Below, piece by piece: positions 1-64,000 of a stretch of 64,000 nt of DNA. The notes below the pieces were generated by a model that was not told the origin of the DNA, made no database searches, and saw nothing but the letters and a program-made list of their open reading frames with translations. The position numbers and the translations under genes are program-made. The first letter of the stretch is position 1, and each line of letters starts with the position of its first letter. The stretch comes from Bryobacteraceae bacterium (lineage in GTDB: Bacteria > Acidobacteriota > Terriglobia > Bryobacterales > Bryobacteraceae). The DNA is taken from positions 691,757 through 755,756 of the forward strand of contig JANWVY010000001.1 in assembly GCA_025056455.1 (NCBI GenBank), given 5' to 3'.

Positions 1-141
1 AATTGAGCTCTCGCGGGCAAGAAAACTGCTGATCCTAGCGAAACATGCAGCTAGCAAGTGGATCGAATAGCCTCTTGCCAGCAAAGGGGCTCCCACCTAA
101 GCCTAAGCCAGGAGTCGCCGGAGTCTGCTGAAACCAAGTTC
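1..141. other. Non-coding edge of window
   Basis: No convincing gene is visible in these first bases. The only open frame here (58-249, plus strand) is the antisense shadow of the exchanger gene that ends at 142. It may hold the downstream region of that gene; I see no clear terminator hairpin. Confidence 0.4.
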
Positions 142-1161
142 TCAAACCGAGCTGACCCGCCAGACCAGAAAAAGCAAATAAGTAGCGAGCAGAAACGCAC
201 CTTCGCCGCGCGTTACTGTCTGCCCGCTGCGGATCGCCACAGGGAGTAAAACCACCGACATCGCGGCCAAAAATAGGAGATCAGCATGGCCTCCGGGCGG
301 CAAAGCCACAGGCCGGATGGAAGAGACGATGCCCCCAATCGCGAGGATGTTAAACAGATTCGAGCCCACCACGTTGCCTAAGGCGATATCCGCGTTCCCC
401 CGGCGCGCCGCCATCACGCAAGTGGCGAGTTCGGGCAACGTCGTTCCGAGAGAAACCAGCGTGAGCCCAATGATGTTCTCGCCCAGTCCAAGCAGGCGGG
501 CGAGACGGACGGCTCCCTCGACAGTCCAGTCGGCGCCCAGCGAAACACCGACCAAACCCAGCAGGACCTTGATCAAATAGCGAGGGATTGAGCGCGAGGG
601 AGGAACACGGTGCTGGCTTTCGACTTGCTCCATGAACCCCGCCTCCGCACGGCCTGTTAACGCCCGCTTGGCGACGGAGTATATGGCTGTGTAGTAGAGA
701 AAGATAGCGAATAACAGCAAAAGGATGAGCCCGTCGCCCCGGCTAAACACGTCTTGGGAAGCGGCGGCCAGGCGGCGATCATTGCCGAGAATTAAGAACG
801 CACACACGGCCACCCAAACCATGGGAATTTCGCGCGTGATGAGCGAGGGTTCGACTTTTAAAGGCTGGATCATGGCCGTGAGCGCAAGCACCAGCCCTAG
901 GTTCACCGTAGACGCCCCCACAATGTTGCCAAAGGCCAATCCCGTTTCCCCGCGATAGGCCGACAAAGCATTGATGATGAGTTCGGGTGCGGAGGTACCG
1001 AATGCTACGACGGTCATGCCCACAATCAGCGGAGACACGCCAAGGGCCTGGGCCAGCGCGGCGATGGCGTCGACGAAAAGCTTCGCTCCGGTCAGCAACA
1101 ACACCAGCCCGACTAGGAAAAGGCCGGCTGCAAGCACCGGGGTCTGTAAAATCACGTCCAT
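142..1161 (-). CDS. Calcium/sodium antiporter, CaCA/YrbG family
   Basis: This 339-residue inner-membrane protein has the two inverted alpha-repeats of the Ca2+/cation antiporter superfamily. The first repeat, about residues 45-80, contains GTSAPEL; the second, about 230-270, contains GTTLPEL followed by GNVVGSNLFN. These acidic motifs form the ion-binding centre in the family. About ten hydrophobic segments are visible and the length is typical of bacterial YrbG/CaxA proteins. It would exchange Ca2+ against Na+ or H+. It lies 21 bases downstream of the two-component genes in the same direction, so it could be co-transcribed with them and be a target of that system (inference). Confidence 0.88.
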   Translation of the reverse strand: MDVILQTPVLAAGLFLVGLVLLLTGAKLFVDAIAALAQALGVSPLIVGMTVVAFGTSAPELIINALSAYRGETGLAFGNIVGASTVNLGLVLALTAMIQPLKVEPSLITREIPMVWVAVCAFLILGNDRRLAAASQDVFSRGDGLILLLLFAIFLYYTAIYSVAKRALTGRAEAGFMEQVESQHRVPPSRSIPRYLIKVLLGLVGVSLGADWTVEGAVRLARLLGLGENIIGLTLVSLGTTLPELATCVMAARRGNADIALGNVVGSNLFNILAIGGIVSSIRPVALPPGGHADLLFLAAMSVVLLPVAIRSGQTVTRGEGAFLLATYLLFLVWRVSSV

Positions 1162-1182
1162 CTTTTCAGACCAGGAAATGTG

Positions 1183-1830
1183 TTAGGAGATGATTTTTTT
1201 TCGAACCGCGTAAAGTACAATTTCCGCCGCGCTGTGCAGGTCGAGCTTCTGCATCAAATGCATGCGGTGAGTGGCCACGGTATTCACGCTACAGTCCAGC
1301 ATGACCGCCACTTCTTTGTTGGATTTGCCTTCGGCCAGCAGTTGGAGAACTTGCTTTTCGCGCTCGGTTAACAGCTCATAGGAGTCTTGAAGTCCTTTTT
1401 GCCGCAACTGGCGCACATAATCCTCCATCAGAGTGGCTTGAATGGCGGGGCTGAAGTACGACTTGCCCTGCGCGACGGCGCGCACGGCGCGGTCGAGATC
1501 CGCTTCGGCGCTTTCTTTCAGCAGGTAGCCCCTAGCCCCTGCGCTAAGCGCACGCAACAGATACTCTTCATCAGAATACATGCTTAGAATAATGACGGCC
1601 GCTGCGGACTGCGCTTTTACAATTTGCGCTGTCGCCTCGATGCCATTCAAATTCGGCATGGCGATGTCCATGATGACCACATCCGGCCGCTGCTGGGCGG
1701 CCAGCTGGACGGCGGCGAATCCGTCTGCGGCTTCCCCCACAACTTGAAAATCCGGAAACTGCTCGAGCTGAAGCCGGAGTCCCCGGCGCATCACACCATG
1801 GTCATCCGCAATCAGAATTCGCAAGCTCAT
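1183..1830 (-). CDS. NarL/FixJ-family response regulator
   Basis: A 215-residue DNA-binding response regulator. Residues 1-120 are a receiver domain with acidic pair D9-D10 and phosphoacceptor D55 in MDIAMPN; residues about 150-210 are a LuxR-type helix-turn-helix (LTEREKQVLQLLAEGKSNKEV is spread over its start). Its start codon overlaps the stop of the upstream histidine kinase by four bases, so the two are translationally coupled and almost surely a cognate pair. The signal is unknown; the adjacent exchanger gene is the nearest candidate target. Confidence 0.93.
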   Translation of the reverse strand: MSLRILIADDHGVMRRGLRLQLEQFPDFQVVGEAADGFAAVQLAAQQRPDVVIMDIAMPNLNGIEATAQIVKAQSAAAVIILSMYSDEEYLLRALSAGARGYLLKESAEADLDRAVRAVAQGKSYFSPAIQATLMEDYVRQLRQKGLQDSYELLTEREKQVLQLLAEGKSNKEVAVMLDCSVNTVATHRMHLMQKLDLHSAAEIVLYAVRKKIIS

Positions 1831-3167
1831 GAATGGGCCATCTCCCGGATCGGCAGCTCGAGCTCCAACAAAGTTCCGGCCCCCGGCCGTGATGTGATCT
1901 TCACCACGCCACCAAGGTCCCGCACGCGCTCCTGAATTCCAATTAAGCCGAGGCCAGACTTCGAAAGTTGTGCGGGATTAAATCCCACGCCGTCGTCCTG
2001 CACTGTAACACTCACCATATCCTCCCGCCCGTACAACGAGACAATGACTTGTTTGGCCTGCGCATGGCGCGCGCAATTATTCAAGGCCTCTTGAACGATC
2101 CGGTACACGCAGGTGCGGTGCGGCTCCGGAACACCGGCAATATTTCCGTCCAGACGGACATCGACTGGAATCCCCGTCCTCCGCGAACACTCCCGGGCAT
2201 GCCAGCGAAGAGCGGGGCCGAGACCGAGATCGTCGAGCATGGCGGGGCGCAAACCAGCAGCCAGATCCTTAATGGCGCGGACTACTTCCGTGTTTAGGCG
2301 TTTGACCTCTGCCAACTTTTCTTGAAAGCGTTCTGGCGAATCGTGTTGCGCTGCCTCGAGCCAGCCCAGCTCCATGCCCAAAGCGGACGCCATTTGACCC
2401 ACCGCGTCATGAAGCTCGAGCGAAATGCGCTTGCGCTCTTCTTCTTGCGCCTCCACGACTTTCCTGGCCAAGCGGCGCTGCTCGCGTTCCGCTTCCTCTG
2501 CGCGCTCGCGCTCGGCCTGCATCTTGCGCTCCAACCGGGTCACCCGCCAAAGCGCCAGCAGCGTCACCACGGCGCCCAGCCCCAAACACGTCCATAACAA
2601 GCGAATAATGAAGGATCGCAAACTCTGCTGGCCGCGCTCTCGCGCCTCTCGCTCAACGGCGAGATTGTGGGCATTGAGAGTCCTCAGCTCGTTGGCTAAG
2701 GCGACAATCGACTGGCGCTTGGGCAGAAGATTCTGCCGGATGAAGGCGTGGCTGCGAGCAAGCTTCTCTTCGGGCGACCAGTTGAGCATGGGATCCAGCG
2801 AGTCGGCATACTCTTGCGTCTCTTTTTGCAGCCGCTCGACTTTCTCCTTCTGGTTAGTCTGAAGACGACTCAGGCGCTTGAGATGACGCTCGATGGATTG
2901 CTGCACCGTAGCTAGTTGCGCCTTGTACTCAGGCGCCGCCGTGGGGGAGGGATCGAGCACATAGTCCCGCACCAAGATACCAGCCAGGTGAAGATCGGCG
3001 GGCAGGTCCCGGATCGCCTCGTCCACCTCTTCATAGGCAAGCTGGGCCGCCACCATCTGCTGGTGCATTTGATCGGCCCGGTGCATCGCTCCAAATCCAA
3101 GCAAACCAATCAAGACCAGCAAACAGCTAAAGCCAGCAAGAAGCGCTGCCGTAATTTTGGACCTCAT
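1827..3167 (-). CDS. Membrane histidine kinase, NarX/HisKA_3 type
   Basis: A 446-residue sensor kinase. I place the start at the ATG at 3167, directly before the first membrane segment, rather than an upstream in-frame codon at 3233. Transmembrane helices lie at about residues 7-28 and 187-207 and enclose a helical, probably four-helix-bundle periplasmic sensor domain. A coiled-coil rich in Glu/Arg (210-247) leads to a HisKA_3 domain with phosphoacceptor H253 in ELHDAVGQ, and a HATPase_c domain with the DDGVGF and GLGLIGI boxes near the C-terminus. It is coupled to the response regulator at 1183-1830. The ligand cannot be read from sequence. Confidence 0.9.
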   Translation of the reverse strand: MRSKITAALLAGFSCLLVLIGLLGFGAMHRADQMHQQMVAAQLAYEEVDEAIRDLPADLHLAGILVRDYVLDPSPTAAPEYKAQLATVQQSIERHLKRLSRLQTNQKEKVERLQKETQEYADSLDPMLNWSPEEKLARSHAFIRQNLLPKRQSIVALANELRTLNAHNLAVEREARERGQQSLRSFIIRLLWTCLGLGAVVTLLALWRVTRLERKMQAERERAEEAEREQRRLARKVVEAQEEERKRISLELHDAVGQMASALGMELGWLEAAQHDSPERFQEKLAEVKRLNTEVVRAIKDLAAGLRPAMLDDLGLGPALRWHARECSRRTGIPVDVRLDGNIAGVPEPHRTCVYRIVQEALNNCARHAQAKQVIVSLYGREDMVSVTVQDDGVGFNPAQLSKSGLGLIGIQERVRDLGGVVKITSRPGAGTLLELELPIREMAHS

Positions 3168-3250
3168 GGCTGGTTTCTCCCCCTCCATACTGCCAAATTT
3201 TCCACCGCCCTCCTGTGTGCAGCGGATAGCCATCGCCGCGGCGACAGCGT

Positions 3251-4063
3251 ATGGTGATACATGAGATGCTGGTGATCTTTAGCGATCTGGATGGCACCCT
3301 TTTGGACCCAGAAACCTATTCTTGGCAGGCGGCCCAGCAGGCCTTGGAGCGAATCGAGCAGTTGCGCATCCCTTTGATCCTGGTGTCGAGCAAAACACGC
3401 GCTGAAATCGAAGCCGTACGCCAGAGCTTGAGACACGGCCATCCGTTTGTCGTGGAAAACGGCGCCGCCGCCTTCTGGCCCCAGGGCTACTTTGAAGCGC
3501 CAGTGCCGGGCGCAACGGAGCGTGGCCCCTACGAGCTGCTCGAATGGGGTTCGCCTTATGGGGAGCTGGTTGAAGCGCTCCAAGCCGCCTCGCGCGAGGC
3601 TCAATGCCCGGTGCGAGGTTTTCACGACATGAGCTTGAGCGAAATTTGCGAGCTGACACACTTGACCCCCGAACAGGCCATCTTGGCCAAGCAACGAGAA
3701 TACGACGAACCGTTTTTGACCTCCCCGTCTTGCGCGCCCCAGCTGCTTGAGACAATTCGCCGCCGCGGCTTTCGCTGGACCCACGGGGGCCGCTTCTATC
3801 ACATTTGCGGCAACAACGATAAAGCTGTAGCGGTTCACGCTCTGACGAATCTCTACCGGCACAGATTCGGTCCTCTGACCACGATTGGATTGGGAGATAG
3901 CTGGAACGACCTGCCCCTATTTGACGCCGTAGACCGTGCCGTACTCGTTCGCTCCAAGCAACCCGCACCACCTGGCTTCCGCGGCGCAAAGCTCACGCGA
4001 GAACACGGACCAGCAGGATGGAACGAGGCCGTGCTCGAAATCTTGTCAGAGATGGCTCCATAA
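3251..4063 (+). CDS. mpgP: Mannosyl-3-phosphoglycerate phosphatase family HAD hydrolase
   Basis: A 270-residue cytosolic HAD phosphatase of subclass IIB. The nucleophile motif DLDGTLL (D12, D14) is at the N-terminus, a conserved SSKTRAEI block is at 46-53, the substrate-cap region contains the family string GFHDMS at 123-128 and KQREYDEPF near 147-155, and the Mg2+ motif GDSWND is at 215-220. These blocks match the mannosyl-3-phosphoglycerate phosphatase (MPGP/YedP) family. It converges, with an 18-base overlap, on the sugar-glycerate glycosyltransferase operon, so it probably removes the phosphate from glucosyl-, mannosyl- or mannosylglucosyl-3-phosphoglycerate. An ATG at 3266 (residue 6) is an alternative start. 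Exact substrate is inferred. Confidence 0.85.
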   Translation: MVIHEMLVIFSDLDGTLLDPETYSWQAAQQALERIEQLRIPLILVSSKTRAEIEAVRQSLRHGHPFVVENGAAAFWPQGYFEAPVPGATERGPYELLEWGSPYGELVEALQAASREAQCPVRGFHDMSLSEICELTHLTPEQAILAKQREYDEPFLTSPSCAPQLLETIRRRGFRWTHGGRFYHICGNNDKAVAVHALTNLYRHRFGPLTTIGLGDSWNDLPLFDAVDRAVLVRSKQPAPPGFRGAKLTREHGPAGWNEAVLEILSEMAP

Positions 4064-4750
4064 AGAAGACGGCCGCTCCTCGCGAGCACGGTCTTGTTTC
4101 TCAGCCAGAAAGCGGCCCACGCCTTGACTTGCTCCAATTCCCACAGCCAGGCTCACCGCCAAAATCAATCCACCGCAAATCATGATGAAAGCGGCCAGGA
4201 ACACGCTACGCGCGAAATTCAGCTGGTCGGCGGCCACCACCACGGCCACAAAGATCAGCAGCACCCGCACCAACGTGGCGAGACGGCGCGGCCCGGGAAT
4301 GCCTTCATTGACCGCCCACACCAGGGCGCTTCTTCCGAAATACTGCGCTAGCCACGTTCCCGCTAGCAGAATCGCCCCAGAAAGCACAAGCTTCGGAAGC
4401 AGAAACACGAGGCCTTGCACCATTTGCGTTGTCAGGTCCGTGTCAAAGATGCTCAACGCCGTTAGGCCTCCCCCCAGCAGAAAGAGCCAGTAAGCCCCTT
4501 CCGCCGCAACCCGGGCCGCACGCAGCCGGCCGGAAGGATCAATCATGAAAGCCAGTCCGCTCTGGCGAAGGAATTTATCAATGGTCAGGCCTTTGAAAAT
4601 GCGCAGGATCACCCATCTGGACACGAGCGCCAGCACGTAGGCTGTGAGAACAATAATCAGACCCGCCAGTAAGGGCGGAAGGAAAGTGGCCACTTGATGC
4701 TGTAATCGCTCAATCACACCTTCAAGCACTTGCCTTAACGTCTCTGTCAT
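4046..4750 (-). CDS. MscS-related membrane protein with conserved TM helices
   Basis: A 234-residue integral membrane protein. The ATG at 4750 is chosen because the residues encoded upstream of it lie inside the preceding glycosyltransferase gene in another frame. Hydrophobic helices lie at about residues 22-45, 85-110, 120-150, 170-190 and 195-220, with amphipathic linkers resembling the repeated conserved TM helix found in prokaryotic mechanosensitive-channel relatives. No typical soluble MscS beta domain is present. It overlaps the 3' end of the glycosyltransferase gene by 29 bases, so it is part of that operon. In a compatible-solute operon it may serve solute release or turgor sensing (inference). 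Confidence 0.72.
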   Translation of the reverse strand: MTETLRQVLEGVIERLQHQVATFLPPLLAGLIIVLTAYVLALVSRWVILRIFKGLTIDKFLRQSGLAFMIDPSGRLRAARVAAEGAYWLFLLGGGLTALSIFDTDLTTQMVQGLVFLLPKLVLSGAILLAGTWLAQYFGRSALVWAVNEGIPGPRRLATLVRVLLIFVAVVVAADQLNFARSVFLAAFIMICGGLILAVSLAVGIGASQGVGRFLAEKQDRAREERPSSLWSHL

Positions 4751-6068
4751 GGCGGACAACCTCCCTGTCTCTTGCGTTCGTTTGCCGGGCCGGAGCATCC
4801 GGACCAAAATCCCAATTGGCAAGCAGTACCGGCCGTAGCCGTTCAAATTCCAAGCAAAGCCGTTCAATCCGCTCTTCCACCTCGGCGCTGCTGAACGGCT
4901 CCATTTCAATGACCGTGGAAGCTACCCTGCCGAGATAAAGCGGTGTCAGCGCCGAGAGGATATGGCCTCGTTCGAGCGGGTGGCGTTTGTAGGTGCAAGC
5001 AAAGTCGAAAATCACATTCACCCACAGCTCATCGGGGAAGTGGAAGGGAGCCGGCGGAGGATCCAGCCCGAGCTTACGAACACCCGCAAAAGTCTCGGCG
5101 CGAAGCGCCATGCGCCAGATCTCCGCCAGATCGATGCAGCCTTGACGAAAAGCGCGGATCATCCGGTCCGAGCGGACGTTCACCGGATCCACGCCCACAT
5201 CAAATTGAAAACCAAAGATCTCGGTCGGCTTGGTGGATCTGGTCGCCTTCCACACCGCCTCGTACTCGATCATTAAAGCAAAAACGCTGCCTACCACCTG
5301 TTTGAGCATTTCGCTCAAATCCGAGCCAGGATCCTTGGGATCGTGCAGCTTGGCGCCAAGAAAACTTTGACAGACATGAAAACCTTCGGCTAAGGCCACG
5401 GTTGTCATCCAGATGTCGATGCCAAAGCGGGCCACGTCCGTGGCCCAGTCATTGCGCGCTAGGTAGCGCCGGAAGAGGCGGCTCGAAATCGCGAACTCCC
5501 CGCCAATGGGCTGGCGCACAATCTGGCCGTAGAGACAACGCGTCAGCGGATAGACGATGTTGTTCGTAATCGTGCCGTCGTATTTGTGGCGGTGGTAGTA
5601 AGGGGTCACTAGATCATAGTGCGCAAACAGCACCGGACGGACCAAATGATCCATCCACTCCGGTGCGATGGAGCGCAAGTCGGCATCCACCACCACACAA
5701 ACCTTCGCCTCGAGCTTAGCGGCAATTTCAAAGATCAAGCGGAAGGCGCTACCCTTGCCGGGGATGCCGTGATAAGGGAACGACAAGCGGTGAGCAGCAA
5801 TGGCAGGTGTCGACATCAACAACAAGTGCTGGTCGTCGACTCGCGCCGAGAGCACTTCATCGCGTGTGCGGTCCGTAGACCCACCATCGGAGTTCACAAT
5901 GACCGCCGTCAACTGTGGGAAAAATTTGGCCAGACCAGCATAAACGGCGCGGACGACATGCCCAATGGTGCGCGCGTTGTTGTAGCTCGGAATTCCGACG
6001 ACGATATCCGCTCGCCGGATAAACTCCGCGGCTTTTACCGCCTCTGGAGAAAGTGCCTGGAGGCTCAC
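4722..6068 (-). CDS. Glycosyltransferase resembling mannosylglycerate synthase
   Basis: A 448-residue GT-A-fold glycosyltransferase starting at a GTG (6068), supported by a Shine-Dalgarno AAGGAG at 6076-6081. It shows the nucleotide-sugar start IPSYNNARTI (26-35), the loop PGKG (103-106), the metal-binding DAD (128-130), and an acceptor-side QPIGGEF block. The PGKG, DAD and GGEF spacing recalls GT78 mannosylglycerate synthase. It lies 12 bases after the GpgS-like gene in the same operon. A mannosyltransferase acting on a glucosylglycerate-type acceptor, giving mannosylglucosylglycerate, is a plausible role; it could instead make mannosylglycerate. The sugar donor and acceptor are inferred. 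Confidence 0.75.
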   Translation of the reverse strand: MSLQALSPEAVKAAEFIRRADIVVGIPSYNNARTIGHVVRAVYAGLAKFFPQLTAVIVNSDGGSTDRTRDEVLSARVDDQHLLLMSTPAIAAHRLSFPYHGIPGKGSAFRLIFEIAAKLEAKVCVVVDADLRSIAPEWMDHLVRPVLFAHYDLVTPYYHRHKYDGTITNNIVYPLTRCLYGQIVRQPIGGEFAISSRLFRRYLARNDWATDVARFGIDIWMTTVALAEGFHVCQSFLGAKLHDPKDPGSDLSEMLKQVVGSVFALMIEYEAVWKATRSTKPTEIFGFQFDVGVDPVNVRSDRMIRAFRQGCIDLAEIWRMALRAETFAGVRKLGLDPPPAPFHFPDELWVNVIFDFACTYKRHPLERGHILSALTPLYLGRVASTVIEMEPFSSAEVEERIERLCLEFERLRPVLLANWDFGPDAPARQTNARDREVVRHDRDVKASA

Positions 6069-6080
6069 CTAAGAACTCCT

Positions 6081-7307
6081 TCAACTCACCGTTGCTGGCT
6101 GCCGGGCGTCCTTGGCCACCGCATCCAATAGCAGATCAAAAAACTCCGGAATCGCCGACAAGACTCGGTTCCAATTCGGAATGGGAGGGACACCGAGCGG
6201 ATCCTCCAAAAACTCCTCGGCCGCCCGCCGCAAGCTCCGCGCAAACGTGTTTACCGCAATCTCCTCGGCATGGCGGTCAAACTTTAACCCGTTCAGCATG
6301 GCATCCGCATAGTGACGCGCAATCGTGTCCTGCGCCATACGCACATACCGAACCTCGAGCGTGCGGAAATGCTCCGTGGTGAAAACAGCGCCCTCGGAAG
6401 CAACAGTTCGGAAGAGCGATTTTGCAATATCGGTCGCCATCTTGGAGAGACCTTTGCTAGGATCGCCCGCGGACAAATCCTGATGTTTGTGCTCATAGTT
6501 GTCCATCAGGTCCACCTGGCAGGTCCGCGCCACGGCACAATTCCGGTAAACTTCCGCAAGAACACCAACCTCCAGTCCCCAGTCGGCGGGTATGCGGTTG
6601 ACTCGTGCCAGATTCACGTTCATGGCGAACTCGCCAGACAGCGCATACCGAAAGCTGTCCAGAAAAGCAAGAAACGAAATTCCCGGCGCCATGCCCATCA
6701 TGGACCGGACCAAGGGAGTAAAGAAAAGGCGCGTTACCCGGCCGTGCATCCGGTCCGTGACCCGGGCGTAATACCCCTTGCAAAACTCAAAACCCAGGTT
6801 GGGATGGGCCACCGGAAAACACAACCGGGCCAGCAGCTGCCGGTCGTAGTTCACGATATCGCAATCGTGGAGAGCAATGACGTCACAGTCGCCATAGGCC
6901 AGAATTAAGCCGTAGGAAAGCCAGCAGGCTCGCCCTTTTCCATCCGGCCCCGCCGATAGCCCGCGCTCTTCCAGCAAACGAAAGAGCGCCTGAATGCGCT
7001 CGCTTTCGATATGGATAATCGTGACCGGCGTGTAAAAATTTTTGAACAAAGATTGAACCCGTAAGAACTGCTCCTGGCTGGCCCGGCCCAGTGCGAGCAC
7101 AATCCGTTGCAAGTAACGGATCTTCCGGAGCTCTTCCAGGATTCGCTGCATGGCGGTGTTTTCAAACTCGGAAACCAGCGCTGGAAGAACTAGGCCCACC
7201 GGTTTACTCCGAGTGAAGCGTTCCAAGTCTGCTTCAAGACGCTCCGTATTGTCTGGTCTCAATCGATGCAGAGTGGGGACAATGCCAGTCTGATAGAAAT
7301 CGGCCAT
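6081..7307 (-). CDS. gpgS: Glucosyl-3-phosphoglycerate synthase-like GT81
   Basis: A 408-residue glycosyltransferase. The ATG at 7307 is preferred over an upstream in-frame codon because it carries GGAG seven bases upstream and the family start ADFYQTG follows it. Motifs include VLPAL at 40-44, GPDGKGRA at 120-127, and the metal-binding HDCD at 147-150, followed by EFCKGYYARV and a GLEVGVLAEV block, all typical of bacterial GpgS-type enzymes that join NDP-glucose to 3-phosphoglycerate. It is the first gene of an operon with a second glycosyltransferase and an MscS-like membrane protein, which fits synthesis of a glucosylglycerate-derived osmolyte. A probable -10 (TATTCT on the minus strand) lies at 7326-7331. 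Confidence 0.8.
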   Translation of the reverse strand: MADFYQTGIVPTLHRLRPDNTERLEADLERFTRSKPVGLVLPALVSEFENTAMQRILEELRKIRYLQRIVLALGRASQEQFLRVQSLFKNFYTPVTIIHIESERIQALFRLLEERGLSAGPDGKGRACWLSYGLILAYGDCDVIALHDCDIVNYDRQLLARLCFPVAHPNLGFEFCKGYYARVTDRMHGRVTRLFFTPLVRSMMGMAPGISFLAFLDSFRYALSGEFAMNVNLARVNRIPADWGLEVGVLAEVYRNCAVARTCQVDLMDNYEHKHQDLSAGDPSKGLSKMATDIAKSLFRTVASEGAVFTTEHFRTLEVRYVRMAQDTIARHYADAMLNGLKFDRHAEEIAVNTFARSLRRAAEEFLEDPLGVPPIPNWNRVLSAIPEFFDLLLDAVAKDARQPATVS

Positions 7308-7404
7308 CGAATCGCTCCGAGCCCTAGAATAAAGCCTTGAACCCCTGTTGGGAATCACCTATCGGCATGAGAAAGGGGTGATTCGCTGAGCGATCCGCCG
7401 TCCT

Positions 7405-7433
7405 TTGTCAACCGTGCTGAAAGGCATCATAAT
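7405..7433 (+). promoter_or_regulatory. Sigma70-type promoter, probably leaderless
   Basis: TTGTCA at 7405-7410 is separated by 17 bases from CATAAT at 7428-7433. The ATG of the hydrolase gene begins seven bases after the -10 box, so the expected transcript would start at or next to the start codon. No Shine-Dalgarno sequence is visible. Confidence 0.6.
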
Positions 7434-7440
7434 GTGAGCT

Positions 7441-9444
7441 ATGCTTTCCGCTGCCTGCCGTTGGGCACTTGTTCAAATTCTGCTGCTTAGCTCTGCTCCA
7501 GCTGCTCTCAAACAAATTCATCTTGTCGAACGCAGCGATGTTGCGGGCTACCGGTACGAGCGGATTCTTGCCAAGGCGCATTTCGCCATCGATCCGGCCC
7601 TGCCTGTGAACCGCATCATCCGCGACCTAGACTATGCCCCCCGAAACAGTCAGGGCCTGGTCGAGTTCTCAGCCGACTTATTTGTCCTCAAGCCTCGCAA
7701 CCCAGCAGAGGGCAACGGCACACTCCTGTTTGAAGTGAGCAATCGCGGAAACAAAGGCCTACTGTCCATGTTCAATTTCGCGCGCGCGACGCGAGACCCG
7801 CGCTCAGCCGAAGATTTCGGCGACGGCTACCTGTTCAAGCAGGGGTACACGCTGGTCTGGCTAGGCTGGCAGGCCGATGTGCCTGAAGAGGCACACGCTT
7901 TGCGCTTGTTCGCCCCGGTCGCCACGAACTTGGGGAAACCCATTCGCGGCTTGGTTCGAGCGCAATGGATCGTAGATTCCAAAACCTACGTCCATAACCT
8001 TGGCGATCGCAACCACATCCCCTATCCGGTAGCTGATCCAAACGACCCCTCTCTCGAATTGACCGTGCAGGATCATCGCGGGGCGCCCAAACGCACCATT
8101 CCGCGCAACCAGTGGCAGCTGGCCCGCCTGGAGCCGGCACGAGCAGTGCCCGATGCAGGCAAAGTTTATCTGCCCAGTGGCTTTGAGCCGGGCAAAATTT
8201 ACGAACTGGTTTACACAGCGGAGGATCCCACGGTGGTGGGCCTTGGCCCGGCGGCTATTCGCGATCTAATTTCCTTTCTCAAATACGAACGCAACGGTAC
8301 CGTCTTGCTAGGCGAGCAGGCGAATCATCTCAAGCGCGCCCTGGGATTTGGGACCTCTCAAAGCGGACGCTTCCTTCGTACGTTCCTTTACTTCGGCTTC
8401 AACAAAGACGAGAAAGGCCGCAAAGTCTTCGACGGGGTGTGGGCGCATGTGGCGGGCGCCGGCCGGGGCAGTTTCAATCATCGCTTCGCCCAGCCTTCAC
8501 GCGATGGTCACCCCTACATGAACACTCTCTATCCCACGGACATCTTCCCCTTCAGCGACACTGCCCAGACCGACCCCGAAACAGGACTCACCGATGGACT
8601 GCTGCGGCGCGCCGAAGAGGACCAGGTAGCCCCGAAGATTTTTTATACCAATGGTTCCTACGAGTACTGGGGCCGCTCGGCTTCTTTGATCCATACCACC
8701 CTGGATGGCCAAGCCGATTTTCCGCTACGAAAAGAGACGAGAATTTATCTGCTAAGCGGCACGCAACACGGGCCGGGCGTCTTTCCCCCGCAACGCAGCG
8801 TCACGCAGCACCTAACCAATCCCAATGATTATCGTTTCGTGATGCGCGCCTTGCTGGCCGCCATGAATGCCTGGCTAAAGGAGGGCAAAGAGCCGCCTCC
8901 GTCGGCCTATCCGCGGATTGACAGAAGTGAGCTCGTTCCCCTGGCTAGGGTCCAGTTTCCAAAACTTCCGGGGGTTGTTGTCCCCAAATATCCGCAACTA
9001 GCCTATCGGGTTGATTACGGGGAGGAGTTCCGGACGAAAGGCCTGGTCACCAAAGAACCTCCTCTCGTGGGCAAACCCTTCCCTACGCTCTTCCCTCAAG
9101 TCGATGCAGACGGCAACGAAAAGGCGGGGGTGCGGTTACCGGAAATTCAAGTGCCACTGGCCACCTATGCGGGATGGAATTTGCGGGCGCCTGAAATCGG
9201 GGCGCCGGAGGAAATCTATAGCATGATCGGTTCCTTCTTCCCGTTTGCCAAGAATAAAGCTGAACGGCAGAAGCGGGGTGATCCTCGGCCCTCGATCGCC
9301 GAGCGCTACCCGTCCCGGGAAGCCTACCTGGCAAAAATTCGCCAGGCCGCTGCCGGGCTGGTTCGATCTGGTTATGTGCTCGAGACCGATGTGCCTTTGC
9401 TCGAACAACGTGCTGCGAGGATGTGGGATGCACTCGCAAAGTAA
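7441..9444 (+). CDS. Secreted alpha/beta hydrolase domain protein
   Basis: A 667-residue protein with an N-terminal hydrophobic signal peptide (about residues 1-22, ending near APAAL), so exported. The body resembles the alpha/beta hydrolase-domain family common in Acidobacteria and Proteobacteria (PF20091-like). A nucleophile elbow GTSQSGRF lies near residue 304, followed by conserved HVAGAGRGSFNHRF and GTQHGPG segments that probably supply the remaining catalytic residues. It likely acts as a periplasmic esterase or lipase-like enzyme; the substrate is unknown. It is monocistronic or followed by mrp after 57 bases. Confidence 0.75.
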   Translation: MLSAACRWALVQILLLSSAPAALKQIHLVERSDVAGYRYERILAKAHFAIDPALPVNRIIRDLDYAPRNSQGLVEFSADLFVLKPRNPAEGNGTLLFEVSNRGNKGLLSMFNFARATRDPRSAEDFGDGYLFKQGYTLVWLGWQADVPEEAHALRLFAPVATNLGKPIRGLVRAQWIVDSKTYVHNLGDRNHIPYPVADPNDPSLELTVQDHRGAPKRTIPRNQWQLARLEPARAVPDAGKVYLPSGFEPGKIYELVYTAEDPTVVGLGPAAIRDLISFLKYERNGTVLLGEQANHLKRALGFGTSQSGRFLRTFLYFGFNKDEKGRKVFDGVWAHVAGAGRGSFNHRFAQPSRDGHPYMNTLYPTDIFPFSDTAQTDPETGLTDGLLRRAEEDQVAPKIFYTNGSYEYWGRSASLIHTTLDGQADFPLRKETRIYLLSGTQHGPGVFPPQRSVTQHLTNPNDYRFVMRALLAAMNAWLKEGKEPPPSAYPRIDRSELVPLARVQFPKLPGVVVPKYPQLAYRVDYGEEFRTKGLVTKEPPLVGKPFPTLFPQVDADGNEKAGVRLPEIQVPLATYAGWNLRAPEIGAPEEIYSMIGSFFPFAKNKAERQKRGDPRPSIAERYPSREAYLAKIRQAAAGLVRSGYVLETDVPLLEQRAARMWDALAK

Positions 9445-9487
9445 ATCCATCATTTGCAAAGTTGGCGGATCTTCAAGGCAGTTTCGC

Positions 9488-9493
9488 TAATCT
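9488..9493 (+). promoter_or_regulatory. Possible -10 box for mrp
   Basis: TAATCT ends eight bases before the ATG at 9502 and no ribosome binding site is present, again suggesting a leaderless start. No good -35 hexamer is seen at the proper distance, so this is weak. Confidence 0.3.
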
Positions 9494-9501
9494 GTAAGCG
9501 T

Positions 9502-10335
9502 ATGGGTCCTCAACCAACCATGGACGCCCCCAAAACGCCTGTCGCGGGCGTGCGTCATTTTATTCCGATTGGCTCGGGCAAAGGCGGCGTCGGAAAAACG
9601 ACGGTATCTGTGAACCTCGCCGTCGCGTTGGCCAAGCTCGGTTATCGTACCGGATTGATTGATGCCGACGTGTATGGACCGAACGTGCCACGCATGCTGG
9701 GCGTCAATCAGCCGCCCATGGGCGATGGCCAGCGGATCCGTCCCATTGAGCATTGCGGACTCAAAGTCATGTCCATGGGGTTCCTTAACCCCACCGACCG
9801 CCCAATTATTTGGCGTGGCCCGATGCTTCACAGCGCTATCCAACAATTTGTGCGTCAGGTGGATTGGGGCGAGCTCGATTATTTGCTCGTCGACCTGCCA
9901 CCCGGAACCGGCGATGTCTCCTTATCCCTCGCTCAAACGACAGCCATCACCGGCGCCGTGGTGGTGACAACACCCTCCGAGGTCTCCCTCGAAGACGCCC
10001 GCAAAGCAGTCCTCATGTTCCAGCAGCTCAAAGTGCCTGTGCTAGGGCTTGTCGAGAACATGAGTTATTTGGTTCTCCCGGGTAGCGAGCAACGGGTGGA
10101 CGTTTTCGGCCAAGGTGGTGGCAGGCGCACCGCCGAGAGGATGAACATCCCCTTGCTCGGAGAATTACCGCTAATACCGGAAATTCGCGTTGGGGGGGAT
10201 ACGGGGAAACCCGTCGCCTTACTCGGCGAACAGGCTCCTGCGGCTCGACCTTTTTACGAGCTGGCTCGAACCGTCATGGCCCAAGCTGCTCAGGCTGCAG
10301 AGCAGAAAACACCAACCATCACCGTCGAGGATTAG
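9502..10335 (+). CDS. mrp: Mrp/ApbC-type iron-sulfur carrier P-loop ATPase
   Basis: A 277-residue cytosolic P-loop ATPase. A deviant Walker A motif GSGKGGVGKTT spans residues 24-34, followed by DADVYGPN and DLPPGTGD, both hallmarks of Mrp/NBP35 proteins that carry or assemble Fe-S clusters. The N-terminal MIP18 (DUF59) domain found in many bacterial Mrp proteins is missing. The usual CxxC after the ENMSY motif is also absent: the segment reads LVLPGSEQRVD before VFGQGGG. Some Mrp clades lack this cysteine pair, so the protein may still act in Fe-S biogenesis. The ATG at 9520 is an alternative start. Confidence 0.88.
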   Translation: MGPQPTMDAPKTPVAGVRHFIPIGSGKGGVGKTTVSVNLAVALAKLGYRTGLIDADVYGPNVPRMLGVNQPPMGDGQRIRPIEHCGLKVMSMGFLNPTDRPIIWRGPMLHSAIQQFVRQVDWGELDYLLVDLPPGTGDVSLSLAQTTAITGAVVVTTPSEVSLEDARKAVLMFQQLKVPVLGLVENMSYLVLPGSEQRVDVFGQGGGRRTAERMNIPLLGELPLIPEIRVGGDTGKPVALLGEQAPAARPFYELARTVMAQAAQAAEQKTPTITVED

Positions 10336-10451
10336 TCACTTGCGAGATTGAACATCTCCTAGCGCCAACGACGATAGCGCCCCTCATCAACACAGCTCCC
10401 TTTTCTTGCTCCCCTCGCCCGGCCGGGCCGGCGCGAAGCCCTCCGAAATTG

Positions 10452-10473
10452 CCCCGCACCGGCCGGCACGGGG
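10452..10473 (-). terminator. GC-rich hairpin after the TonB receptor gene
   Basis: A nearly perfect GC inverted repeat begins right after the receptor stop codon, with CCCCG/CGGGG arms around a CCGG-rich centre containing two G-T wobbles. A long U tract does not follow, so it is either a weak intrinsic terminator or a 3' stabilising hairpin. A second GC palindrome lies close by at about 10430-10443 between the convergent genes. Confidence 0.4.
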
Positions 10474-13400
10474 TCAGAAGTAAAACTTCAGAGCCAATTG
10501 GATGAAGCGTGGGTCTAGCGTGGAGCCTACCCGGCCGAAATTGGCACTTGCCAAGTTGATATCCGGGGCCGCGAAATTTGTCCGGTTGAAGAGGTTATAA
10601 AACTCGCCGCGGAATTGCAGCCGCGCCGCCTCTCCCGCAAACGGCATACGGAAATTCTTTGCGAGTACCAAATTCGTTTGGTAGAGCGGAAAACCGCTCA
10701 CCACATTGCGTCCCAAATTTCCGAACGGGGAGGTAACGGGCGGAATCGCCAGATTGGAGCGATTGAAGTAGTTCAAATGACGGTCCGTCGTCACATTGGA
10801 CTTGACAGGCTGGGTGGGATCAATCAGATTCGGCCGCAAGGCGACATTGCCCAAGAAATCAGGCTGGCCGTCAGAGAGAATGCCAGCTCCGTCTGGATAT
10901 CTCAGATTCAGAGGTTGACCGCTGAACAACGAGATGATCGAGGACACTTGCCAGCCTCCCAGCATCGTATCCAGCGTGGCCGGCATATTCTTGCCAAATC
11001 TCCGCCCTTTGCCGAAGGGCAGCTCGTAGACGAACGACGTCGTTGAGTTGAGAGTCTGGTCAAAGCTCGAGCGTCCTCGGTCATTGTTTGGATTGCGGAT
11101 ATCTTGCGGATTCGGCGAACCGCCGTTAGTTGTCTCAAGCACCTGACCGACGTTGTCGATCGCTTTGGAGAACGTGAACGCGCTGATCAGCGTCAAGCTC
11201 CGGCCACGGTGCTCGAATTTCGCTTGAAGCGAATTGTAGTTGGAAAACGCCAAGGGCAGTACGGCCGTGATGTTATTGAATCCCTGGAAGGGCCGTCGCG
11301 CGAGTAGAGTGCCGAGAGTCGTCAACCCACGCGCGAGCTCCTCCTGGGTGATCGGTCGGGCCTGATTCAGGTCCCCGAGTAGAGGCAAACGCGAGCCTTT
11401 GTTGCCTACATAAGCTAGGTCAAACAGTGTGTCTTTGGTCAGGGTCCGCTGAATCGTGAAGTGCCAGTTCTGGATGTAGCCCCATGGAGTCTCGCGGTCC
11501 ATGTGCAGGATCACATTGCTCGGCAGATTGGTCGGATAACCCGCCTCGCGAGGACGGAAGCAGTTCTGCCAGTTGTTCCCGGTACACACGTTGTTGATTT
11601 GCGCCGGGCTGTTGACGGCGGAAAACCGGGTCACAAATGGAGCGTTGGTGTTCAACAGTTCCGCCGACGCCATACGGTTCCAGAAATTCCAACCAAGTCC
11701 GTAGCCGCCCCGAATGACTGTCTTCGAGTTCAACTGGTAAGCGGCGCCCAAACGCGGGGCAAAGTTGTTATACGGCTGCCGCTGCAAGGTACGCTTCGTG
11801 ATGCTGCCACCCGTCGCTAGGACCAGAGAATTGGTACGCGGATCGAAGTTTGCTAACCGGTTGTCCGCGTCATACACCGGGCTCATCAAGTCATAACGCA
11901 GGCCCAAGTTGAGGGTCAGCCTTTCGTTCACCTTCATGTCGTCCTGGATGTACCAGAAGTGACCTTGTTGACGAACGCGAGCCATCACCTGGGTGGCAAT
12001 CTGATACTGACTCCGTGCCCCAAACAAGAAATCGGCAAAGTGGTACCACGAGTTGTTCACCCCAGCCGGAACATTTGCCGTCGGCCGGCTAAAGGCGCCG
12101 CCGAAAGTATCAATGCCGTAGAGCGGATTTGTGTCGTCCACTCCGATGTACAGCCCGAGCCACTCGTAGCCCATCTTTAGGTTTTGCCGCCGCAGCACCT
12201 TGGAGAGATTTAACCGGCTGTTAATGGATGTTGGGAACTGGGCTTGCGGGTTGGTCGACTGCCGGCCGTAGCGAGGGAATCCAACGATGTCTTGGGGCGT
12301 AACGCCACCCTGGATGCGAGGCCCCTCGGGCAGTCCCGTGATGCCAAACAGCTCTCGCATCGATGGTCCGCCTACGGAGGCTGGTAAGCGGTCCATGCCC
12401 AAGCGGGTCACCGCAAAGCGGTACTCCAGTACTTCGCTAGCCGACTTGCTCCAAGTCAGACCCATGATCCCCTGCTGGTTAAACGTGTCTAAGTAGCCCA
12501 GGTTGTTGCCCCCAGCCGGCCCACTAATCACCGCCGGAGCGAAAATATTTTGCCTGCGGTGGGCATATCGGAAGAAGCTTTGCCAACGCTCCGAAAACGT
12601 GTGATCAATCTTCAACGCACCTTTATCATCATCGAGTTCGTTGCGGTCGAAATTGCCGTAGTTGTTGGCAATTCCCAGATTGCTGATAGAGATGGCGGGC
12701 GCCGGACGGTTTGGCTGCGGGAGATTATCCAACATGTAGCGGGCCAGACGCGTCATGGGCACAGGCTGGCCAGCAGGGATCAACGTTCCAGCCGCAATGC
12801 GGCGGCCGTCCGAGGCGACGAAGTCGATCGGCACCCGCACGTCCACCGGCAAAATGCCTTGTCTCATCGAGGCGTTTGGAACTGCCGTGAGAAAGAAGGG
12901 CGCAATGCGCCACCGGCTGCCTTCATAATCTGCAAAGAAGAAGGTTTTGTTCTTTCGGATGGGGCCGCCGAAGGTAAAACCGAACTGATTGCGATTAATC
13001 TGGGGCTTTCGGTTATCGACAGGCTTGAAAAATCCGGTTGCATTCAGCTTAGTGTTCTGGAAGAAGTTCCAGAGGCTGCCGTGAAACTCGTTGGTTCCCG
13101 ATTTCGAAGCCACGTTCATCACGGCTCCGCCCGTGCGCCCAAACTCCGCCGAGTAGGCATTGATCATCATGCGGAATTCGGCTACCGAGTCTGGGCTTGG
13201 CTGAATCGCCTGGTTTGAAAAACCTTGATTCGTCGTACCGTAGAAGTTGTTGTCCACGCCGTCCAGGATGAAGTTGTTGAATACCGAGCGCAGACCATTC
13301 ACGTTATACGAACCTTCGCGGCGGAAGGCCACCGAACCCTGGTTGGCTACCTGGGATTCCCGCACTCCAGGAGCGAGCAGCGCGAAATTTGAGTACGTAC

Positions 13401-13860
13401 GACCAAGCACAGGCAACTCAACAATCTGCTTGGCTTGAACCACCTGTCCCTTCGAGCTGTTGTCGCTTTCAAGCAGCGGCGTGACTTCGGTCACTGTAAT
13501 GGTTTCCGTTACGCTACCCACCTTCATGGTGAGGTCCACACGCTGGCGGGCATTCACTGTCAAATTGACATCCTCCGCTACGGCTGTCGTGAACCCGGCC
13601 AGCTCCGCCGTAACACTGTACAGACCAATGCGCACGGTCGGGAAAATGTAGTTGCCGTCGGCGTCCGTTTTCGTCTGCTGCGTAATACCGGTCTGCTTGT
13701 TTTTGAGCGTGATGGTGGCGTTTTGAAGAACCCCACCATTGATATCGCGGACCGTTCCCACGACAGCGGCCGAGTCAAACTGGCCAAACAGCGGGCCGGT
13801 ACAAAACACAAGCACAACGGTGACAAGTACGATAAGCACGCTGAAGTTCCTGGTAGACAT
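10474..13860 (-). CDS. Oar-like TonB-dependent receptor with carboxypeptidase-regulatory domain
   Basis: An outer-membrane receptor of 1128 residues starting at the ATG at 13860, just ahead of the signal peptide (hydrophobic residues 5-25, ending at FGQ). Residues about 28-110 form a carboxypeptidase regulatory-like beta domain beginning SAAVVGTVRD. A plug-like region follows, with EFRMMINAYSAEFGRTGGA, and then a long beta-barrel rich in aromatic strands, ending in Phe-Tyr-Phe as expected for outer-membrane insertion. Such proteins are strongly expanded in Solibacteres and are thought to import oligosaccharides or other large nutrients with TonB. No substrate-specific partner gene is adjacent. 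Confidence 0.9.
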   Translation of the reverse strand: MSTRNFSVLIVLVTVVLVFCTGPLFGQFDSAAVVGTVRDINGGVLQNATITLKNKQTGITQQTKTDADGNYIFPTVRIGLYSVTAELAGFTTAVAEDVNLTVNARQRVDLTMKVGSVTETITVTEVTPLLESDNSSKGQVVQAKQIVELPVLGRTYSNFALLAPGVRESQVANQGSVAFRREGSYNVNGLRSVFNNFILDGVDNNFYGTTNQGFSNQAIQPSPDSVAEFRMMINAYSAEFGRTGGAVMNVASKSGTNEFHGSLWNFFQNTKLNATGFFKPVDNRKPQINRNQFGFTFGGPIRKNKTFFFADYEGSRWRIAPFFLTAVPNASMRQGILPVDVRVPIDFVASDGRRIAAGTLIPAGQPVPMTRLARYMLDNLPQPNRPAPAISISNLGIANNYGNFDRNELDDDKGALKIDHTFSERWQSFFRYAHRRQNIFAPAVISGPAGGNNLGYLDTFNQQGIMGLTWSKSASEVLEYRFAVTRLGMDRLPASVGGPSMRELFGITGLPEGPRIQGGVTPQDIVGFPRYGRQSTNPQAQFPTSINSRLNLSKVLRRQNLKMGYEWLGLYIGVDDTNPLYGIDTFGGAFSRPTANVPAGVNNSWYHFADFLFGARSQYQIATQVMARVRQQGHFWYIQDDMKVNERLTLNLGLRYDLMSPVYDADNRLANFDPRTNSLVLATGGSITKRTLQRQPYNNFAPRLGAAYQLNSKTVIRGGYGLGWNFWNRMASAELLNTNAPFVTRFSAVNSPAQINNVCTGNNWQNCFRPREAGYPTNLPSNVILHMDRETPWGYIQNWHFTIQRTLTKDTLFDLAYVGNKGSRLPLLGDLNQARPITQEELARGLTTLGTLLARRPFQGFNNITAVLPLAFSNYNSLQAKFEHRGRSLTLISAFTFSKAIDNVGQVLETTNGGSPNPQDIRNPNNDRGRSSFDQTLNSTTSFVYELPFGKGRRFGKNMPATLDTMLGGWQVSSIISLFSGQPLNLRYPDGAGILSDGQPDFLGNVALRPNLIDPTQPVKSNVTTDRHLNYFNRSNLAIPPVTSPFGNLGRNVVSGFPLYQTNLVLAKNFRMPFAGEAARLQFRGEFYNLFNRTNFAAPDINLASANFGRVGSTLDPRFIQLALKFYF

Positions 13861-13999
13861 AACCCTGAGGAGGAGCTGTTGGGAGAATACCAAGAGGATA
13901 TGGAGAATCCGTTTCTTTGAGGTATCAATCTAATGAATCGCCGGCTGTCGAGCCCGGCTCACCCCGGACACACCACCTCCAGGCAGCAGACAGGGGTCT

Positions 14000-15337
14000 C
14001 TACAGATAGCGCAACTGCAGATAGAGGTGGCAGACAGCGATCGAAAGTAGCATCAAAGGGAAACAGGATTTCGTATAGTCCCAAAATCGAATCGGTTGAC
14101 CTGCCCTCTCGGCAAGGCCAGCCACCACCAAATTTGCGGACGCTCCCACCAGCGTGCCATTGCCGCCCAAACAAGCTCCGAGCGACAAAGCCCACCAGAA
14201 TTTCATGAGCTCCTGTTCACCGCCGAAAACCGGCGCCAAGCTCTTGATCAAAGGGATCATCGTGGCGACGAATGGGATGTTGTCAATCACTCCAGAAAGC
14301 AGCGCTGAGCCCCACAGAATCCCCAAAGCAGTAATCTTCTGATCACCACCAGTGACCGCCAGTAGTTGCTCTGCAAGGGCCCGGATCACGCCCGAGGCTT
14401 CCAATCCGTGAACCAGAATGAAGAGCCCAACAAAGAACATCAGCGTGATCCATTCCACTTCGGAAAAAGCATGGTGAACATTCTTGCTTTGATCATCGGC
14501 GCTGCGGCCGAAGTTATCGAGCAGCAGCAACACGGCTGCTCCAAACATGGAGATGGTGGCTGGAGCAATGTGAAAGTGATGGGCGACGACAAAGCCTGCA
14601 ATCACGCCCGCCAGCACACCTAGAGCCTGTTTCAGCAAACGCGAGTCCTTGATCGCTTCCCGCTCGTTGAAACACATCACTCGTTGCTGCGCCTCGGGCG
14701 TTGCAACCAGATCCTTGCGCCAGATCCAGTACATGGGAAGGATAGTCAGCACCATGACCAGCAGCACAGCCGGCCCGGCGTGAATCACAAAATCCATGAA
14801 AGTCAATCCTACGGCGGATCCAATCATAATGTTGGGCGGGTCGCCGATCAGTGTCGCTGTGCCCCCGATGTTGGAAAACAGAACTTCATTGATTAAATAA
14901 GGGTAAGCTTTAACGCCTAGTTCTTCTGTGATGGCAAGCGTCACCGGAACAATGAGCAAGACCGTGGTGACGTTATCTAAAAGCGCAGACAAGACCGCGG
15001 TTACCAAAGAGAGCATGATCAGCACGCCCACCGGCGCTGCGTTTACCGCCTTCGCCGACCAAATTGCCACATATTGGAAGATGCCGCTTTTGCTCGTGAT
15101 TCCAACAATCAGCATCATGCCGAGCAGCAGGCCGATGGTGTTGAAGTCGATTCCGCGCAAGGCGGCTTCCTGGGTCAGAACCCCGCAGAGAATCAACAAA
15201 CCCGCGCCCGCCAGGCCCACAACGGCCCGGTTGATTTTCTCCGAGATGATCAAACCGTAGACGATACAAAACAAAACCGAAGAGACCCACGCGGCGCTCC
15301 AACCAAAAATGACATGACTACTCGCTTCTGGGTGCAT
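14000..15337 (-). CDS. ArsB/NhaD-type ion transporter permease
   Basis: A 445-residue membrane protein with about eleven hydrophobic segments. The string LLDNVTTVLLIVP near residues 115-130, followed by GGTATLIGDPPNIMIG, and a second repeat containing GVIDNIPFVATMIP and GNGTLVGASAN, are characteristic of the SLC13/ArsB/NhaD (P-protein) branch of the ion transporter superfamily. It may be an Na+/H+ antiporter or a related anion exporter; the sequence does not decide. It follows the CBS-domain gene by nine bases and belongs to the apbE-CBS-transporter operon. Confidence 0.82.
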   Translation of the reverse strand: MHPEASSHVIFGWSAAWVSSVLFCIVYGLIISEKINRAVVGLAGAGLLILCGVLTQEAALRGIDFNTIGLLLGMMLIVGITSKSGIFQYVAIWSAKAVNAAPVGVLIMLSLVTAVLSALLDNVTTVLLIVPVTLAITEELGVKAYPYLINEVLFSNIGGTATLIGDPPNIMIGSAVGLTFMDFVIHAGPAVLLVMVLTILPMYWIWRKDLVATPEAQQRVMCFNEREAIKDSRLLKQALGVLAGVIAGFVVAHHFHIAPATISMFGAAVLLLLDNFGRSADDQSKNVHHAFSEVEWITLMFFVGLFILVHGLEASGVIRALAEQLLAVTGGDQKITALGILWGSALLSGVIDNIPFVATMIPLIKSLAPVFGGEQELMKFWWALSLGACLGGNGTLVGASANLVVAGLAERAGQPIRFWDYTKSCFPLMLLSIAVCHLYLQLRYL

Positions 15338-15346
15338 GAGGGTGAT

Positions 15347-15802
15347 CTATCGTAACCTTTCTAGAATGTCCCAAGCTCCAACCATGCCGACCAGCCGGCG
15401 GCTTTTGCGATCGACAACGGGTAGCACCCCGTCGTGGCGATGCAACAGCAGCACAGCTTCAATCACCGGCATGTCGGGATAGACCTCGAGCGGGGCGTCT
15501 TCCTCCTTGAGAAACTCCTCCACACGGCGGTTTGCAGCATGACGTAGCTTATCGATTAACTGTTTCTTGGACTCATAGAAGAACGCAAGATCGGAAAGCG
15601 AATCCATGGCCAGCAGCGCCGCCTTGGGCAGCAGAACCTGCCAGATGTCGCGCAGGTCGAACATCCCCAGGTACACCCCTTCGGACCCAACCACCGGCAA
15701 ATGGGTTAGCTTTTGTTCCATCATCAAAGCAAACGCGTGGCCGAATGTTTCATCTGGCGCCACGGTCGCCGGGCTTGCCTTCATCACTTCCTGGATGGTC
15801 AT
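15347..15802 (-). CDS. CBS-domain pair protein
   Basis: A 151-residue cytosolic protein made of two CBS motifs, about residues 4-60 (MTIQEVM, then THLPVV and GMFDLRDI) and 95-150 (MPVIEAVLLLHRHDGVLPVV and GMVGAWDIL). A Bateman module of this type binds adenine nucleotides and regulates transporters or enzymes. Its start overlaps the end of apbE by four bases and its stop is nine bases from the permease, so it probably tunes that transporter (inference from position). Confidence 0.85.
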   Translation of the reverse strand: MTIQEVMKASPATVAPDETFGHAFALMMEQKLTHLPVVGSEGVYLGMFDLRDIWQVLLPKAALLAMDSLSDLAFFYESKKQLIDKLRHAANRRVEEFLKEEDAPLEVYPDMPVIEAVLLLHRHDGVLPVVDRKSRRLVGMVGAWDILERLR

Positions 15803-16821
15803 GGGGACACTCCCTTCTCTGGCAAAAACCTTTGCCGGAAACCTTCCGTCATGTGTTGCTGAAACTGCTCATCAATCAATAGCAGATCAACTTGTTCGCT
15901 GGCTGCAAGTTGCAAGGCTTTTTCGGGCCCCAGAACGAACATCGCGGTGGAGAGCGCATCCGCTTGCTCGGCAGATTTAGCAATCACGGTGACGGAAATC
16001 GCGCCGCGCGCAGGCCACCCCGTTCGAGGATCGATGATGTGGTGGTAGCGTACGCCATCGACGATCTTAAAGCGCTCATAGTCGCCCGAGGTGGCAAGAG
16101 CTTCGTCACTCAGAGTAACGCTACCCACGAGAACGCCGCGCTCCGCCCGCGGATGCTGAATTCCGACGCGCCAGGGTCTCTGCCGCCGGGCGCCGCGCAC
16201 CAGAATGTCGCCGCTGCCGTCCAACAAGAAATTTCCAAAACCAGCCTTCTGGAGAACTGCCGCGGCACGGTCCACCGCATAACCAGCGGCAATTCCTCCG
16301 AGACCGATCGCCATGTCCGGAACGGGCAGGAACACCTGATCCCCTTCCAGCTGGATGAGCCGGTAGTCCACGCGTTTGCGGGCCTTTTCCACCTCTTGCT
16401 GAGTGGGGAGCCGGAATTGCTCGTCAAAACGCCAGATCCGACCCATGCCGCGCCAGGTGATGTCAAAGGCGCCTTCCGATTTCTCCCCATAGCGAATCGA
16501 GCGCTCGAGCAGTTCTCGCAATTCCGTCGGAACCAAGACTGGCTTTTTACCCGCCGCGGCATTCACGGCTGAGATTGGCGAATCAGCTCGCCATTCGCTC
16601 ATCAACTTCTCAATCCGTTCCACTTCGCCGAAGGCGGCGTCCATCGCTGCCGCAGCTTTCGCCGGCTTGCCTTCATGAACAACTTCCAGGGTCCAAGTCG
16701 AGCCCATTAGCTGCCGGGACGCTCTCACCGTCTCACCCTGCGAACGCGGATCCACGCGAATCCAGAGATACAGGAACACGATGAGCGCCACAGCAGCGGC
16801 CGCAACGAAGTACCTTTTCAC
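15799..16821 (-). CDS. apbE: FAD:protein FMN transferase ApbE
   Basis: A 340-residue exported flavin transferase. An N-terminal membrane anchor or signal covers residues 5-22. The ApbE core contains MGSTWTL, a conserved GIAAGYAVD block, DGSGD, SGDYERF, HHIIDPRTGWP and ADALSTA, which bind FAD and Mg2+ and transfer FMN to threonines of periplasmic flavoproteins. No Nqr, Rnf or other recognised flavinylation target lies next to it. Instead it heads an operon with a CBS protein and an NhaD-like permease. The first codon is ATG at 16821. Confidence 0.92.
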   Translation of the reverse strand: MKRYFVAAAAVALIVFLYLWIRVDPRSQGETVRASRQLMGSTWTLEVVHEGKPAKAAAAMDAAFGEVERIEKLMSEWRADSPISAVNAAAGKKPVLVPTELRELLERSIRYGEKSEGAFDITWRGMGRIWRFDEQFRLPTQQEVEKARKRVDYRLIQLEGDQVFLPVPDMAIGLGGIAAGYAVDRAAAVLQKAGFGNFLLDGSGDILVRGARRQRPWRVGIQHPRAERGVLVGSVTLSDEALATSGDYERFKIVDGVRYHHIIDPRTGWPARGAISVTVIAKSAEQADALSTAMFVLGPEKALQLAASEQVDLLLIDEQFQQHMTEGFRQRFLPEKGVSP

Positions 16822-16972
16822 AACGTCGTCTGAAGCCTCCCTGCGAGAAACTACTATGCCACTTCCGGCCAGTCCTCCGTGGAGTGGCTAGAAACCGCTC
16901 CCCTGCCGTCTCCGCAATTCCAGCTCGCCATTGAGCAAGCGAGCCTGACTTTGGTTAATCTGTTGGGTAATT

Positions 16973-18322
16973 ATGAAGCGCCGTACGTTTCTCTCTGCGA
17001 GTTCTCTCGCTAGCAGCGCCACTTTCCTTTCCTCGCAGACCAAGCCCATGGATAGCAAGGTGCGCCGCGTTGGTCTTATTGGCTGCGGCTGGTATGGCAA
17101 GTGCGATCTCTTCCGCTTGATCCAAGTCTCGCCGGTCAACGTCGTTTCTCTCTGCGACGTCGACAAGCGCATGCTCGAACAGGCAGCTGAACTCGTGGCC
17201 ACACGCCAAGCTTCCAAGAAAAAACCCCGCACCTACGCTGACTACCGGCAGATGCTCAAAGAAAGAGATCTCGACCTTGTTCTCGTTGCAACCCCTGATC
17301 ACTGGCATGCACTCCCGACCATCGAAGCCTTGCAGGCCGGCATGGATGTTTATGTACAGAAGCCCATTAGCGTGGACATCGTGGAGGGGCAAGCCATGCT
17401 GGCAGCGGCTCGAAAATACAAGCGCGTCGTGCAGGTCGGCACCCAGCGCCGGAGTACGCCGCACTTGGTCGAAGCCCGCGACCGGATCCTGCGCGAGGGT
17501 AAGCTTGGAACCATCGGCTTGGTGGAAATCTACTGCTATTACCACATGCGAGCGCGCTCGAATCCGCCCGATACAGCTCCTCCGGAGTATCTCGACTATG
17601 AGATGTGGACCGGACCTGCGCCCATGCGTCCTTACAATGAGCTTGTCCACCCGCGTTCCTGGCGTGCCTTCATGGAGTACGGTAACGGAATTGTTGGGGA
17701 TATGTGCATCCACATGCTGGACATGGTGCGGTGGATGCTCGATCTCGGCTGGCCAGCCAGCGTGTCCTCCGCTGGGGGGATCTTGGTGGAGAAAAACAGC
17801 AAGGCCAATATCACCGACACGCAGACTGCTACCTTCGATTTCGGCAATCTGAAAGTTGTCTGGCAACACCGCACCTGGGGACATCCTCCCGATCCGCAGT
17901 ATCCATGGGGCGCTACCTTCTACGGGGACAAAGGGACGTTGAAAGCAAGCGTCTTCAGTTATGACTTCATTCCCGTGGACAAAAATGCTCCGAAGATCCA
18001 TCAAGACGTCACCTACGAACTCGAACAGTATCCTGAAGACAAAACCGAAGATCGTTTGGAGAAACACGTAGCGCCGGCCATCCGGGCCCACATGCGCGAC
18101 TTTTTAGCGGCCATTGATCAACGCAGCAAACCGGTTGCAGATATCGAACAAGGACACATCTCGACAGCAAGTTGCATCCTGGCGAACCTCTCGCTCCAGC
18201 TTGGCCGTACGCTCAAGTGGGACCCGGTCAAACACCGGGTGATTGGCGATGAAGAAGCCAACCGCCTTCTCGCTCGACCCTATCGCCGCCCCTGGGTGCA
18301 TCCGGACCCAGCCAAAATCTAA
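16973..18322 (+). CDS. Tat-exported Gfo/Idh/MocA family oxidoreductase
   Basis: A 449-residue NAD(P)-dependent dehydrogenase or glycosidase-like protein. The N-terminus KRRTFLSASSLASS is a twin-arginine type signal. The Rossmann fold starts with VGLIGCGWYG near residue 35, DHWHAL follows, and the family lysine sits in VQKPIS near residue 130. The C-terminal alpha/beta domain contains the conserved HMLDMVRWML segment. Members in Acidobacteria and Planctomycetes act on sugars outside the cytoplasm. No dedicated operon partner is apparent; the next gene is on the opposite strand. Confidence 0.88.
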   Translation: MKRRTFLSASSLASSATFLSSQTKPMDSKVRRVGLIGCGWYGKCDLFRLIQVSPVNVVSLCDVDKRMLEQAAELVATRQASKKKPRTYADYRQMLKERDLDLVLVATPDHWHALPTIEALQAGMDVYVQKPISVDIVEGQAMLAAARKYKRVVQVGTQRRSTPHLVEARDRILREGKLGTIGLVEIYCYYHMRARSNPPDTAPPEYLDYEMWTGPAPMRPYNELVHPRSWRAFMEYGNGIVGDMCIHMLDMVRWMLDLGWPASVSSAGGILVEKNSKANITDTQTATFDFGNLKVVWQHRTWGHPPDPQYPWGATFYGDKGTLKASVFSYDFIPVDKNAPKIHQDVTYELEQYPEDKTEDRLEKHVAPAIRAHMRDFLAAIDQRSKPVADIEQGHISTASCILANLSLQLGRTLKWDPVKHRVIGDEEANRLLARPYRRPWVHPDPAKI

Positions 18323-18398
18323 GCGCTGCTCTGCAGGTTAATGCCAGGATGTCCAGTCACCGGGCCGAAGCGAGGGGGCGATCTGTCTCCCACGGACA

Positions 18399-19727
18399 TC
18401 AGGGCTCTCGCCGCCCTGGTTCTTGGCTACAGTACTCGGCCTCACTCTCACCCGGTAAAGGAGGATCGTCTTCCAGCCGGATGGTCCAACTTGGCCGGTT
18501 GAGACGGATCACAACCGCCAGCCGCGCCAGATTCGGACCGACCTCGAAACAGCGCACGCGAATCGGCCGGGATTCTTTTCGGGCAAACTCAACAAACCGT
18601 TCGGTGACTGCCGCTCGCTGTTTGAATTGAGGCAGCTTTTTGATCCATAAATACCCCGCGTTGTGAGCAAACATCAACGCCGCAACCCAGGGGATGAGAC
18701 GCTGAGCTCGCCCACGTCTGGCAAGCGCGAGCAATCCGGCCGCCACCACCAAGGACAAACCAGCGCTCGCCCAATAGGTATGCCGGCTCGGAACACGGGG
18801 CATGTAGGTGAGGAAAGAATAGGGCAAGAGGGTCACTACAATCCAAAAGCTAGACAACCGGGCCAAAAATTGCGCCCTCTGCCAGCCGGCTAGCCACAAC
18901 GTGACCACCGCCAGCAAGCCCCAAAACCAAAACAGTCGCAGGCCAGAATTCACAAGCGTCCACAAGAAGGGGGCCGAGGGGCTGAATGTGCCATCGTTAA
19001 AGTGCAAATGCTTCTCGCGGGCGGTGAAAATCAAGACCGTGTAAACGATCGACAGACCAGCAAACAACGCCAGCCCGCCCACCGACTCGCGAAGTTTCCC
19101 CAAGCTCCACGAAACAAACGCCAGCAGCAACGGGATCATGACGGCCGGCTCCTTCGAAGCCAGGGCGAGCAGAAAAAACAGACCGGCCACCCAGTAGCTC
19201 CGCCAAGCGCGCTTGCCAGCTTGCAGCCACCGCACCCAAAAAAGCAAGCTTAAATTGGAAAACAAAAATAAGAAAAGCTCCGGCGACGCAGCATGCCACA
19301 CGACCGCTTCTTGATGCCCTTCATACACGGCAAAAAAAGCTGCTGCCCAAGCGGACCAGCGATATCCGATCAAGCGCCACCGCCCGAGGGCAAAAACCAC
19401 CCAGGTGTTGAGCACGTGCAAAAAGATGCCGGCAGCGTAGTACACCGGAGCTCGCACTCCAAAGGCAGCGTCGAGCAGATAGGTCCAGACAAGCGAAGTG
19501 GCGCGGCAGCGGTAGAGCGGGTCTGAGATCAGCTGCGCCACTCCACGCCATCCGGAAAACTGTCGCGCGAGGTGAATTTGTAGGTAGTCGTCGGAGATGA
19601 GCGGCAGCCCTAAAAACGGCAGGTAGGGAACGATTGCCAGCAACGCCAGCAAGCAGAGGGCAAGGGGTTTGTCCCCCAACCGACGAAACGAAAGATTTTC
19701 CGGATTTGAACGCAACAACCCGATCAC
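18399..19727 (-). CDS. GT39-like multi-spanning membrane protein
   Basis: A 442-residue membrane protein with about ten hydrophobic helices. A conserved acidic pair in LISDDYLQIH follows the first helix, as in the periplasmic loop of lipid-linked glycosyltransferases of the PMT/ArnT class. The C-terminal 70 residues are soluble. The start is a GTG at 19727, since the frame runs upstream without another start codon before a stop. Role as a glycosyltransferase using polyprenyl-phosphate sugars is inference; no partner genes adjoin it. Confidence 0.6.
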   Translation of the reverse strand: MIGLLRSNPENLSFRRLGDKPLALCLLALLAIVPYLPFLGLPLISDDYLQIHLARQFSGWRGVAQLISDPLYRCRATSLVWTYLLDAAFGVRAPVYYAAGIFLHVLNTWVVFALGRWRLIGYRWSAWAAAFFAVYEGHQEAVVWHAASPELFLFLFSNLSLLFWVRWLQAGKRAWRSYWVAGLFFLLALASKEPAVMIPLLLAFVSWSLGKLRESVGGLALFAGLSIVYTVLIFTAREKHLHFNDGTFSPSAPFLWTLVNSGLRLFWFWGLLAVVTLWLAGWQRAQFLARLSSFWIVVTLLPYSFLTYMPRVPSRHTYWASAGLSLVVAAGLLALARRGRAQRLIPWVAALMFAHNAGYLWIKKLPQFKQRAAVTERFVEFARKESRPIRVRCFEVGPNLARLAVVIRLNRPSWTIRLEDDPPLPGESEAEYCSQEPGRREP

Positions 19728-20132
19728 GCTAGTGATGCCCTCGTCCTGCGAATTCCACGGATTGAGAACGGCGCCAGGGCTGGCGCGTTTGCAATCAGCC
19801 GGTGTTGAAACAAAAAGTTCACCCTGCCTCTGGCAAGCTCTAGACAGCGATCGCCAGGGCGCCCGTTACGATTTCGCTTTCAGGCCGGCGCTCAACCCGC
19901 TCCTCACAGCCGCGACCGTCATCCTCCAGCATCACAGGCGCAAGCTTGTTCAGAGCACCCAGAATCTGGAAGAGCGATAGGCAACCGTCCGCGGTTGCCG
20001 GAATCCAATTCAAACCCGGGAGAGCGATCGTATGCCGACCATTGATTTCTTTCCATTATGTCAACGAGGCCAAGCTTTGTGCAGGGGGCCATGGCTGCTA
20101 GGTCGAGGCGGGCCTGCCGGGCGAGATCGCGC
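19728..20132. other. 405-base intergenic region
   Basis: No credible protein gene is seen between the membrane protein and the GH88 gene. Short open frames (plus strand to 19980, minus strand 19919-20164) show no recognisable family. The region contains a perfect 8-bp hairpin with a four-base loop at 19980-19999. It must hold the promoter of the GTG-started gene at 19727 and the 3' region of the GH88 gene. Confidence 0.5.
19980..19999. repeat. Perfect inverted repeat, tetraloop hairpin
   Basis: GGCAACCG and CGGTTGCC flank the loop TCCG. No run of T follows on either strand within ten bases, so a simple intrinsic terminator is not clear. It could be a 3' stem of the GH88 transcript or a structured RNA element. 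Confidence 0.45.
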
Positions 20133-21245
20133 TCAGCGCAGGACCTGATCGAGCGCTTCCACAAAAAAATAATCCCCCCAGATTACGCTCTCGCCAACGC
20201 CGAGGTTTTTGTGATAGTGGTACACTCCGCCCTTTAAGATCCCTTCCCAGCTGGGGTCCCGGTCCGCCAGATGCTCTTCGCACAAAGTCTTGAGAATTCG
20301 CAACCCGGTGTTCCAGTAGAAGTGTCCTTTGACCGGATCTTGAAGCAAACGGGAAAGGCGGAACAGTCCTGCGGCTGCGATGGCGGCGGCTGAGGTGTCC
20401 ACCAGCTTGCGACTCTCTTGCGAGGCGTTAAAGTCCCACGGAGCGATGCCGTCCGGCTGTGCGTGCGTAATATAGTAATCCGCGCAAGCTTCCGCCGTAT
20501 CGAGGAAGCGCGGGTCGCGGCTGTATTCGTAACAGGTGCTAAAACCGTAGAGCGCCCACGTCAACCCGCGCGACCAGCAGCTGTCACTGCGAGCGCCTTG
20601 CTGCGTCGTCTGCCGCAAAAATTCTCCCGTTTCGGTGTCAAAAATCCCTTCCTGAGCGGTGGACCCATCGCCCCGCACGAGAAACCGACGCGTCGTGAGA
20701 CAATGCCGGAGGGCGATTTCCCGAAGCCGCCGGTCGCCGGTTTCTCGCGCCGCGTAAAAAATGATGCCGACGTTCATCATGATGTCGATGAATAGCGAGT
20801 TATCGGCGACAAAGGAACAAAGATACTGTCCTTTTTCGCGAAACCGGAGCGCCAACGTCTTGCCCGCCTCGACAATCACCTGGTTGACTGCCGGATCTTT
20901 TGAAAACAAATACCAGCGGTAGTAACTCGACAGGAAAATAAACCCCAGATCGTGTACTTCACGGTCTGTCTTGCGCGGCTCTAGCGGCTTGGTGTAGCGA
21001 ATGGCTTGGTCCAGCCAGTACTGCTGCTCTTCCTCCTGACTGTGTTTGCGAAAGACCCACATCATGCCCGGAAGAAATCCGTCACACCAATGGGTCCACA
21101 CTGGCCCGCCATGCTTCCAGCTCCCTTGCTGGGTGTACATCGGATAAAAGCCAGGGTGCGCGTCGGTGAGCTTGCGCACTTGTCTTTTGGCGAAAGCCAG
21201 AGCGCCTTCGAGCACAGCGCGATCGTTTTCAGCCAGTTGAATCAC
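20133..21245 (-). CDS. Glycoside hydrolase family 88, unsaturated glucuronyl hydrolase
   Basis: A 370-residue alpha6/alpha6-barrel enzyme. WTHWCDGFLPGMMW at 50-63 is a GH88 landmark, and the expected catalytic aspartates are visible at D99 (HDLGF) and D154 (FIDIMMN), with spacing close to that in the characterised Bacillus enzyme. GH88 proteins remove 4,5-unsaturated uronic acids released by polysaccharide lyases from pectin, rhamnogalacturonan or glycosaminoglycans. No signal peptide is seen, so it is probably cytosolic. Its start overlaps the upstream secreted protein gene by four bases. A pectate lyase lies 26 kb away at 47044. Confidence 0.88.
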   Translation of the reverse strand: MIQLAENDRAVLEGALAFAKRQVRKLTDAHPGFYPMYTQQGSWKHGGPVWTHWCDGFLPGMMWVFRKHSQEEEQQYWLDQAIRYTKPLEPRKTDREVHDLGFIFLSSYYRWYLFSKDPAVNQVIVEAGKTLALRFREKGQYLCSFVADNSLFIDIMMNVGIIFYAARETGDRRLREIALRHCLTTRRFLVRGDGSTAQEGIFDTETGEFLRQTTQQGARSDSCWSRGLTWALYGFSTCYEYSRDPRFLDTAEACADYYITHAQPDGIAPWDFNASQESRKLVDTSAAAIAAAGLFRLSRLLQDPVKGHFYWNTGLRILKTLCEEHLADRDPSWEGILKGGVYHYHKNLGVGESVIWGDYFFVEALDQVLR

Positions 21246-22549
21246 TTGCTTTCCTCAATGGAAGAAGGGGGAAGCGTACGCCAGTAAAGGCGAGTCCCTG
21301 CAGCCACTTTGGCCTGTTCCCCTCTCAAAAAAAGGATACCAGTGCGCGGATCTTCCGAGTTTGATTCCCGGAGGATAAAAAACGGTTCCCGCGCGGCACT
21401 GCGCCAGGCTGGCAGCGGGGCGCTGAGAGACGGATCCAAAGTCGCCTCCAGCTCTACAAACCGGTTGCCGAATTCGAGCCGCTCTAAACGCAAACCAGCC
21501 TGCCAGAAAACCGAACCATTCAAACGCAGCCGTTGCATTCGGACCAAACGGCCTTTGACCACCGCCCCGCGTGGCACATAGATCTGTTTCTTGCGCTTGA
21601 CATCGGAGACCACCCATCCGCGCACAGGATCTCCAATGGCGCTGACACCAGCCACAATCTCATTCTCCAATTGCACTCCAATCTCGAGATCAGGCGGAAG
21701 GACGACACGCTGCGGTGGCTGCGCCAGAACTTTCGGATCTTCGGGCACATCCTCGAACCGGATTACAGATTCAATCGCATACTGCCGACAGTTGCTGAAT
21801 GTCGTCCGGTTGCGGCTTTCATTGCCACCAAGGTCGGTAATGGAGAGATCGGCCGTTTTCGTCAATAAAAAATCTTGCTCCCCAATCCGCACACGATGAT
21901 AGAGCAAGGTCTGAGAGCTTGACAGGATGGGAAGCGTGGGCGGAATGTCGTTGACATGGAGGGTGAGTTTTTCTAAATCCAGAGTTTCGGGATGCACCCA
22001 AAACGAGCCCTCATAGCCGACAAAAGCCTCAGCGGGACGCACGCGCATCCGGTAGTTGCTGGTGAGCCGGGGCACCGAATAATCAAATTGAATGAATACG
22101 CGCCCCTCGTGGTTCACCTTGCCCACGTGACGAAAGCTCGGCGCGCTAGAAAGAAACAACCCCGACACGTGGAGAGCGAAACTGCCATTGCCAATAGCGC
22201 CTGAGTGTCCTACCATCTCGGTAATGTCGCGATCATCGAACTGGGACGAGCCCGGCCAGGCGAATAACTCTCGCCGATTCACGTAGGCTACTTCTAACCG
22301 CAAGAGGTCAACCAGCTCAAAGCGCCGCGAGGAGCTTTTGCGTACCGAGCGCTCAATCGTCTCTAAGCACGTGTAGTTGGGCAGCGCTTGCAGGTTTTCC
22401 TGCGCGCGCACGCGTATCCGCGTCAGCAGAATCTGTTCCGGCGTGAGCCGTTTTTCCGAGGGCTCAACTGGCTTCTCACCGCGGCAGACAGCGGCTAAGA
22501 GCACAAGCAGAACGGCGGCCGCCGCTGTATTCCACCACGTCTTTGCCAT
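21242..22549 (-). CDS. Secreted Acidobacteria-type protein of unknown function
   Basis: A 435-residue exported protein; the ATG at 22549 precedes a signal peptide (about residues 1-24). Upstream in-frame codons are rejected because they would run through the divergent CDGSH gene. The N-terminal half starts with PNYTCLETIERS, a string I associate with acidobacterial secreted proteins, and resembles an outer-membrane lipoprotein-sorting beta fold. The C-terminal part, with VPRGAVVKGRL, recalls the TrbI/VirB10-like beta module that shapes a periplasmic surface. Translationally coupled to GH88 (4-base overlap). Function unknown. ATG at 22564 is an alternative start. Confidence 0.65.
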   Translation of the reverse strand: MAKTWWNTAAAAVLLVLLAAVCRGEKPVEPSEKRLTPEQILLTRIRVRAQENLQALPNYTCLETIERSVRKSSSRRFELVDLLRLEVAYVNRRELFAWPGSSQFDDRDITEMVGHSGAIGNGSFALHVSGLFLSSAPSFRHVGKVNHEGRVFIQFDYSVPRLTSNYRMRVRPAEAFVGYEGSFWVHPETLDLEKLTLHVNDIPPTLPILSSSQTLLYHRVRIGEQDFLLTKTADLSITDLGGNESRNRTTFSNCRQYAIESVIRFEDVPEDPKVLAQPPQRVVLPPDLEIGVQLENEIVAGVSAIGDPVRGWVVSDVKRKKQIYVPRGAVVKGRLVRMQRLRLNGSVFWQAGLRLERLEFGNRFVELEATLDPSLSAPLPAWRSAAREPFFILRESNSEDPRTGILFLRGEQAKVAAGTRLYWRTLPPSSIEESK

Positions 22550-22562
22550 GGTTCTTGCCCTC

Positions 22563-22585
22563 ATTATAGGCGTGCATGCTAACAT
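22563..22585. promoter_or_regulatory. Back-to-back promoters for secreted protein and CDGSH genes
   Basis: On the minus strand TATAAT (22563-22568) lies 13 bases before the ATG at 22549. On the plus strand an extended -10, TGCTAACAT (22577-22585), ends nine bases before the ATG at 22595. The two -10 elements are within 20 bases of each other, so polymerase binding is probably mutually exclusive. No good -35 boxes are seen. Confidence 0.45.
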
Positions 22586-22594
22586 CGGGGGTTT

Positions 22595-22825
22595 ATGGCT
22601 GTGAGAATCACGGTGAACAATCATGGCCCGTTGCGAATTGAGGGCGAATTTTCGATCTTTGACGCCAGCGGCAAGGAATTTGGTCTGGCTGGCCGGACGA
22701 TGGTAGCACTTTGCCGGTGTGGCCTTTCTCAAAACAAGCCCTTTTGCGACGGATCGCACGCCCGCCAAGGCTGGCAAAGCGTGTGCGAGGCCCGCGACCT
22801 CCCGCCCCCAAAGCCTAAGGCTTAG
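22595..22825 (+). CDS. Small CDGSH iron-sulfur domain protein
   Basis: A 76-residue protein with one CDGSH motif: CRCG at about residues 41-44 and CDGSH at 52-56 give the three-cysteine, one-histidine ligand set of a [2Fe-2S] cluster. Short bacterial single-domain members are thought to work in redox or iron handling. It stands alone, divergent from the secreted protein gene and convergent with the spermidine synthase homologue. Confidence 0.9.
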   Translation: MAVRITVNNHGPLRIEGEFSIFDASGKEFGLAGRTMVALCRCGLSQNKPFCDGSHARQGWQSVCEARDLPPPKPKA

Positions 22826-22872
22826 GCCACCTTGCACCCGGAAAGCCACCGGGTTTCCCAACTGTTGTGCAT

Positions 22873-22888
22873 CAGGGTTTTAACCCTG
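22873..22888. terminator. Small hairpin between convergent genes
   Basis: CAGGGTT and AACCCTG form a perfect 7-bp stem with a two-base centre, between the convergent CDGSH and spermidine synthase-like genes. It could work in both directions, but no T run follows, so this is a weak call. Confidence 0.3.
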
Positions 22889-22964
22889 GGCCATCACCCG
22901 AACGCTACTCTCCTCCCCGGACGCCGAAAAGTGATTGCCGGCAAGTATCCATCACCGCTGGGAC

Positions 22965-25007
22965 TTATTTGAGAACTCCAAACAAACTCGAATAGTCGTC
23001 CGTCCACAGCCTCACACTCGGTTTCCAAGCGATCGGACTCCCGCTGCCTCGGATGGGATCCTGTTCCAGCAAAGCTTGGTCCCTGGCCAGCAGAATCCAG
23101 GTCGATTCAAAACAGTTGCCCTGGTCATCTTCCGCCGATTCCACCTGCAAGTGCGCTAGCTTCAGCCGGCTTGCGATCTTTTCCACCACTGGCTCCAGCT
23201 CGAGAAAACGATTGGAAACATGGAGCGCCAGAATGCCCTCCGGCTTCAGATGGCGGAGGTACAGCTCGACGGCCTCCCGTGTCAGCAGGTGCACCGGAAT
23301 CGAATCTCCGGAAAAGCAATCTACCGCTAAAACGTCAAAATGATTAGGCCGTTCTTTTTCCAGCGACAAGCGCGCATCGCCTAACACAATCTCGACTTTC
23401 GCCCGCGTAGCGCGCAAATAAAAAAACTCCTGACGGGCCAGCTCCACAACAAGCGGATTAATCTCATAAAACTTGATGACATCTCCCGGTCGCCCGTAGC
23501 CGGCGATGCTGCCCGCGCCTAAGCCAAACACACCGATTTTTTGCGGCGTCTGAGGGCGGCGGGTACGGATGGCGCGTCCGACACCTGAGTCCGGACAGTA
23601 GTAGGTGAGCAATTCCCGTTGCCGTTCGGGGTGAATCCAGTTTTCACCATGATTGATGGCGCCGTGCAACAACGTGCGATAACTGTCCCATTCGGTCGCA
23701 CCCTTCGTCTCGCGAACTCGAAGCGTGCCATAGAAATTACGCCGCACGACTTTGTAGTCCTTAAGATTTCGATATTGCGTTCGAACGCAGAGCGTTGCCA
23801 AGCCGGCCAGCGCCGCGGTCATGAGGATGACGGTCCAGGCGCTGTAGTCTCGAAAAAAGCGGGAAGCGGGATCCGTCACTACAACCACAATGGCTAACGC
23901 GCCGCAACCGAATAAGCTCAGTGGAAATTCAAAGTAACTCACAAACAGGTAAGGCGCGATGAGACCCACGAGCAGCCCGCCTGCAGCGCCCCCCACCGAT
24001 AGCATGAGATAAAACGAAGTGAGATACTGGGGGTGTGGTTTGCGCTTCACCAGTTCCCCGTGACAAAACATACAACAAATAAAAAAGGCCGCCGAAAACA
24101 CCAGCAGCAGGATCTTCATGCGAATGTCCTCGGTGCCCTTGTGAAGCAGGTAAGCCATGCTGAACAAGGCCGGCCACAACAGCCCCAGATAAATTGGCCG
24201 TTGATACCAGCCATCAGCGTCAAAACACAAAATAAAGGACAGAAGATAGATGGTGAGAGGCACAACCCACAAAAAAGGCATCGCGGCTACGTCTTGTGTC
24301 AGATGGTTCGTGATCGAGAGCATCAGAGCAGAGGGACAGGCCGCGAGCGCAATCCACAGCAGCTGCGTCTTCCGGCTGGGGGGTGGCTCCTTTGACTCTG
24401 GGGTTTCAGCCAGCAGGACCCTCTGGCCGCGAAGCGTGCTGACGCGTGCGGTCCAGAGGCAAAGGATCACGAAAACGGCGTACGCTCCCGACCAAACCAG
24501 TCCCTGCAACCGGGTTGAAAGGTAGGGTTCGACCACAACCGGATAGGTGATCAAGGCCAGCAGGCTTCCGAAGTTTGAAAGCGCAAAAAGACGGTATGGA
24601 AGCACCCCTTGGCCCGACCGCGAATACCAACTTTGCAGGAGCGGACTAGTGGTAGACAGCAAGAAGTAAGGCAGGCCAACGCAAGCCGCGAGAAGCGCCA
24701 GAATTTGGAGCGAAGGATTTCCCCCGGCCTCCGGCTTCCAGAAGGGACTTGGGGTGATAGGCAAAAGGGCCAAGCTCACTGCGAGCAACGCGCTATGCAT
24801 GAGCGCATGCCTCCGAGCTGGCCAGCGTTTGACAAACCAGTGGACATAGAGATATCCCAACAAAAGCACGGTTTGAAAAAACAGCATGCAAGTGGTCCAA
24901 ACTGCCGCGGAGCCGCCAAACCAAGGCAGAATCATGCGCGCGATCATGGGCTGCAGCTGGAACAGTAAAAACGCGCTGAGAAAGATCGTCGCTGCGTAAA
25001 GAAGCAT
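22965..25007 (-). CDS. Membrane-fused spermidine synthase-like protein
   Basis: A 680-residue fusion. The first about 430 residues form ten to twelve hydrophobic helices resembling an MFS-type membrane region. Residues about 450-680 are a Rossmann-like spermine/spermidine synthase fold: GVFGLGAGSIAGYG binds the nucleoside cofactor, YEINPLVVELAR and LGDARLSLE follow, and FDVLAVDCFSGDSIPVHL is the aminopropyl-transfer region. Such fusions are widespread in Acidobacteria and related phyla; whether they make polyamines is unproven. It stands alone, 19 bases from the divergent histidine kinase. Confidence 0.85.
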   Translation of the reverse strand: MLLYAATIFLSAFLLFQLQPMIARMILPWFGGSAAVWTTCMLFFQTVLLLGYLYVHWFVKRWPARRHALMHSALLAVSLALLPITPSPFWKPEAGGNPSLQILALLAACVGLPYFLLSTTSPLLQSWYSRSGQGVLPYRLFALSNFGSLLALITYPVVVEPYLSTRLQGLVWSGAYAVFVILCLWTARVSTLRGQRVLLAETPESKEPPPSRKTQLLWIALAACPSALMLSITNHLTQDVAAMPFLWVVPLTIYLLSFILCFDADGWYQRPIYLGLLWPALFSMAYLLHKGTEDIRMKILLLVFSAAFFICCMFCHGELVKRKPHPQYLTSFYLMLSVGGAAGGLLVGLIAPYLFVSYFEFPLSLFGCGALAIVVVVTDPASRFFRDYSAWTVILMTAALAGLATLCVRTQYRNLKDYKVVRRNFYGTLRVRETKGATEWDSYRTLLHGAINHGENWIHPERQRELLTYYCPDSGVGRAIRTRRPQTPQKIGVFGLGAGSIAGYGRPGDVIKFYEINPLVVELARQEFFYLRATRAKVEIVLGDARLSLEKERPNHFDVLAVDCFSGDSIPVHLLTREAVELYLRHLKPEGILALHVSNRFLELEPVVEKIASRLKLAHLQVESAEDDQGNCFESTWILLARDQALLEQDPIRGSGSPIAWKPSVRLWTDDYSSLFGVLK

Positions 25008-25026
25008 CGAAACTCCCTAGCTTACA

Positions 25027-26538
25027 ATGGTTGGCGGAAACGTGTTGGAGAAGTTCAACGGCGAGCGCTTGACCTTATTCCGCAGCCTGGGACGCCGCTT
25101 TGGCGATCTCAAAGTGCGACCCAAGCTGATTGTCCTTCACAATACATTCTTCCTAATCCTCACGTGCGCCGTGTATTTTTCGCTCATTCCACTGGTTGAA
25201 GAGCGGGCGCTCGACTCGCGCCGGCGGGAAAACCAGCTGCTGGACCAGATTTTCCGGGACGACCGCCCCCTACCTCAAATCGAAGGCAGCGCCGTTTATG
25301 AATTTCGCGAAGGCGATCCGGCAACGCTTCAAATTCCTCCAGACATCGTTGCCTGGCTGGATCAGAACCCGGGCGAGGTCTATCAAAGTCCAACTGGAAC
25401 CTGGTATCGCAAGGTCCCCTCCACCGGCGAATATCGCACCATGCAATCACCCGATCACATTTATGCGGAGACTGTCCAGCGGGCGCAGCGCACGCTGTTC
25501 GTCGTGTTAGGAGCAATTTACTGCCTTGCCGTTTTCGCCCTCGAGTTCTTGATCATGCCGTTATACGTCTACCGGCCGATCCGCTTGATGTTGCACGCCG
25601 ACCGGGCCACCCAGCAGGGGGATCGCGCTCACGAACTGATTCGCGAGGCGGACATTCTCAACGACGAGATCGGGCAGATTATGCGATCTCGCAACGCCAC
25701 GGTCGCCGAGCTGCGACGGCACGAAGATAGCCTGGCCGAAGCCCTGGAGAAGCTCGAGCGCTACGCCGAGGATCTCCGCCGCAAAAACGAAATGCTGGAA
25801 ACAGCAAAGAAGAACCTAGAAAATCAGGATCGCCTGGCGAGCATTGGCCTGCTGAGCGCCAGCGTCGCCCATGAGATCAACACCCCACTGACCGTCCTGC
25901 ACGGTTCCATCGAGAAATTGCTGGAAACAGCACCGGATCCAGCGACCAAAGAGCGGTTGAACCGCATGCTGCGCGTTACCCAGCGGCTCAGAAAAATTGG
26001 TGAAAGCTTGGTGGATTTTGCTCGTGCGCGGCGCCAGGTTGTCGAGCCGGTGGCCGTCCGTGCGCTCGTTGAAGAGGCGTGGAACCTGCTCGCCATTGAC
26101 GACAAAGCGGCAAGCGTCAACTTTCGCAACGAATCCCACGGCGAGCACTGGGTCGAGGGCGATAGCGATAAGTTGTTACAGGTTTTTGTGAACCTCCTGC
26201 GCAATGCCTTACACGCCGTCTCACCCAAAGGCCACATCAGGGTTAGCTCTGCCGAACTCCAAGAAAATGGCAAGCACTGGATCCGTATCACGGTAGATGA
26301 CGATGGACCCGGCATCCCGCCCGAGGTGCTGCCAGGAATTTTTGACGCCTTTGTCACCACGCGTCTGGATTCCAAAGGTACTGGGTTGGGGCTGACCGTA
26401 TCGGAAGGCATTGTCCGCCAGCACGGTGGATCGATTGCAGCTTCCAACCGCGAGGGCGGAGGAGCGCGCCTTGAGGTGCTCCTGCCGGCGGCTCTCAAAC
26501 CAGCCACAATCGCCGATACCGGAGTGAGCCGTGCCTAA
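25027..26538 (+). CDS. Membrane histidine kinase of the XRE-regulator pair
   Basis: A 503-residue sensor kinase. Transmembrane helices at about 38-56 and 157-177 flank a small periplasmic sensor. A HAMP-like and coiled-coil stretch (180-268) leads to the HisKA domain with H282 in VAHEINTPL and then HATPase_c with DDDGPGIP, GTGLGL. The class is NtrB-like (HEINTPL box). The annotated ATG overlaps a TACAAT box at 25023-25028, so a downstream start such as GTG at 25042 is possible. It overlaps the response regulator by eight bases. Confidence 0.88.
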   Translation: MVGGNVLEKFNGERLTLFRSLGRRFGDLKVRPKLIVLHNTFFLILTCAVYFSLIPLVEERALDSRRRENQLLDQIFRDDRPLPQIEGSAVYEFREGDPATLQIPPDIVAWLDQNPGEVYQSPTGTWYRKVPSTGEYRTMQSPDHIYAETVQRAQRTLFVVLGAIYCLAVFALEFLIMPLYVYRPIRLMLHADRATQQGDRAHELIREADILNDEIGQIMRSRNATVAELRRHEDSLAEALEKLERYAEDLRRKNEMLETAKKNLENQDRLASIGLLSASVAHEINTPLTVLHGSIEKLLETAPDPATKERLNRMLRVTQRLRKIGESLVDFARARRQVVEPVAVRALVEEAWNLLAIDDKAASVNFRNESHGEHWVEGDSDKLLQVFVNLLRNALHAVSPKGHIRVSSAELQENGKHWIRITVDDDGPGIPPEVLPGIFDAFVTTRLDSKGTGLGLTVSEGIVRQHGGSIAASNREGGGARLEVLLPAALKPATIADTGVSRA

Positions 26539-27157
26539 CCTCACGGAATCAGTCAGCAAAATCTCCGTCTCGGTCTTGGACGACGACGTAGATTTTCTTC
26601 ATTATATTGAAGACTTACTGGCCGACGAGGGAATCTACTCCGTTTTGACCTTCTCCAAGCCCCAACAGCTGTTTGAAGCCTGCGAGCAGCAGTTACCCGA
26701 CATCGTCCTTCTGGACATGAAAATGGGCGAGTTCACCGGCGACTGGGTGCTCGAGCAATTACAAACTAGATGGCCCGGCTTGTGCGTCATTATTGTGACG
26801 GGTTATCCCTCCTTGGAGGATATGCGCCAGACCTTCAAAATGAAGGTGTTCGACTACCTCCCCAAGCCCTTCACACTCGCCCAGCTCCGCCAAACTCTGA
26901 ACAATGCCGCCGAAGTGTACGGGCTTGGGCGGTTGCCGCACGAATTCTTGCGCGACCGCCTCGGTCAGCGCATCAAATTGATGCGTACCGAGCGCGGCTG
27001 GTCGCTGAAGGACCTGGCCCAATTTACGCGCCTGAGCGTATCGCAGATTAGCTCCATTGAACGCGGAGCACACCTCCCAAGCATTGAAAGCCTTTTGGCC
27101 ATTTGCAAGGCGTTCAATAAAAAGCCCTCTGAAGTTCTCGCCTCCATTGGCTTTTAA
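26531..27157 (+). CDS. Response regulator with XRE-type HTH output
   Basis: A 208-residue regulator starting at GTG 26531 with GGAG ten bases upstream. Residues 12-128 form a receiver with acidic cluster D17-D19, phosphoacceptor D62 (LLDMKMGE) and K112 (PKPF). Residues about 144-205 form a Cro/CI (XRE) helix-turn-helix: LGQRIKLMRTERGWSLKDLA, then VSQISSIERG and PSIESLLAICKAF. Most NtrC/NarL/OmpR regulators use other output folds, so this pairing is uncommon. It has no AAA+ domain. Cognate kinase overlaps upstream; a terminator follows 50 bases later. Target genes unknown. Confidence 0.88.
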   Translation: MPNLTESVSKISVSVLDDDVDFLHYIEDLLADEGIYSVLTFSKPQQLFEACEQQLPDIVLLDMKMGEFTGDWVLEQLQTRWPGLCVIIVTGYPSLEDMRQTFKMKVFDYLPKPFTLAQLRQTLNNAAEVYGLGRLPHEFLRDRLGQRIKLMRTERGWSLKDLAQFTRLSVSQISSIERGAHLPSIESLLAICKAFNKKPSEVLASIGF

Positions 27158-27206
27158 ATCTGGTTGTGGTTTCGCGGAGCCAATTCGTAGCTAACAGAAG
27201 CGATCC

Positions 27207-27240
27207 CGCGCCCTCGCCTTGGGCGCGTTGATTTCTGTTG
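27207..27240 (+). terminator. Intrinsic terminator after the two-component operon
   Basis: CGCGCCC (27207-27213) and GGGCGCG (27221-27227) form a perfect 7-bp GC stem around a seven-base loop, followed by a T-rich tract (27228-27239). This is the clearest intrinsic terminator in the window and ends the kinase-regulator transcript. Confidence 0.65.
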
Positions 27241-27265
27241 AAGCGGCACGGCCCACGAGGCGGTC

Positions 27266-27769
27266 CTACCGCTGGAAAGGCTCGTCCGCGCTGCCACCAT
27301 AAACACTCGGCACCTTCGCCCCCATGGCGCGGAGATACGTGGTGAGCTGGCCCCGGTGGTGAACGGAATGCTTCAAAACAAAACCCAGGTACCGGACTGC
27401 GGGCAGTTGATAAATTCCAAAAAAGTCGATCGTTCTGGCCAGCTGTTCATCGGACAGATTTTGAAGCTTTTCCAAAGCGGAAGGAAAAACCCCATCATAA
27501 AACGCCAAGACGCCCGCAACCGTTTGCACGTTTTCTGGCCGCTGGCCTCCTCCTTGAGGAAAGCCACCCGAGGCGATACCTTCAAGAAACCACGCCTCCG
27601 AAGAAACAATGTGCCAGGCCAGGTCGAGAGCATTCATCCCTTTTTCATTTGGTTTCCAACTCGCTTGCTCCTCTGGGATGGCGCGAATGACTTTTTGCGT
27701 GAGCTGAGCTTCCTGTTTTAACTCTGGCAGGGTCAGTTGAAATAGGAATCGTGCTTGGTCAGGGGTCAT
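27266..27769 (-). CDS. DinB-family protein
   Basis: A 167-residue four-helix-bundle protein. The ATG at 27769 is preferred to an upstream in-frame codon because the family start TPDQARFLF follows it. Likely metal-binding histidines are in DLAWHIV (near residue 55) and in KHSVHHRGQL near residue 133, the typical DinB triad. Members are thiol or small-molecule transferases; the biochemical role here is unknown. It converges with the upstream two-component operon and is divergent from the small gene at 27871. Confidence 0.85.
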   Translation of the reverse strand: MTPDQARFLFQLTLPELKQEAQLTQKVIRAIPEEQASWKPNEKGMNALDLAWHIVSSEAWFLEGIASGGFPQGGGQRPENVQTVAGVLAFYDGVFPSALEKLQNLSDEQLARTIDFFGIYQLPAVRYLGFVLKHSVHHRGQLTTYLRAMGAKVPSVYGGSADEPFQR

Positions 27770-27852
27770 GAGATCGGATCCTCCTCCTTGCGTCTTTCTG
27801 GCGCCGCCGCGTCGGCCCCGGTAGTGTAGCACTCGGTGGGGCGGCAGCGCCA

Positions 27853-27858
27853 TACAAT
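27853..27858 (+). promoter_or_regulatory. Possible -10 box before small conserved gene
   Basis: TACAAT ends 12 bases before the ATG at 27871, giving an expected leader of only a few bases. No -35 hexamer stands out. Confidence 0.35.
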
Positions 27859-27870
27859 AAACTGAAAGTC

Positions 27871-28170
27871 ATGAAGCTTGCTGACATTCGCCGCCTGGCG
27901 ATCCGCAAACAGTTAAGGGTCTCGTTCCGATTGCCCCAGGGCGCCGAGTGCATCATCACCGAAACCGGCCTTTTGAAGATCCCCGAGCTGAAATCTGTGC
28001 CGGCCTTCAATGTGGAGGCCGAGCTCGGCGCTGTCAACCAGTTTCGCCTGGAGCCCGCAGGGGCAGAGGCCTCCCGCAACCGGGTTGAAACGGTGAGCGC
28101 CGCCGGTCTCGAAAAACTCCTCGCGGCGACTGCAGCGACCATTCCGCAAACTTCCGATCACGAAGAGTAA
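27871..28170 (+). CDS. Small hypothetical protein
   Basis: A 99-residue protein with no domain that I recognise. It begins KLADIRRLAIRKQLRVSFRL and has a mixed alpha/beta pattern with a short C-terminal tail rich in Ala, Thr and Glu, with no signal peptide or membrane helix. Coding potential is supported by a good -10 just upstream, uniform codon use, and its position between DinB and hfq where no other frame is better. Confidence 0.55.
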   Translation: MKLADIRRLAIRKQLRVSFRLPQGAECIITETGLLKIPELKSVPAFNVEAELGAVNQFRLEPAGAEASRNRVETVSAAGLEKLLAATAATIPQTSDHEE

Positions 28171-28289
28171 GTGAAAACCCGGCCGTGTTCCGCGGCTTCC
28201 GGTTTCAGCCCTCCTCGCTGGGCGCCCCATCGCTACACCCAACTGCCTGCGCCTCCTCGTGATCCTTCGTAATTTGTTGCAGGATCGGC

Positions 28290-28295
28290 TATTAT
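28290..28295 (+). promoter_or_regulatory. -10 region for hfq-hflX
   Basis: TATTAT lies about 84 bases upstream of the hfq ATG within a 209-base gap, so the transcript would have a leader of roughly 78 bases. A purine-rich AGGAAAAG sits just before the ATG as a ribosome binding site. The -35 is poor. Confidence 0.4.
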
Positions 28296-28379
28296 GGTAG
28301 CGACCAGGAGAACTTTTTTGGCTGGCAAGATCAAGAGAGAAGACTTGCGCCCCTCCCGCAGAGGCGAAAGGAAAAGACA

Positions 28380-28658
28380 ATGGACAAGCTGGCTCAGAAT
28401 ATCCAGGAGGCGTTTCTCAACAACGCACGCAGGGACAAAACTTTCCTAACCATCTATTTGATGAGCGGCGTGAAGTTGAGCGGCCGGATTAAGAGCTTCG
28501 ACAAATACTCGGTCGTGCTCGAAACAAATAACCAAGAACAACTCATTTTTAAGCACGCAATTTCGACTGTGGTCGTGCCAAAGACGATGCAAAGTAGCGC
28601 TGGCCATACAACCGCTGGCGCGGCTCCCGCAGCCGCGCCGCCATCGGAGGGAGAGTAA
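28380..28658 (+). CDS. hfq: RNA chaperone Hfq
   Basis: A 92-residue Sm-like protein. The Sm1 region (about 15-60) with [20 protein letters not shown] and the Sm2 KHAISTVV near 60-67 match bacterial Hfq. Residues 68-92 form an Ala/Pro/Ser-rich disordered tail. It would form a hexamer binding small RNAs and mRNAs. The ORF lies eight bases upstream of hflX, the standard hfq-hflX arrangement. Confidence 0.95.
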
Positions 28659-28666
28659 AGGAGGAT

Positions 28667-29995
28667 TTGATCACAAGGCTTGACCAAGCCCGCACGGCCA
28701 CGCCGGAGCGGGCGATTTTGGTGGGCGTTGACCTACGGGGCCGGTTGCCTGCGTCCCGCCCCGCCGTCGACGCCGAGGATTCGCTCCAAGAACTGGCTTC
28801 GCTGGCCGCGACTGCAGGAGCCCTGGTCGTGGAGCGCGTCATCCAGGTGAGGACAGCTCCCGATGCAGCAACGCTGGTCGGCTCTGGGAAAGTTGATGAG
28901 ATTAAAACTCTGGTCGAAACCCTTGCCGCCGACCTGGTGATCTTCGATCAGGAGCTGACCCCGACTCAGTTACGAAACTTGGAACGGGCGCTACAAATTA
29001 AGGTGATTGACCGCACCCAACTCATCTTAGACATTTTCGCCGCCCGCGCACGCACTCGCGAAGGCCAGCTGCAGGTCGAACTCGCGCAACTCAATTACGC
29101 TTTGCCCCGTCTCACCGGACGCGGCGCCCAGATGTCCCGGCTCGGGGGCGGCATCGGCACTCGTGGCCCCGGCGAAACGCAGCTCGAAACGGACCGGCGT
29201 CGTATCTTTCGCCGGATTCGAAAAATTCAGCAAGAACTTGAGCAGGTAAAAGCAGGTCGCGAAATCCAGAGGCGCCAGCGGGTTGAAGTGCCCCTAGCCA
29301 CCCTCGCCCTGGTGGGCTACACCAACGCGGGAAAATCCACCCTGTTCAACCGTCTGACCGGAGCGCACGTGGTGGCCGACTCTAGGCTCTTCGCCACGCT
29401 CGATCCGACGGTGCGACAGCTTGAGCTTCCCTCGCGCCGTCAAGTGCTGTTGAGCGACACGGTCGGTTTCATTCGCAAATTGCCCACAACCCTGATCAAA
29501 GCCTTTCGAGCGACGCTTGAAGAGGTGCGGCAAGCTGCCCTTTTGCTTCATGTTGTCGATGTCTCCTCGCCTCAGGCTTCCGACCACGTCCGCCAAGTTC
29601 TCGCTGTGCTGCGGGAAATTGAGGCCGATGGCAAACCTCAAATTCTGGTCCTAAATAAGGCAGAGCTGCTCCCCGGGGGCGCCGCCGAAGCCGAAGCCGC
29701 AGCAAACCGTCTGCTGGGCGAGCATGCTGCCACCAGTCAGACCAAGGCTGTTTCAATTAGTGCGCTCACTGGCTTGGGCCTCGAACAACTCCTAGCCCTG
29801 ATCGATCAGCAACTGCGTGACGATCCCGTCGAGCGGACGGTATTTCGAATTCCAGCCGCCGACGGCGCGCACCTGCACTTACTTCACGAGCGCGCTCAAG
29901 TGTTCGAAATTAGCTATCAGGATGATGCTTGTTACTTAGTCGCGAACGCGCCAGAATCCCTGCGAAGGCAGCTCAGCGAGTTTGTGGTCCAATAA
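28667..29995 (+). CDS. hflX: GTPase HflX
   Basis: A 442-residue ribosome-associated GTPase that splits stalled 70S particles under stress. The N-terminal HflX domain (about 15-130) contains GSGKVDEIK and [14 protein letters not shown]. The linker helix follows with [17 protein letters not shown]. The G domain has G1 GYTNAGKST near residue 217, G3 DTVGF, and G4 NKAE. The annotated start is a TTG only two to three bases after a strong AAAGGAGG, an awkward spacing; a GTG at 28721 would be an alternative. It follows hfq by eight bases. Confidence 0.93.
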
Positions 29996-30024
29996 AAAAA
30001 AAGTCGTCTCAACCAGCGGCGCGT

Positions 30025-30696
30025 ATGAACATCCCCAACAGCCTCACTTTGATGCGGATTTTTTTCGTGCCGCTCTTAGTGGCCGCGCTTGTCACCGAAA
30101 ATCGTACCATTCGTGTGGCTGGAGTTTTCATTCCGAACGAGTATGTCGCCTTAGCGATCTTCTTGGCCGCGGCGGGTACGGATCTACTGGATGGTTACCT
30201 CGCCCGCCGCTGGAAGCAGATCACAACCGTGGGCATGTTGCTGGATCCCGTAGCGGATAAGCTCCTCATTAGCTCCGCACTCATTTCCCTCGTCCAGGTG
30301 CAGGCTGTTCCTGCCTGGATGGCGATTCTCGTGATCGGCCGTGAATTTGCCGTCACCGGATTGCGAGGCATCGCTGCCGCCTCCGGCTACACGATCCAAG
30401 CAAGCGACCTCGGAAAAACCAAAATGGTCGCCCAGGTGGTCGCTATCTCCCTGCTGATGCTCACCATTCACAACAAATCCCTGCAACCAGTGGCCATGTT
30501 GTGGATGTGGGGGGTGGTTTTTTTCGGCGTCGTCTCGGCCGTTCATTATTTTTTGAAATTCTGGAAAAAGGTAGATCTCGACATCAAATTACGCAGACGT
30601 CAGGAGCTCATTCAACTCGAGCGATTGCGGCGCCGCCAAGCCCGCGCCGAACGCATGGCCCGGCGCCGGGAAGCATCGGTCGGGGAGCCTAGCTAG
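30025..30696 (+). CDS. pgsA: CDP-diacylglycerol--glycerol-3-phosphate 3-phosphatidyltransferase
   Basis: A 223-residue membrane enzyme of phosphatidylglycerol synthesis. The ATG at 30025 starts MNIPNSLTLMRI, the usual PgsA N-terminus, while the longer frame would overlap hflX. The CDP-alcohol phosphotransferase signature is intact: D53, D56-G57, A60-R61, G70, D74, D78, binding Mg2+. About five hydrophobic helices follow. The last 35 residues are very rich in Arg and Glu (RRRQELIQLERLRRRQ), an unusual basic C-terminal tail. It follows hflX by 29 bases. Confidence 0.92.
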   Translation: MNIPNSLTLMRIFFVPLLVAALVTENRTIRVAGVFIPNEYVALAIFLAAAGTDLLDGYLARRWKQITTVGMLLDPVADKLLISSALISLVQVQAVPAWMAILVIGREFAVTGLRGIAAASGYTIQASDLGKTKMVAQVVAISLLMLTIHNKSLQPVAMLWMWGVVFFGVVSAVHYFLKFWKKVDLDIKLRRRQELIQLERLRRRQARAERMARRREASVGEPS

Positions 30697-30977
30697 AACA
30701 ACGCGCCAAGTGGTCTTTCACTTCTTGTTCCTCAGCTTGTGAAGCCGCGCCAGACGAAGCCCTGCGAACCTCGCGAGGGGAGCTTCCGCCCTACCACTCG
30801 CCTGCCCCCGAGCAGAGCGTGGCTGATCCCGCCTGCAAGCGACACATCCACGCCGGTGTGAGTAAGCACTCCGAAGCCAAGGTCACAGAGCCAGTCCAGC
30901 GCTCGGCTTGACACTCGGCGCAGCCGCGCTGCCGCCAAAAGTCAGCTCACTGCCGTTCGAAGCCTATAATAAGATCA
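30697..30977. other. 281-base intergenic region with promoter
   Basis: No gene is seen. A consensus -10 TATAAT at 30965-30970 lies seven bases before the ATG at 30978. A TTGACA at 30908-30913 is 51 bases upstream of that -10, too far to act with it, and may belong to nothing. A short CCTCGCGAGG palindrome lies near 30770. Confidence 0.45.
30965..30970 (+). promoter_or_regulatory. Consensus -10 box, probably leaderless gene
   Basis: Perfect TATAAT ending seven bases before the ATG at 30978. No ribosome binding site is present and the -35 is poor, so the transcript would begin at the start codon. Confidence 0.5.
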
Positions 30978-31568
30978 ATGCAAGCCGCACTCCTCCTCCC
31001 GCTGCTGCTATCTTGGTCCTGGGCGCCGACGAAAATCACCCAGATGACTGCGGCCCAGAAGATCGACTTGATCGAGAAGGGCAAACTCCCACCTGGCAGT
31101 CAGATCACCTTTCGAGAATCCGAATTAAACGTTTATCTGGATCAGAAGGCCCGCGAACTCGTGCCCGAGGGCCTGAAGAATCCTCGGATCGTGATTCGAG
31201 ACGGCAAGGTAACCGCCACGGCCCGAGTCGATTTCGTCAAAATGCGCCACGCCCAGGGCCTCGATACCGGCTGGATGATGCGGAAACTGCTCGAGGGCGA
31301 GCATCCCGTGCAGGTTGTCGGCGCGCTCCGATCCGGAAACGGAATCGCTCGGGTGGACCTCGAACTTGTGGATATCGGTGGGGTGAGCATCCGGGGAAGA
31401 GCTCTCGATTTATTAATTCGTACCTTCGTTCATCCCCTCTATCCAAATGTCAAAGTTGGGGAAAGCTTCGAGCTCGGCTACGACTTAGATCGCATCGAAC
31501 TCAAGCCCGGTATCGCCACCGTATTTACCGTGTCGAAGCCCCCAAAGCGCGCTGTGGCTTCGCGCTAG
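30978..31568 (+). CDS. Secreted or periplasmic hypothetical protein
   Basis: A 196-residue protein with a short hydrophobic N-terminus (residues 2-14) that could be a signal peptide. The rest is predicted mostly beta, with repeated patterns of alternating hydrophobic residues, as in lipid-binding or LmeA-like beta-sheet proteins (a weak resemblance). I do not recognise the family. Its 3' end overlaps the convergent phosphodiesterase gene by 44 bases. Confidence 0.55.
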   Translation: MQAALLLPLLLSWSWAPTKITQMTAAQKIDLIEKGKLPPGSQITFRESELNVYLDQKARELVPEGLKNPRIVIRDGKVTATARVDFVKMRHAQGLDTGWMMRKLLEGEHPVQVVGALRSGNGIARVDLELVDIGGVSIRGRALDLLIRTFVHPLYPNVKVGESFELGYDLDRIELKPGIATVFTVSKPPKRAVASR

Positions 31569-33147
31569 CCGGCGATGCGGAACGACTGGCGGGGAAAGGC
31601 AACAGGATTTCGTGAAGCGCGCGCCCTAAGGCTCCACTTGGCATCAACACATCCAGCAGCGTCGCGAGCGTCGGAGCGATATCATTAGCAGAAATCGGGA
31701 AATCATAGCGCCCCGGCTTGACGCCAGGACCCATGAAAATCACTGGAATGTGCGCGTCGTACTGAAAGGGCAGGCCATGAGACGTTCCTCGCGACTCGAA
31801 TAGATAATACGGGTCGGCAAGAATGGTTAGATCTGGCGCGCGCTTGTCATGGAAGCCGGCTAGAACACGCCGGTCAATTCGATCTCCGGCAACGGCACCC
31901 TTTCGGAGATCAGTTCGCGTGTAAACACGGTAGATGTGCGGAACCGCCCTAACGGCTTCGGCTGCGATCTCCAGCACCTCAACGTAATTCAGCGCCTTTT
32001 GGCGAATCAGCTCGTGGTTCAAATATCGCGAGGGACCGCTTTTCCCAACGACCCACTTGCCTTCCCCAAATTTTGCCGCCAGCGTACTCTCAATGGCTGC
32101 ATCAATCGTTTTCTCCGCGATCCGGCCGCCCGGCATTCGCCGCTGAACATTCACCTCGGGCAACGGCGCTACGCCATGATCGGCCGTGAACACAACCAGA
32201 ACCTGCCGCATCCCGACCTGCGCGTCTAAAAACTGGAAAAACTGCCCGAGCAGCCGGTCGGTAAGAATCGAAACTTCCCGCACGTGCGGAGAATCCGGAC
32301 CATGCTGGTGGCCGATGTAGTCGTTGGCGGAGAAACTAATCGCGAGAAGATCCGTGGCATCCCGTTTGCCGAGCCGCTCGCCGATCACTGCTGCCTCTGC
32401 AAACTTCTCCACAAGATCATTGCCATAGGGCGAGCTTTCTAAGCTACTGTAATAGACCACATCAAGCGCGCTGGGCATGGTTTTTAAGGCTGCCCCGCCG
32501 CTGGTTGAAGTCCACTTGAGGCCCGCAAACCGGTCGGCGAACCGGCTCCGGTTAAATTCCTCCACCCAGGCTGGTAGCTTGTCAAAGTAATAGGTGCTTG
32601 AGGCGAAGTTGCCGCTTTGAGGATCAAACCAGTAGGCCCCGTCGGCCATATGCCCGGCGGGGAGAATCGCGCTGCGGTCCTTCAAGGCGATGCCGATCAC
32701 CTTAGAGCCGCGCCCTGCCATCTTCAACTCATCGCCCAGGGTTGAGACCAGCAAGCGCCGCGGGGAAGCGGATTTCGCAGCGCCGCGCGAAGCCCCGCCC
32801 AGCGTACTTTCCTGATCATCTGCAACGCTGGTAACTTGCTTCCCAGATTCGCGGTCATACCAGTCATTGCCAATGATTCCGCTCACCGACGGCGTCGCCC
32901 CAGAAAGGAACGTCGAATGTCCAACGGCGGTGACCGTCGGGAAATGTTCGTAATAGGCGTTCGAGAAAACAGCGCCCTGACGCAAAAGCCGGTCAATGCC
33001 ACCCGTGTAGTGATGGCGAAAACGCACCAGATAGTCGTAGCGAAATTGATCGACGGTGATCGCAACGACCAGCTTCGGCCAGACGGTCTGCGCCGCTAGG
33101 TCCGCTCCCAGCCACAACAGAAGAAAAAACACACGAAAAGTTGGCAT
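31525..33147 (-). CDS. Secreted alkaline phosphatase-superfamily phosphodiesterase
   Basis: A 540-residue exported enzyme of the type I phosphodiesterase/nucleotide pyrophosphatase group; start at the ATG at 33147, followed by a signal peptide (to about AAQ20). D33 (VDQF) and the probable nucleophile T73 in HFPTVTAVGHSTF are at the N-terminus, with SFSANDYIGHQHGPDS and FTADHGVAPLPE providing the other zinc ligands. This layout matches the PafA/PhoK-like monoesterases. It probably hydrolyses phosphate esters in the periplasm. It is convergent with the hypothetical protein gene. Confidence 0.88.
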   Translation of the reverse strand: MPTFRVFFLLLWLGADLAAQTVWPKLVVAITVDQFRYDYLVRFRHHYTGGIDRLLRQGAVFSNAYYEHFPTVTAVGHSTFLSGATPSVSGIIGNDWYDRESGKQVTSVADDQESTLGGASRGAAKSASPRRLLVSTLGDELKMAGRGSKVIGIALKDRSAILPAGHMADGAYWFDPQSGNFASSTYYFDKLPAWVEEFNRSRFADRFAGLKWTSTSGGAALKTMPSALDVVYYSSLESSPYGNDLVEKFAEAAVIGERLGKRDATDLLAISFSANDYIGHQHGPDSPHVREVSILTDRLLGQFFQFLDAQVGMRQVLVVFTADHGVAPLPEVNVQRRMPGGRIAEKTIDAAIESTLAAKFGEGKWVVGKSGPSRYLNHELIRQKALNYVEVLEIAAEAVRAVPHIYRVYTRTDLRKGAVAGDRIDRRVLAGFHDKRAPDLTILADPYYLFESRGTSHGLPFQYDAHIPVIFMGPGVKPGRYDFPISANDIAPTLATLLDVLMPSGALGRALHEILLPFPASRSASPASAKPQRALGASTR

Positions 33148-33193
33148 GCGATTCGTCACCAAATCGAAATGAGGAAAACGCCCTCAGTGCCGT

Positions 33194-33646
33194 CTAGTCA
33201 AGTAAGACGGCACCCGTCCCTTGGATCTGATAGATGGTCACTCCGCTGCGGATCGAGTCAGGATCAAACTTTCGTCCCTGTTCTTCAGCTTCATGCCTGG
33301 CGCGGGCGACCGCCTGCTCCCTACTCAGCACAATCTTTTTAAATGTTCCTTCGGCGATCACCATTTTGCCCACATGCGATCTTGGGAACACGATCTCGCC
33401 ATCGTTGACCTTAATGCGGATGCTGTTGCCTTGCTCATCCACGAGAGTCGTCCAGCACCCCATCTTCTCGCAAACTTCGGTGGCTCTGCCCTTCACCTTC
33501 ACCACTTTGCCAACATATTGCTCAGGCTGGGCCAGCAAAGCCTGAATCGGCGTCAGCTGATCCAAAACGAGTGGTTTACCGAGTTTTTTTTCACCGCTGA
33601 TAAGCAGCAGGGGACAAGCAAGGATCGGGAAAAGAAGGCGTCGCAT
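33194..33646 (-). CDS. DUF4920-family secreted protein
   Basis: A 150-residue protein with an N-terminal hydrophobic signal (residues 2-18). The core is the DUF4920 OB-like fold: GKVVKVKGRATEVCEKMGCW near residues 45-65, then IRIKVNDGEIVFP and GKMVIAEGTFKKI. The two cysteines in CEKMGC may bind metal or form a disulphide. Function is unknown. It lies downstream of the epimerase gene by 12 bases, in the same direction. Confidence 0.85.
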   Translation of the reverse strand: MRRLLFPILACPLLLISGEKKLGKPLVLDQLTPIQALLAQPEQYVGKVVKVKGRATEVCEKMGCWTTLVDEQGNSIRIKVNDGEIVFPRSHVGKMVIAEGTFKKIVLSREQAVARARHEAEEQGRKFDPDSIRSGVTIYQIQGTGAVLLD

Positions 33647-33658
33647 ACCGAAATTATC

Positions 33659-34615
33659 TCACTCTAGCCGCCCCTCAGCTCGAAGCTTTTCATAAAGCTC
33701 AACCGTCTTTCGCATCCCTTCGGCGAGCGGAGTTTTGGGGATTCCAGGAATCAACCGCTGCAAAGCGGAGTCGTCCATCTTGTAGGCAACTGGAACCTGT
33801 GGCCCGCTGGCGGAGATCAGTCGCCGCGCGCCCGGACGCAGCACTTCGAGCGCCTCCAGAAAGGCGTCCATATGGACCACCTCGCCAGCCAGATTGAACA
33901 CGTGAGCACCCTCCAGCGGAGAAAGGGCCGACATCACGAATGCTTCTGCGACGTCTTCGACATACTGCAAATCCATGAAGCCGCCCAGCGGAATCTGGTA
34001 AGGTTTTCCCAGCACCAGATGGCGCATGGCAATCGTTGGCGCAGCAGTGAGTCCCGCGTCGCGCCCAACACCGTAGACGGTCCAAGGCCGCAGACCAACG
34101 CTCGAGATCCCGTCTACGGAAAAGAACACCCTCGCATTCCCTTCATTGGCCTGCTTGAAGACGCCGTAGTGAGTGGTTGGTTTGGTGGCGTCGCTTTCCG
34201 ATAATGGGCGGGGCTCATAGGCATCTTCCGGACCCCAAACAGCTGAGGAACTCGCGTAAACGACACGCACGGGCCGCCCCGCCTCCCGCGCCCCTTCGAA
34301 AACATTGAGCGTGCCCACGACATTGATGAGAGCGCCTTTTACCGGGTGTTGCTGGCAAAAGGGCATCAGCACAGCGGCAAGGTGAATGACATGGGTAATC
34401 CCCTCGTCACGAATCAGCGCCTTCACCCGGTCAGTTTCTTCAATAGCCCCGGTGGTGATGCGCAAGCGGGTACGCTCGTGCGGTTCGGTGATCAGCAGCA
34501 GGCGAGCGGGTTCGGGAACTAAATCGAAGATCAGCACATCGAGGCCGCGCCTTAACAAACTGCGAACCACCCATGCGCCGATGCAACCCTGTGCGCCTGT
34601 GACCAAAACCCGCAT
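33659..34615 (-). CDS. NAD-dependent epimerase/dehydratase family protein
   Basis: A 318-residue extended short-chain dehydrogenase. The ATG at 34615 starts MRVLVTGAQGCIGAWVV, so GxxGxxG is at residues 7-13. The catalytic YxxxK is visible as HYGVFK near residue 150, with an upstream SSSAVWG providing the serine. Members convert nucleotide sugars or act as oxidoreductases on other carbonyls; the substrate is not predictable. DUF4920 follows 12 bases downstream. Confidence 0.85.
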   Translation of the reverse strand: MRVLVTGAQGCIGAWVVRSLLRRGLDVLIFDLVPEPARLLLITEPHERTRLRITTGAIEETDRVKALIRDEGITHVIHLAAVLMPFCQQHPVKGALINVVGTLNVFEGAREAGRPVRVVYASSSAVWGPEDAYEPRPLSESDATKPTTHYGVFKQANEGNARVFFSVDGISSVGLRPWTVYGVGRDAGLTAAPTIAMRHLVLGKPYQIPLGGFMDLQYVEDVAEAFVMSALSPLEGAHVFNLAGEVVHMDAFLEALEVLRPGARRLISASGPQVPVAYKMDDSALQRLIPGIPKTPLAEGMRKTVELYEKLRAEGRLE

Positions 34616-34780
34616 CCTTCCTCCCCGATGATGAATTCCGCATGTTACCACGCCTTGCGGCCCGGACTTTTCCGCAGGACGGCCAAGATCCAGTTTTCGC
34701 GCAGCGACTTGCTCACGCCCACCCCAGAGGGCGCCAAGTTGAGTTTCAAGCGAAGCGCTGGCAGACCCAGGCGGAAAAGT
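34616..34780. other. Short intergenic region between epimerase and sulfatase remnant
   Basis: No intact gene. It lies upstream of the epimerase and downstream of the decayed sulfatase and should contain the epimerase promoter. I see no clear -35/-10 pair. Confidence 0.3.
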
Positions 34781-35670
<890 letters not shown>

Positions 35671-35695
35671 TCCATGGTCATTTCGGGTTGCGTGC

Positions 35696-37183
35696 TCAAA
35701 ACTTGCGCGACCACTCCTTGGGCCAGCGCTCGATGACAACTTTCTCTTGCGTGAAAAAGCGCACGGCGTCCCGGCCCTGACCATGGAGGTCGCCAAAGAA
35801 ACTCTCGCGCGCGCCGCTGAACGGGAAAAAAGCCATCGGGGCCGCAACGCCGATGTTGATGCCGACGTTGCCCACCTCCGCTTCGCTGCGGAAGCGGCGC
35901 GCGGCCTCCCCGCTCGTTGTAAAAACCGAAGCTGCGTTCCCATAGGCTCCGCTATTGACCATCTCCAGCGCTGCTTCAATCGAATCCACGCGGTGAAGGC
36001 TTAAAACCGGCCCGAAAATCTCCGTGTGCGCCACACTGCTGGTTAAAGGAAGATCTTCGATGATCGTAGGCCGGATGAAGTTGCCTCGCTCTCCCCGCGG
36101 AATCACCGGATTGCGTCCATCCACGGTCACCTGCGCCCCATCTCGTTCCGCCTGCGCAATCAGACCTTCAATCCGCGACCGGCTTTCCGGACTGATCACT
36201 GGGCCCATTTGCACGTCCTCAAGTCCATTGCCCGTCCTGCGGGTCGCAGCCGCCTCGCGAATACTCTGGCCAAATTCTTTCGCTGCCTCCCCCACCAAAA
36301 TGGCTAGCGAAGCGGCCAGACAGCGTTGCCCCGCGCATCCAAACGCGCTGTCCGCGATCACCGGCGTCGCGTTTTCCACATCAGCGTCTGGTAGCACAAC
36401 AATAGGATTTTTCGCACCCCCTTGACACTGCACCCGCTTGCCGTGAGCGGCCGCCTTGGCGTATACCGATTTGGCCACGGCCGAGGAACCCACAAAACTC
36501 ACCGCCCGCACGAGCGGATGCGAAATCAGTTCTTCGGCCACTGCTTTGCCCCCATTCACCACATTGACGCACCCTGGCGGAAAACCGCTGAGTTCCAATA
36601 ACTCAAGCACCTTCTGCATGGTAAGCGGAACACGTTCCGAAGGCTTCAAGACGACCGTGTTGCCGCAGGCCAGTGCGTAGGGAAGAAACCAAAAGGGAAT
36701 CATGCCGGGGAAATTAAAAGGAGCCAGAATGGCGCAAACTCCAAGCGGCTGGCGAATGGAAAACTCATCGACACCCCGGGCAATTTCCTCTGAAAAGTTG
36801 CCTTGCATCAAGATAGGAATTCCTGATGCCACCTCCACGTTCTCGATGGCCCGGCGCATTTCGCCGCGGGATTCGACGAGCGTCTTACCGCACTCGAGCG
36901 TAATGGTGCGCGCTAGCTCTTCGAGGTTCTCCTCCAAAAGTTGCTTGAGACGGAACAGCGGTTGCACGCGCTCGGTGGCGGGCGTCCTTCGCCAGTCGCG
37001 CCAGGCCGCCGCGGCTGAACGCACGGCTGCATCCACTTCTTCCGGAGTGGACAGGGGTGTGTAACCCAGCACCTCGGCCGTAGCCGGATTGCACACAGGC
37101 AGCAAATCCCCTGCCTGCGAGCTCCGCCACGCGCCCCCATAGTAATTCAACACAGGCTTTGCGTTTTGCACCGCGTGAGACAT
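35696..37183 (-). CDS. mmsA: CoA-acylating methylmalonate/malonate semialdehyde dehydrogenase
   Basis: A 495-residue aldehyde dehydrogenase of the MmsA/IolA family. The nucleotide fold holds APFNFPGM (154-161), LKPSE near 179, VNVVNGG, and the catalytic C288 in FGCAGQRC; the preceding QGGAKN (254-259) is specific for the MmsA branch, which uses CoA and lacks the usual general-base Glu. It would turn malonate semialdehyde into acetyl-CoA and CO2. It is the last gene of the SDR-MFS-iolC-TIM-barrel operon (11 bases after the preceding gene), so it probably acts as IolA there. The C-terminus is beside the sulfatase remnant. Confidence 0.93.
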
Positions 37184-37194
37184 CGCTGCTCCTC

Positions 37195-38175
37195 CTATCC
37201 ACGACCCAGACGGAACGATGGAATCATCGAATCCGCGGGCACTCGATGATGAATCATAGCGCTGACTGCTTTGGCCATCTCCAGCGGATCTTCGCTGCCG
37301 GGAAACAGCACGTTCCGGCCCACCAGCGCCCCAAGCACATTCGGCCCGCTGCCAAGCGCCGATTCAAGTTCCATCAAAAACGGCGCGGGATCCCCTGCCG
37401 ATTCGCCACCAAGCAACAAAATCGGCAGCGTCGTCGATCTAGCCACCTGTTCAAAACCCTTGCAGTAGGGCAGCTTCAACCATAAAAACCGGCTGCTATC
37501 ACCCAGTGCCGAAGCAACACCCACCAGCCGCGCAATCGAAGTCGCATCCTTTTTGACCGACCATCCAGAGTCCGACTTGACAACCGGTAGCGGCTCGAGA
37601 AACATCGGCAAACTCACCTGGTTGCACTCGCGAATGGCGCCGGCTGAAGCCAGCATCGTCTTAAGCGAATCGGCCGAATCCAAACTGACGCGAAGGAGAA
37701 CCTTGGCCCCATCCAGCCGCCAGGCGACGCAGCTTGAAGGCGAGGGTCCCGTCATCGGGTCATCAAGCTCCCAAACGGAGCCTGCCAGCCCGCCGCGGTT
37801 GAGGCTCGCAATCAGCAGCTTGCGCGCCAGCGGCGAACTGCGGCCAATTTCCCGGAAGATTCCATCCAGTATGAGCAACTCCTCAAGAATATCCATGGTG
37901 GCCATGACGCCATCCACTCCGCCAGCTTCGAGCACCCGGAGAATCCGCGCCAAGTATTCGCGACGGTCGGCCATGGCTAAGGCGTTGTCTCCGACTTTGG
38001 TCACGCCGCGAGCAGGATGGTCAGCGGCCAAGATATGTAGCCGTCCTGACTCACCCACCAAAGGCCGGCGCTCGCGTTCCTGCGCCACTCGGAAAGCGTA
38101 ACCTGGATCGCTCACACGGATGGCCGTGAGCCGCGCCAGGATGTTATCGGGCAAAACTTGCTTGGCGTCGAACAT
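37195..38175 (-). CDS. Cgl0159-family (beta/alpha)8 protein, candidate aldolase
   Basis: A 326-residue protein matching the Cgl0159-type TIM-barrel family, with [11 protein letters not shown] near residues 47-57, [29 protein letters not shown] and [13 protein letters not shown]. The strand-7/8 pattern is like class I aldolases of the DeoC/FbaB type. It sits between iolC and mmsA, the same neighbour order as in the corynebacterial iol cluster as I recall it. A role as the aldolase that splits 2-deoxy-5-keto-gluconate 6-phosphate is plausible, but untested here. Confidence 0.75.
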
Positions 38176-38205
38176 GAACTCTCTTCCCCTTTTGTCACGG
38201 TGCAG

Positions 38206-39177
38206 TCAACAAGTCTCGAAGTCTTTTCTTTGGCTCCGCATCAAAGCCTGGACTTCTTCCAGTCGCGGCATAGCCTCCGAGCAACTCAAACGGCTCACAA
38301 CCATGGCCGCAGCGGCGTTGCCATAATGCAAACACTCCAGGAGAGGGAGGTTCTGGAGCAAGGCATAGAGAAATCCCGCGGCAAAACCGTCCCCGGCGCC
38401 AATCGTCGTGCCCACCTCCACGGGATACGGAGCAAGAAAGGCCGTTTCCCCTCCACTGTAAACTCGCACGCCTTGATTGCCGAGCTTGGCGACGAGCATC
38501 GCCACCCCGCGTCCCAAAAGCCTTTCCACGGCCGCTCCGGGCTCCTGACAGCCAGCTGCCAAAAGTAGTTCTGTCTCGTTGGCGATCAGCACATCCACGT
38601 AGGGCAAAGCCAGGCGAACCGCTAAACCCGCTTCGACTGGACCGGGCCAGGACATCGGCCGGAAGTCGACGTCGAGCACCACACGGCTACCCGCTTGCCG
38701 CGCCCGCTCAAGGGCCAAATAGGCGCTCTCGCGCGAGGGAGACGCGCACAGCGCCGTGCCGTTGGTGACAAACATGCGAGCTTTGCCGATGTAGTCGAGA
38801 TCCGCGTCGCCAATAGCCAGCATCGTATCCACGGCGTTGTGCCGGTAGAACACTTGAGGAAAACGGTCTGGTGGGGAAACCTCGGTAAAAGCCAGGGAGG
38901 GCAGAAATCCTTCGCGCCTTTGAATATGAGCTGTGTCCACTCCCTCCGCGCGAAGAAATTCCAGCAGAAACTCGCTCAGCAAGTCCGTTCCGAGGCAGCT
39001 CACCATGCCCACGCGCGCGCCGAGCCTCGACAAACCCACCGCCGTGTTGGCGCTCGATCCGCCAAGATAGCGCGAAAATCGCCGTACTTGCGGCAGCGGC
39101 ACATTTGGCTGCTCGGAATACAGATCGTATCCCACGCGGCCTAACACCACGACATCGAGCGGGTGGTTTTCTTTCAT
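38206..39177 (-). CDS. iolC: 5-dehydro-2-deoxygluconokinase (IolC-like)
   Basis: A 323-residue PfkB-family sugar kinase. The ATG at 39177 precedes the standard start LDVVVLGRVGYDLYSEQ. The N-terminal signature GGSSANTAVGLSRLG is at about 40-55 and the C-terminal GTTIGAGDGFAAGFLYALL, carrying the catalytic Asp, lies near 255-275. RVGYDLY is characteristic of IolC. It overlaps the upstream MFS gene by four bases. It would phosphorylate 2-deoxy-5-keto-D-gluconate in inositol breakdown. Confidence 0.88.
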   Translation of the reverse strand: MKENHPLDVVVLGRVGYDLYSEQPNVPLPQVRRFSRYLGGSSANTAVGLSRLGARVGMVSCLGTDLLSEFLLEFLRAEGVDTAHIQRREGFLPSLAFTEVSPPDRFPQVFYRHNAVDTMLAIGDADLDYIGKARMFVTNGTALCASPSRESAYLALERARQAGSRVVLDVDFRPMSWPGPVEAGLAVRLALPYVDVLIANETELLLAAGCQEPGAAVERLLGRGVAMLVAKLGNQGVRVYSGGETAFLAPYPVEVGTTIGAGDGFAAGFLYALLQNLPLLECLHYGNAAAAMVVSRLSCSEAMPRLEEVQALMRSQRKDFETC

Positions 39178-40412
39178 GGCGAAAGTAGTTCCTCCTGTTT
39201 GAGCGGTTGCAGCCTCCCCATGACTGCCATTCCCACCACAAACGCCACGGGCATCAGCAAAGCCAGCCCGAGAAAAACCGGCTCGTAGCTGTGCGTCCAA
39301 TCGAGCGTCTTTCCCACGAGCCAGGTGGCAAGAACAGATCCTAGCGTCGAGCCGAGGCCCCCCAATCCATACACCGAAGCCACTGCTTGTTGCGGGAAGA
39401 AGTCACCTGGCAAGGTCTGTACCGTCACCGACCAGATCATCCAAAAAAAGATCGCGACACAAATGAAAGTCATCGTCATGGCGATCGTTTGCGCATGCAC
39501 AGCCGCCAGACCGAGAGGCGAGCCGGCCGCTCCGATCAACATCAAAAAACGGCGGACATTGCCTACGCTCCACCCCCAGGCAGTCAACCGTTGCGCCAAA
39601 ACGCCCGGCACAAAGTTCGCAATCGCGGAAACCAAAAACGGAATCCAGGCCACTGCCCCTACTGCCGCTAGACTCAAACCGCGCTCACGCGCCAAAAACT
39701 CCGGGATCCAGAACACGTAGAAGTACCAAATGGGATCCGCAAGAAACCGGCAAACAAACACAATCCACGTTTGCCGGAAGGCAAGGAGCCGCTGCCATCC
39801 TACGACCCCAGACTGGGAGCGGAACGGGCTGGCGACTGATTCACGCATCGGCGGAGTAGCACGCCGAAAAAGTTCAAAGGCAGCGACCCAAATGAATCCC
39901 AGCGCTCCTGTAATCACAAACGCCGCCCTCCAACCCCATCTCCCCGTCAACCACACCACGAACGGTGGCGCAATCATCGAACCGAAACTGGAGCCGCTGT
40001 TGCAAATTCCAATCACCATGCTGGACCATTGCGGAGGCACCCAGATCGCAGTGGCCTTGGCAAAAGCTGGCCAGGCCCCGCTTTGCCCGACTGCCAGAGC
40101 GGCACGGGCCACCGCTAAACTACCAGGACCTTGAGCCAGCGCCGTAAACATTCCCGCCGCCGACCACCACACCACCGACAACAACAATCCACGGCCGACG
40201 CCAATCCGGTCCAGCACCCAGCCTGCTAGCGGCATCGAAACCGCGTAGGAGACCATAAAAGCGTTGACAACCCAAGCATACTCCTCGTTGGACATGGCAA
40301 ACTCATCTCTCAGCACGGGCGCCAGTACCGAGAGAACTTGGCGATCCACGTAATTAATCGTCGTCGACCCCAGCAAAAGCGCAACAAGCACCAGAAAGGA
40401 ACGGCGTGCCAT
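39174..40412 (-). CDS. MFS transporter, ACS/hexuronate type
   Basis: A 412-residue inner-membrane permease with twelve predicted helices; the ATG at 40412 begins the first helix. The string TINYVDRQVLSVLAP followed by SNEEYAWVVNAFMVSYAV and GWVLDRIGVGRGL (the loop 2-3 motif) is typical of the anion:cation symporter family (GudP/ExuT-like), which takes up hexuronates and related organic acids. It lies between the SDR and iolC genes and is translationally coupled to iolC, so it likely imports the substrate of this pathway. Confidence 0.88.
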   Translation of the reverse strand: MARRSFLVLVALLLGSTTINYVDRQVLSVLAPVLRDEFAMSNEEYAWVVNAFMVSYAVSMPLAGWVLDRIGVGRGLLLSVVWWSAAGMFTALAQGPGSLAVARAALAVGQSGAWPAFAKATAIWVPPQWSSMVIGICNSGSSFGSMIAPPFVVWLTGRWGWRAAFVITGALGFIWVAAFELFRRATPPMRESVASPFRSQSGVVGWQRLLAFRQTWIVFVCRFLADPIWYFYVFWIPEFLARERGLSLAAVGAVAWIPFLVSAIANFVPGVLAQRLTAWGWSVGNVRRFLMLIGAAGSPLGLAAVHAQTIAMTMTFICVAIFFWMIWSVTVQTLPGDFFPQQAVASVYGLGGLGSTLGSVLATWLVGKTLDWTHSYEPVFLGLALLMPVAFVVGMAVMGRLQPLKQEELLSP

Positions 40413-40420
40413 AGCGACGT

Positions 40421-41191
40421 TCAAAAATAACCGTAGGCCAGCCACCCGCCGTCTACATACAACGACTGGCCGGTGATGAAAGACGCCTTTTCGCTCAACA
40501 AGAACACCACTGCCTCGGCCACGTCGGCCGGATGCGCCAGCCGGCCCAAAGGAATCCGCGCCTTGATCTGCGCTTCGGTCACGTTTCCAGCCGCAATGTT
40601 GCGCCGAGTCATTTCCGTCGCGACGTAAGCTGGACCCACAGCATTCACACGAATCCCGTACTGCGCCCATTCAATCGCGAGTACTTTCGTCAACATCGCG
40701 ACGCCGGCCTTCGCTGCGCAGTAAGCCGCTCGCCGGGGAAAAGCCGCTTCCGCATTGGTGCTCGTGATGAAAACCATGGCTCCCCCAGAAGACACCATCC
40801 GCCGCCCGCAGGCCTGGGCCAGATAAAAGGCGCCGTTCAGTTGTACATCCACCATGCGCGCCCAGTCCTCGGCAGGCAACGTGAGCGAGTCATGCGGCCG
40901 GCTCACTCCCGCGCAGTTCACCATTCCGCTCAAGCCTCCAAATTGTTCTACGGCCGCTTGTGCCGCGGCCTCGCACTCTGAAGGCTTGGTAATGTCGCAT
41001 TTCACCCCCAGCGCACGGCCTCCTTGCTCCGCAATCCGTAAAGCAATTTCCGATGCGCCCGCCAGTTCCAAATCCGAGACAACGATGCTGGCCCCACAGG
41101 CTGCCAGGCGGAAACTCGTTTCCGCGCCGATGCCCCCGGCGCCGCCAGCAACAAGAACAACCTTCCCCTCTAGATTCTCGGCTCGGCTCAT
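40421..41191 (-). CDS. SDR-family oxidoreductase
   Basis: A 256-residue classical short-chain dehydrogenase and first gene of the operon, starting at ATG 41191. The nucleotide motif AGGAGGIG (near 14-21), NCAG, the catalytic serine in FITSTN, and YCAAK for the active Tyr/Lys are all present, and the C-terminal SFITGQSLYVDGG is typical. It may oxidise the imported polyol or sugar acid. Substrate unknown. The downstream MFS gene follows after eight bases. Its promoter region contains the IclR-type palindrome. Confidence 0.9.
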   Translation of the reverse strand: MSRAENLEGKVVLVAGGAGGIGAETSFRLAACGASIVVSDLELAGASEIALRIAEQGGRALGVKCDITKPSECEAAAQAAVEQFGGLSGMVNCAGVSRPHDSLTLPAEDWARMVDVQLNGAFYLAQACGRRMVSSGGAMVFITSTNAEAAFPRRAAYCAAKAGVAMLTKVLAIEWAQYGIRVNAVGPAYVATEMTRRNIAAGNVTEAQIKARIPLGRLAHPADVAEAVVFLLSEKASFITGQSLYVDGGWLAYGYF

Positions 41192-41197
41192 TCGAGG

Positions 41198-41212
41198 TTC
41201 CGCATTGTGGAA
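41198..41212. promoter_or_regulatory. Inverted-repeat operator for the IclR regulator
   Basis: TTCCGCATTGTGGAA is an almost perfect 15-bp palindrome (TTCC...GGAA with matching CA/TG inside), a form common for IclR-family operators. It lies in the 116-base gap between the divergent SDR and IclR genes, seven bases upstream of the SDR ATG, where a bound protein would block transcription or initiation of the catabolic operon. Confidence 0.6.
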
Positions 41213-41294
41213 TAATAGTCCGTCATTTGACAAGTGGAAAGTATATTGGGACCTTTGACTCCACGTCAAGGCCAGCCACAACCAATTCGAGCGC

Positions 41295-41300
41295 TATACT
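41295..41300 (+). promoter_or_regulatory. -10 box of the IclR gene
   Basis: TATACT ends seven bases before the ATG at 41308, again predicting a leaderless mRNA. A -35 is not clear. Confidence 0.45.
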
Positions 41301-41307
41301 GGCCTCG

Positions 41308-42234
41308 ATGCCCTCTGCTACGGCCATGTTCCACGAGCCGCTCCCAAGCCACGAAACTGCGCGCGGAGTGATGGGCTCGACGCTTCGCTGCTTGGCTGTG
41401 CTGGAACTGCTGGCGACCCCTCCCTTCGATTACGGGTTGACACAAATTGCGCAAGTCCTGGGACTGGCTAAGGCGACCGCGCGCCGCTTTTTGGCGACGC
41501 TCGAAGCAGCGGGCTATGTGGAGCGAGACGCTGATCAGCGGCGCTACCGTCTGGCAAGTAAATCTCTTGTCGTCGGGACGGCCTATCTGCGGAGATCCCC
41601 GGTCTATCGCGCTGCCTACTTGCACATGCAGGAATTAGCCCGGGTAGCAGAAGTCATGGTGCACTTGGCGGTGAAGGAGGGCGACAGTGTCCTGTTTTTG
41701 TGCACCGTCGGTCAACCCGGCGCGGTGTATCTCTACGCCGACATTGGCGAGCGCCGGCCGGTTCATGCGACGGCCATGGGCAAGCTGCTGTTGGCGCTCG
41801 GGCCGCAGGCCGAAGCCCAACGGGTTCTCAGCGGGCACTTGGAACGCTTCACCCGCTACACGATGACCGATCCTAAGGTTTTAGCTCAGGAGCTTGAAAT
41901 GATCCGCCAGAAGGGCTATGCCGTGATGTACCGCGAGATTTACGAGCAGCTGGGAGCAGTTGCTGCACCGGTTCGCGATAGCTCCGGGCAGGCCGTGGCC
42001 GCCATCTGCGCCGATGTCAACGCCGACCAGCTGACGCCGGAATCGGAGTTGCACTATGCCCGGATTCTACTAGAAACGGCCCTGCGGATCTCAGCGCAGC
42101 TCGGCTACCGACCGGCGAATCCAGACTTGACGATTTTGACAACCCTCGGCGAGCCCTTCCTGCCGAGACGGCTCGATGGTGTTCCGATCTCACGGCAGCC
42201 GTCTCTAACTTCAAAGAAAATCTCCAGCCGATAA
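41308..42234 (+). CDS. IclR-family transcriptional regulator
   Basis: A 308-residue regulator. A winged helix-turn-helix (about 25-85: LRCLAVLELLATPPFDYGLTQIA, then LAKATARRFLATLEAAGYV) is followed by the IclR effector domain (about 105-265) with HLAVKEGDSVLFL, HATAMGKLLLA and GAVAAPVRD. ATGs at 41326 and 41368 are later alternatives. It is divergent from the SDR-MFS-iolC-mmsA operon and very likely its local repressor or activator, responding to a pathway intermediate. Confidence 0.9.
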   Translation: MPSATAMFHEPLPSHETARGVMGSTLRCLAVLELLATPPFDYGLTQIAQVLGLAKATARRFLATLEAAGYVERDADQRRYRLASKSLVVGTAYLRRSPVYRAAYLHMQELARVAEVMVHLAVKEGDSVLFLCTVGQPGAVYLYADIGERRPVHATAMGKLLLALGPQAEAQRVLSGHLERFTRYTMTDPKVLAQELEMIRQKGYAVMYREIYEQLGAVAAPVRDSSGQAVAAICADVNADQLTPESELHYARILLETALRISAQLGYRPANPDLTILTTLGEPFLPRRLDGVPISRQPSLTSKKISSR

Positions 42235-42357
42235 TCGAGGTCCAGAAAGAGCTTGTTTTGGATTGGACTCGTTTGTCTTCACTTCGGGTTTGCGCCAGCT
42301 TCCGTCCTCATTATGAATTCTTCATTTATATAATTGAGGCAGAGGTTGGCAGTTGGT
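42235..42357. other. Intergenic region with AT-rich promoter
   Basis: Contains TATAAT at 42329-42334, 23 bases before the ATG at 42358, with AGAGG in between as a weak ribosome binding site. This is an ordinary leadered promoter, in contrast to the leaderless ones elsewhere. Confidence 0.4.
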
Positions 42358-45300
42358 ATGCACCCAGTCCTGGCCGGTTTCTTGTTTCTCTTCCTCTATT
42401 TAAATTCACTGTCAGCCAGTCCCATCGAGTTCAACCGCGACGTCCGCCCGATTCTTTCGGACAAATGCTTTGGATGCCACGGCCCGGACGCCAAGGCCAA
42501 GAATATCCCCCTCCGTCTGGATGTGGAATCGGAAGCCAAGAGGGACTTAGGCGGCCGTTTCGCCATTGTCGAGGGTGACCCCGCGCGCAGCGAAGTCATT
42601 CGTCGCATCACGACGGAAAAAAAGGCGTTGCGAATGCCTCCATTCACCTCCGGGCACACGCTTAGCGAGAAAGAAATCGAGGTTCTTCGCCAGTGGATTG
42701 CGCAAGGAGCCAAGTGGCAAAAGCACTGGGCTTTCATCCCGCCTGTACGGCCTCCGCTGCCCGGAGTTCAGAACCGCCAGTGGGTGCGCAATCCGATTGA
42801 CTCCTTCATCTTGGCGCGGCTGGAAAAGGAAGGACTGAAACCCTCCCCGCAGGCGTCGAAGGAAACCCTGGCCCGGCGTGTCAGTTTCGACCTCACCGGT
42901 TTGCCGCCCGCGCCGGCCGAGCTCGACGCCTTCCTCAAGGATTCGTCCCCTAACGCCTACGAAAAATTCGTGGACCGGCTCCTGGCCTCGCCTCGCTATG
43001 GGGAGCGCATGGCCATTCGCTGGCTGGATGCCGCGCGCTATGCCGACACCAATGGGTACCAGTTTGATGGCGAGCGAGTGATGTGGCGCTGGCGAGACTA
43101 TGTAATTGACAGCTTCAACCGGAATAAACCCTACGACCAGTTTCTCATCGAACAGATCGCCGGCGACTTGTTGCCAGGCGCAACGCTGGAGCAGAAGATC
43201 GCCACCGGTTTTAATCGCAATCATCGCGCCAACACCGAGGATGGAATTATTCCTGAAGAGTTTGCCGTGGAATATGTCGTTGACCGTGTCGAAACGGCTT
43301 CCACCGTTTTTCTCGGGCTGACGGCGGGTTGCGCTCGCTGCCACAATCACAAATACGATCCCCTCACTCAGAAGGAGTTCTATCAGCTCTACAGTTATTT
43401 CGGTAACGTTCCCGAGTATGGCCGCGCCATCAAGTACGGCAATTCCCCGCCCTTGATCCCAGCCCCAACGGCTGAGCAACAGGATCAGCTGCGCCAGCTC
43501 GAACAGCGGATTCGCCGCCTCGAATCCGCGCTCGAGGCCCAGCGTTCGGCAATCGACCACGCACAGCGGCTTTGGGAACGAGCGCTCCACCACAGCCCCG
43601 CCCTGCGCTGGACGCCCCAACTGCTGCGCCAAGCCTCCTATGACTTCGATGGCGCCCTGCCACCCCATAGCGGACCGGTCAATCTAGCGCCAGGAAAATT
43701 CGGGCAAGCCGCACAGCTGAACGGTTCCGCCTACTTTGAAATCCCATCGGTCGCGCAATTCGATATCGACGACCGTTTTTCCATTGCGGCTTGGGTGAAC
43801 GCCGGCTGTGATTCCTGCTCCATCTGGAGCCGCATGAATGACTCGCCACAAGGGAAGGGCTTTGGTCTTCACCTTCAGGACGGCAAACTGTTTGTCACCA
43901 TGACCAACGTTTGGGCCGACGATGCGACGCGGTTTATCGCGGTGGAAGATTTCCCTCGCGGCCGCTGGGTGCATGTCGCCGTCACTTACACCGGCTCCAA
44001 GATGGCTGAGGGCTGGAAGTTGTATGTGCAAGGTAAGCCCGTGGAAGTCAAGGTCCTTCAGGATACGCTCTACCGCCCCTTCCGCAACGCGGGATCCAAG
44101 TTCAACCTTCCCTTCCGGATCGGTGCTGGCAATGGCCCCGAACAGCGTTTTCAAGGCCAGATCGACGACCTGCACATCTTCACGCGAGTGCTAGAGCCAG
44201 ACGAGATCGAATCGCTGGCCTTGGGCAACACCTTGAACGAAATCGCTGCCAAGCCGCGCGCGCAGCGCTCTCTGGCCGAACAGCGGCAACTAGATTGGTT
44301 TTTCCTGGATCAAGCCGCACCAGAGCCTGTTCGCCAGATTTGGAGCCAGGTGATATCGCTGCGCGAAGAGCGGGAAGCTCTCGAGCGCAGCTTCCCCACG
44401 GTCATGATCATGGCCGAATGCAACCCGCGGAAGCCGACGCATATCCTCATCCGCGGACAGTACGATAAGCCAGGCGAGCTGGTCGAGCCTGGCGTGCCCG
44501 AGGCGCTGCCTCCGCTCCCGCCCGGAGCGCCCAACAACCGCCTCGGCCTGGCGCAATGGATGGTGGATCCCAACCACCCCCTGACGGCTCGCGTCGCGGT
44601 CAACCGCTTCTGGCAATCGGTGTTTGGAACCGGAATCGTAAAAACGGCGGAGGATTTCGGTTTGCAGGGCGAATGGCCCTCCCACCCCGAGCTGCTTGAC
44701 TGGCTAGCTAGAGAGTTTGTCGACTCGGGTTGGAACATCAAAGCCCTGATGAAGTTAATCGTCACCAGCGCCACCTACCAGCAAAGCTCCGCGGCAACAG
44801 CCGAGCTGGTCGCCCGCGATCCCGAAAACCGCCTTCTCGCCCGCGGTCCTCGCGTGCGCTTGCCAGCGGAAATGATTCGCGACGGCGCCCTTTTCGCCGC
44901 CGGCCTGTTGAGCACAAAACTAGGTGGCCCCTCCGTAAAACCCTATCAGCCAGACGGCCTGTGGCAAGAACTGGTCATGCAAGACATGTACTATGTGCAG
45001 AGCAAGGGCGAGGATCTTTACCGGCGGAGTCTCTATACCTTCTGGAAGCGAACCATTGCCCCGCCGATGATGGCGAATTTCGATTCCGCTTTGCGCGAAA
45101 GCTGCACCGTGCGCGAAAACCGTACCAATACGCCGCTACAAGCCCTGAATCTGATGAATGACGTCACGTTCCTTGAAGCGGCGCGTTTTCTTGGACAGCG
45201 CATGCTGCGCGAAGCGCCCAACGACGTCGATGCCCGCCTCGCCTACGGCTTCCGGTTGATTCTGGCCAGGAGCCCGACCCAAGCCGAACAAAGAATCCTG

Positions 45301-45477
45301 CGCGAGAACTTGCAATTTCACCGGGACTATTTTGCCAGTCATCCAGAGCGGGCGAAGGCGTACCTGGCGCAGGGAGACTCGCCTTCAGACCCCCGGCTTG
45401 ATCCCGCCGAGCTAGCGGCCTATGCCTCGGTGGCCAGCCTGATGCTGAATCTCGACGAAGCGATTACCAAGGAGTGA
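42358..45477 (+). CDS. PSD1-type cytochrome c domain protein (DUF1549/DUF1553, LamG)
   Basis: A 1039-residue exported protein with signal peptide 1-21. Residues about 22-105 are a planctomycete-type cytochrome c (CFGCH at 37-41, MPP as axial ligand). DUF1549 (PSCyt2) follows, about 125-340, with DSFILARLE and DLTGLPP. About 440-620 is a LamG/concanavalin-like domain (DIDDRFSIAAWV, GQIDDLHIF). DUF1553 occupies about 700-985, with NRFWQSVFGTGIV and ENRTNTPLQALNLMND. This architecture is typical of PVC bacteria and Solibacteres and always precedes a DUF1501 gene. It may bind or oxidise polysaccharides or sulfated compounds outside the cytoplasm; activity is unproven. Confidence 0.92.
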   Translation: MHPVLAGFLFLFLYLNSLSASPIEFNRDVRPILSDKCFGCHGPDAKAKNIPLRLDVESEAKRDLGGRFAIVEGDPARSEVIRRITTEKKALRMPPFTSGHTLSEKEIEVLRQWIAQGAKWQKHWAFIPPVRPPLPGVQNRQWVRNPIDSFILARLEKEGLKPSPQASKETLARRVSFDLTGLPPAPAELDAFLKDSSPNAYEKFVDRLLASPRYGERMAIRWLDAARYADTNGYQFDGERVMWRWRDYVIDSFNRNKPYDQFLIEQIAGDLLPGATLEQKIATGFNRNHRANTEDGIIPEEFAVEYVVDRVETASTVFLGLTAGCARCHNHKYDPLTQKEFYQLYSYFGNVPEYGRAIKYGNSPPLIPAPTAEQQDQLRQLEQRIRRLESALEAQRSAIDHAQRLWERALHHSPALRWTPQLLRQASYDFDGALPPHSGPVNLAPGKFGQAAQLNGSAYFEIPSVAQFDIDDRFSIAAWVNAGCDSCSIWSRMNDSPQGKGFGLHLQDGKLFVTMTNVWADDATRFIAVEDFPRGRWVHVAVTYTGSKMAEGWKLYVQGKPVEVKVLQDTLYRPFRNAGSKFNLPFRIGAGNGPEQRFQGQIDDLHIFTRVLEPDEIESLALGNTLNEIAAKPRAQRSLAEQRQLDWFFLDQAAPEPVRQIWSQVISLREEREALERSFPTVMIMAECNPRKPTHILIRGQYDKPGELVEPGVPEALPPLPPGAPNNRLGLAQWMVDPNHPLTARVAVNRFWQSVFGTGIVKTAEDFGLQGEWPSHPELLDWLAREFVDSGWNIKALMKLIVTSATYQQSSAATAELVARDPENRLLARGPRVRLPAEMIRDGALFAAGLLSTKLGGPSVKPYQPDGLWQELVMQDMYYVQSKGEDLYRRSLYTFWKRTIAPPMMANFDSALRESCTVRENRTNTPLQALNLMNDVTFLEAARFLGQRMLREAPNDVDARLAYGFRLILARSPTQAEQRILRENLQFHRDYFASHPERAKAYLAQGDSPSDPRLDPAELAAYASVASLMLNLDEAITKE

Positions 45478-45480
45478 ACC

Positions 45481-46917
45481 ATGCATCCGTGCGAGGAACG
45501 TCAGCTTCTTCTGACCAGGCGTCACTTCTTCTCCCGCTCCACGTTAGGTCTTGGCACGGCGGCGTTGGGCTCACTGCTTGCCCGGGATCGTCTGGGCGCT
45601 AGTAGCGCCCTGCCGGGACTTCCCCACCACCCGCCCAAGGCCAAGCGAGTCATCTACCTCTTTCAGCACGGCGGCCCGTCCCAGCTCGACTTGTTTGACT
45701 ACAAGCCGGGATTGGCCAAGTTTCGCGGCCAAAACCTTCCCGAGAGCATCCGCATGGGCCAACGCCTCACGGGGATGACGGCCTATCAGGCCTCTTTTCC
45801 CACGGCTCCCTCGCTGTTCCGCTTCTCACAACACGGGAAATGCGGCATGTGGCTAAGCGAATTGTTGCCACACACCGCTCGCCTGGCCGACGAGATCTGC
45901 CTCATTAAATCGCTTCACACCGAAGCCATTAACCATGATCCTGCGGTGACCTTCTTTCAAACTGGCTTTCAACTGGCTGGAAGGCCTAGCATCGGATCCT
46001 GGATCAGCTATGGATTAGGCTCTCTGAGCGAGGATCTGCCCGCGTTTGTCGTCCTGGTGTCGCAAGGCCGGGGAGGCTCGCAGGCTCTGGCAGACCGGCA
46101 GTGGTCATCTGGCTTCCTCCCCTCGAAGTACGCAGGCGTGAAATTTCGCGCCGGGGCCGACCCCGTGCTCTATCTCTCCAACCCCGACGGCTACGATACC
46201 AGTGCGCGCAGACGTTTTCTGGATGATCTCGCTAAGCTCAACGAGTTAAAACTCGCGCAAACGCAAGATCCCGAAATTGCCACCCGCATCGCCCAGTATG
46301 AAATGGCCTTCCGGATGCAACGCTCAGTGCCCGAGCTGACCGATCTCTCCAAAGAGCCAGAGCGAACTTTTGAACTCTACGGGCCAGATTCCCGCAAGCC
46401 CGGCACCTATGCGGCCAATTGCATCCTAGCCCGCCGGCTGGCGGAACGGGGCGTGCGCTTCATCCAGCTCTTCCATCGCGGCTGGGACCAGCACAACAAT
46501 TTGCCCCGCGAAATTCGCTGGCAGTGTGAACAAACGGATCAGCCTACAGCGGCCCTTCTCCAGGACCTCAAAGAACGCGGACTGCTCGAAGATACCGTCG
46601 TTGTCTGGGGTGGGGAATTCGGCCGCACGGTTTACTCGCAAGGAACCCTTACCGAACAGAACTACGGGCGCGACCATCACCCGCGCTGTTTCGCCATGTG
46701 GGTGGCAGGAGGCGGCTTCCGCGGCGGCTTGACCTACGGCGAAACGGACGATTTCTCCTATAACATCATCCAGGACCCCATGGACGTCCACGATTTGCAC
46801 GCCACTTTATTGCACGTCTTAGGCATTGACCACTTGCGGCTCACTTTTAAATTCCAAGGCCGGCACTACCGCCTGACCGATATTCACGGCCGTATCATCC
46901 GGCCTCTGCTCACCTAA
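45481..46917 (+). CDS. Tat-exported DUF1501 protein
   Basis: A 478-residue protein starting three bases after the PSD1 stop. Residues 12-35 form a twin-arginine signal (TRRHFFSRS). The body is an alkaline phosphatase/sulfatase-like fold, with [19 protein letters not shown] near 60-78 and WGGEFGRT and DHHPRCF near 380-405 as the likely metal site. PSD1-DUF1501 pairs are duplicated many times in Planctomycetes and Solibacteres. Its substrate is unknown; the pairing suggests a periplasmic redox-hydrolase system. Confidence 0.92.
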
Positions 46918-47043
46918 CACCCCGCATTCCTCTAGCGAGCCATGTCGTGGCGCATCGGCCGACGAGCCCGCGCCAGCTCCTTTCTCCCAATCAGGTCGCA
47001 AAGCTTTTCAGCAAATGCGCTCCGCATCCACACCCCGGCCCTG
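46918..47043. other. Convergent intergenic region
   Basis: No gene or convincing terminator is visible between the convergent DUF1501 and pectate lyase genes. Confidence 0.35.
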
Positions 47044-48675
47044 TTAGGGGAGGGCAGCGACATAAGCCGCTAACGCCTCAAGATTCGCCGCGAATGTCGT
47101 CGAGCGCAGAATCCGAGTGCGAGGAGGCTGAGATCCAAGGAATAACTCCACCGTGTCATTTTCCGAAATTTGGATCGGTTTTCGGTTCACCATCAGCAGC
47201 ATCGGTTTGGCTGCAAACACCTGAAACAAGCGATCCGCCTTGCCAATCACGCCTTCCTCAACCCAGGCGCCCCGAGCATCCATGGAATCCAAAATCGCGC
47301 GCGCTTGCTGCGGCGTTACCGGTGGCCGCTGCTGGCTCTCACTCCAAGGCGATAGCCCGCGCAAACGATCCGGCCGGCGCAACCGGGCGGGGTCTTCCGT
47401 TGCAACCTTCCGGTACTCCTGTTCAATCTCTGGCAGCGCCCGCGCGCTGACAAGCACCCCATAGTGCGTAATAACCGACTCATCCGAATAGCTCAATTCG
47501 TAGCCATCCGTCCGCAGGGAAGGAAATCCCTTCACGCTCACTGTCGTGCCCTTCGTAATATAGAGCGGCCGGTTCGTCTGCAATTCGTAAAAACGGGCTA
47601 ATACCGGCCCTGGCCCTACCCGGCGGCGAACTTCAGACGGATTTTCAACAGGTGGCAAAATCGACCGCTTCAAATAATCCAGCGCGCGGGGGACCGGTTC
47701 CAAGTACTTACGATTTCCCGTCTCCCGGTACAACACCATCAGCATTCGCAAAATTCCCTGAGACTCTCCCCCCGTCACCGAGGGCGGCTCGAATACCCTA
47801 GCCCAGGCCGGATGCATGTCTAAGTCATATTGCTGAGCCCAGGCCGGCTGCGGTTCCGGCATCTGCGCCAGCAAAATAAACTGCCCTCCCTTTTCCGCCG
47901 ACGCAAGGTATTTCGGTTCGTTGTAAATCCGGCCTGCCTCCAGCATCATATCGATGCAATCGGCAATCGAATTGTCATTGAACGTGTAGTGCTGGCGGTA
48001 GTTCTCTCCTGGCCACTGGCGCGACCAAGATGCTGGATAACTGGCTTTTTTGACTGGATAGTTGGCCGGATCGGGAAATTCGCTATAGCGCTGGGGCCAA
48101 GCCCCGTTGGGATACTGGGCTTTGATAAAACTCTCGAGCGCAAATTGTGCTGCCTCATGAATGGCTGCGTCCTGAAACCGCAGCTCGCGGTCCGTCCGCA
48201 TGAGAAAGCGCAAATTTGCTTGCGAAACATTGTCATCAAACGTCGTGGAAGAAGCCCCGCGAATTTTGGGCGACTCACAATTGCCATCAGCGCGATAAGG
48301 AAAGCGCCGGCGCTGCTGGGGGTCGAATTCAATCCAGTAATCCCAGCCGCCCGAACACAACTGCCCGCGCACGAGCGTGTGCGCCACCGAGCGCGCTGCC
48401 TCCAAATAGAACGTATCTCCCGTGGCGTGGAAAGCCTCCAAATAGGCCATGCCGACTCTTGGCGTGCCATCGCGTTGTAGCTCGACGCGGTTCGGCGTCT
48501 CGCTGGATTCCGACCGCCCATAGCTCAAATCATCGGTATAAGCAAAGTGATAGCCACCATGGGTCGCCACTTTCTCCTTGTAGAAAGCGGCAGCTTTTTT
48601 CATCGCCGCCAGGGTCTCTAGCTTCGTGGGACTCTGCGCAAAAGCCGAGACTACAAAAATCAGCAACAACAGCAT
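47044..48675 (-). CDS. Pectate lyase, PL10-like
   Basis: A 543-residue secreted enzyme; the ATG at 48675 precedes a short signal peptide (to about FAQ). The alpha/alpha-toroid pectic-acid lyase domain lies in the middle: DDNVSQANLRFLMR, IHEAAQFALESFIKAQYPNGAWPQRY, TFNDNSIADCIDMMLEAG and PPSVTGGESQGILRMLM. The fold matches PF09492. An N-terminal extension and a C-terminal 100 residues are less conserved. It would cut polygalacturonate, giving unsaturated products, which a GH88 enzyme (20133-21245) could then process. Confidence 0.86.
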   Translation of the reverse strand: MLLLLIFVVSAFAQSPTKLETLAAMKKAAAFYKEKVATHGGYHFAYTDDLSYGRSESSETPNRVELQRDGTPRVGMAYLEAFHATGDTFYLEAARSVAHTLVRGQLCSGGWDYWIEFDPQQRRRFPYRADGNCESPKIRGASSTTFDDNVSQANLRFLMRTDRELRFQDAAIHEAAQFALESFIKAQYPNGAWPQRYSEFPDPANYPVKKASYPASWSRQWPGENYRQHYTFNDNSIADCIDMMLEAGRIYNEPKYLASAEKGGQFILLAQMPEPQPAWAQQYDLDMHPAWARVFEPPSVTGGESQGILRMLMVLYRETGNRKYLEPVPRALDYLKRSILPPVENPSEVRRRVGPGPVLARFYELQTNRPLYITKGTTVSVKGFPSLRTDGYELSYSDESVITHYGVLVSARALPEIEQEYRKVATEDPARLRRPDRLRGLSPWSESQQRPPVTPQQARAILDSMDARGAWVEEGVIGKADRLFQVFAAKPMLLMVNRKPIQISENDTVELFLGSQPPRTRILRSTTFAANLEALAAYVAALP

Positions 48676-48702
48676 CACCGATTTACTCTATCACTGCCTT
48701 GC

Positions 48703-48708
48703 TAGCAT
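48703..48708 (+). promoter_or_regulatory. Extended -10 box of the YbjQ gene
   Basis: TAGCAT with TGC upstream (extended -10) ends six bases before the ATG at 48715. It is leaderless and only about 30 bases from the divergent pectate lyase start. Confidence 0.35.
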
Positions 48709-48714
48709 CAAAGC

Positions 48715-49038
48715 ATGCTCATCACCACAACCCACAGCGTGGAGGGCCGCCGCGTGGCCCGCTACCTCGGCTTGGTCACCGGCGAAGCCATCCTCGGCGC
48801 CAATCTTTTTAAGGATTTGTTTGCCGGAATCCGCGATTTGGTTGGAGGCCGCTCAGGCGCCTACGAAGGCGAGCTTCGGAAAGCGCGCGAGATTGCCCTA
48901 ACAGAAATGTCCCAGCAGGCCCAAGCCCTCGGGGCGAACGCCGTACTGGGTGTCGACCTCGACTTTGAAGAAATTTCTCCTGGCCAAGGTACCATGTTGA
49001 TGGTCACAGCCACAGGAACCGCCGTCGTGTTGGAATAA
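48715..49038 (+). CDS. YbjQ/UPF0145 heavy-metal-binding domain protein
   Basis: A 107-residue protein matching PF01906: [17 protein letters not shown], then [30 protein letters not shown], and TATGTAVVL. The family forms pentameric, cytosolic barrels of unknown function. It is monocistronic and divergent from the pectate lyase gene. Confidence 0.93.
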
Positions 49039-49181
49039 CGCCCTTTTTCGTCTGGGCTCCAAGCATTTTTTCTCGCTTCGTGCGCCGGTTCTGGCGCCGA
49101 CCCTAACGCTGCAATCCCTTTCCGCCGATATCCGATTGGCGGGGGGGAGGGCAAGCTAGTCCGATCACCCGTAGGGTTTGC

Positions 49182-50609
49182 ATGTCTCCGCGAAAAAAAA
49201 GCTTAGTTCCGTTATTCGGCGTGGCCTTCATCGTGGCCATCGTTTCCACGGGAATTTTTTATGGTCTATTTGTCGCCCGCCTGGACTCGGCAACCGCTAC
49301 CAAACCCCAAGCCTCGGTACTCGTTGCCGCCCGGGCCCTCCCCGCAGGAACCGAGCTGAAGTCTGGAGATCTTCAAGAGCTGGCTTTGGCCTCTGCTGTG
49401 CGTCCAGCGGGCGCAGCACAGTGGTCGGAAGCCCTGGGGAAAGTGCTCGTCCTTCCCTTGGCGGAAAAAGAGCTCGTCACCCACTCGCACCTCGGCCAGC
49501 GCGATGGCGGCTCTCGGGAGTCCGGAGGCCTGGGAATCCCAGAAGGAATGCGGGCTGTCTCGGTCCAGGTTCAGGATTCGGCGGGCGTGGTCGCTATGCT
49601 GAAACCCGGCTACAAGGTGGATGTGCAGATTGTGGCCTCTGTCAACACCGGACAGTATCACGAACCGCACATCCGCACTGTTCTCGAGAACATGCAAGTG
49701 TTGACCATACCTTCGGAAACCCATAACGGCCGAGGCGCACAGGTTTTGACTTTGCTTGCCAACCCGCGCGAAGCCGCCATCCTCGGGCTGGCGGATTCAA
49801 CCGCCAAGGTCCGCATCGTTCTCCGCAATCCGATCGACCAGAAGCGGGATAACCTCACAGCCGTGGGCCTGACCTCGGTGTTTAAGCCTGGGCTGAGCAT
49901 CCCCTCCGGCGCACCCGTTGTACTCACTCCGCCTTCTGCTGTGGCCCCAGCCTCGGCCCTGACAAGCCCGTCGACTAGCGCACCTTCTTCTCAGCTGGAA
50001 CAGGCGCCAAAATCGGTCAGCTTCAGTGCTCCGGGTTCTTGGTCCGATCTCCCAGCCCGCCCCCCGCTCTCTTCGGATGTTCAGCTTTGGGTGCGGCTAG
50101 CAGGAATTAGCACACAAGCGGAGCGCGAGCTGCGTTCGAAGCTCGCCGACCCCGCTGAGCCTCTCTCCGAGAGCATGCAAGTAGCCGCTCTCCGGCCAGA
50201 TGGCAGCCTAGAGGAGGCATGGAAAAAGTGGGAGAGCGAGAAAGCGGTCGAAACGCTTGCCTCATCCCGTTTGCTCCTGGGCCCCAAAACTAGCGCCGGC
50301 GCGCAGTGGAGCCTGCAAGATGACCGCTATGGGCTCCGCGTACAGTTTGCTTCCCAGCCCCATTCCGGCACGCGGCTGCGTTTGCGCGTTCACCCTGAAG
50401 TAACCTACCCCAACCAAAATAGCGTCACCACGCGGCGGATCGAAACCGAAATTGAGGTGAGCAACGGTCAGAGCTTCCTGGTAAAAGGATTCGCCTCTCA
50501 GAACGAAACACAATCCCTGTGGGAAAGACTGTTTCCAGCGCGCTTCTCTACGCAAGGCCACCGCGAATTGATTCTCTTGGTGACCCCCAAACTGGCTCCG
50601 AGGGTCTGA
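49182..50609 (+). CDS. cpaB: CpaB/RcpC pilus protein fused to a secretin-like C-terminus
   Basis: A 475-residue protein. One membrane helix (8-30) is followed by a SAF domain (about 45-107, with ALPAGTELKSGDL), the RcpC/CpaB domain (122-218, GMRAVSVQV, LKPGYKVDV), a Pro/Ser linker (245-295), and a C-terminal part (298-475) that resembles the outer-membrane secretin core: RLRVHPEVTYP, RRIETEIEVSNGQSFLVKGF and RELILLVTPKL. The usual CpaB ends near residue 260. No separate cpaC gene is nearby, so this fusion might supply both periplasmic and outer-membrane parts of the Tad machine. tadB follows five bases later. Confidence 0.8.
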   Translation: MSPRKKSLVPLFGVAFIVAIVSTGIFYGLFVARLDSATATKPQASVLVAARALPAGTELKSGDLQELALASAVRPAGAAQWSEALGKVLVLPLAEKELVTHSHLGQRDGGSRESGGLGIPEGMRAVSVQVQDSAGVVAMLKPGYKVDVQIVASVNTGQYHEPHIRTVLENMQVLTIPSETHNGRGAQVLTLLANPREAAILGLADSTAKVRIVLRNPIDQKRDNLTAVGLTSVFKPGLSIPSGAPVVLTPPSAVAPASALTSPSTSAPSSQLEQAPKSVSFSAPGSWSDLPARPPLSSDVQLWVRLAGISTQAERELRSKLADPAEPLSESMQVAALRPDGSLEEAWKKWESEKAVETLASSRLLLGPKTSAGAQWSLQDDRYGLRVQFASQPHSGTRLRLRVHPEVTYPNQNSVTTRRIETEIEVSNGQSFLVKGFASQNETQSLWERLFPARFSTQGHRELILLVTPKLAPRV

Positions 50610-50613
50610 GCCT

Positions 50614-51576
50614 ATGCCGCTCGCCGTTGTCACGGTTTTCGTCGCCACGTTCCTGCTGGCAGCGCTTGCAGTGTGGGTTGCGCGCCTCCTTCAGGATCGC
50701 CGGCGGCCTGGCGTCTCGAGTGGTTCCCCGCAGTCTCTAATTCCGCACGAGGAAGAAGAGTCCTTAATCTCCGAAGAAGCGGAGCTCAGCACGATTGCCG
50801 CCGTCAACTGGTTGCTCAGCAAGCTGGACTTTGTCGAGGCAATTCAAAACAAGCTCGAGCAAGCTGACCTCAACTGGTCCGTGGGCCGGGTGTTCGCGGC
50901 AATGTTGCTGAGTGGTGCCCTTAGCATGTCGCTACTCGGTCTCCTGCCCTTCATTTCCACGTGGGGGCAGCTCGCCATCTCGGCATTCGCGGCCTTGCTG
51001 CCCTACTTCTACATCGCCAGCCGGCGGAACCAACGGCTTCGAAAAATTGAAGAACAGTTCCCCGAGGCGATGGAATCGGTGGCTAGAGCCATGCGTGCGG
51101 GCTACGCTTTCGCCGGGGCGCTCGAAAACGTCACCCGGCATGCCCGACCCCCGCTCCGCAAAGAGCTGGTGCGCGTCGTCAACGAAACCTCGCTCGGACT
51201 TCCCTTAGAACAGGCGCTGCTTGGTCTGGCTGAACGGCTCCCCATCCAAGAAGTCCACCTCTTCGTCGCTGCGGTCCAGGTTCAAAGCCGCGCAGGAGGC
51301 GACCTCAGCGAGGTGCTGGAAAAATTTGCCGAAAACATGCGAGAAGCCGCTGCCTTACGGGGCGAAGTTCGCTCGCTCTCCTCGCAAGGCCGATTCGCCG
51401 GTTACATCCTAACCGCGCTGCCCATCGCCATTGGTCTGGCGATGTTCGTCGTGGCTCCGGATTTTATGCGGCCACTCTTTGAAGAAGAAATTGGCCGGAC
51501 TCTGCTGATGTGTGCAGCTGGCGGTCTCGTTGCCGCGCACTTGATCATTCGCAAGCTGGTCGACATCCGCCTATGA
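50614..51576 (+). CDS. tadB: Tad pilus inner-membrane protein TadB
   Basis: A 320-residue inner-membrane assembly protein. Transmembrane helices lie at about 2-24, 92-130 and 265-315. The type II secretion F domain (about 140-290) has QFPEAMESVARAMRAGYAFAGALENV and QVQSRAGGDLSEVLEKFAENMREAAALRGEVRSLSSQGR, both typical of TadB. It overlaps tadC by four bases (ATGA), and with cpaB gives the core of a type IVc pilus assembly set. The ATPase gene (tadA/cpaF) is not here. Confidence 0.9.
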   Translation: MPLAVVTVFVATFLLAALAVWVARLLQDRRRPGVSSGSPQSLIPHEEEESLISEEAELSTIAAVNWLLSKLDFVEAIQNKLEQADLNWSVGRVFAAMLLSGALSMSLLGLLPFISTWGQLAISAFAALLPYFYIASRRNQRLRKIEEQFPEAMESVARAMRAGYAFAGALENVTRHARPPLRKELVRVVNETSLGLPLEQALLGLAERLPIQEVHLFVAAVQVQSRAGGDLSEVLEKFAENMREAAALRGEVRSLSSQGRFAGYILTALPIAIGLAMFVVAPDFMRPLFEEEIGRTLLMCAAGGLVAAHLIIRKLVDIRL

Positions 51577-52487
51577 CCGGAACCACTCTGCTGCTGGCTG
51601 GATTCTTCTTCTCAGTGCTCGGCGCAGTGTGCGCCTTGGGCTACTGGTGGACGCGGCGGCAAGCAGCTATGCAACAGCTGAGCAGCTTGGCGCCCGTCCT
51701 CGAGGATCTGTCGCCGGAGCTGTCGCTGCGGGCTTCCCTGCTCGGTTTACTTTCTTGGCTTGGCGAATGGATGCCCTCAAGCCCAGCCAGCCGCGCCGCG
51801 CTCCAGAAGCGGTTGCGATATGCCGGCTATCGTGCTCCCTCGGCTCACAAGCTCTACTTCGGCCTAAAGTGTGCTTCTGCTCTGCTGCTCGGTCTGATCC
51901 TCGCCATCCTGGCCGTCATTTTCAACGACGGGGCGTGGTTCTCGGCCCTCGTCTGCGGATTGGGTCTTGGCTTTCTCATTCCGGAGCGCGTTCTGAACGC
52001 TTTGATCCAGGCGCGAAGCGAGCGCCTGCGGCGTGCCCTGCCCCCTGCACTCGATCTCATGGTCATGAGTTTGGAAGGCGGCCAGTCCCTTGACCAGGCG
52101 TTACTGGCCGCAAGCCGGGGAATTCGAACTCTCCTGCCGGACCTGGCCGAGGAGTTCATGCAAACTCACCTGGAAGCCCGGCTCGCCGGAGGCCGCGCCG
52201 AGGCCATCCAGAACATGGCCGAACGCAATTGCGAGCCCGAACTCCAGAAGCTCTGCCAGTTGATGATTGACGCGGATCGCTTCGGATCCAGCCTGGCGCC
52301 CACCTTGCGGCAACACTCGAAGTTCCTGCGCATCCGCTTCCGCCAAAAAGCCCAGGAATCGGCCCGTAAGTTGACGGTGAAGCTTGTCTTCCCGTTGTTC
52401 TTTCTGATCTTTCCGGCCATCCTCGTAGTGACCCTCGGCCCCGCTGTACTCGCCTTCCGGAAGTTTTTTGCCTCGGGTGGCTTCTAG
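51573..52487 (+). CDS. tadC: Tad pilus inner-membrane protein TadC
   Basis: A 304-residue membrane protein starting at the ATG at 51573, coupled to tadB by a four-base overlap. Helices lie at about 3-24, 90-130 and 270-300, with the T2SSF domain between: ALDLMVMSLEGGQSLDQALLAA and QLMIDADRFGSSLAPTLRQHSKFLRIRFRQKAQE. It works with TadB as the inner-membrane platform. It is the last Tad gene of this short group. Confidence 0.9.
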   Translation: MTGTTLLLAGFFFSVLGAVCALGYWWTRRQAAMQQLSSLAPVLEDLSPELSLRASLLGLLSWLGEWMPSSPASRAALQKRLRYAGYRAPSAHKLYFGLKCASALLLGLILAILAVIFNDGAWFSALVCGLGLGFLIPERVLNALIQARSERLRRALPPALDLMVMSLEGGQSLDQALLAASRGIRTLLPDLAEEFMQTHLEARLAGGRAEAIQNMAERNCEPELQKLCQLMIDADRFGSSLAPTLRQHSKFLRIRFRQKAQESARKLTVKLVFPLFFLIFPAILVVTLGPAVLAFRKFFASGGF

Positions 52488-52548
52488 CGAGACTGCGGCT
52501 AAGAGCCAATCCGCCGTCCGGGCCGCAAAAAATCCTGCCGCCAAGCGC

Positions 52549-53046
52549 TCACTCGGAATCTGGCGAGAAAAGCCGTGCGTATCGGCTGCGGAAATACAGA
52601 AGCGGCGCTCCAGCGTGGACCTCTGCGGCGACTGCCTCGGCCAGCAGAATCAGGTGATCCCCAGCTTCGACCGGCGGTTTCCGCGCGCACTCGAGGCTCG
52701 CAATCGAGCCTTCAATCAACGGGGCGCCCGTCCTGCCGGGCCGCCATCGCACGCCTTCAAATCGGTGCTCCGGTAAAGTAGCAAACCGGTTAGACAGCTC
52801 CTCGTTTTCAGCCGCCAAGATGTTCACCGAGTAGTAGTCGGATTCCAAGAACTGTTCCAGAATCGCTGCGCGCTTGTCGACGCAGATCAAAACCAGCGGC
52901 GGCTTCATGGAGACCGAAGTGAATGAATTCACCGTTAGCCCGTGCGGCGCGCCGGACCGGTCCCTGACGGCGGCAATGGCTACGCCAGTTGCAAAATGGC
53001 TGCAAGCTTGGCGAAAGAGAGCTTCGCACAGCGGTGTCTCTGGCAT
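52549..53046 (-). CDS. Flavin reductase-like protein
   Basis: A 165-residue FMN-binding split-barrel protein; the ATG at 53046 is preferred over a TTG at 53058. The family motifs HFATGVAIAAV, GLTVNSFTSVSMKPPLVLICVDK and FYSVNIL-like YYSVNIL bind FMN. It would reduce FMN with NAD(P)H for a partner monooxygenase, none of which is adjacent. It converges with tadC and is divergent from the HU gene. Confidence 0.9.
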   Translation of the reverse strand: MPETPLCEALFRQACSHFATGVAIAAVRDRSGAPHGLTVNSFTSVSMKPPLVLICVDKRAAILEQFLESDYYSVNILAAENEELSNRFATLPEHRFEGVRWRPGRTGAPLIEGSIASLECARKPPVEAGDHLILLAEAVAAEVHAGAPLLYFRSRYARLFSPDSE

Positions 53047-53048
53047 GC

Positions 53049-53078
53049 TTGACAACAATATAACCTCAATCCTATCAT
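53049..53078 (+). promoter_or_regulatory. Promoter of the HU gene
   Basis: TTGACA at 53049-53054 and TATCAT at 53073-53078 are 18 bases apart. They give a leader of about 68 bases before the GTG at 53153. A minus-strand -10 (TATATT, 53057-53062) for the flavin reductase lies inside the same 30 bases, so the two promoters overlap. Confidence 0.6.
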
Positions 53079-53152
53079 GAGGTTTGCTGCCAGGGCTGGG
53101 GTTTGACCCTCACCCTCTTTTCCCTGTTTTCAATCGTAGCGGGAGGTCTGAA

Positions 53153-53422
53153 GTGATCAAACTAGATATCATCAACGAAGTGGTCAACCGGACGGGGATC
53201 ACCAAAACCAAGGCCGAAATGGCGGTTGAGACCGTCTTTGAAAGCATGAAGCGGGCGCTCGGCCAAGGCGAACGGATCGAACTCCGCGGGTTTGGAATCT
53301 TCAACGTCCGCCCGCGCAAAACAGGGATCGGCCGCAACCCCCGCACGGGTGCAGAGGTGGCCATCCCGCCCGGCAAAGCCGTTCGTTTCAAACCCGGCAA
53401 AGAGCTGCAAACTCTGCAATAA
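53153..53422 (+). CDS. HU/IHF-family DNA-binding protein
   Basis: An 89-residue histone-like protein. The GTG start at 53153 is supported by GGGAGG at 53141-53146 and by the standard N-terminus IKLDIINEV. The beta-arm contains RGFGIFNVRPRKTGIGRNPRTG and the C-terminus AIPPGKAVRFKPGKEL, which fit HU family proteins that bend DNA non-specifically. The S2P gene begins 21 bases after it. Confidence 0.94.
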   Translation: MIKLDIINEVVNRTGITKTKAEMAVETVFESMKRALGQGERIELRGFGIFNVRPRKTGIGRNPRTGAEVAIPPGKAVRFKPGKELQTLQ

Positions 53423-53443
53423 GCCCCATTCACCTCAGATTAC

Positions 53444-54412
53444 GTGTCATTCGAGGACTATCCACCGGTATCTCCGCCACTTTGGCCGCGTGCACCGGAA
53501 TGTCCTTCTGGTGTAGTGTATGCGCTCGCACGGGAGCGCATCTGGCTGCATGTGCTGCTATTTGCCGTCACCTTCTTCACCACAACTTGGGCCGGGGCGC
53601 GAATGGCGGAAAACTTTGAACAAAACCGGCCCGCTTTCATTATGGAAGAGGATCTCGAGAGCTATCTCGAGATCCTCACCAATCCGTGGCGCATGGCTGC
53701 AGGCCTGAGTTTTTCGGTCCCCCTCTTAGTCATTCTCCTAGCTCACGAATTTGGGCATTACCTGGCTAGCCTTCACTACCGGATCCACGCCAGCCTGCCC
53801 TACTTTCTCCCCGCCCCCACGCTCATTGGAACGCTCGGCGCCTTCATTCGCGTCCGTTCGCCGATTTACAGCCGTAAAGAGCTGTTCGACATTGGCGCAG
53901 CGGGGCCGCTGGCCGGTTTTGTGTTTCTGTTACCGGTTCTTGGCATTGGACTAGCCTACTCAAAGATTCTGCCCGGCATTGCTCAGCAGGGCGATCTGAT
54001 GTTTGGCATCCCGCTGCTGGTCCGGGCCCTAGAAGTTCTCATCTTCCCCGGCGTATCACCCTTCGACATCTACCTTCACCCGATGGCGCGCGCCGCCTGG
54101 GTAGGCATTTTCGCCACCGCGCTCAATCTTCTTCCCTTCGGTCAGCTGGACGGTGGCCATGTCCTCTACGCCGTGTCAAGCGGCCGTTTTCGGGTCTTGA
54201 CGCGGGTTTTTTGGCTCCTTCTCATCCCGCTTGGCCTGCTGTACTGGCCTTGGTGGATTTGGGCCGCCGTCCTGCTCTTTCTTGGACTCAAGCACCCGGT
54301 CATTTATGATCCAGCTCCGCTGAGTGCAGGGCGTCGCGCGGTGGCCGCGTTGCTAGCGCTCATCTTTGTGCTGTGTTTTATGCCTGCGCCCCTCACAACC
54401 TCTCCCTACTGA
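53444..54412 (+). CDS. Site-2 protease family membrane metalloprotease
   Basis: A 322-residue intramembrane zinc protease starting at GTG 53444. HEFGH at 101-105 is the HExxH motif and LNLLPFGQLDGGH at about 228-239 supplies the third ligand (D236). About seven membrane helices are visible. It is the first gene of an operon with two glycosyltransferases and a prepilin peptidase (spacing 6 bases, then 4-base overlaps). The gene order suggests a role in envelope processing, but substrate proteins are unknown. Confidence 0.9.
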   Translation: MSFEDYPPVSPPLWPRAPECPSGVVYALARERIWLHVLLFAVTFFTTTWAGARMAENFEQNRPAFIMEEDLESYLEILTNPWRMAAGLSFSVPLLVILLAHEFGHYLASLHYRIHASLPYFLPAPTLIGTLGAFIRVRSPIYSRKELFDIGAAGPLAGFVFLLPVLGIGLAYSKILPGIAQQGDLMFGIPLLVRALEVLIFPGVSPFDIYLHPMARAAWVGIFATALNLLPFGQLDGGHVLYAVSSGRFRVLTRVFWLLLIPLGLLYWPWWIWAAVLLFLGLKHPVIYDPAPLSAGRRAVAALLALIFVLCFMPAPLTTSPY

Positions 54413-54418
54413 GGCGAC

Positions 54419-55168
54419 ATGAAAATTTCCGCCACCATTATTACGCGGGATGAAGAACGGAACATTGCCCGGGCCATCGAAAGCCTGCGCTGCTGTGACG
54501 AAATTCTCGTCGTGGACTCTGGCTCAAGCGATCGAACCGTGGAAATCGCCACCAAGTTGGGGGCGAAAGTGATTGAAACCGGATGGCGAGGCTACGCGTC
54601 CCAGAAAAATTTCGCGGCTGAACAAGCTAGCCATGATTGGATCCTGTCGATTGATGCTGATGAAGCTTTAAGCGAAGCCCTCGAGGCAGATATCTGGGTC
54701 CTGAAAAAAGCCGGGCCGCGCTATGACGCCTATACGGTGCCCCGTCTGGCCCAATATCTCGGCAAGTGGATCCTGCACTCCGGCTGGTATCCCGACCGCA
54801 AAGTGAGGCTCTACCGGCGTGACAAAGCCCGCTGGGTCGGCGAGTATGTACATGAAAGCGTCAAAGTTGACGGCACGATCGGCCACCTGAACTCCAACCT
54901 CCTCCACTTCACCTGCCAAAGTTTCACCGAGCACTTAAAAACCATGGACCGCTACACGACACTTGCCGCCGAGGAACTGGTTGCGCAGCGCCGGCCGGTG
55001 AGCACGCGGCGGATGTTGCTCGACCCAGCCTGGACTTTCTTTAAAACCTACTTCTTACAACGGGGCTTCCTGGACGGCGTAGAGGGCATGGCGATTGCTT
55101 ATATGGCCGCGCTTTACACCTTTCTAAAATACGCCAAAGCCCGTAACATGATGCCGGGGCGCGAATGA
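54419..55168 (+). CDS. GT2 glycosyltransferase, WaaE/KdtX-like
   Basis: A 249-residue GT-A glycosyltransferase. ATIITRDEERNIARAIESL (4-22), VVDSGSSDRTVEIA (35-48) and ILSIDADEAL (78-87) form the nucleotide-sugar site, and RLYRRDKARWVGEYVHE is the WaaE-type acceptor motif. This group adds sugars to lipopolysaccharide core or related lipids. It overlaps the GT4 gene by four bases. Confidence 0.88.
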   Translation: MKISATIITRDEERNIARAIESLRCCDEILVVDSGSSDRTVEIATKLGAKVIETGWRGYASQKNFAAEQASHDWILSIDADEALSEALEADIWVLKKAGPRYDAYTVPRLAQYLGKWILHSGWYPDRKVRLYRRDKARWVGEYVHESVKVDGTIGHLNSNLLHFTCQSFTEHLKTMDRYTTLAAEELVAQRRPVSTRRMLLDPAWTFFKTYFLQRGFLDGVEGMAIAYMAALYTFLKYAKARNMMPGRE

Positions 55169-56091
55169 AGATTCTCCATGTGGATGCCGGCAAGTCGATG
55201 CGTGGCGGCCAGTGGCAAACCTTTTACCTCGCGATGGGGCAGAAAACGCTCGGCTTGTCCCCCCTTCTGCTGGCTCCTGCGCGCTCGCCGCTCCTACGCT
55301 TGGCCCGGGAGCGCGGACTCGAATGCAAGCCACTGAGCTGGTTCACGCTCTGGCGGGAATCGCGGCGGCACGCCCTGACCCACGCCCATGACGCACGAAG
55401 CCACACCATGGCCGCCCTCGTTGCGCGCAGTCCGCTTGTCGTCACGCGCCGCGTCGCCTTTCCTATCGGCACTTCGTGTTGGTCGAAATGGAAATACCGT
55501 CGCGCGGCCCGCTATTTCGCCATCTCCCGCTTTGTCGCTGGAACCTTACAGGCCGCCGGTATCCCGGCCGAGCGCATTGCCCTCGTTTATGACGGCGTGC
55601 CCTTGGAGCAGCGGGCGCCCGGAGGCCGTAAGTTTGTTGCGCCCCGCTGGCAGGACAGCCGCAAAGCCACCCAGCTGGCCCGGCAGGCGGCGCACGCCGC
55701 TGGCGTCGAGCTGATCGAATCGGATCAGCTTCTCAAGGATTTACAACAGGCCCGCGCGCTGATCTACCTCTCCGAAGTGGAGGGCTTGGGCTCAGCTGCC
55801 TTGCTCGCTCTGGGCGCCGGAATACCCGTCATTGCAAGCCGTGCGGGCGGACTGCCAGAAATCGTTCGCCATGAGCAGACAGGGCTGCTCGTTTCCAACG
55901 AACTCGATAGCGTGGTCCGCGCCATCCGCCGGCTTGATTGCGATGAGGCCCTCGCCCGGCGCCTCGGATCACAAGGTCGCGAAATGGTCAAAAATGGTTT
56001 CACCCTCGCCCATATGGCTCTGCGCTCCGTCCACGAATACCAAAAACTGATGGCGCCAGCGAGCGCCTCGAAGGAGGGCTCGCCGCAATGA
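55165..56091 (+). CDS. Short GT4-family glycosyltransferase
   Basis: A 308-residue GT-B glycosyltransferase. The N-terminal KILHVDAGKSMRGGQWQ start and the C-terminal SEVEGLGSAALLALGAGIPVIASRAGGLPEIV motif mark the GT4 donor site. The protein is shorter than usual (about 350-400) and the middle segment that normally holds the GRL...KG strand of the C-terminal fold is nearly absent. It may be a specialised or reduced enzyme. Overlaps the prepilin peptidase gene by four bases. Confidence 0.8.
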   Translation: MKILHVDAGKSMRGGQWQTFYLAMGQKTLGLSPLLLAPARSPLLRLARERGLECKPLSWFTLWRESRRHALTHAHDARSHTMAALVARSPLVVTRRVAFPIGTSCWSKWKYRRAARYFAISRFVAGTLQAAGIPAERIALVYDGVPLEQRAPGGRKFVAPRWQDSRKATQLARQAAHAAGVELIESDQLLKDLQQARALIYLSEVEGLGSAALLALGAGIPVIASRAGGLPEIVRHEQTGLLVSNELDSVVRAIRRLDCDEALARRLGSQGREMVKNGFTLAHMALRSVHEYQKLMAPASASKEGSPQ

Positions 56092-56906
56092 TCGAGGCCG
56101 TCCTCGCGGGCTTGCTCGGACTTCTCGTCGGCAGCTTTCTAAATGTCTGCATCTACCGCCTGCCACGGGATTTGTCGGTGGTCCGGCCGCGCTCGCATTG
56201 CCCTAGCTGCCAGCGCACGATCGCCTGGTATGACAATGTTCCCATCGCAAGTTACCTCTGGCTGGGCGGCAAATGCAGGTGGTGTCGCACACCTTACTCG
56301 ATTAGTTATCCCCTGGTAGAGTTTTTCACTGGTGTTTCGTTCTTTTTTAGCGTCTTGAGTAAAGGCTGGAATCCGCTCGGCTGGAAGCTCTGCGTCTTGA
56401 GCGCCATCCTCATTGACCTCATCGTGACAGATCTGTTCGATCGTATCTTGCCCGATGAATTCACCCTCGGCGGCTTTCTCATGGCGCTGGTATTTGCGCC
56501 TTTCACCCCTCCACCTTCGCAATTTTCAACGCTGTTTCTACCTCCAACACTCGCCACCTGGATCCATTCGCTTGCCGAGGCTTTACTTGGCGGATTGATT
56601 TCGGCCACCTTGCTCTGGCTCACCGGCGAGGTTTATCTCCGCATCCGCAAGCGCGAAGGATTGGGCTTAGGCGATGTCAAGATGATGCTCGTTGTCGGGG
56701 GATTTCTTGGCCTGCCCGGCGCACTGATGACCGTTTTCGCGGGCTCGCTTCTCGGCGCAATTCTCGGCGGGCTCTATATGCTGGTTACCAAAAAAGGTCA
56801 ACTTTACGAGTTGCCGTTTGGTACTTTTCTCGGAACCGCTGCGCTGGGGATTGCGCTGTTTGGCGAATACGTCCTTTCCTGGTATCTCGATCTGCTCACT
56901 TCCTAG
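56088..56906 (+). CDS. Prepilin peptidase (A24), PilD type
   Basis: A 272-residue membrane aspartic protease and N-methyltransferase. The N-terminal cytoplasmic domain has two CxxC pairs (CPSC near 37 and CRWC near 63) and the methylation domain; the catalytic aspartates are in DRILPDEF near 125 and GLGDVKMM near 198. Eight or so helices follow the usual A24 pattern. It could process pilins for the Tad set at 49182-52487, although Tad clusters often carry a shorter TadV-type enzyme. Confidence 0.9.
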   Translation: MIEAVLAGLLGLLVGSFLNVCIYRLPRDLSVVRPRSHCPSCQRTIAWYDNVPIASYLWLGGKCRWCRTPYSISYPLVEFFTGVSFFFSVLSKGWNPLGWKLCVLSAILIDLIVTDLFDRILPDEFTLGGFLMALVFAPFTPPPSQFSTLFLPPTLATWIHSLAEALLGGLISATLLWLTGEVYLRIRKREGLGLGDVKMMLVVGGFLGLPGALMTVFAGSLLGAILGGLYMLVTKKGQLYELPFGTFLGTAALGIALFGEYVLSWYLDLLTS

Positions 56907-56971
56907 GATCGTCAGAGGACGCAGGGCGCAAGTGGTTGTCCATGCGGGTCTCTCTCAACAGACTCCTGTTG
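56907..56971. other. Convergent gap between prepilin peptidase and fdhE
   Basis: No gene or clear terminator seen in these 65 bases. Confidence 0.3.
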
Positions 56972-57667
56972 TTACAATCCCACCCAGTTGGGGAAAATTT
57001 TCACATACCCCTGATCCATCGCCCACACGTCGAAGGGCTGCCCGGCAATCTCATCGGCTTCGGGAACCAGCTCCGGATCCTTGGTCACATCGAGAATATG
57101 GAAGTAGGTCTTGCAGGCACCGCACATCTGAATCAACGTCGCTGGATAGTCCGCCGCGGAATAAAATTCAAGACTTTCACTTTCGCAAACCGGGCAAACC
57201 CGGCGGCTCACCCCCCACTCCTGCCGGCACAGACTGCACGCCATTGCCAGGGCGGCGCCCTCAGCTACGGGCCGTAGAACCCCCAGTTGCGCGGGATGCC
57301 CGCAGCGCGGACAACCCAGCTTCGGCGGATCCACGACTTGTGGCGCAACCGGCGGATCTTGCTCGAGGAGAATCCGCGCCGCAACGCTGCTGAGGCGGGA
57401 AGGATCGGGAAAGCGCAAATAGCTCTCCACTTCTTCGGGCGTTACCGTCAAGCTTGCGAGTGGTTCCGGCGCTACCCGTCGCAAAAGCCGGTGGACGCCT
57501 TCGAGATTCAAACCCTCTGCCTGCGCTTCGGAAGCTGCTGCAAAAAACTCCAGCGCTTGCGCCGCAGCGGGGTAGCGCGTGGCGAGTTTCCGGGCTCGCT
57601 GTGCGCGAGCTTGAAAACGCTCCCGCCCCAAGCTACTTCCCAGCAACCTCCCGATACCATTTGCCAT
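56972..57667 (-). CDS. fdhE: Formate dehydrogenase accessory protein FdhE
   Basis: A 231-residue cytosolic protein. The C-terminal half has zinc/rubredoxin-like CxxC pairs: CPRCGH, CSLCRQEW, CPVCESE and MCGACKTY. This is the FdhE family, which is needed for formate dehydrogenase assembly and Sec-enzyme activity. It overlaps the end of the cytochrome subunit gene by 35 bases and is the last gene of the formate dehydrogenase operon. Confidence 0.92.
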   Translation of the reverse strand: MANGIGRLLGSSLGRERFQARAQRARKLATRYPAAAQALEFFAAASEAQAEGLNLEGVHRLLRRVAPEPLASLTVTPEEVESYLRFPDPSRLSSVAARILLEQDPPVAPQVVDPPKLGCPRCGHPAQLGVLRPVAEGAALAMACSLCRQEWGVSRRVCPVCESESLEFYSAADYPATLIQMCGACKTYFHILDVTKDPELVPEADEIAGQPFDVWAMDQGYVKIFPNWVGL

Positions 57668-58259
57668 GATGCGCCTTGGCCCACCCGGGACGCACCCAGC
57701 CCTTCGTCATCGCTCGCAACGCCCCCGGCACGACCAGCGTGCTCATGTAGATGTGCACAATGATGGCACCCAGGGACACCACCGCGGCCAGCGGATGCAC
57801 AAACACGGCCGCCAAGCGGAGCGCGCGCGGCATCGCCTGGGGAAACCACAACACCACACCACTCACCAGCAGCATGAGCGCCCCGGCTGTTTGGACCCAA
57901 AACAAAACCTTCTGGCCCGCGTTGAAACGACCCGATTCCGGCACACCCTCTTCCTCGTGCATGGCATAGCGATGCCCAACCGCTAGCCATGCAAGGTCGT
58001 CCCGGTCCAAGACCATCTGCCGCGCCCACTTCACAAACAGCACCCCTAAGGCCGCCGCAAACATCGCCCCACCGATTGGGTGCCAGGCGCGCACAGTCTC
58101 GCCGCCTCCAAGCACCGCCGCCATCCAGTAAAAACGGTGCGACCACAAGGATAATCCGCTAAAGGCCGAATACAAAAAACAGATCGCCACCATCCAGTGT
58201 GCGACTCGCTCCGCAGCGTTAAAACGCTCAATTCGCGGCTTCAGGTCGGTACCCCTCAT
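57633..58259 (-). CDS. fdnI: Formate dehydrogenase cytochrome b subunit
   Basis: A 208-residue membrane cytochrome b556-type subunit with four helices. Haem-ligand candidates include H in AERVAHWMV (near residue 20), HPIGGA and GAIIVHIYMS. Electrons from formate pass via the Fe-S subunit to this cytochrome and the quinone pool. It begins one base after the stop of fdnH. Confidence 0.9.
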   Translation of the reverse strand: MRGTDLKPRIERFNAAERVAHWMVAICFLYSAFSGLSLWSHRFYWMAAVLGGGETVRAWHPIGGAMFAAALGVLFVKWARQMVLDRDDLAWLAVGHRYAMHEEEGVPESGRFNAGQKVLFWVQTAGALMLLVSGVVLWFPQAMPRALRLAAVFVHPLAAVVSLGAIIVHIYMSTLVVPGALRAMTKGWVRPGWAKAHHGKWYREVAGK

Positions 58260-58260
58260 C

Positions 58261-59049
58261 CTAGTCGTCCTCGTGGGCTTCCTTTGGCCCCACCTTCAAA
58301 TAATGCACAATCGCCGCCAAGATTCCGCCAAAGAAAATCGTGTTGCCCACCCATTTCAGTGGTCCCTTCCACAACCGCACAGTCCAGGGGATTTTGGGAT
58401 CTTTCGGCAACCCATATAACTCTGGCTCATCCGCATACTTGAGCACGTAGAGCACATTTGTGCCGCCCACCCCGGGCCCGTCATACACACCCGCAGCCGA
58501 GAAGCCCTCGGCGCGCAGTTCCTCGGCTCGCTTCTCCGCCAAAAACTTCAAGTCCGCCCGGCTGCCAAAGGTCAAACAGCTCGTCGGGCAAGCCTTGATG
58601 CAGGCGGGCGACAAGCCAACCGCCACCCGGTCCGAACACAGCGAACACTTATATACTTTGTTTGTCCGCGGGCTGAGCCGCGGCACGTCGAACGGGCAAC
58701 CAGTAATGCAGTACCCACACCCAATGCAGTTTTCCTCAACGAAATCGATGATTCCGTTTTCGCGCTGAATGATCGCCCCCGGCGCTGGACAGGCCCGCAA
58801 GCAGCCCGCATCAGCGCAGTGCATGCACTGGTACTTCGCCATGAGCCAGACGGGCCCCGCAGGCTTTTCCACTTCATGGAACTTAATTAAATTCCAAAAG
58901 TGGGCCGCCAGATCGGGCATGGTCTGGTAGCTGTTGTGGAATACGCCTTGTGAAAACTCCTGGTCGTTCCACTCCTGGCAGGCTACCTCACAAGCCTTGC
59001 ATCCAATGCACAGCGTCGTGTCAATGAGTTTGGCGACCGTTTGCTTCAT
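58261..59049 (-). CDS. fdnH: Formate dehydrogenase iron-sulfur (beta) subunit
   Basis: A 262-residue Fe-S protein. Four ferredoxin-type [4Fe-4S] clusters are predicted from CIGCKACEVAC near 17-27, CMHCADAGCLRAC near 75-88, CIGCGYCITGCPFDVPR and CSLCSDRVAVGLSPACIKACPT. A single C-terminal helix (about 225-250) anchors it to the periplasmic side of the membrane with FdnI. Overlaps fdnG by four bases (ATGA). Confidence 0.93.
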   Translation of the reverse strand: MKQTVAKLIDTTLCIGCKACEVACQEWNDQEFSQGVFHNSYQTMPDLAAHFWNLIKFHEVEKPAGPVWLMAKYQCMHCADAGCLRACPAPGAIIQRENGIIDFVEENCIGCGYCITGCPFDVPRLSPRTNKVYKCSLCSDRVAVGLSPACIKACPTSCLTFGSRADLKFLAEKRAEELRAEGFSAAGVYDGPGVGGTNVLYVLKYADEPELYGLPKDPKIPWTVRLWKGPLKWVGNTIFFGGILAAIVHYLKVGPKEAHEDD

Positions 59050-62000
59050 GCTTTTTCCAAATTCACGAGGAAGCCTTTATATTCAGGAGTTCCAGAGTTG
59101 GGATCAAACACGGAAGGCGTCAAGTTATTCACTAGTGGCCCCCGCACCCGCCCCACAAAACCCCAGTGAATCGGAATCCCAATCTGGTAAACCGTTCTGC
59201 CCTCGACGCGCAGCGGGCGGATGCGTTTCGTCACAAGCGCCGGTCCCTCCACAAAGCCCCGGGCGGACCGCACGCGGACCCGATCTCCGGCTCGAATGCC
59301 CTTTTCTCGCGCCAGCTCCTCGGGCACTTCCACAAAAAAGTTGGTTTGCAGCTCGCTGCCCGAAGCCACATGCTTTGTCCAGTAGTGAAAATGCTCTGTT
59401 AAGCGGTAGGTAATGGCGACATACGGAAAATCCTTCGCCTCGCCCAGCCGGTCGAACTCCCCGTGAAAGACCGGGGCTAGTGGGTTTGTCGAAACTTCCT
59501 GGTGCAAAGGGTTTTTTACGGGCGACTCGGCCGGTTCATAGTGTTCCGGGAAAGGACCCTCGAGGAAATCCGCAGCGTAGAGCTTTGCGACGCCTTCCGG
59601 CAACATGATGAAGGCGCCCAAGGATTCGGGGCTGGCGTCGCCTTTGTAATCGGGTGTATCCCCGCTCCACTGGCTGCCGTCCCAGCGCAGAGGCGCCCGC
59701 CTGGCGTCCCACGGTTTGCCCTCCCGGTCGGCAGAGGCCCGGTTATAAAGGATGCGGCGGTTGGCGGGCCACGACCACGCCCAGTTGGGATACAGGCCAA
59801 GACCTGTAGGATCCTCCTGCCCGCGGCGCGCCATTTGATTTCCTTCTTCCGTCCACGATCCGCAGTAGATCCAGTTGCCGCACATCGTCGAGCCGTCCTC
59901 CTGCAGCTCGCTGGATGCCTTCAGCTGCTGTCTGGAAGAGAGGTGGCGGCCATTAATTTCCCGTGCAACCTCATCCAGCGACGGATGGGCTGGATTCGCG
60001 TAGTCCCAACTCATTTCAAGTAATGGCTTGGCCCCCCGGCCACCTTCTTTCTGATACAAGCTCTTGAGGTCGAGAAGCAGACGGCTGATGATCTCTTGGT
60101 CCGTCTTCGCATCGCCAGGAGGCGGCAGCGCTGCCCGCTTCCACTGCACCCACCGCGAGGAATTGACAAACGAGCCGTCCTTCTCCGCAAAACAAGCCGC
60201 TGGCAACAGGAAGCATTCGGTTTGAATCTGCGCGGGACTGGCAAAACCAGTGTAGAATTTATCTCCCAGCTTTCGCGCCTTCCAAAACGACGCCGTCTCA
60301 GTCTCAAAATTCTCCACCACAATCAACCATTTCAATTTGGCCAGTGCGGCGAGCATTTTCGCCGTATTGGGACCGTTGGCCACTGGGTTCATGCCGAAAG
60401 AAATCAATCCCTCCAGTTCGCCGCGAGACATCCGGTCGAAGAAGTACGCCCACCCCCAGTTTTCGTTTTCTCCGGTCTTAGGCAAGTTTTGGTAGCCAAA
60501 TTCGTTTTGCGCCGTCGCGTTCTGGCCATAGTAGGCCTTCAACAGGCTGACCATGAATTTCGGTGTATTGCTCCAATAGTTCCAAGCGTTGGGACGGAGC
60601 GCCCGGGGGGTATTGGCCTTGAGATAATCCTGAAGCGTAAGCTGGTTTGCCCGCGGCAGTTTGAGATAACCAGGCAGCATGTTCCAGGCCCCCATATCCG
60701 TTGAGCCTTGAATGTTGGCGTGGCCGCGCTGCGCATTCACGCCGCCGCCTGGCATCCCGATATTCCCGAGTAGGAGCTGGAGGATAGCCGCAGCTCGGAT
60801 CAACTGCACGGCATGGCTGTGCTGGGTCCAGCCCAGGGCATACAGAATTGTGCCCGTGCGGTCGGGCTTCCCCGTGGAAGCAATCAGCGCCGCGGCGCGC
60901 AGAAACTCTTCTTTGGTGCAGCCCACGATATTTGCGACCGCATCAGGAGTGTAGCGGGAATAATGCTGGCGCAAGAGCTGAAAGACCGAGCGCGGATGTT
61001 CAAGCGTTGGGTCAACCCGCACATGTCCGCTCGTGTCTAGCTCATACTGCCAGGACGAGCGGTCGTAGCCTCCCTGCGATTCGTCCCAGCCCGTGAAATG
61101 GCCCTCAGAAAAACCAAAACCTTCCTTCACCAAAAAGGGGGCGTTCGTGTGCTGCTTGACGTATTCATCTAGCCACAGCTTGTTTTCCAGAATGTAGTGG
61201 ATGAGCCCGCCCAAAAATGCAATATCCGTTCCGGCGCGCATAGGAACGTAGCAATCGGAAACTGCCGCCGTGCGCGTGAACCGTGGATCGACGCACACCA
61301 GCTTAGCCTTTCGCCGTCGCCGGGCTTCCATGACGAAGCGAAATCCCACCGGATGATTTTCCGCTGGGTTTCCTCCCATCACCAAGATCACATCGGCATT
61401 GGACACGTCGGTCCAGCCGTTGGTCATGGCCCCTCGACCAAACGTGGCGGCCAAACTGGCCACCGTCGGGCCATGTCAAAGCCGGCTCTGATTTTCGTAG
61501 CTGAGAATTCCCAGGGCGAAGCGGAATTTGCCTAGAAGATAGTTGATCTCGTTGGTGTCCGTGCACCCGCCAATCAAAGCCACCGAGGTAAGCCGGTTCA
61601 CCGTACGGCCCTGCGAATCTTTTTCTTCAAACGTGCGGTCGCGCGTGTCTTTCATGCGGCGGGCCATCTTCTCGAAGGCTTCATCCCAGGAAATCGCGGT
61701 CCACTCGGAGGCGCCCGGCGCACGATAAAGTGGTCGCGTTAACCGGCGTTCGTTCACTACAAATTCCTTGAGTGAAATCCCTTTCGAGCACAGTGTGCCC
61801 CGGTTGACGGGACTTTCCGGGTCGCCTTCAATGTGAACCACCGTGGGTTGGATATTGCGCGCCTTATCCCCGAGCGTGTGGATGATCACCGAACAGCCCA
61901 CTGCACAATAGGGACATACCGAGTGTGTTTGGGTAGTCCGCGAAATCTTTAATTCCCTCACGGCAGCACGCGCTGGCTCGAGCGAGAAACCGTAGGCCGT

Positions 62001-62066
62001 AGCCAGCGCAGCGGCTCTGACAAAATCCCGGCGGGAAAAAGATCCGGCCGCGGAGTTGAACTTCAT
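59046..62066 (-). CDS. fdnG: Selenocysteine-containing formate dehydrogenase alpha subunit
   Basis: The full gene codes for about 1006 residues with an in-frame TGA at 61476-61478 (codon 197). The ATG at 62066 has AGGAGG eight bases upstream and starts a Tat signal with SRRDFVRAAALA. A [4Fe-4S] site (CPYCAVGC...TLCSKG) follows. The TGA falls in NQSRL-U-HGPTVASLA, where E. coli FdnG has Sec196 and the molybdenum/tungsten centre is bound. Downstream comes the molybdopterin domain (VVMGGNPAEN-type, here VMGGNPAENHPVGF) and the C-terminal bis-MGD domain. A SECIS-like hairpin follows the TGA. The gene therefore needs selA, selB and selC, which are outside this window. Confidence 0.93.
61446..61478 (-). 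promoter_or_regulatory. Selenocysteine TGA codon and SECIS-like hairpin
   Basis: Eighteen bases after the TGA (61478-61476), a 7-bp stem GGUGGCC/GGCCGCC (with one U-G pair, 61464-61458 and 61452-61446) encloses the loop AGUUU. Position and loop G fit a bacterial SECIS bound by SelB. The stem also codes for the conserved VASLAA segment. Confidence 0.75.
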
Positions 62067-62188
62067 CAGTGACCCTCCTGATGTGACCCTTTTTATCACA
62101 GGCGACGGCTGGAGAAAGCCGGGAGCCACTCCCTGCACGGATGAGCCGACAGTTGCGTCTCTGCCTGCAGGCGTGCCGCCCAGGCTAG
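62067..62188. promoter_or_regulatory. Upstream region of the formate dehydrogenase operon
   Basis: These 122 bases contain the strong AGGAGG ribosome binding site of fdnG and should carry the operon promoter. I see no clear -35/-10 pair. The RraA-family gene ends at 62189. Confidence 0.35.
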
Positions 62189-62890
62189 CTAGAGGACCCC
62201 GTATTTGCGAAAGACGTCTCTCAAGTAGCCGCCGGCCAGCAATTCCGCCCGGGTCGAGTCCTCGCGGCGCGCTTTTTCCGCAGCTAGCTCAATCACCTCC
62301 CGGACCATGGCGCCCGGAATCACCACCACTCCGTCATAGTCCGCAAAGATAAGGTCGCCCGGATGCACCAGCACTTCTCCGCATTCAACCGGGATGTTAT
62401 AGCCGGTGACGATGCCGCGGCCCATCGAATCCACCGGCTTAATGCCCGCTGCAAAAACGGGGAAACCGAGCTCTTCAATCTTAGTGACGTCCCGGATCAA
62501 TCCATCCACCACAGCGCCGCGAGCCCCACGCCCCTTCGCTGCCGTGGACAGCAGTTCGCCCCAGGGTGCGTTGCGAAGCGACTTTTGGGTCGCGACTACG
62601 GCAACCTCGCCGGCCAGCAAACTGTCGACCGCTTCGATCTCCTTCCCATAGGGATCCTCCACCATGTGGTAAACATCTGAGCAGGCAATTGTGCGCGCCC
62701 ATCCAGCAAACTTACATCGCTTGTGTACCGGGCGCAGGTACTCCCGCATTACTTGGTGGCGCACCCCCAACTGGTCGAGCGAATCTGACACTACGGCCGT
62801 ATAAAGATGCTGCTCCACAAACTCGCACAGCCCAACATCCCAACTTCCATTCATCCCCTCTTTTGGCGATCCGTTCGTTGTAAACGGCAT
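62189..62890 (-). CDS. RraA-family protein
   Basis: A 233-residue protein of the RraA/demethylmenaquinone methyltransferase-like family, with RGAVVDGLIRDV near 130, a PVFAAGIKPVDSMGR block and GDLIFADYDGVVVIP. Members act as 4-hydroxy-4-methyl-2-oxoglutarate aldolases or oxaloacetate decarboxylases, or regulate RNase E; the sequence does not tell which. It begins three bases after the aspartoacylase-type gene, so they form an operon. Confidence 0.88.
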   Translation of the reverse strand: MPFTTNGSPKEGMNGSWDVGLCEFVEQHLYTAVVSDSLDQLGVRHQVMREYLRPVHKRCKFAGWARTIACSDVYHMVEDPYGKEIEAVDSLLAGEVAVVATQKSLRNAPWGELLSTAAKGRGARGAVVDGLIRDVTKIEELGFPVFAAGIKPVDSMGRGIVTGYNIPVECGEVLVHPGDLIFADYDGVVVIPGAMVREVIELAAEKARREDSTRAELLAGGYLRDVFRKYGVL

Positions 62891-62893
62891 GAC

Positions 62894-63997
62894 TCACCCC
62901 TTGTTTTCAGGCTCGCTGAGCAACTCTTCCCAGGACACCTCATCCGCCACGACATAGAGAGTCTGTCCCTTCACGGGACGAGCGCTCAGGTGTAGCATGG
63001 CAATTGTTCCGCTTCGACTGGCGCGAATTTCCAAAGGCGGCGTGCTGTGATCGGCAAAGTCGTGTAACCAGCCAACCACGTCACCCGCCGAAACTCGCTC
63101 TCCCGGCGCTACAGCAGGCTCCCACACCCCGTCTCGGGGGCAGGGTTTGTAGTGTTCAAGCCGGTCGGCACGGATCAAGACCGGCTCAGGCGCATCCTCA
63201 GCACGGATTCGCTGGACGGCGCCTTCCAGTAAACCGTAGTGCCGTAGCAGATTCACCACGCCCTCATAGGCGTGTTTCACCCCTTGCCGGTTCGCGCTTT
63301 CGCCCGCACCAAATTCCCCGCCAATCGTGATCTTTCCCTCTGCCTCCGCTTCGTCCGTCAGCAGCCCAGAAGCCATCGTGCTCGCGTAGATCAAGCAAAA
63401 CGGCGGATCGAAAAGTCTCGCCGCCACGGCCATCTCAGCTCGCTGCCTGGGATCCGCAATCGGATGAAAGGACGTGCAGATGGGAAAGAGCCCTTCCTTT
63501 CCACCGGAATGGAGGTCCACCACGATTCTGCCACGGGGAAAGATGTGCCGCTTGACGAAATCCGCAATTCGATAAGAAATTGTCCCTCGAGGGTTTCCCG
63601 GAAAAGCCCGGTTCATGTTCACGCCATCAAGCGGTGACACCCTCGAATTCGCGACGCAGGCGCTCTCGCTTAATTGAGGAATCAGAATCACCCGGCCGGT
63701 CATCGCCTCCGGGTCTAGGTCTGCGCAGAGGCGTTTGACCGCGATCTGGCCCTCGTATTCATTCCCGTGCGTACCCCCAAAACAGACAACGCCGTTTTGA
63801 TTCAACCCGCGCCGCCCCACCACAACTGTGAGCGGCACGAGCGAATATCCCCACGTTCCATCCTGGTGAAAGGCAACTTGATAGTGGCGTTTTCCTGGAC
63901 TTTCAAAGTCGATTTCCGATACGTTGTAGGCAAGTTGCGGCATGCGAGGGGCAATAGCCTCAGCGTACGGGTCGCTTGGAGGTTGGTCAAGCCGCAT
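62894..63997 (-). CDS. Succinylglutamate desuccinylase/aspartoacylase family protein
   Basis: A 367-residue M14-like zinc carboxypeptidase relative. FGGTHGNEYEGQIA (near 75-88) holds the His/Glu zinc ligands, NMNRAFPG follows, and VDLHSGG near 160 gives the third ligand; the C-terminal beta domain has SRSGTIAMLHL. It may deacylate an N-acyl amino acid or other amide. The first codon used is ATG at 63997, three bases from the window edge, so upstream sequence could change the start. An internal ATG at 63943 is an alternative. Confidence 0.82.
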   Translation of the reverse strand: MRLDQPPSDPYAEAIAPRMPQLAYNVSEIDFESPGKRHYQVAFHQDGTWGYSLVPLTVVVGRRGLNQNGVVCFGGTHGNEYEGQIAVKRLCADLDPEAMTGRVILIPQLSESACVANSRVSPLDGVNMNRAFPGNPRGTISYRIADFVKRHIFPRGRIVVDLHSGGKEGLFPICTSFHPIADPRQRAEMAVAARLFDPPFCLIYASTMASGLLTDEAEAEGKITIGGEFGAGESANRQGVKHAYEGVVNLLRHYGLLEGAVQRIRAEDAPEPVLIRADRLEHYKPCPRDGVWEPAVAPGERVSAGDVVGWLHDFADHSTPPLEIRASRSGTIAMLHLSARPVKGQTLYVVADEVSWEELLSEPENKG

Positions 63998-64000
63998 CGA

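Follow-up and report, generated by a model that had tools for sequence, protein, structure and literature searches.

The closest described relatives of the protein considered here are two components of the Tad (type IVc) pilus system, CpaB/RcpC and the secretin CpaC/RcpA. CpaB/RcpC forms a dodecameric ring around the pilus, and the usual gene order is cpaB-cpaC. RcpC comprises an N-terminal anchor helix, a SAF domain (D1), and an RcpC domain (D2), in this order, and ends with a C-terminal β-hairpin intended for the secretin N-domain; its gene lies ahead of those for other Tad components (PMC12307814). In a model of the Pseudomonas aeruginosa proteins, the sheet of the RcpA N-domain is completed by the RcpC hairpin; Tad function in vivo depends on this hairpin, although RcpC devoid of it still co-purified with the RcpA N-domain (PMC12307814). 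The secretin partner bears N-terminal domains (T2SS-T3SS_pil_N and BON), a secretin-domain core, and Gate 1, whose tip in RcpA is formed by residues 242–255 (PMC10499894). The inner lip of RcpA is a coil-turn-coil. A literature search weighted toward open-access sources, with most subscription journals outside its scope, returned no paper on a fusion of CpaB with a secretin.

In the window (the whole 64-kb stretch of DNA analysed), the two partners are joined in a single polypeptide. An intact open reading frame at 49182–50609 on the forward strand, which also carries all other features located below by window coordinates, encodes a protein of 475 amino acids designated here CpaB3. It combines the alignment-ring subunit CpaB/RcpC from a Tad (type IVc) pilus cluster with a pared-down CpaC-type secretin core, the latter being under selection. 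A frameshift or an assembly artefact can be ruled out, as the fused frame stays open in more than 20 separate assemblies. By direct reading of its sequence, the protein has a basic start followed by a hydrophobic helix (residues 8–31; 49203–49274), which is expected to serve as an inner-membrane anchor like that of RcpC (PMC12307814). Then come the SAF domain (residues 46–104; 49317–49493; E = 1.7e-5) and the RcpC domain (residues 119–215; 49536–49826; E = 2.7e-16), both passing the Pfam curated cut-offs (25.7 bits against 21 and 59.9 bits against 28.8, respectively). The protein also scores well above the NCBIfam cut-off for CpaB (TIGR03177, 104.5 bits against 71), with the match ending at 220 of 262. 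The place of the canonical C-terminal β-hairpin is taken by a fast-evolving linker rich in Pro, Ser, and Ala (residues 216–296; 49827–50069), as judged from the alignment and dN/dS, and the rest of the protein is the reduced secretin core (residues 297–475; 50070–50606). The first-pass annotation had recognised the same succession of SAF and RcpC domains and a Pro/Ser linker, but its limits need correction: RcpC ends at about residue 215 rather than 218, and the linker runs to about 296, not 290.

The proposal of that annotation that CpaB is fused here to a secretin-like domain has been borne out, and the C-terminal domain (297–475) is homologous to the core of the Tad secretins CpaC/RcpA. When the whole protein is searched, the Pfam Secretin profile PF00263 matches residues 375–445 (50304–50516; profile positions 51–130) with E = 2.7e-5 and 24.3 bits, just below the cut-off of 27.5, whereas residues 297–475 taken alone give 28.1 bits and E = 1.8e-6, above the cut-off. 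Relatives were drawn from two collections, and 23 orthologous tails were aligned; 20 of them match Secretin by themselves (best E = 7e-10). A profile of the tail family recovers the Bryobacteraceae CpaC profile with a probability of 99.6 and E = 5e-24, at about 27% identity to CpaC. Chance resemblance is therefore excluded. The three motifs noticed in the first reading as following the secretin order align, in that order, with the matching parts of the organism’s own CpaC. Against PDB sequences, the top matches of the tail profile are the Acidithiobacillus caldus secretin (7e-12) and RcpA (2e-11). Among the five other secretins of the genome, the tail HMM scores the two CpaC proteins highest (66.5 and 61.7 bits), followed by a GspD-like protein (30 bits) and two others with lower scores. 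Outside any pilus cluster seen, the genome encodes two proteins that resemble secretins and have a TPR-like N-terminal part (973 and 562 amino acids; C11:798822-802340 and C25:273337-276822).

The tail is predicted to fold into a compact domain (pLDDT 90, pTM 0.87). In a structure search with this model, the highest-ranking matches over the full length of the tail are secretins (some 115 aligned residues at about 4 Å, Z of 8–9); PilQ, GspD, InvG, and phage pIV secretins share the fold family, but they are full gated outer-membrane pores and are more distant from the tail in sequence. The search also retrieved small β-barrels as weaker matches. These matches, the confident compact model, and the repeated loss of the tail during evolution (see below) would suit a secretin core turned to a new use, that of a free-standing β domain binding peptidoglycan, pilin, or a lipoprotein with no secretin ring involved. 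We regard this as quite unlikely, given that the small barrels score below the secretins and that the tail has remained attached to a protein known to partner a secretin. The compactness of the monomer model does not prove that the tail is unable to form a ring, since a real CpaC domain was predicted by AlphaFold with a pLDDT of only 58 versus 90 for the tail, the two underlying alignments differing in diversity.

What the tail has lost can be read from a joint alignment of its family with CpaC. The core common to both, as in RcpA/CpaC (PMC10499894), starts with the first strand and reaches the VTP motif. The tail has four gaps relative to CpaC: some 40 residues are missing ahead of ALxxFRPDLN, some 20 from the interval that separates the motifs GGEFPVP and FGIRL, some 10 past PEVS, and 11 ahead of IPILG. 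Of these gaps, the second spans the whole of Gate 1, the third should correspond to the inner lip, and the fourth removes part of the IPxLG loop. A short helix at this loop is kept in the tail model and may represent the membrane-contacting helix. In contrast to RcpA/CpaC, the tail is joined to an inner-membrane protein, and no cleaved signal peptide has been recognised for it; Pfam finds neither T2SS-T3SS_pil_N nor BON domains in the fusion protein, whereas both are present in the genome’s own CpaC proteins. On the CpaB side, both canonical CpaB proteins of the genome end, by eye, with a strand-turn-strand (VDQVVVIRGNQKTVETV and RAVVDVYKGDKHIQEIF), and no such hairpin is seen by eye either before or after the tail in the fusion protein. 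Thus, neither half of the fusion appears to retain its part of the noncovalent contact, the CpaB hairpin on one side and the CpaC N-domain on the other.

These losses bear on an earlier suggestion that a single polypeptide might link the periplasmic and outer-membrane parts of the pilus. The physical junction of CpaB with a secretin core is real; the case for a pore has become weaker. If the tail oligomerised into an ungated outer-membrane barrel, one polypeptide would span the inner membrane, the periplasm, and the outer membrane with no need for CpaC, and the retained core strands and the short helix near the end, the long flexible linker, and the lack of cpaC beside the cluster in all loci checked fit such a conduit. 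However, Gate 1, the lip-region loop, and the segment ahead of the core are deleted, along with the N-domains and part of the IPxLG loop; in type II secretion system (T2SS) secretins, it is chiefly the lip that spans the membrane (PMC6532946); no pilotin-binding tail has been recognised on the fusion protein; and strong separate secretin genes are carried elsewhere by all 29 relatives surveyed, the genome itself having two full CpaC proteins. A conduit of this kind is accordingly unlikely, and it is more doubtful still that one protein provides both the alignment ring and an ungated outer-membrane channel of this Tad machine, with no separate secretin used. A pared-down secretin core on a tether is more probable than a one-piece pore.

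The tail can hardly be regarded as a decaying leftover, one sense of the “regulatory remnant” that the first-pass annotation had kept in reserve. In 11 close ortholog pairs, dN/dS is 0.03–0.19 for the tail, 0.04–0.16 for the CpaB part, and 0.18–0.74 for the linker. Judged by these substitution ratios, the tail is evidently a selected domain, under purifying selection as strong as that acting on the CpaB part, and the linker behaves as a loose tether. Several independent losses and partial forms speak for a functionless remnant, but the tail dN/dS, no higher than in the CpaB part, largely refutes this explanation and makes it scarcely credible.

Among 297 genomes of the phylum sample, a full-length single-frame profile match occurs only in the genome that contains the window; in the others, the part matching CpaB and the part matching secretins fall in different frames that are often adjacent. 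In a sample of 150 genomes from the family, the match is full-length in about 20 and partial in a few others. On the tree of the CpaB part, long forms occupy several deep branches, and about six switches between the long and the short form are required. The simplest reading of this pattern would be an ancient fusion that was subsequently lost more than once, the count itself being unable to tell gain from loss. Since cpaB-tadB-tadC outlasted the tail on at least a few occasions, the tail is not essential to the cluster. In nearly all short forms, tadB begins within some tens of bases of the cpaB end, and no secretin piece or split secretin gene is left behind the short CpaB. In one locus (L041) the tail is absent, and in another (L047) it is strongly shortened and diverged, which may represent steps in domain loss. 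The fusion protein of a sequence titled Acidobacteriaceae (JADCJL010000080.1) nests within Bryobacteraceae/Sulfopaludibacter sequences, pointing to either transfer or a misnamed bin.

The gene neighbourhood is that of a Tad cluster, albeit an incomplete one. The fusion gene is placed ahead of Tad components, as rcpC is: tadB (50614–51576; T2SSF) directly follows it in every fusion locus checked and is succeeded by tadC (51573–52487; T2SSF), both assigned by Pfam and by comparison of loci. After tadC come genes for HU, an M50-like protease, and glycosyltransferases, named from sequence, and then, 3.6 kb further downstream, a prepilin peptidase (56088–56906; domain matches A24_N_bact and Peptidase_A24), a possible partner of the fusion cluster. 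On the other side of the cluster, the region 42334–46917 encodes a large cytochrome/LamG-like protein and then a DUF1501-like protein, likewise named from sequence only; this arrangement is common in planctomycetes and acidobacteria. Neither a CpaF ATPase nor an Flp pilin is encoded within the window. The remark that no cpaC gene is near has held: there is none in the window, and the nearest other secretin match on the contig lies about 45 kb beyond its end. In relatives, a dedicated secretin adjoining the cluster was not recognised in any of 21 loci, one of them being just a contig-end fragment.

The remaining Tad parts of the genome are dispersed. Two ordinary clusters, on contigs C24 and C27, each contain cpaB, cpaC, a CpaE-like gene, cpaF, tadB, and tadC. 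The first-pass annotation had also raised the prospect of a normal separate secretin elsewhere in the genome being paired with the fusion cluster. Two complete CpaC proteins do exist, but each belongs to its own cluster with its own CpaB, and neither is obviously dedicated to the fusion. An orphan CpaF-type ATPase of 449 amino acids (C22:795687-797033) has no tadB or tadC beside it and is surrounded by abhydrolase and ABC transporter genes; it is found at 74–89% identity in 65 of the 150 family genomes. This ATPase occurs in 15 of 20 long-form versus 4 of 14 short-form genomes (raw Fisher p = 0.013, with no support from tree-aware pairs), and many genomes possess an orphan-type CpaF without a detected fusion protein, so that its co-occurrence with the long form is only suggestive of partnership. 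Three Flp/Fap-like pilin matches stand in a row on another contig (C23:117809-118852) with no Tad genes nearby; the one checked scores 26.2 bits, under the Pfam cut-off of 32.2. The orphan CpaF and these Flp-like genes are possibly the missing ATPase and pilin of the fusion cluster. In locus L025, a small gene resembling the latter is situated some 2 kb away from a short-form cpaB.

How the tail might act together with a true secretin can be imagined in two ways. As a modified subunit, it could insert into or cap a CpaC multimer and recruit it to the assembly platform of the fusion, which would agree with its being closest to CpaC among the genome’s secretins and with the purifying selection; on the other hand, the gate and lip elements absent from the tail are supplied by the CpaC subunits. 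From the sequence comparisons at hand, such a mixed ring seems rather on the unlikely side. Our preferred reading, to which we give about an even chance, is that the tail is a covalently attached, pared-down secretin core that acts in the periplasm, as the collar or docking piece of a Tad machine with dispersed genes, rather than as an outer-membrane pore. The gene would have arisen through fusion of cpaB with cpaC, the next gene downstream, the linker replacing the noncovalent contact between the CpaB C-terminal hairpin and the CpaC N-domain. The tail would then have shed several insertions, among them Gate 1 and the lip-region loop, and having lost them it presumably no longer makes an outer-membrane pore of its own. 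Most likely, it would form a periplasmic, presumably soluble collar above the CpaB ring, which would dock to a separate full CpaC ring from one of the other clusters or lie stacked below it. In this way, a dispersed Tad machine (cpaB-tadB-tadC and, possibly, the orphan cpaF and flp genes on other contigs) may be coupled through the fusion to an outer-membrane channel.

It was not until 2025 that a contact of the Tad alignment ring with the secretin was described. A natural fusion of both partners, from which the apparent contact-making parts have gone, lends support to this interface and provides a covalently linked form of it for study. Moreover, a secretin core stripped of its gate and, apparently, its lip has nevertheless been kept by selection in these bacteria, and hence an annotated secretin match need not mean a pore.
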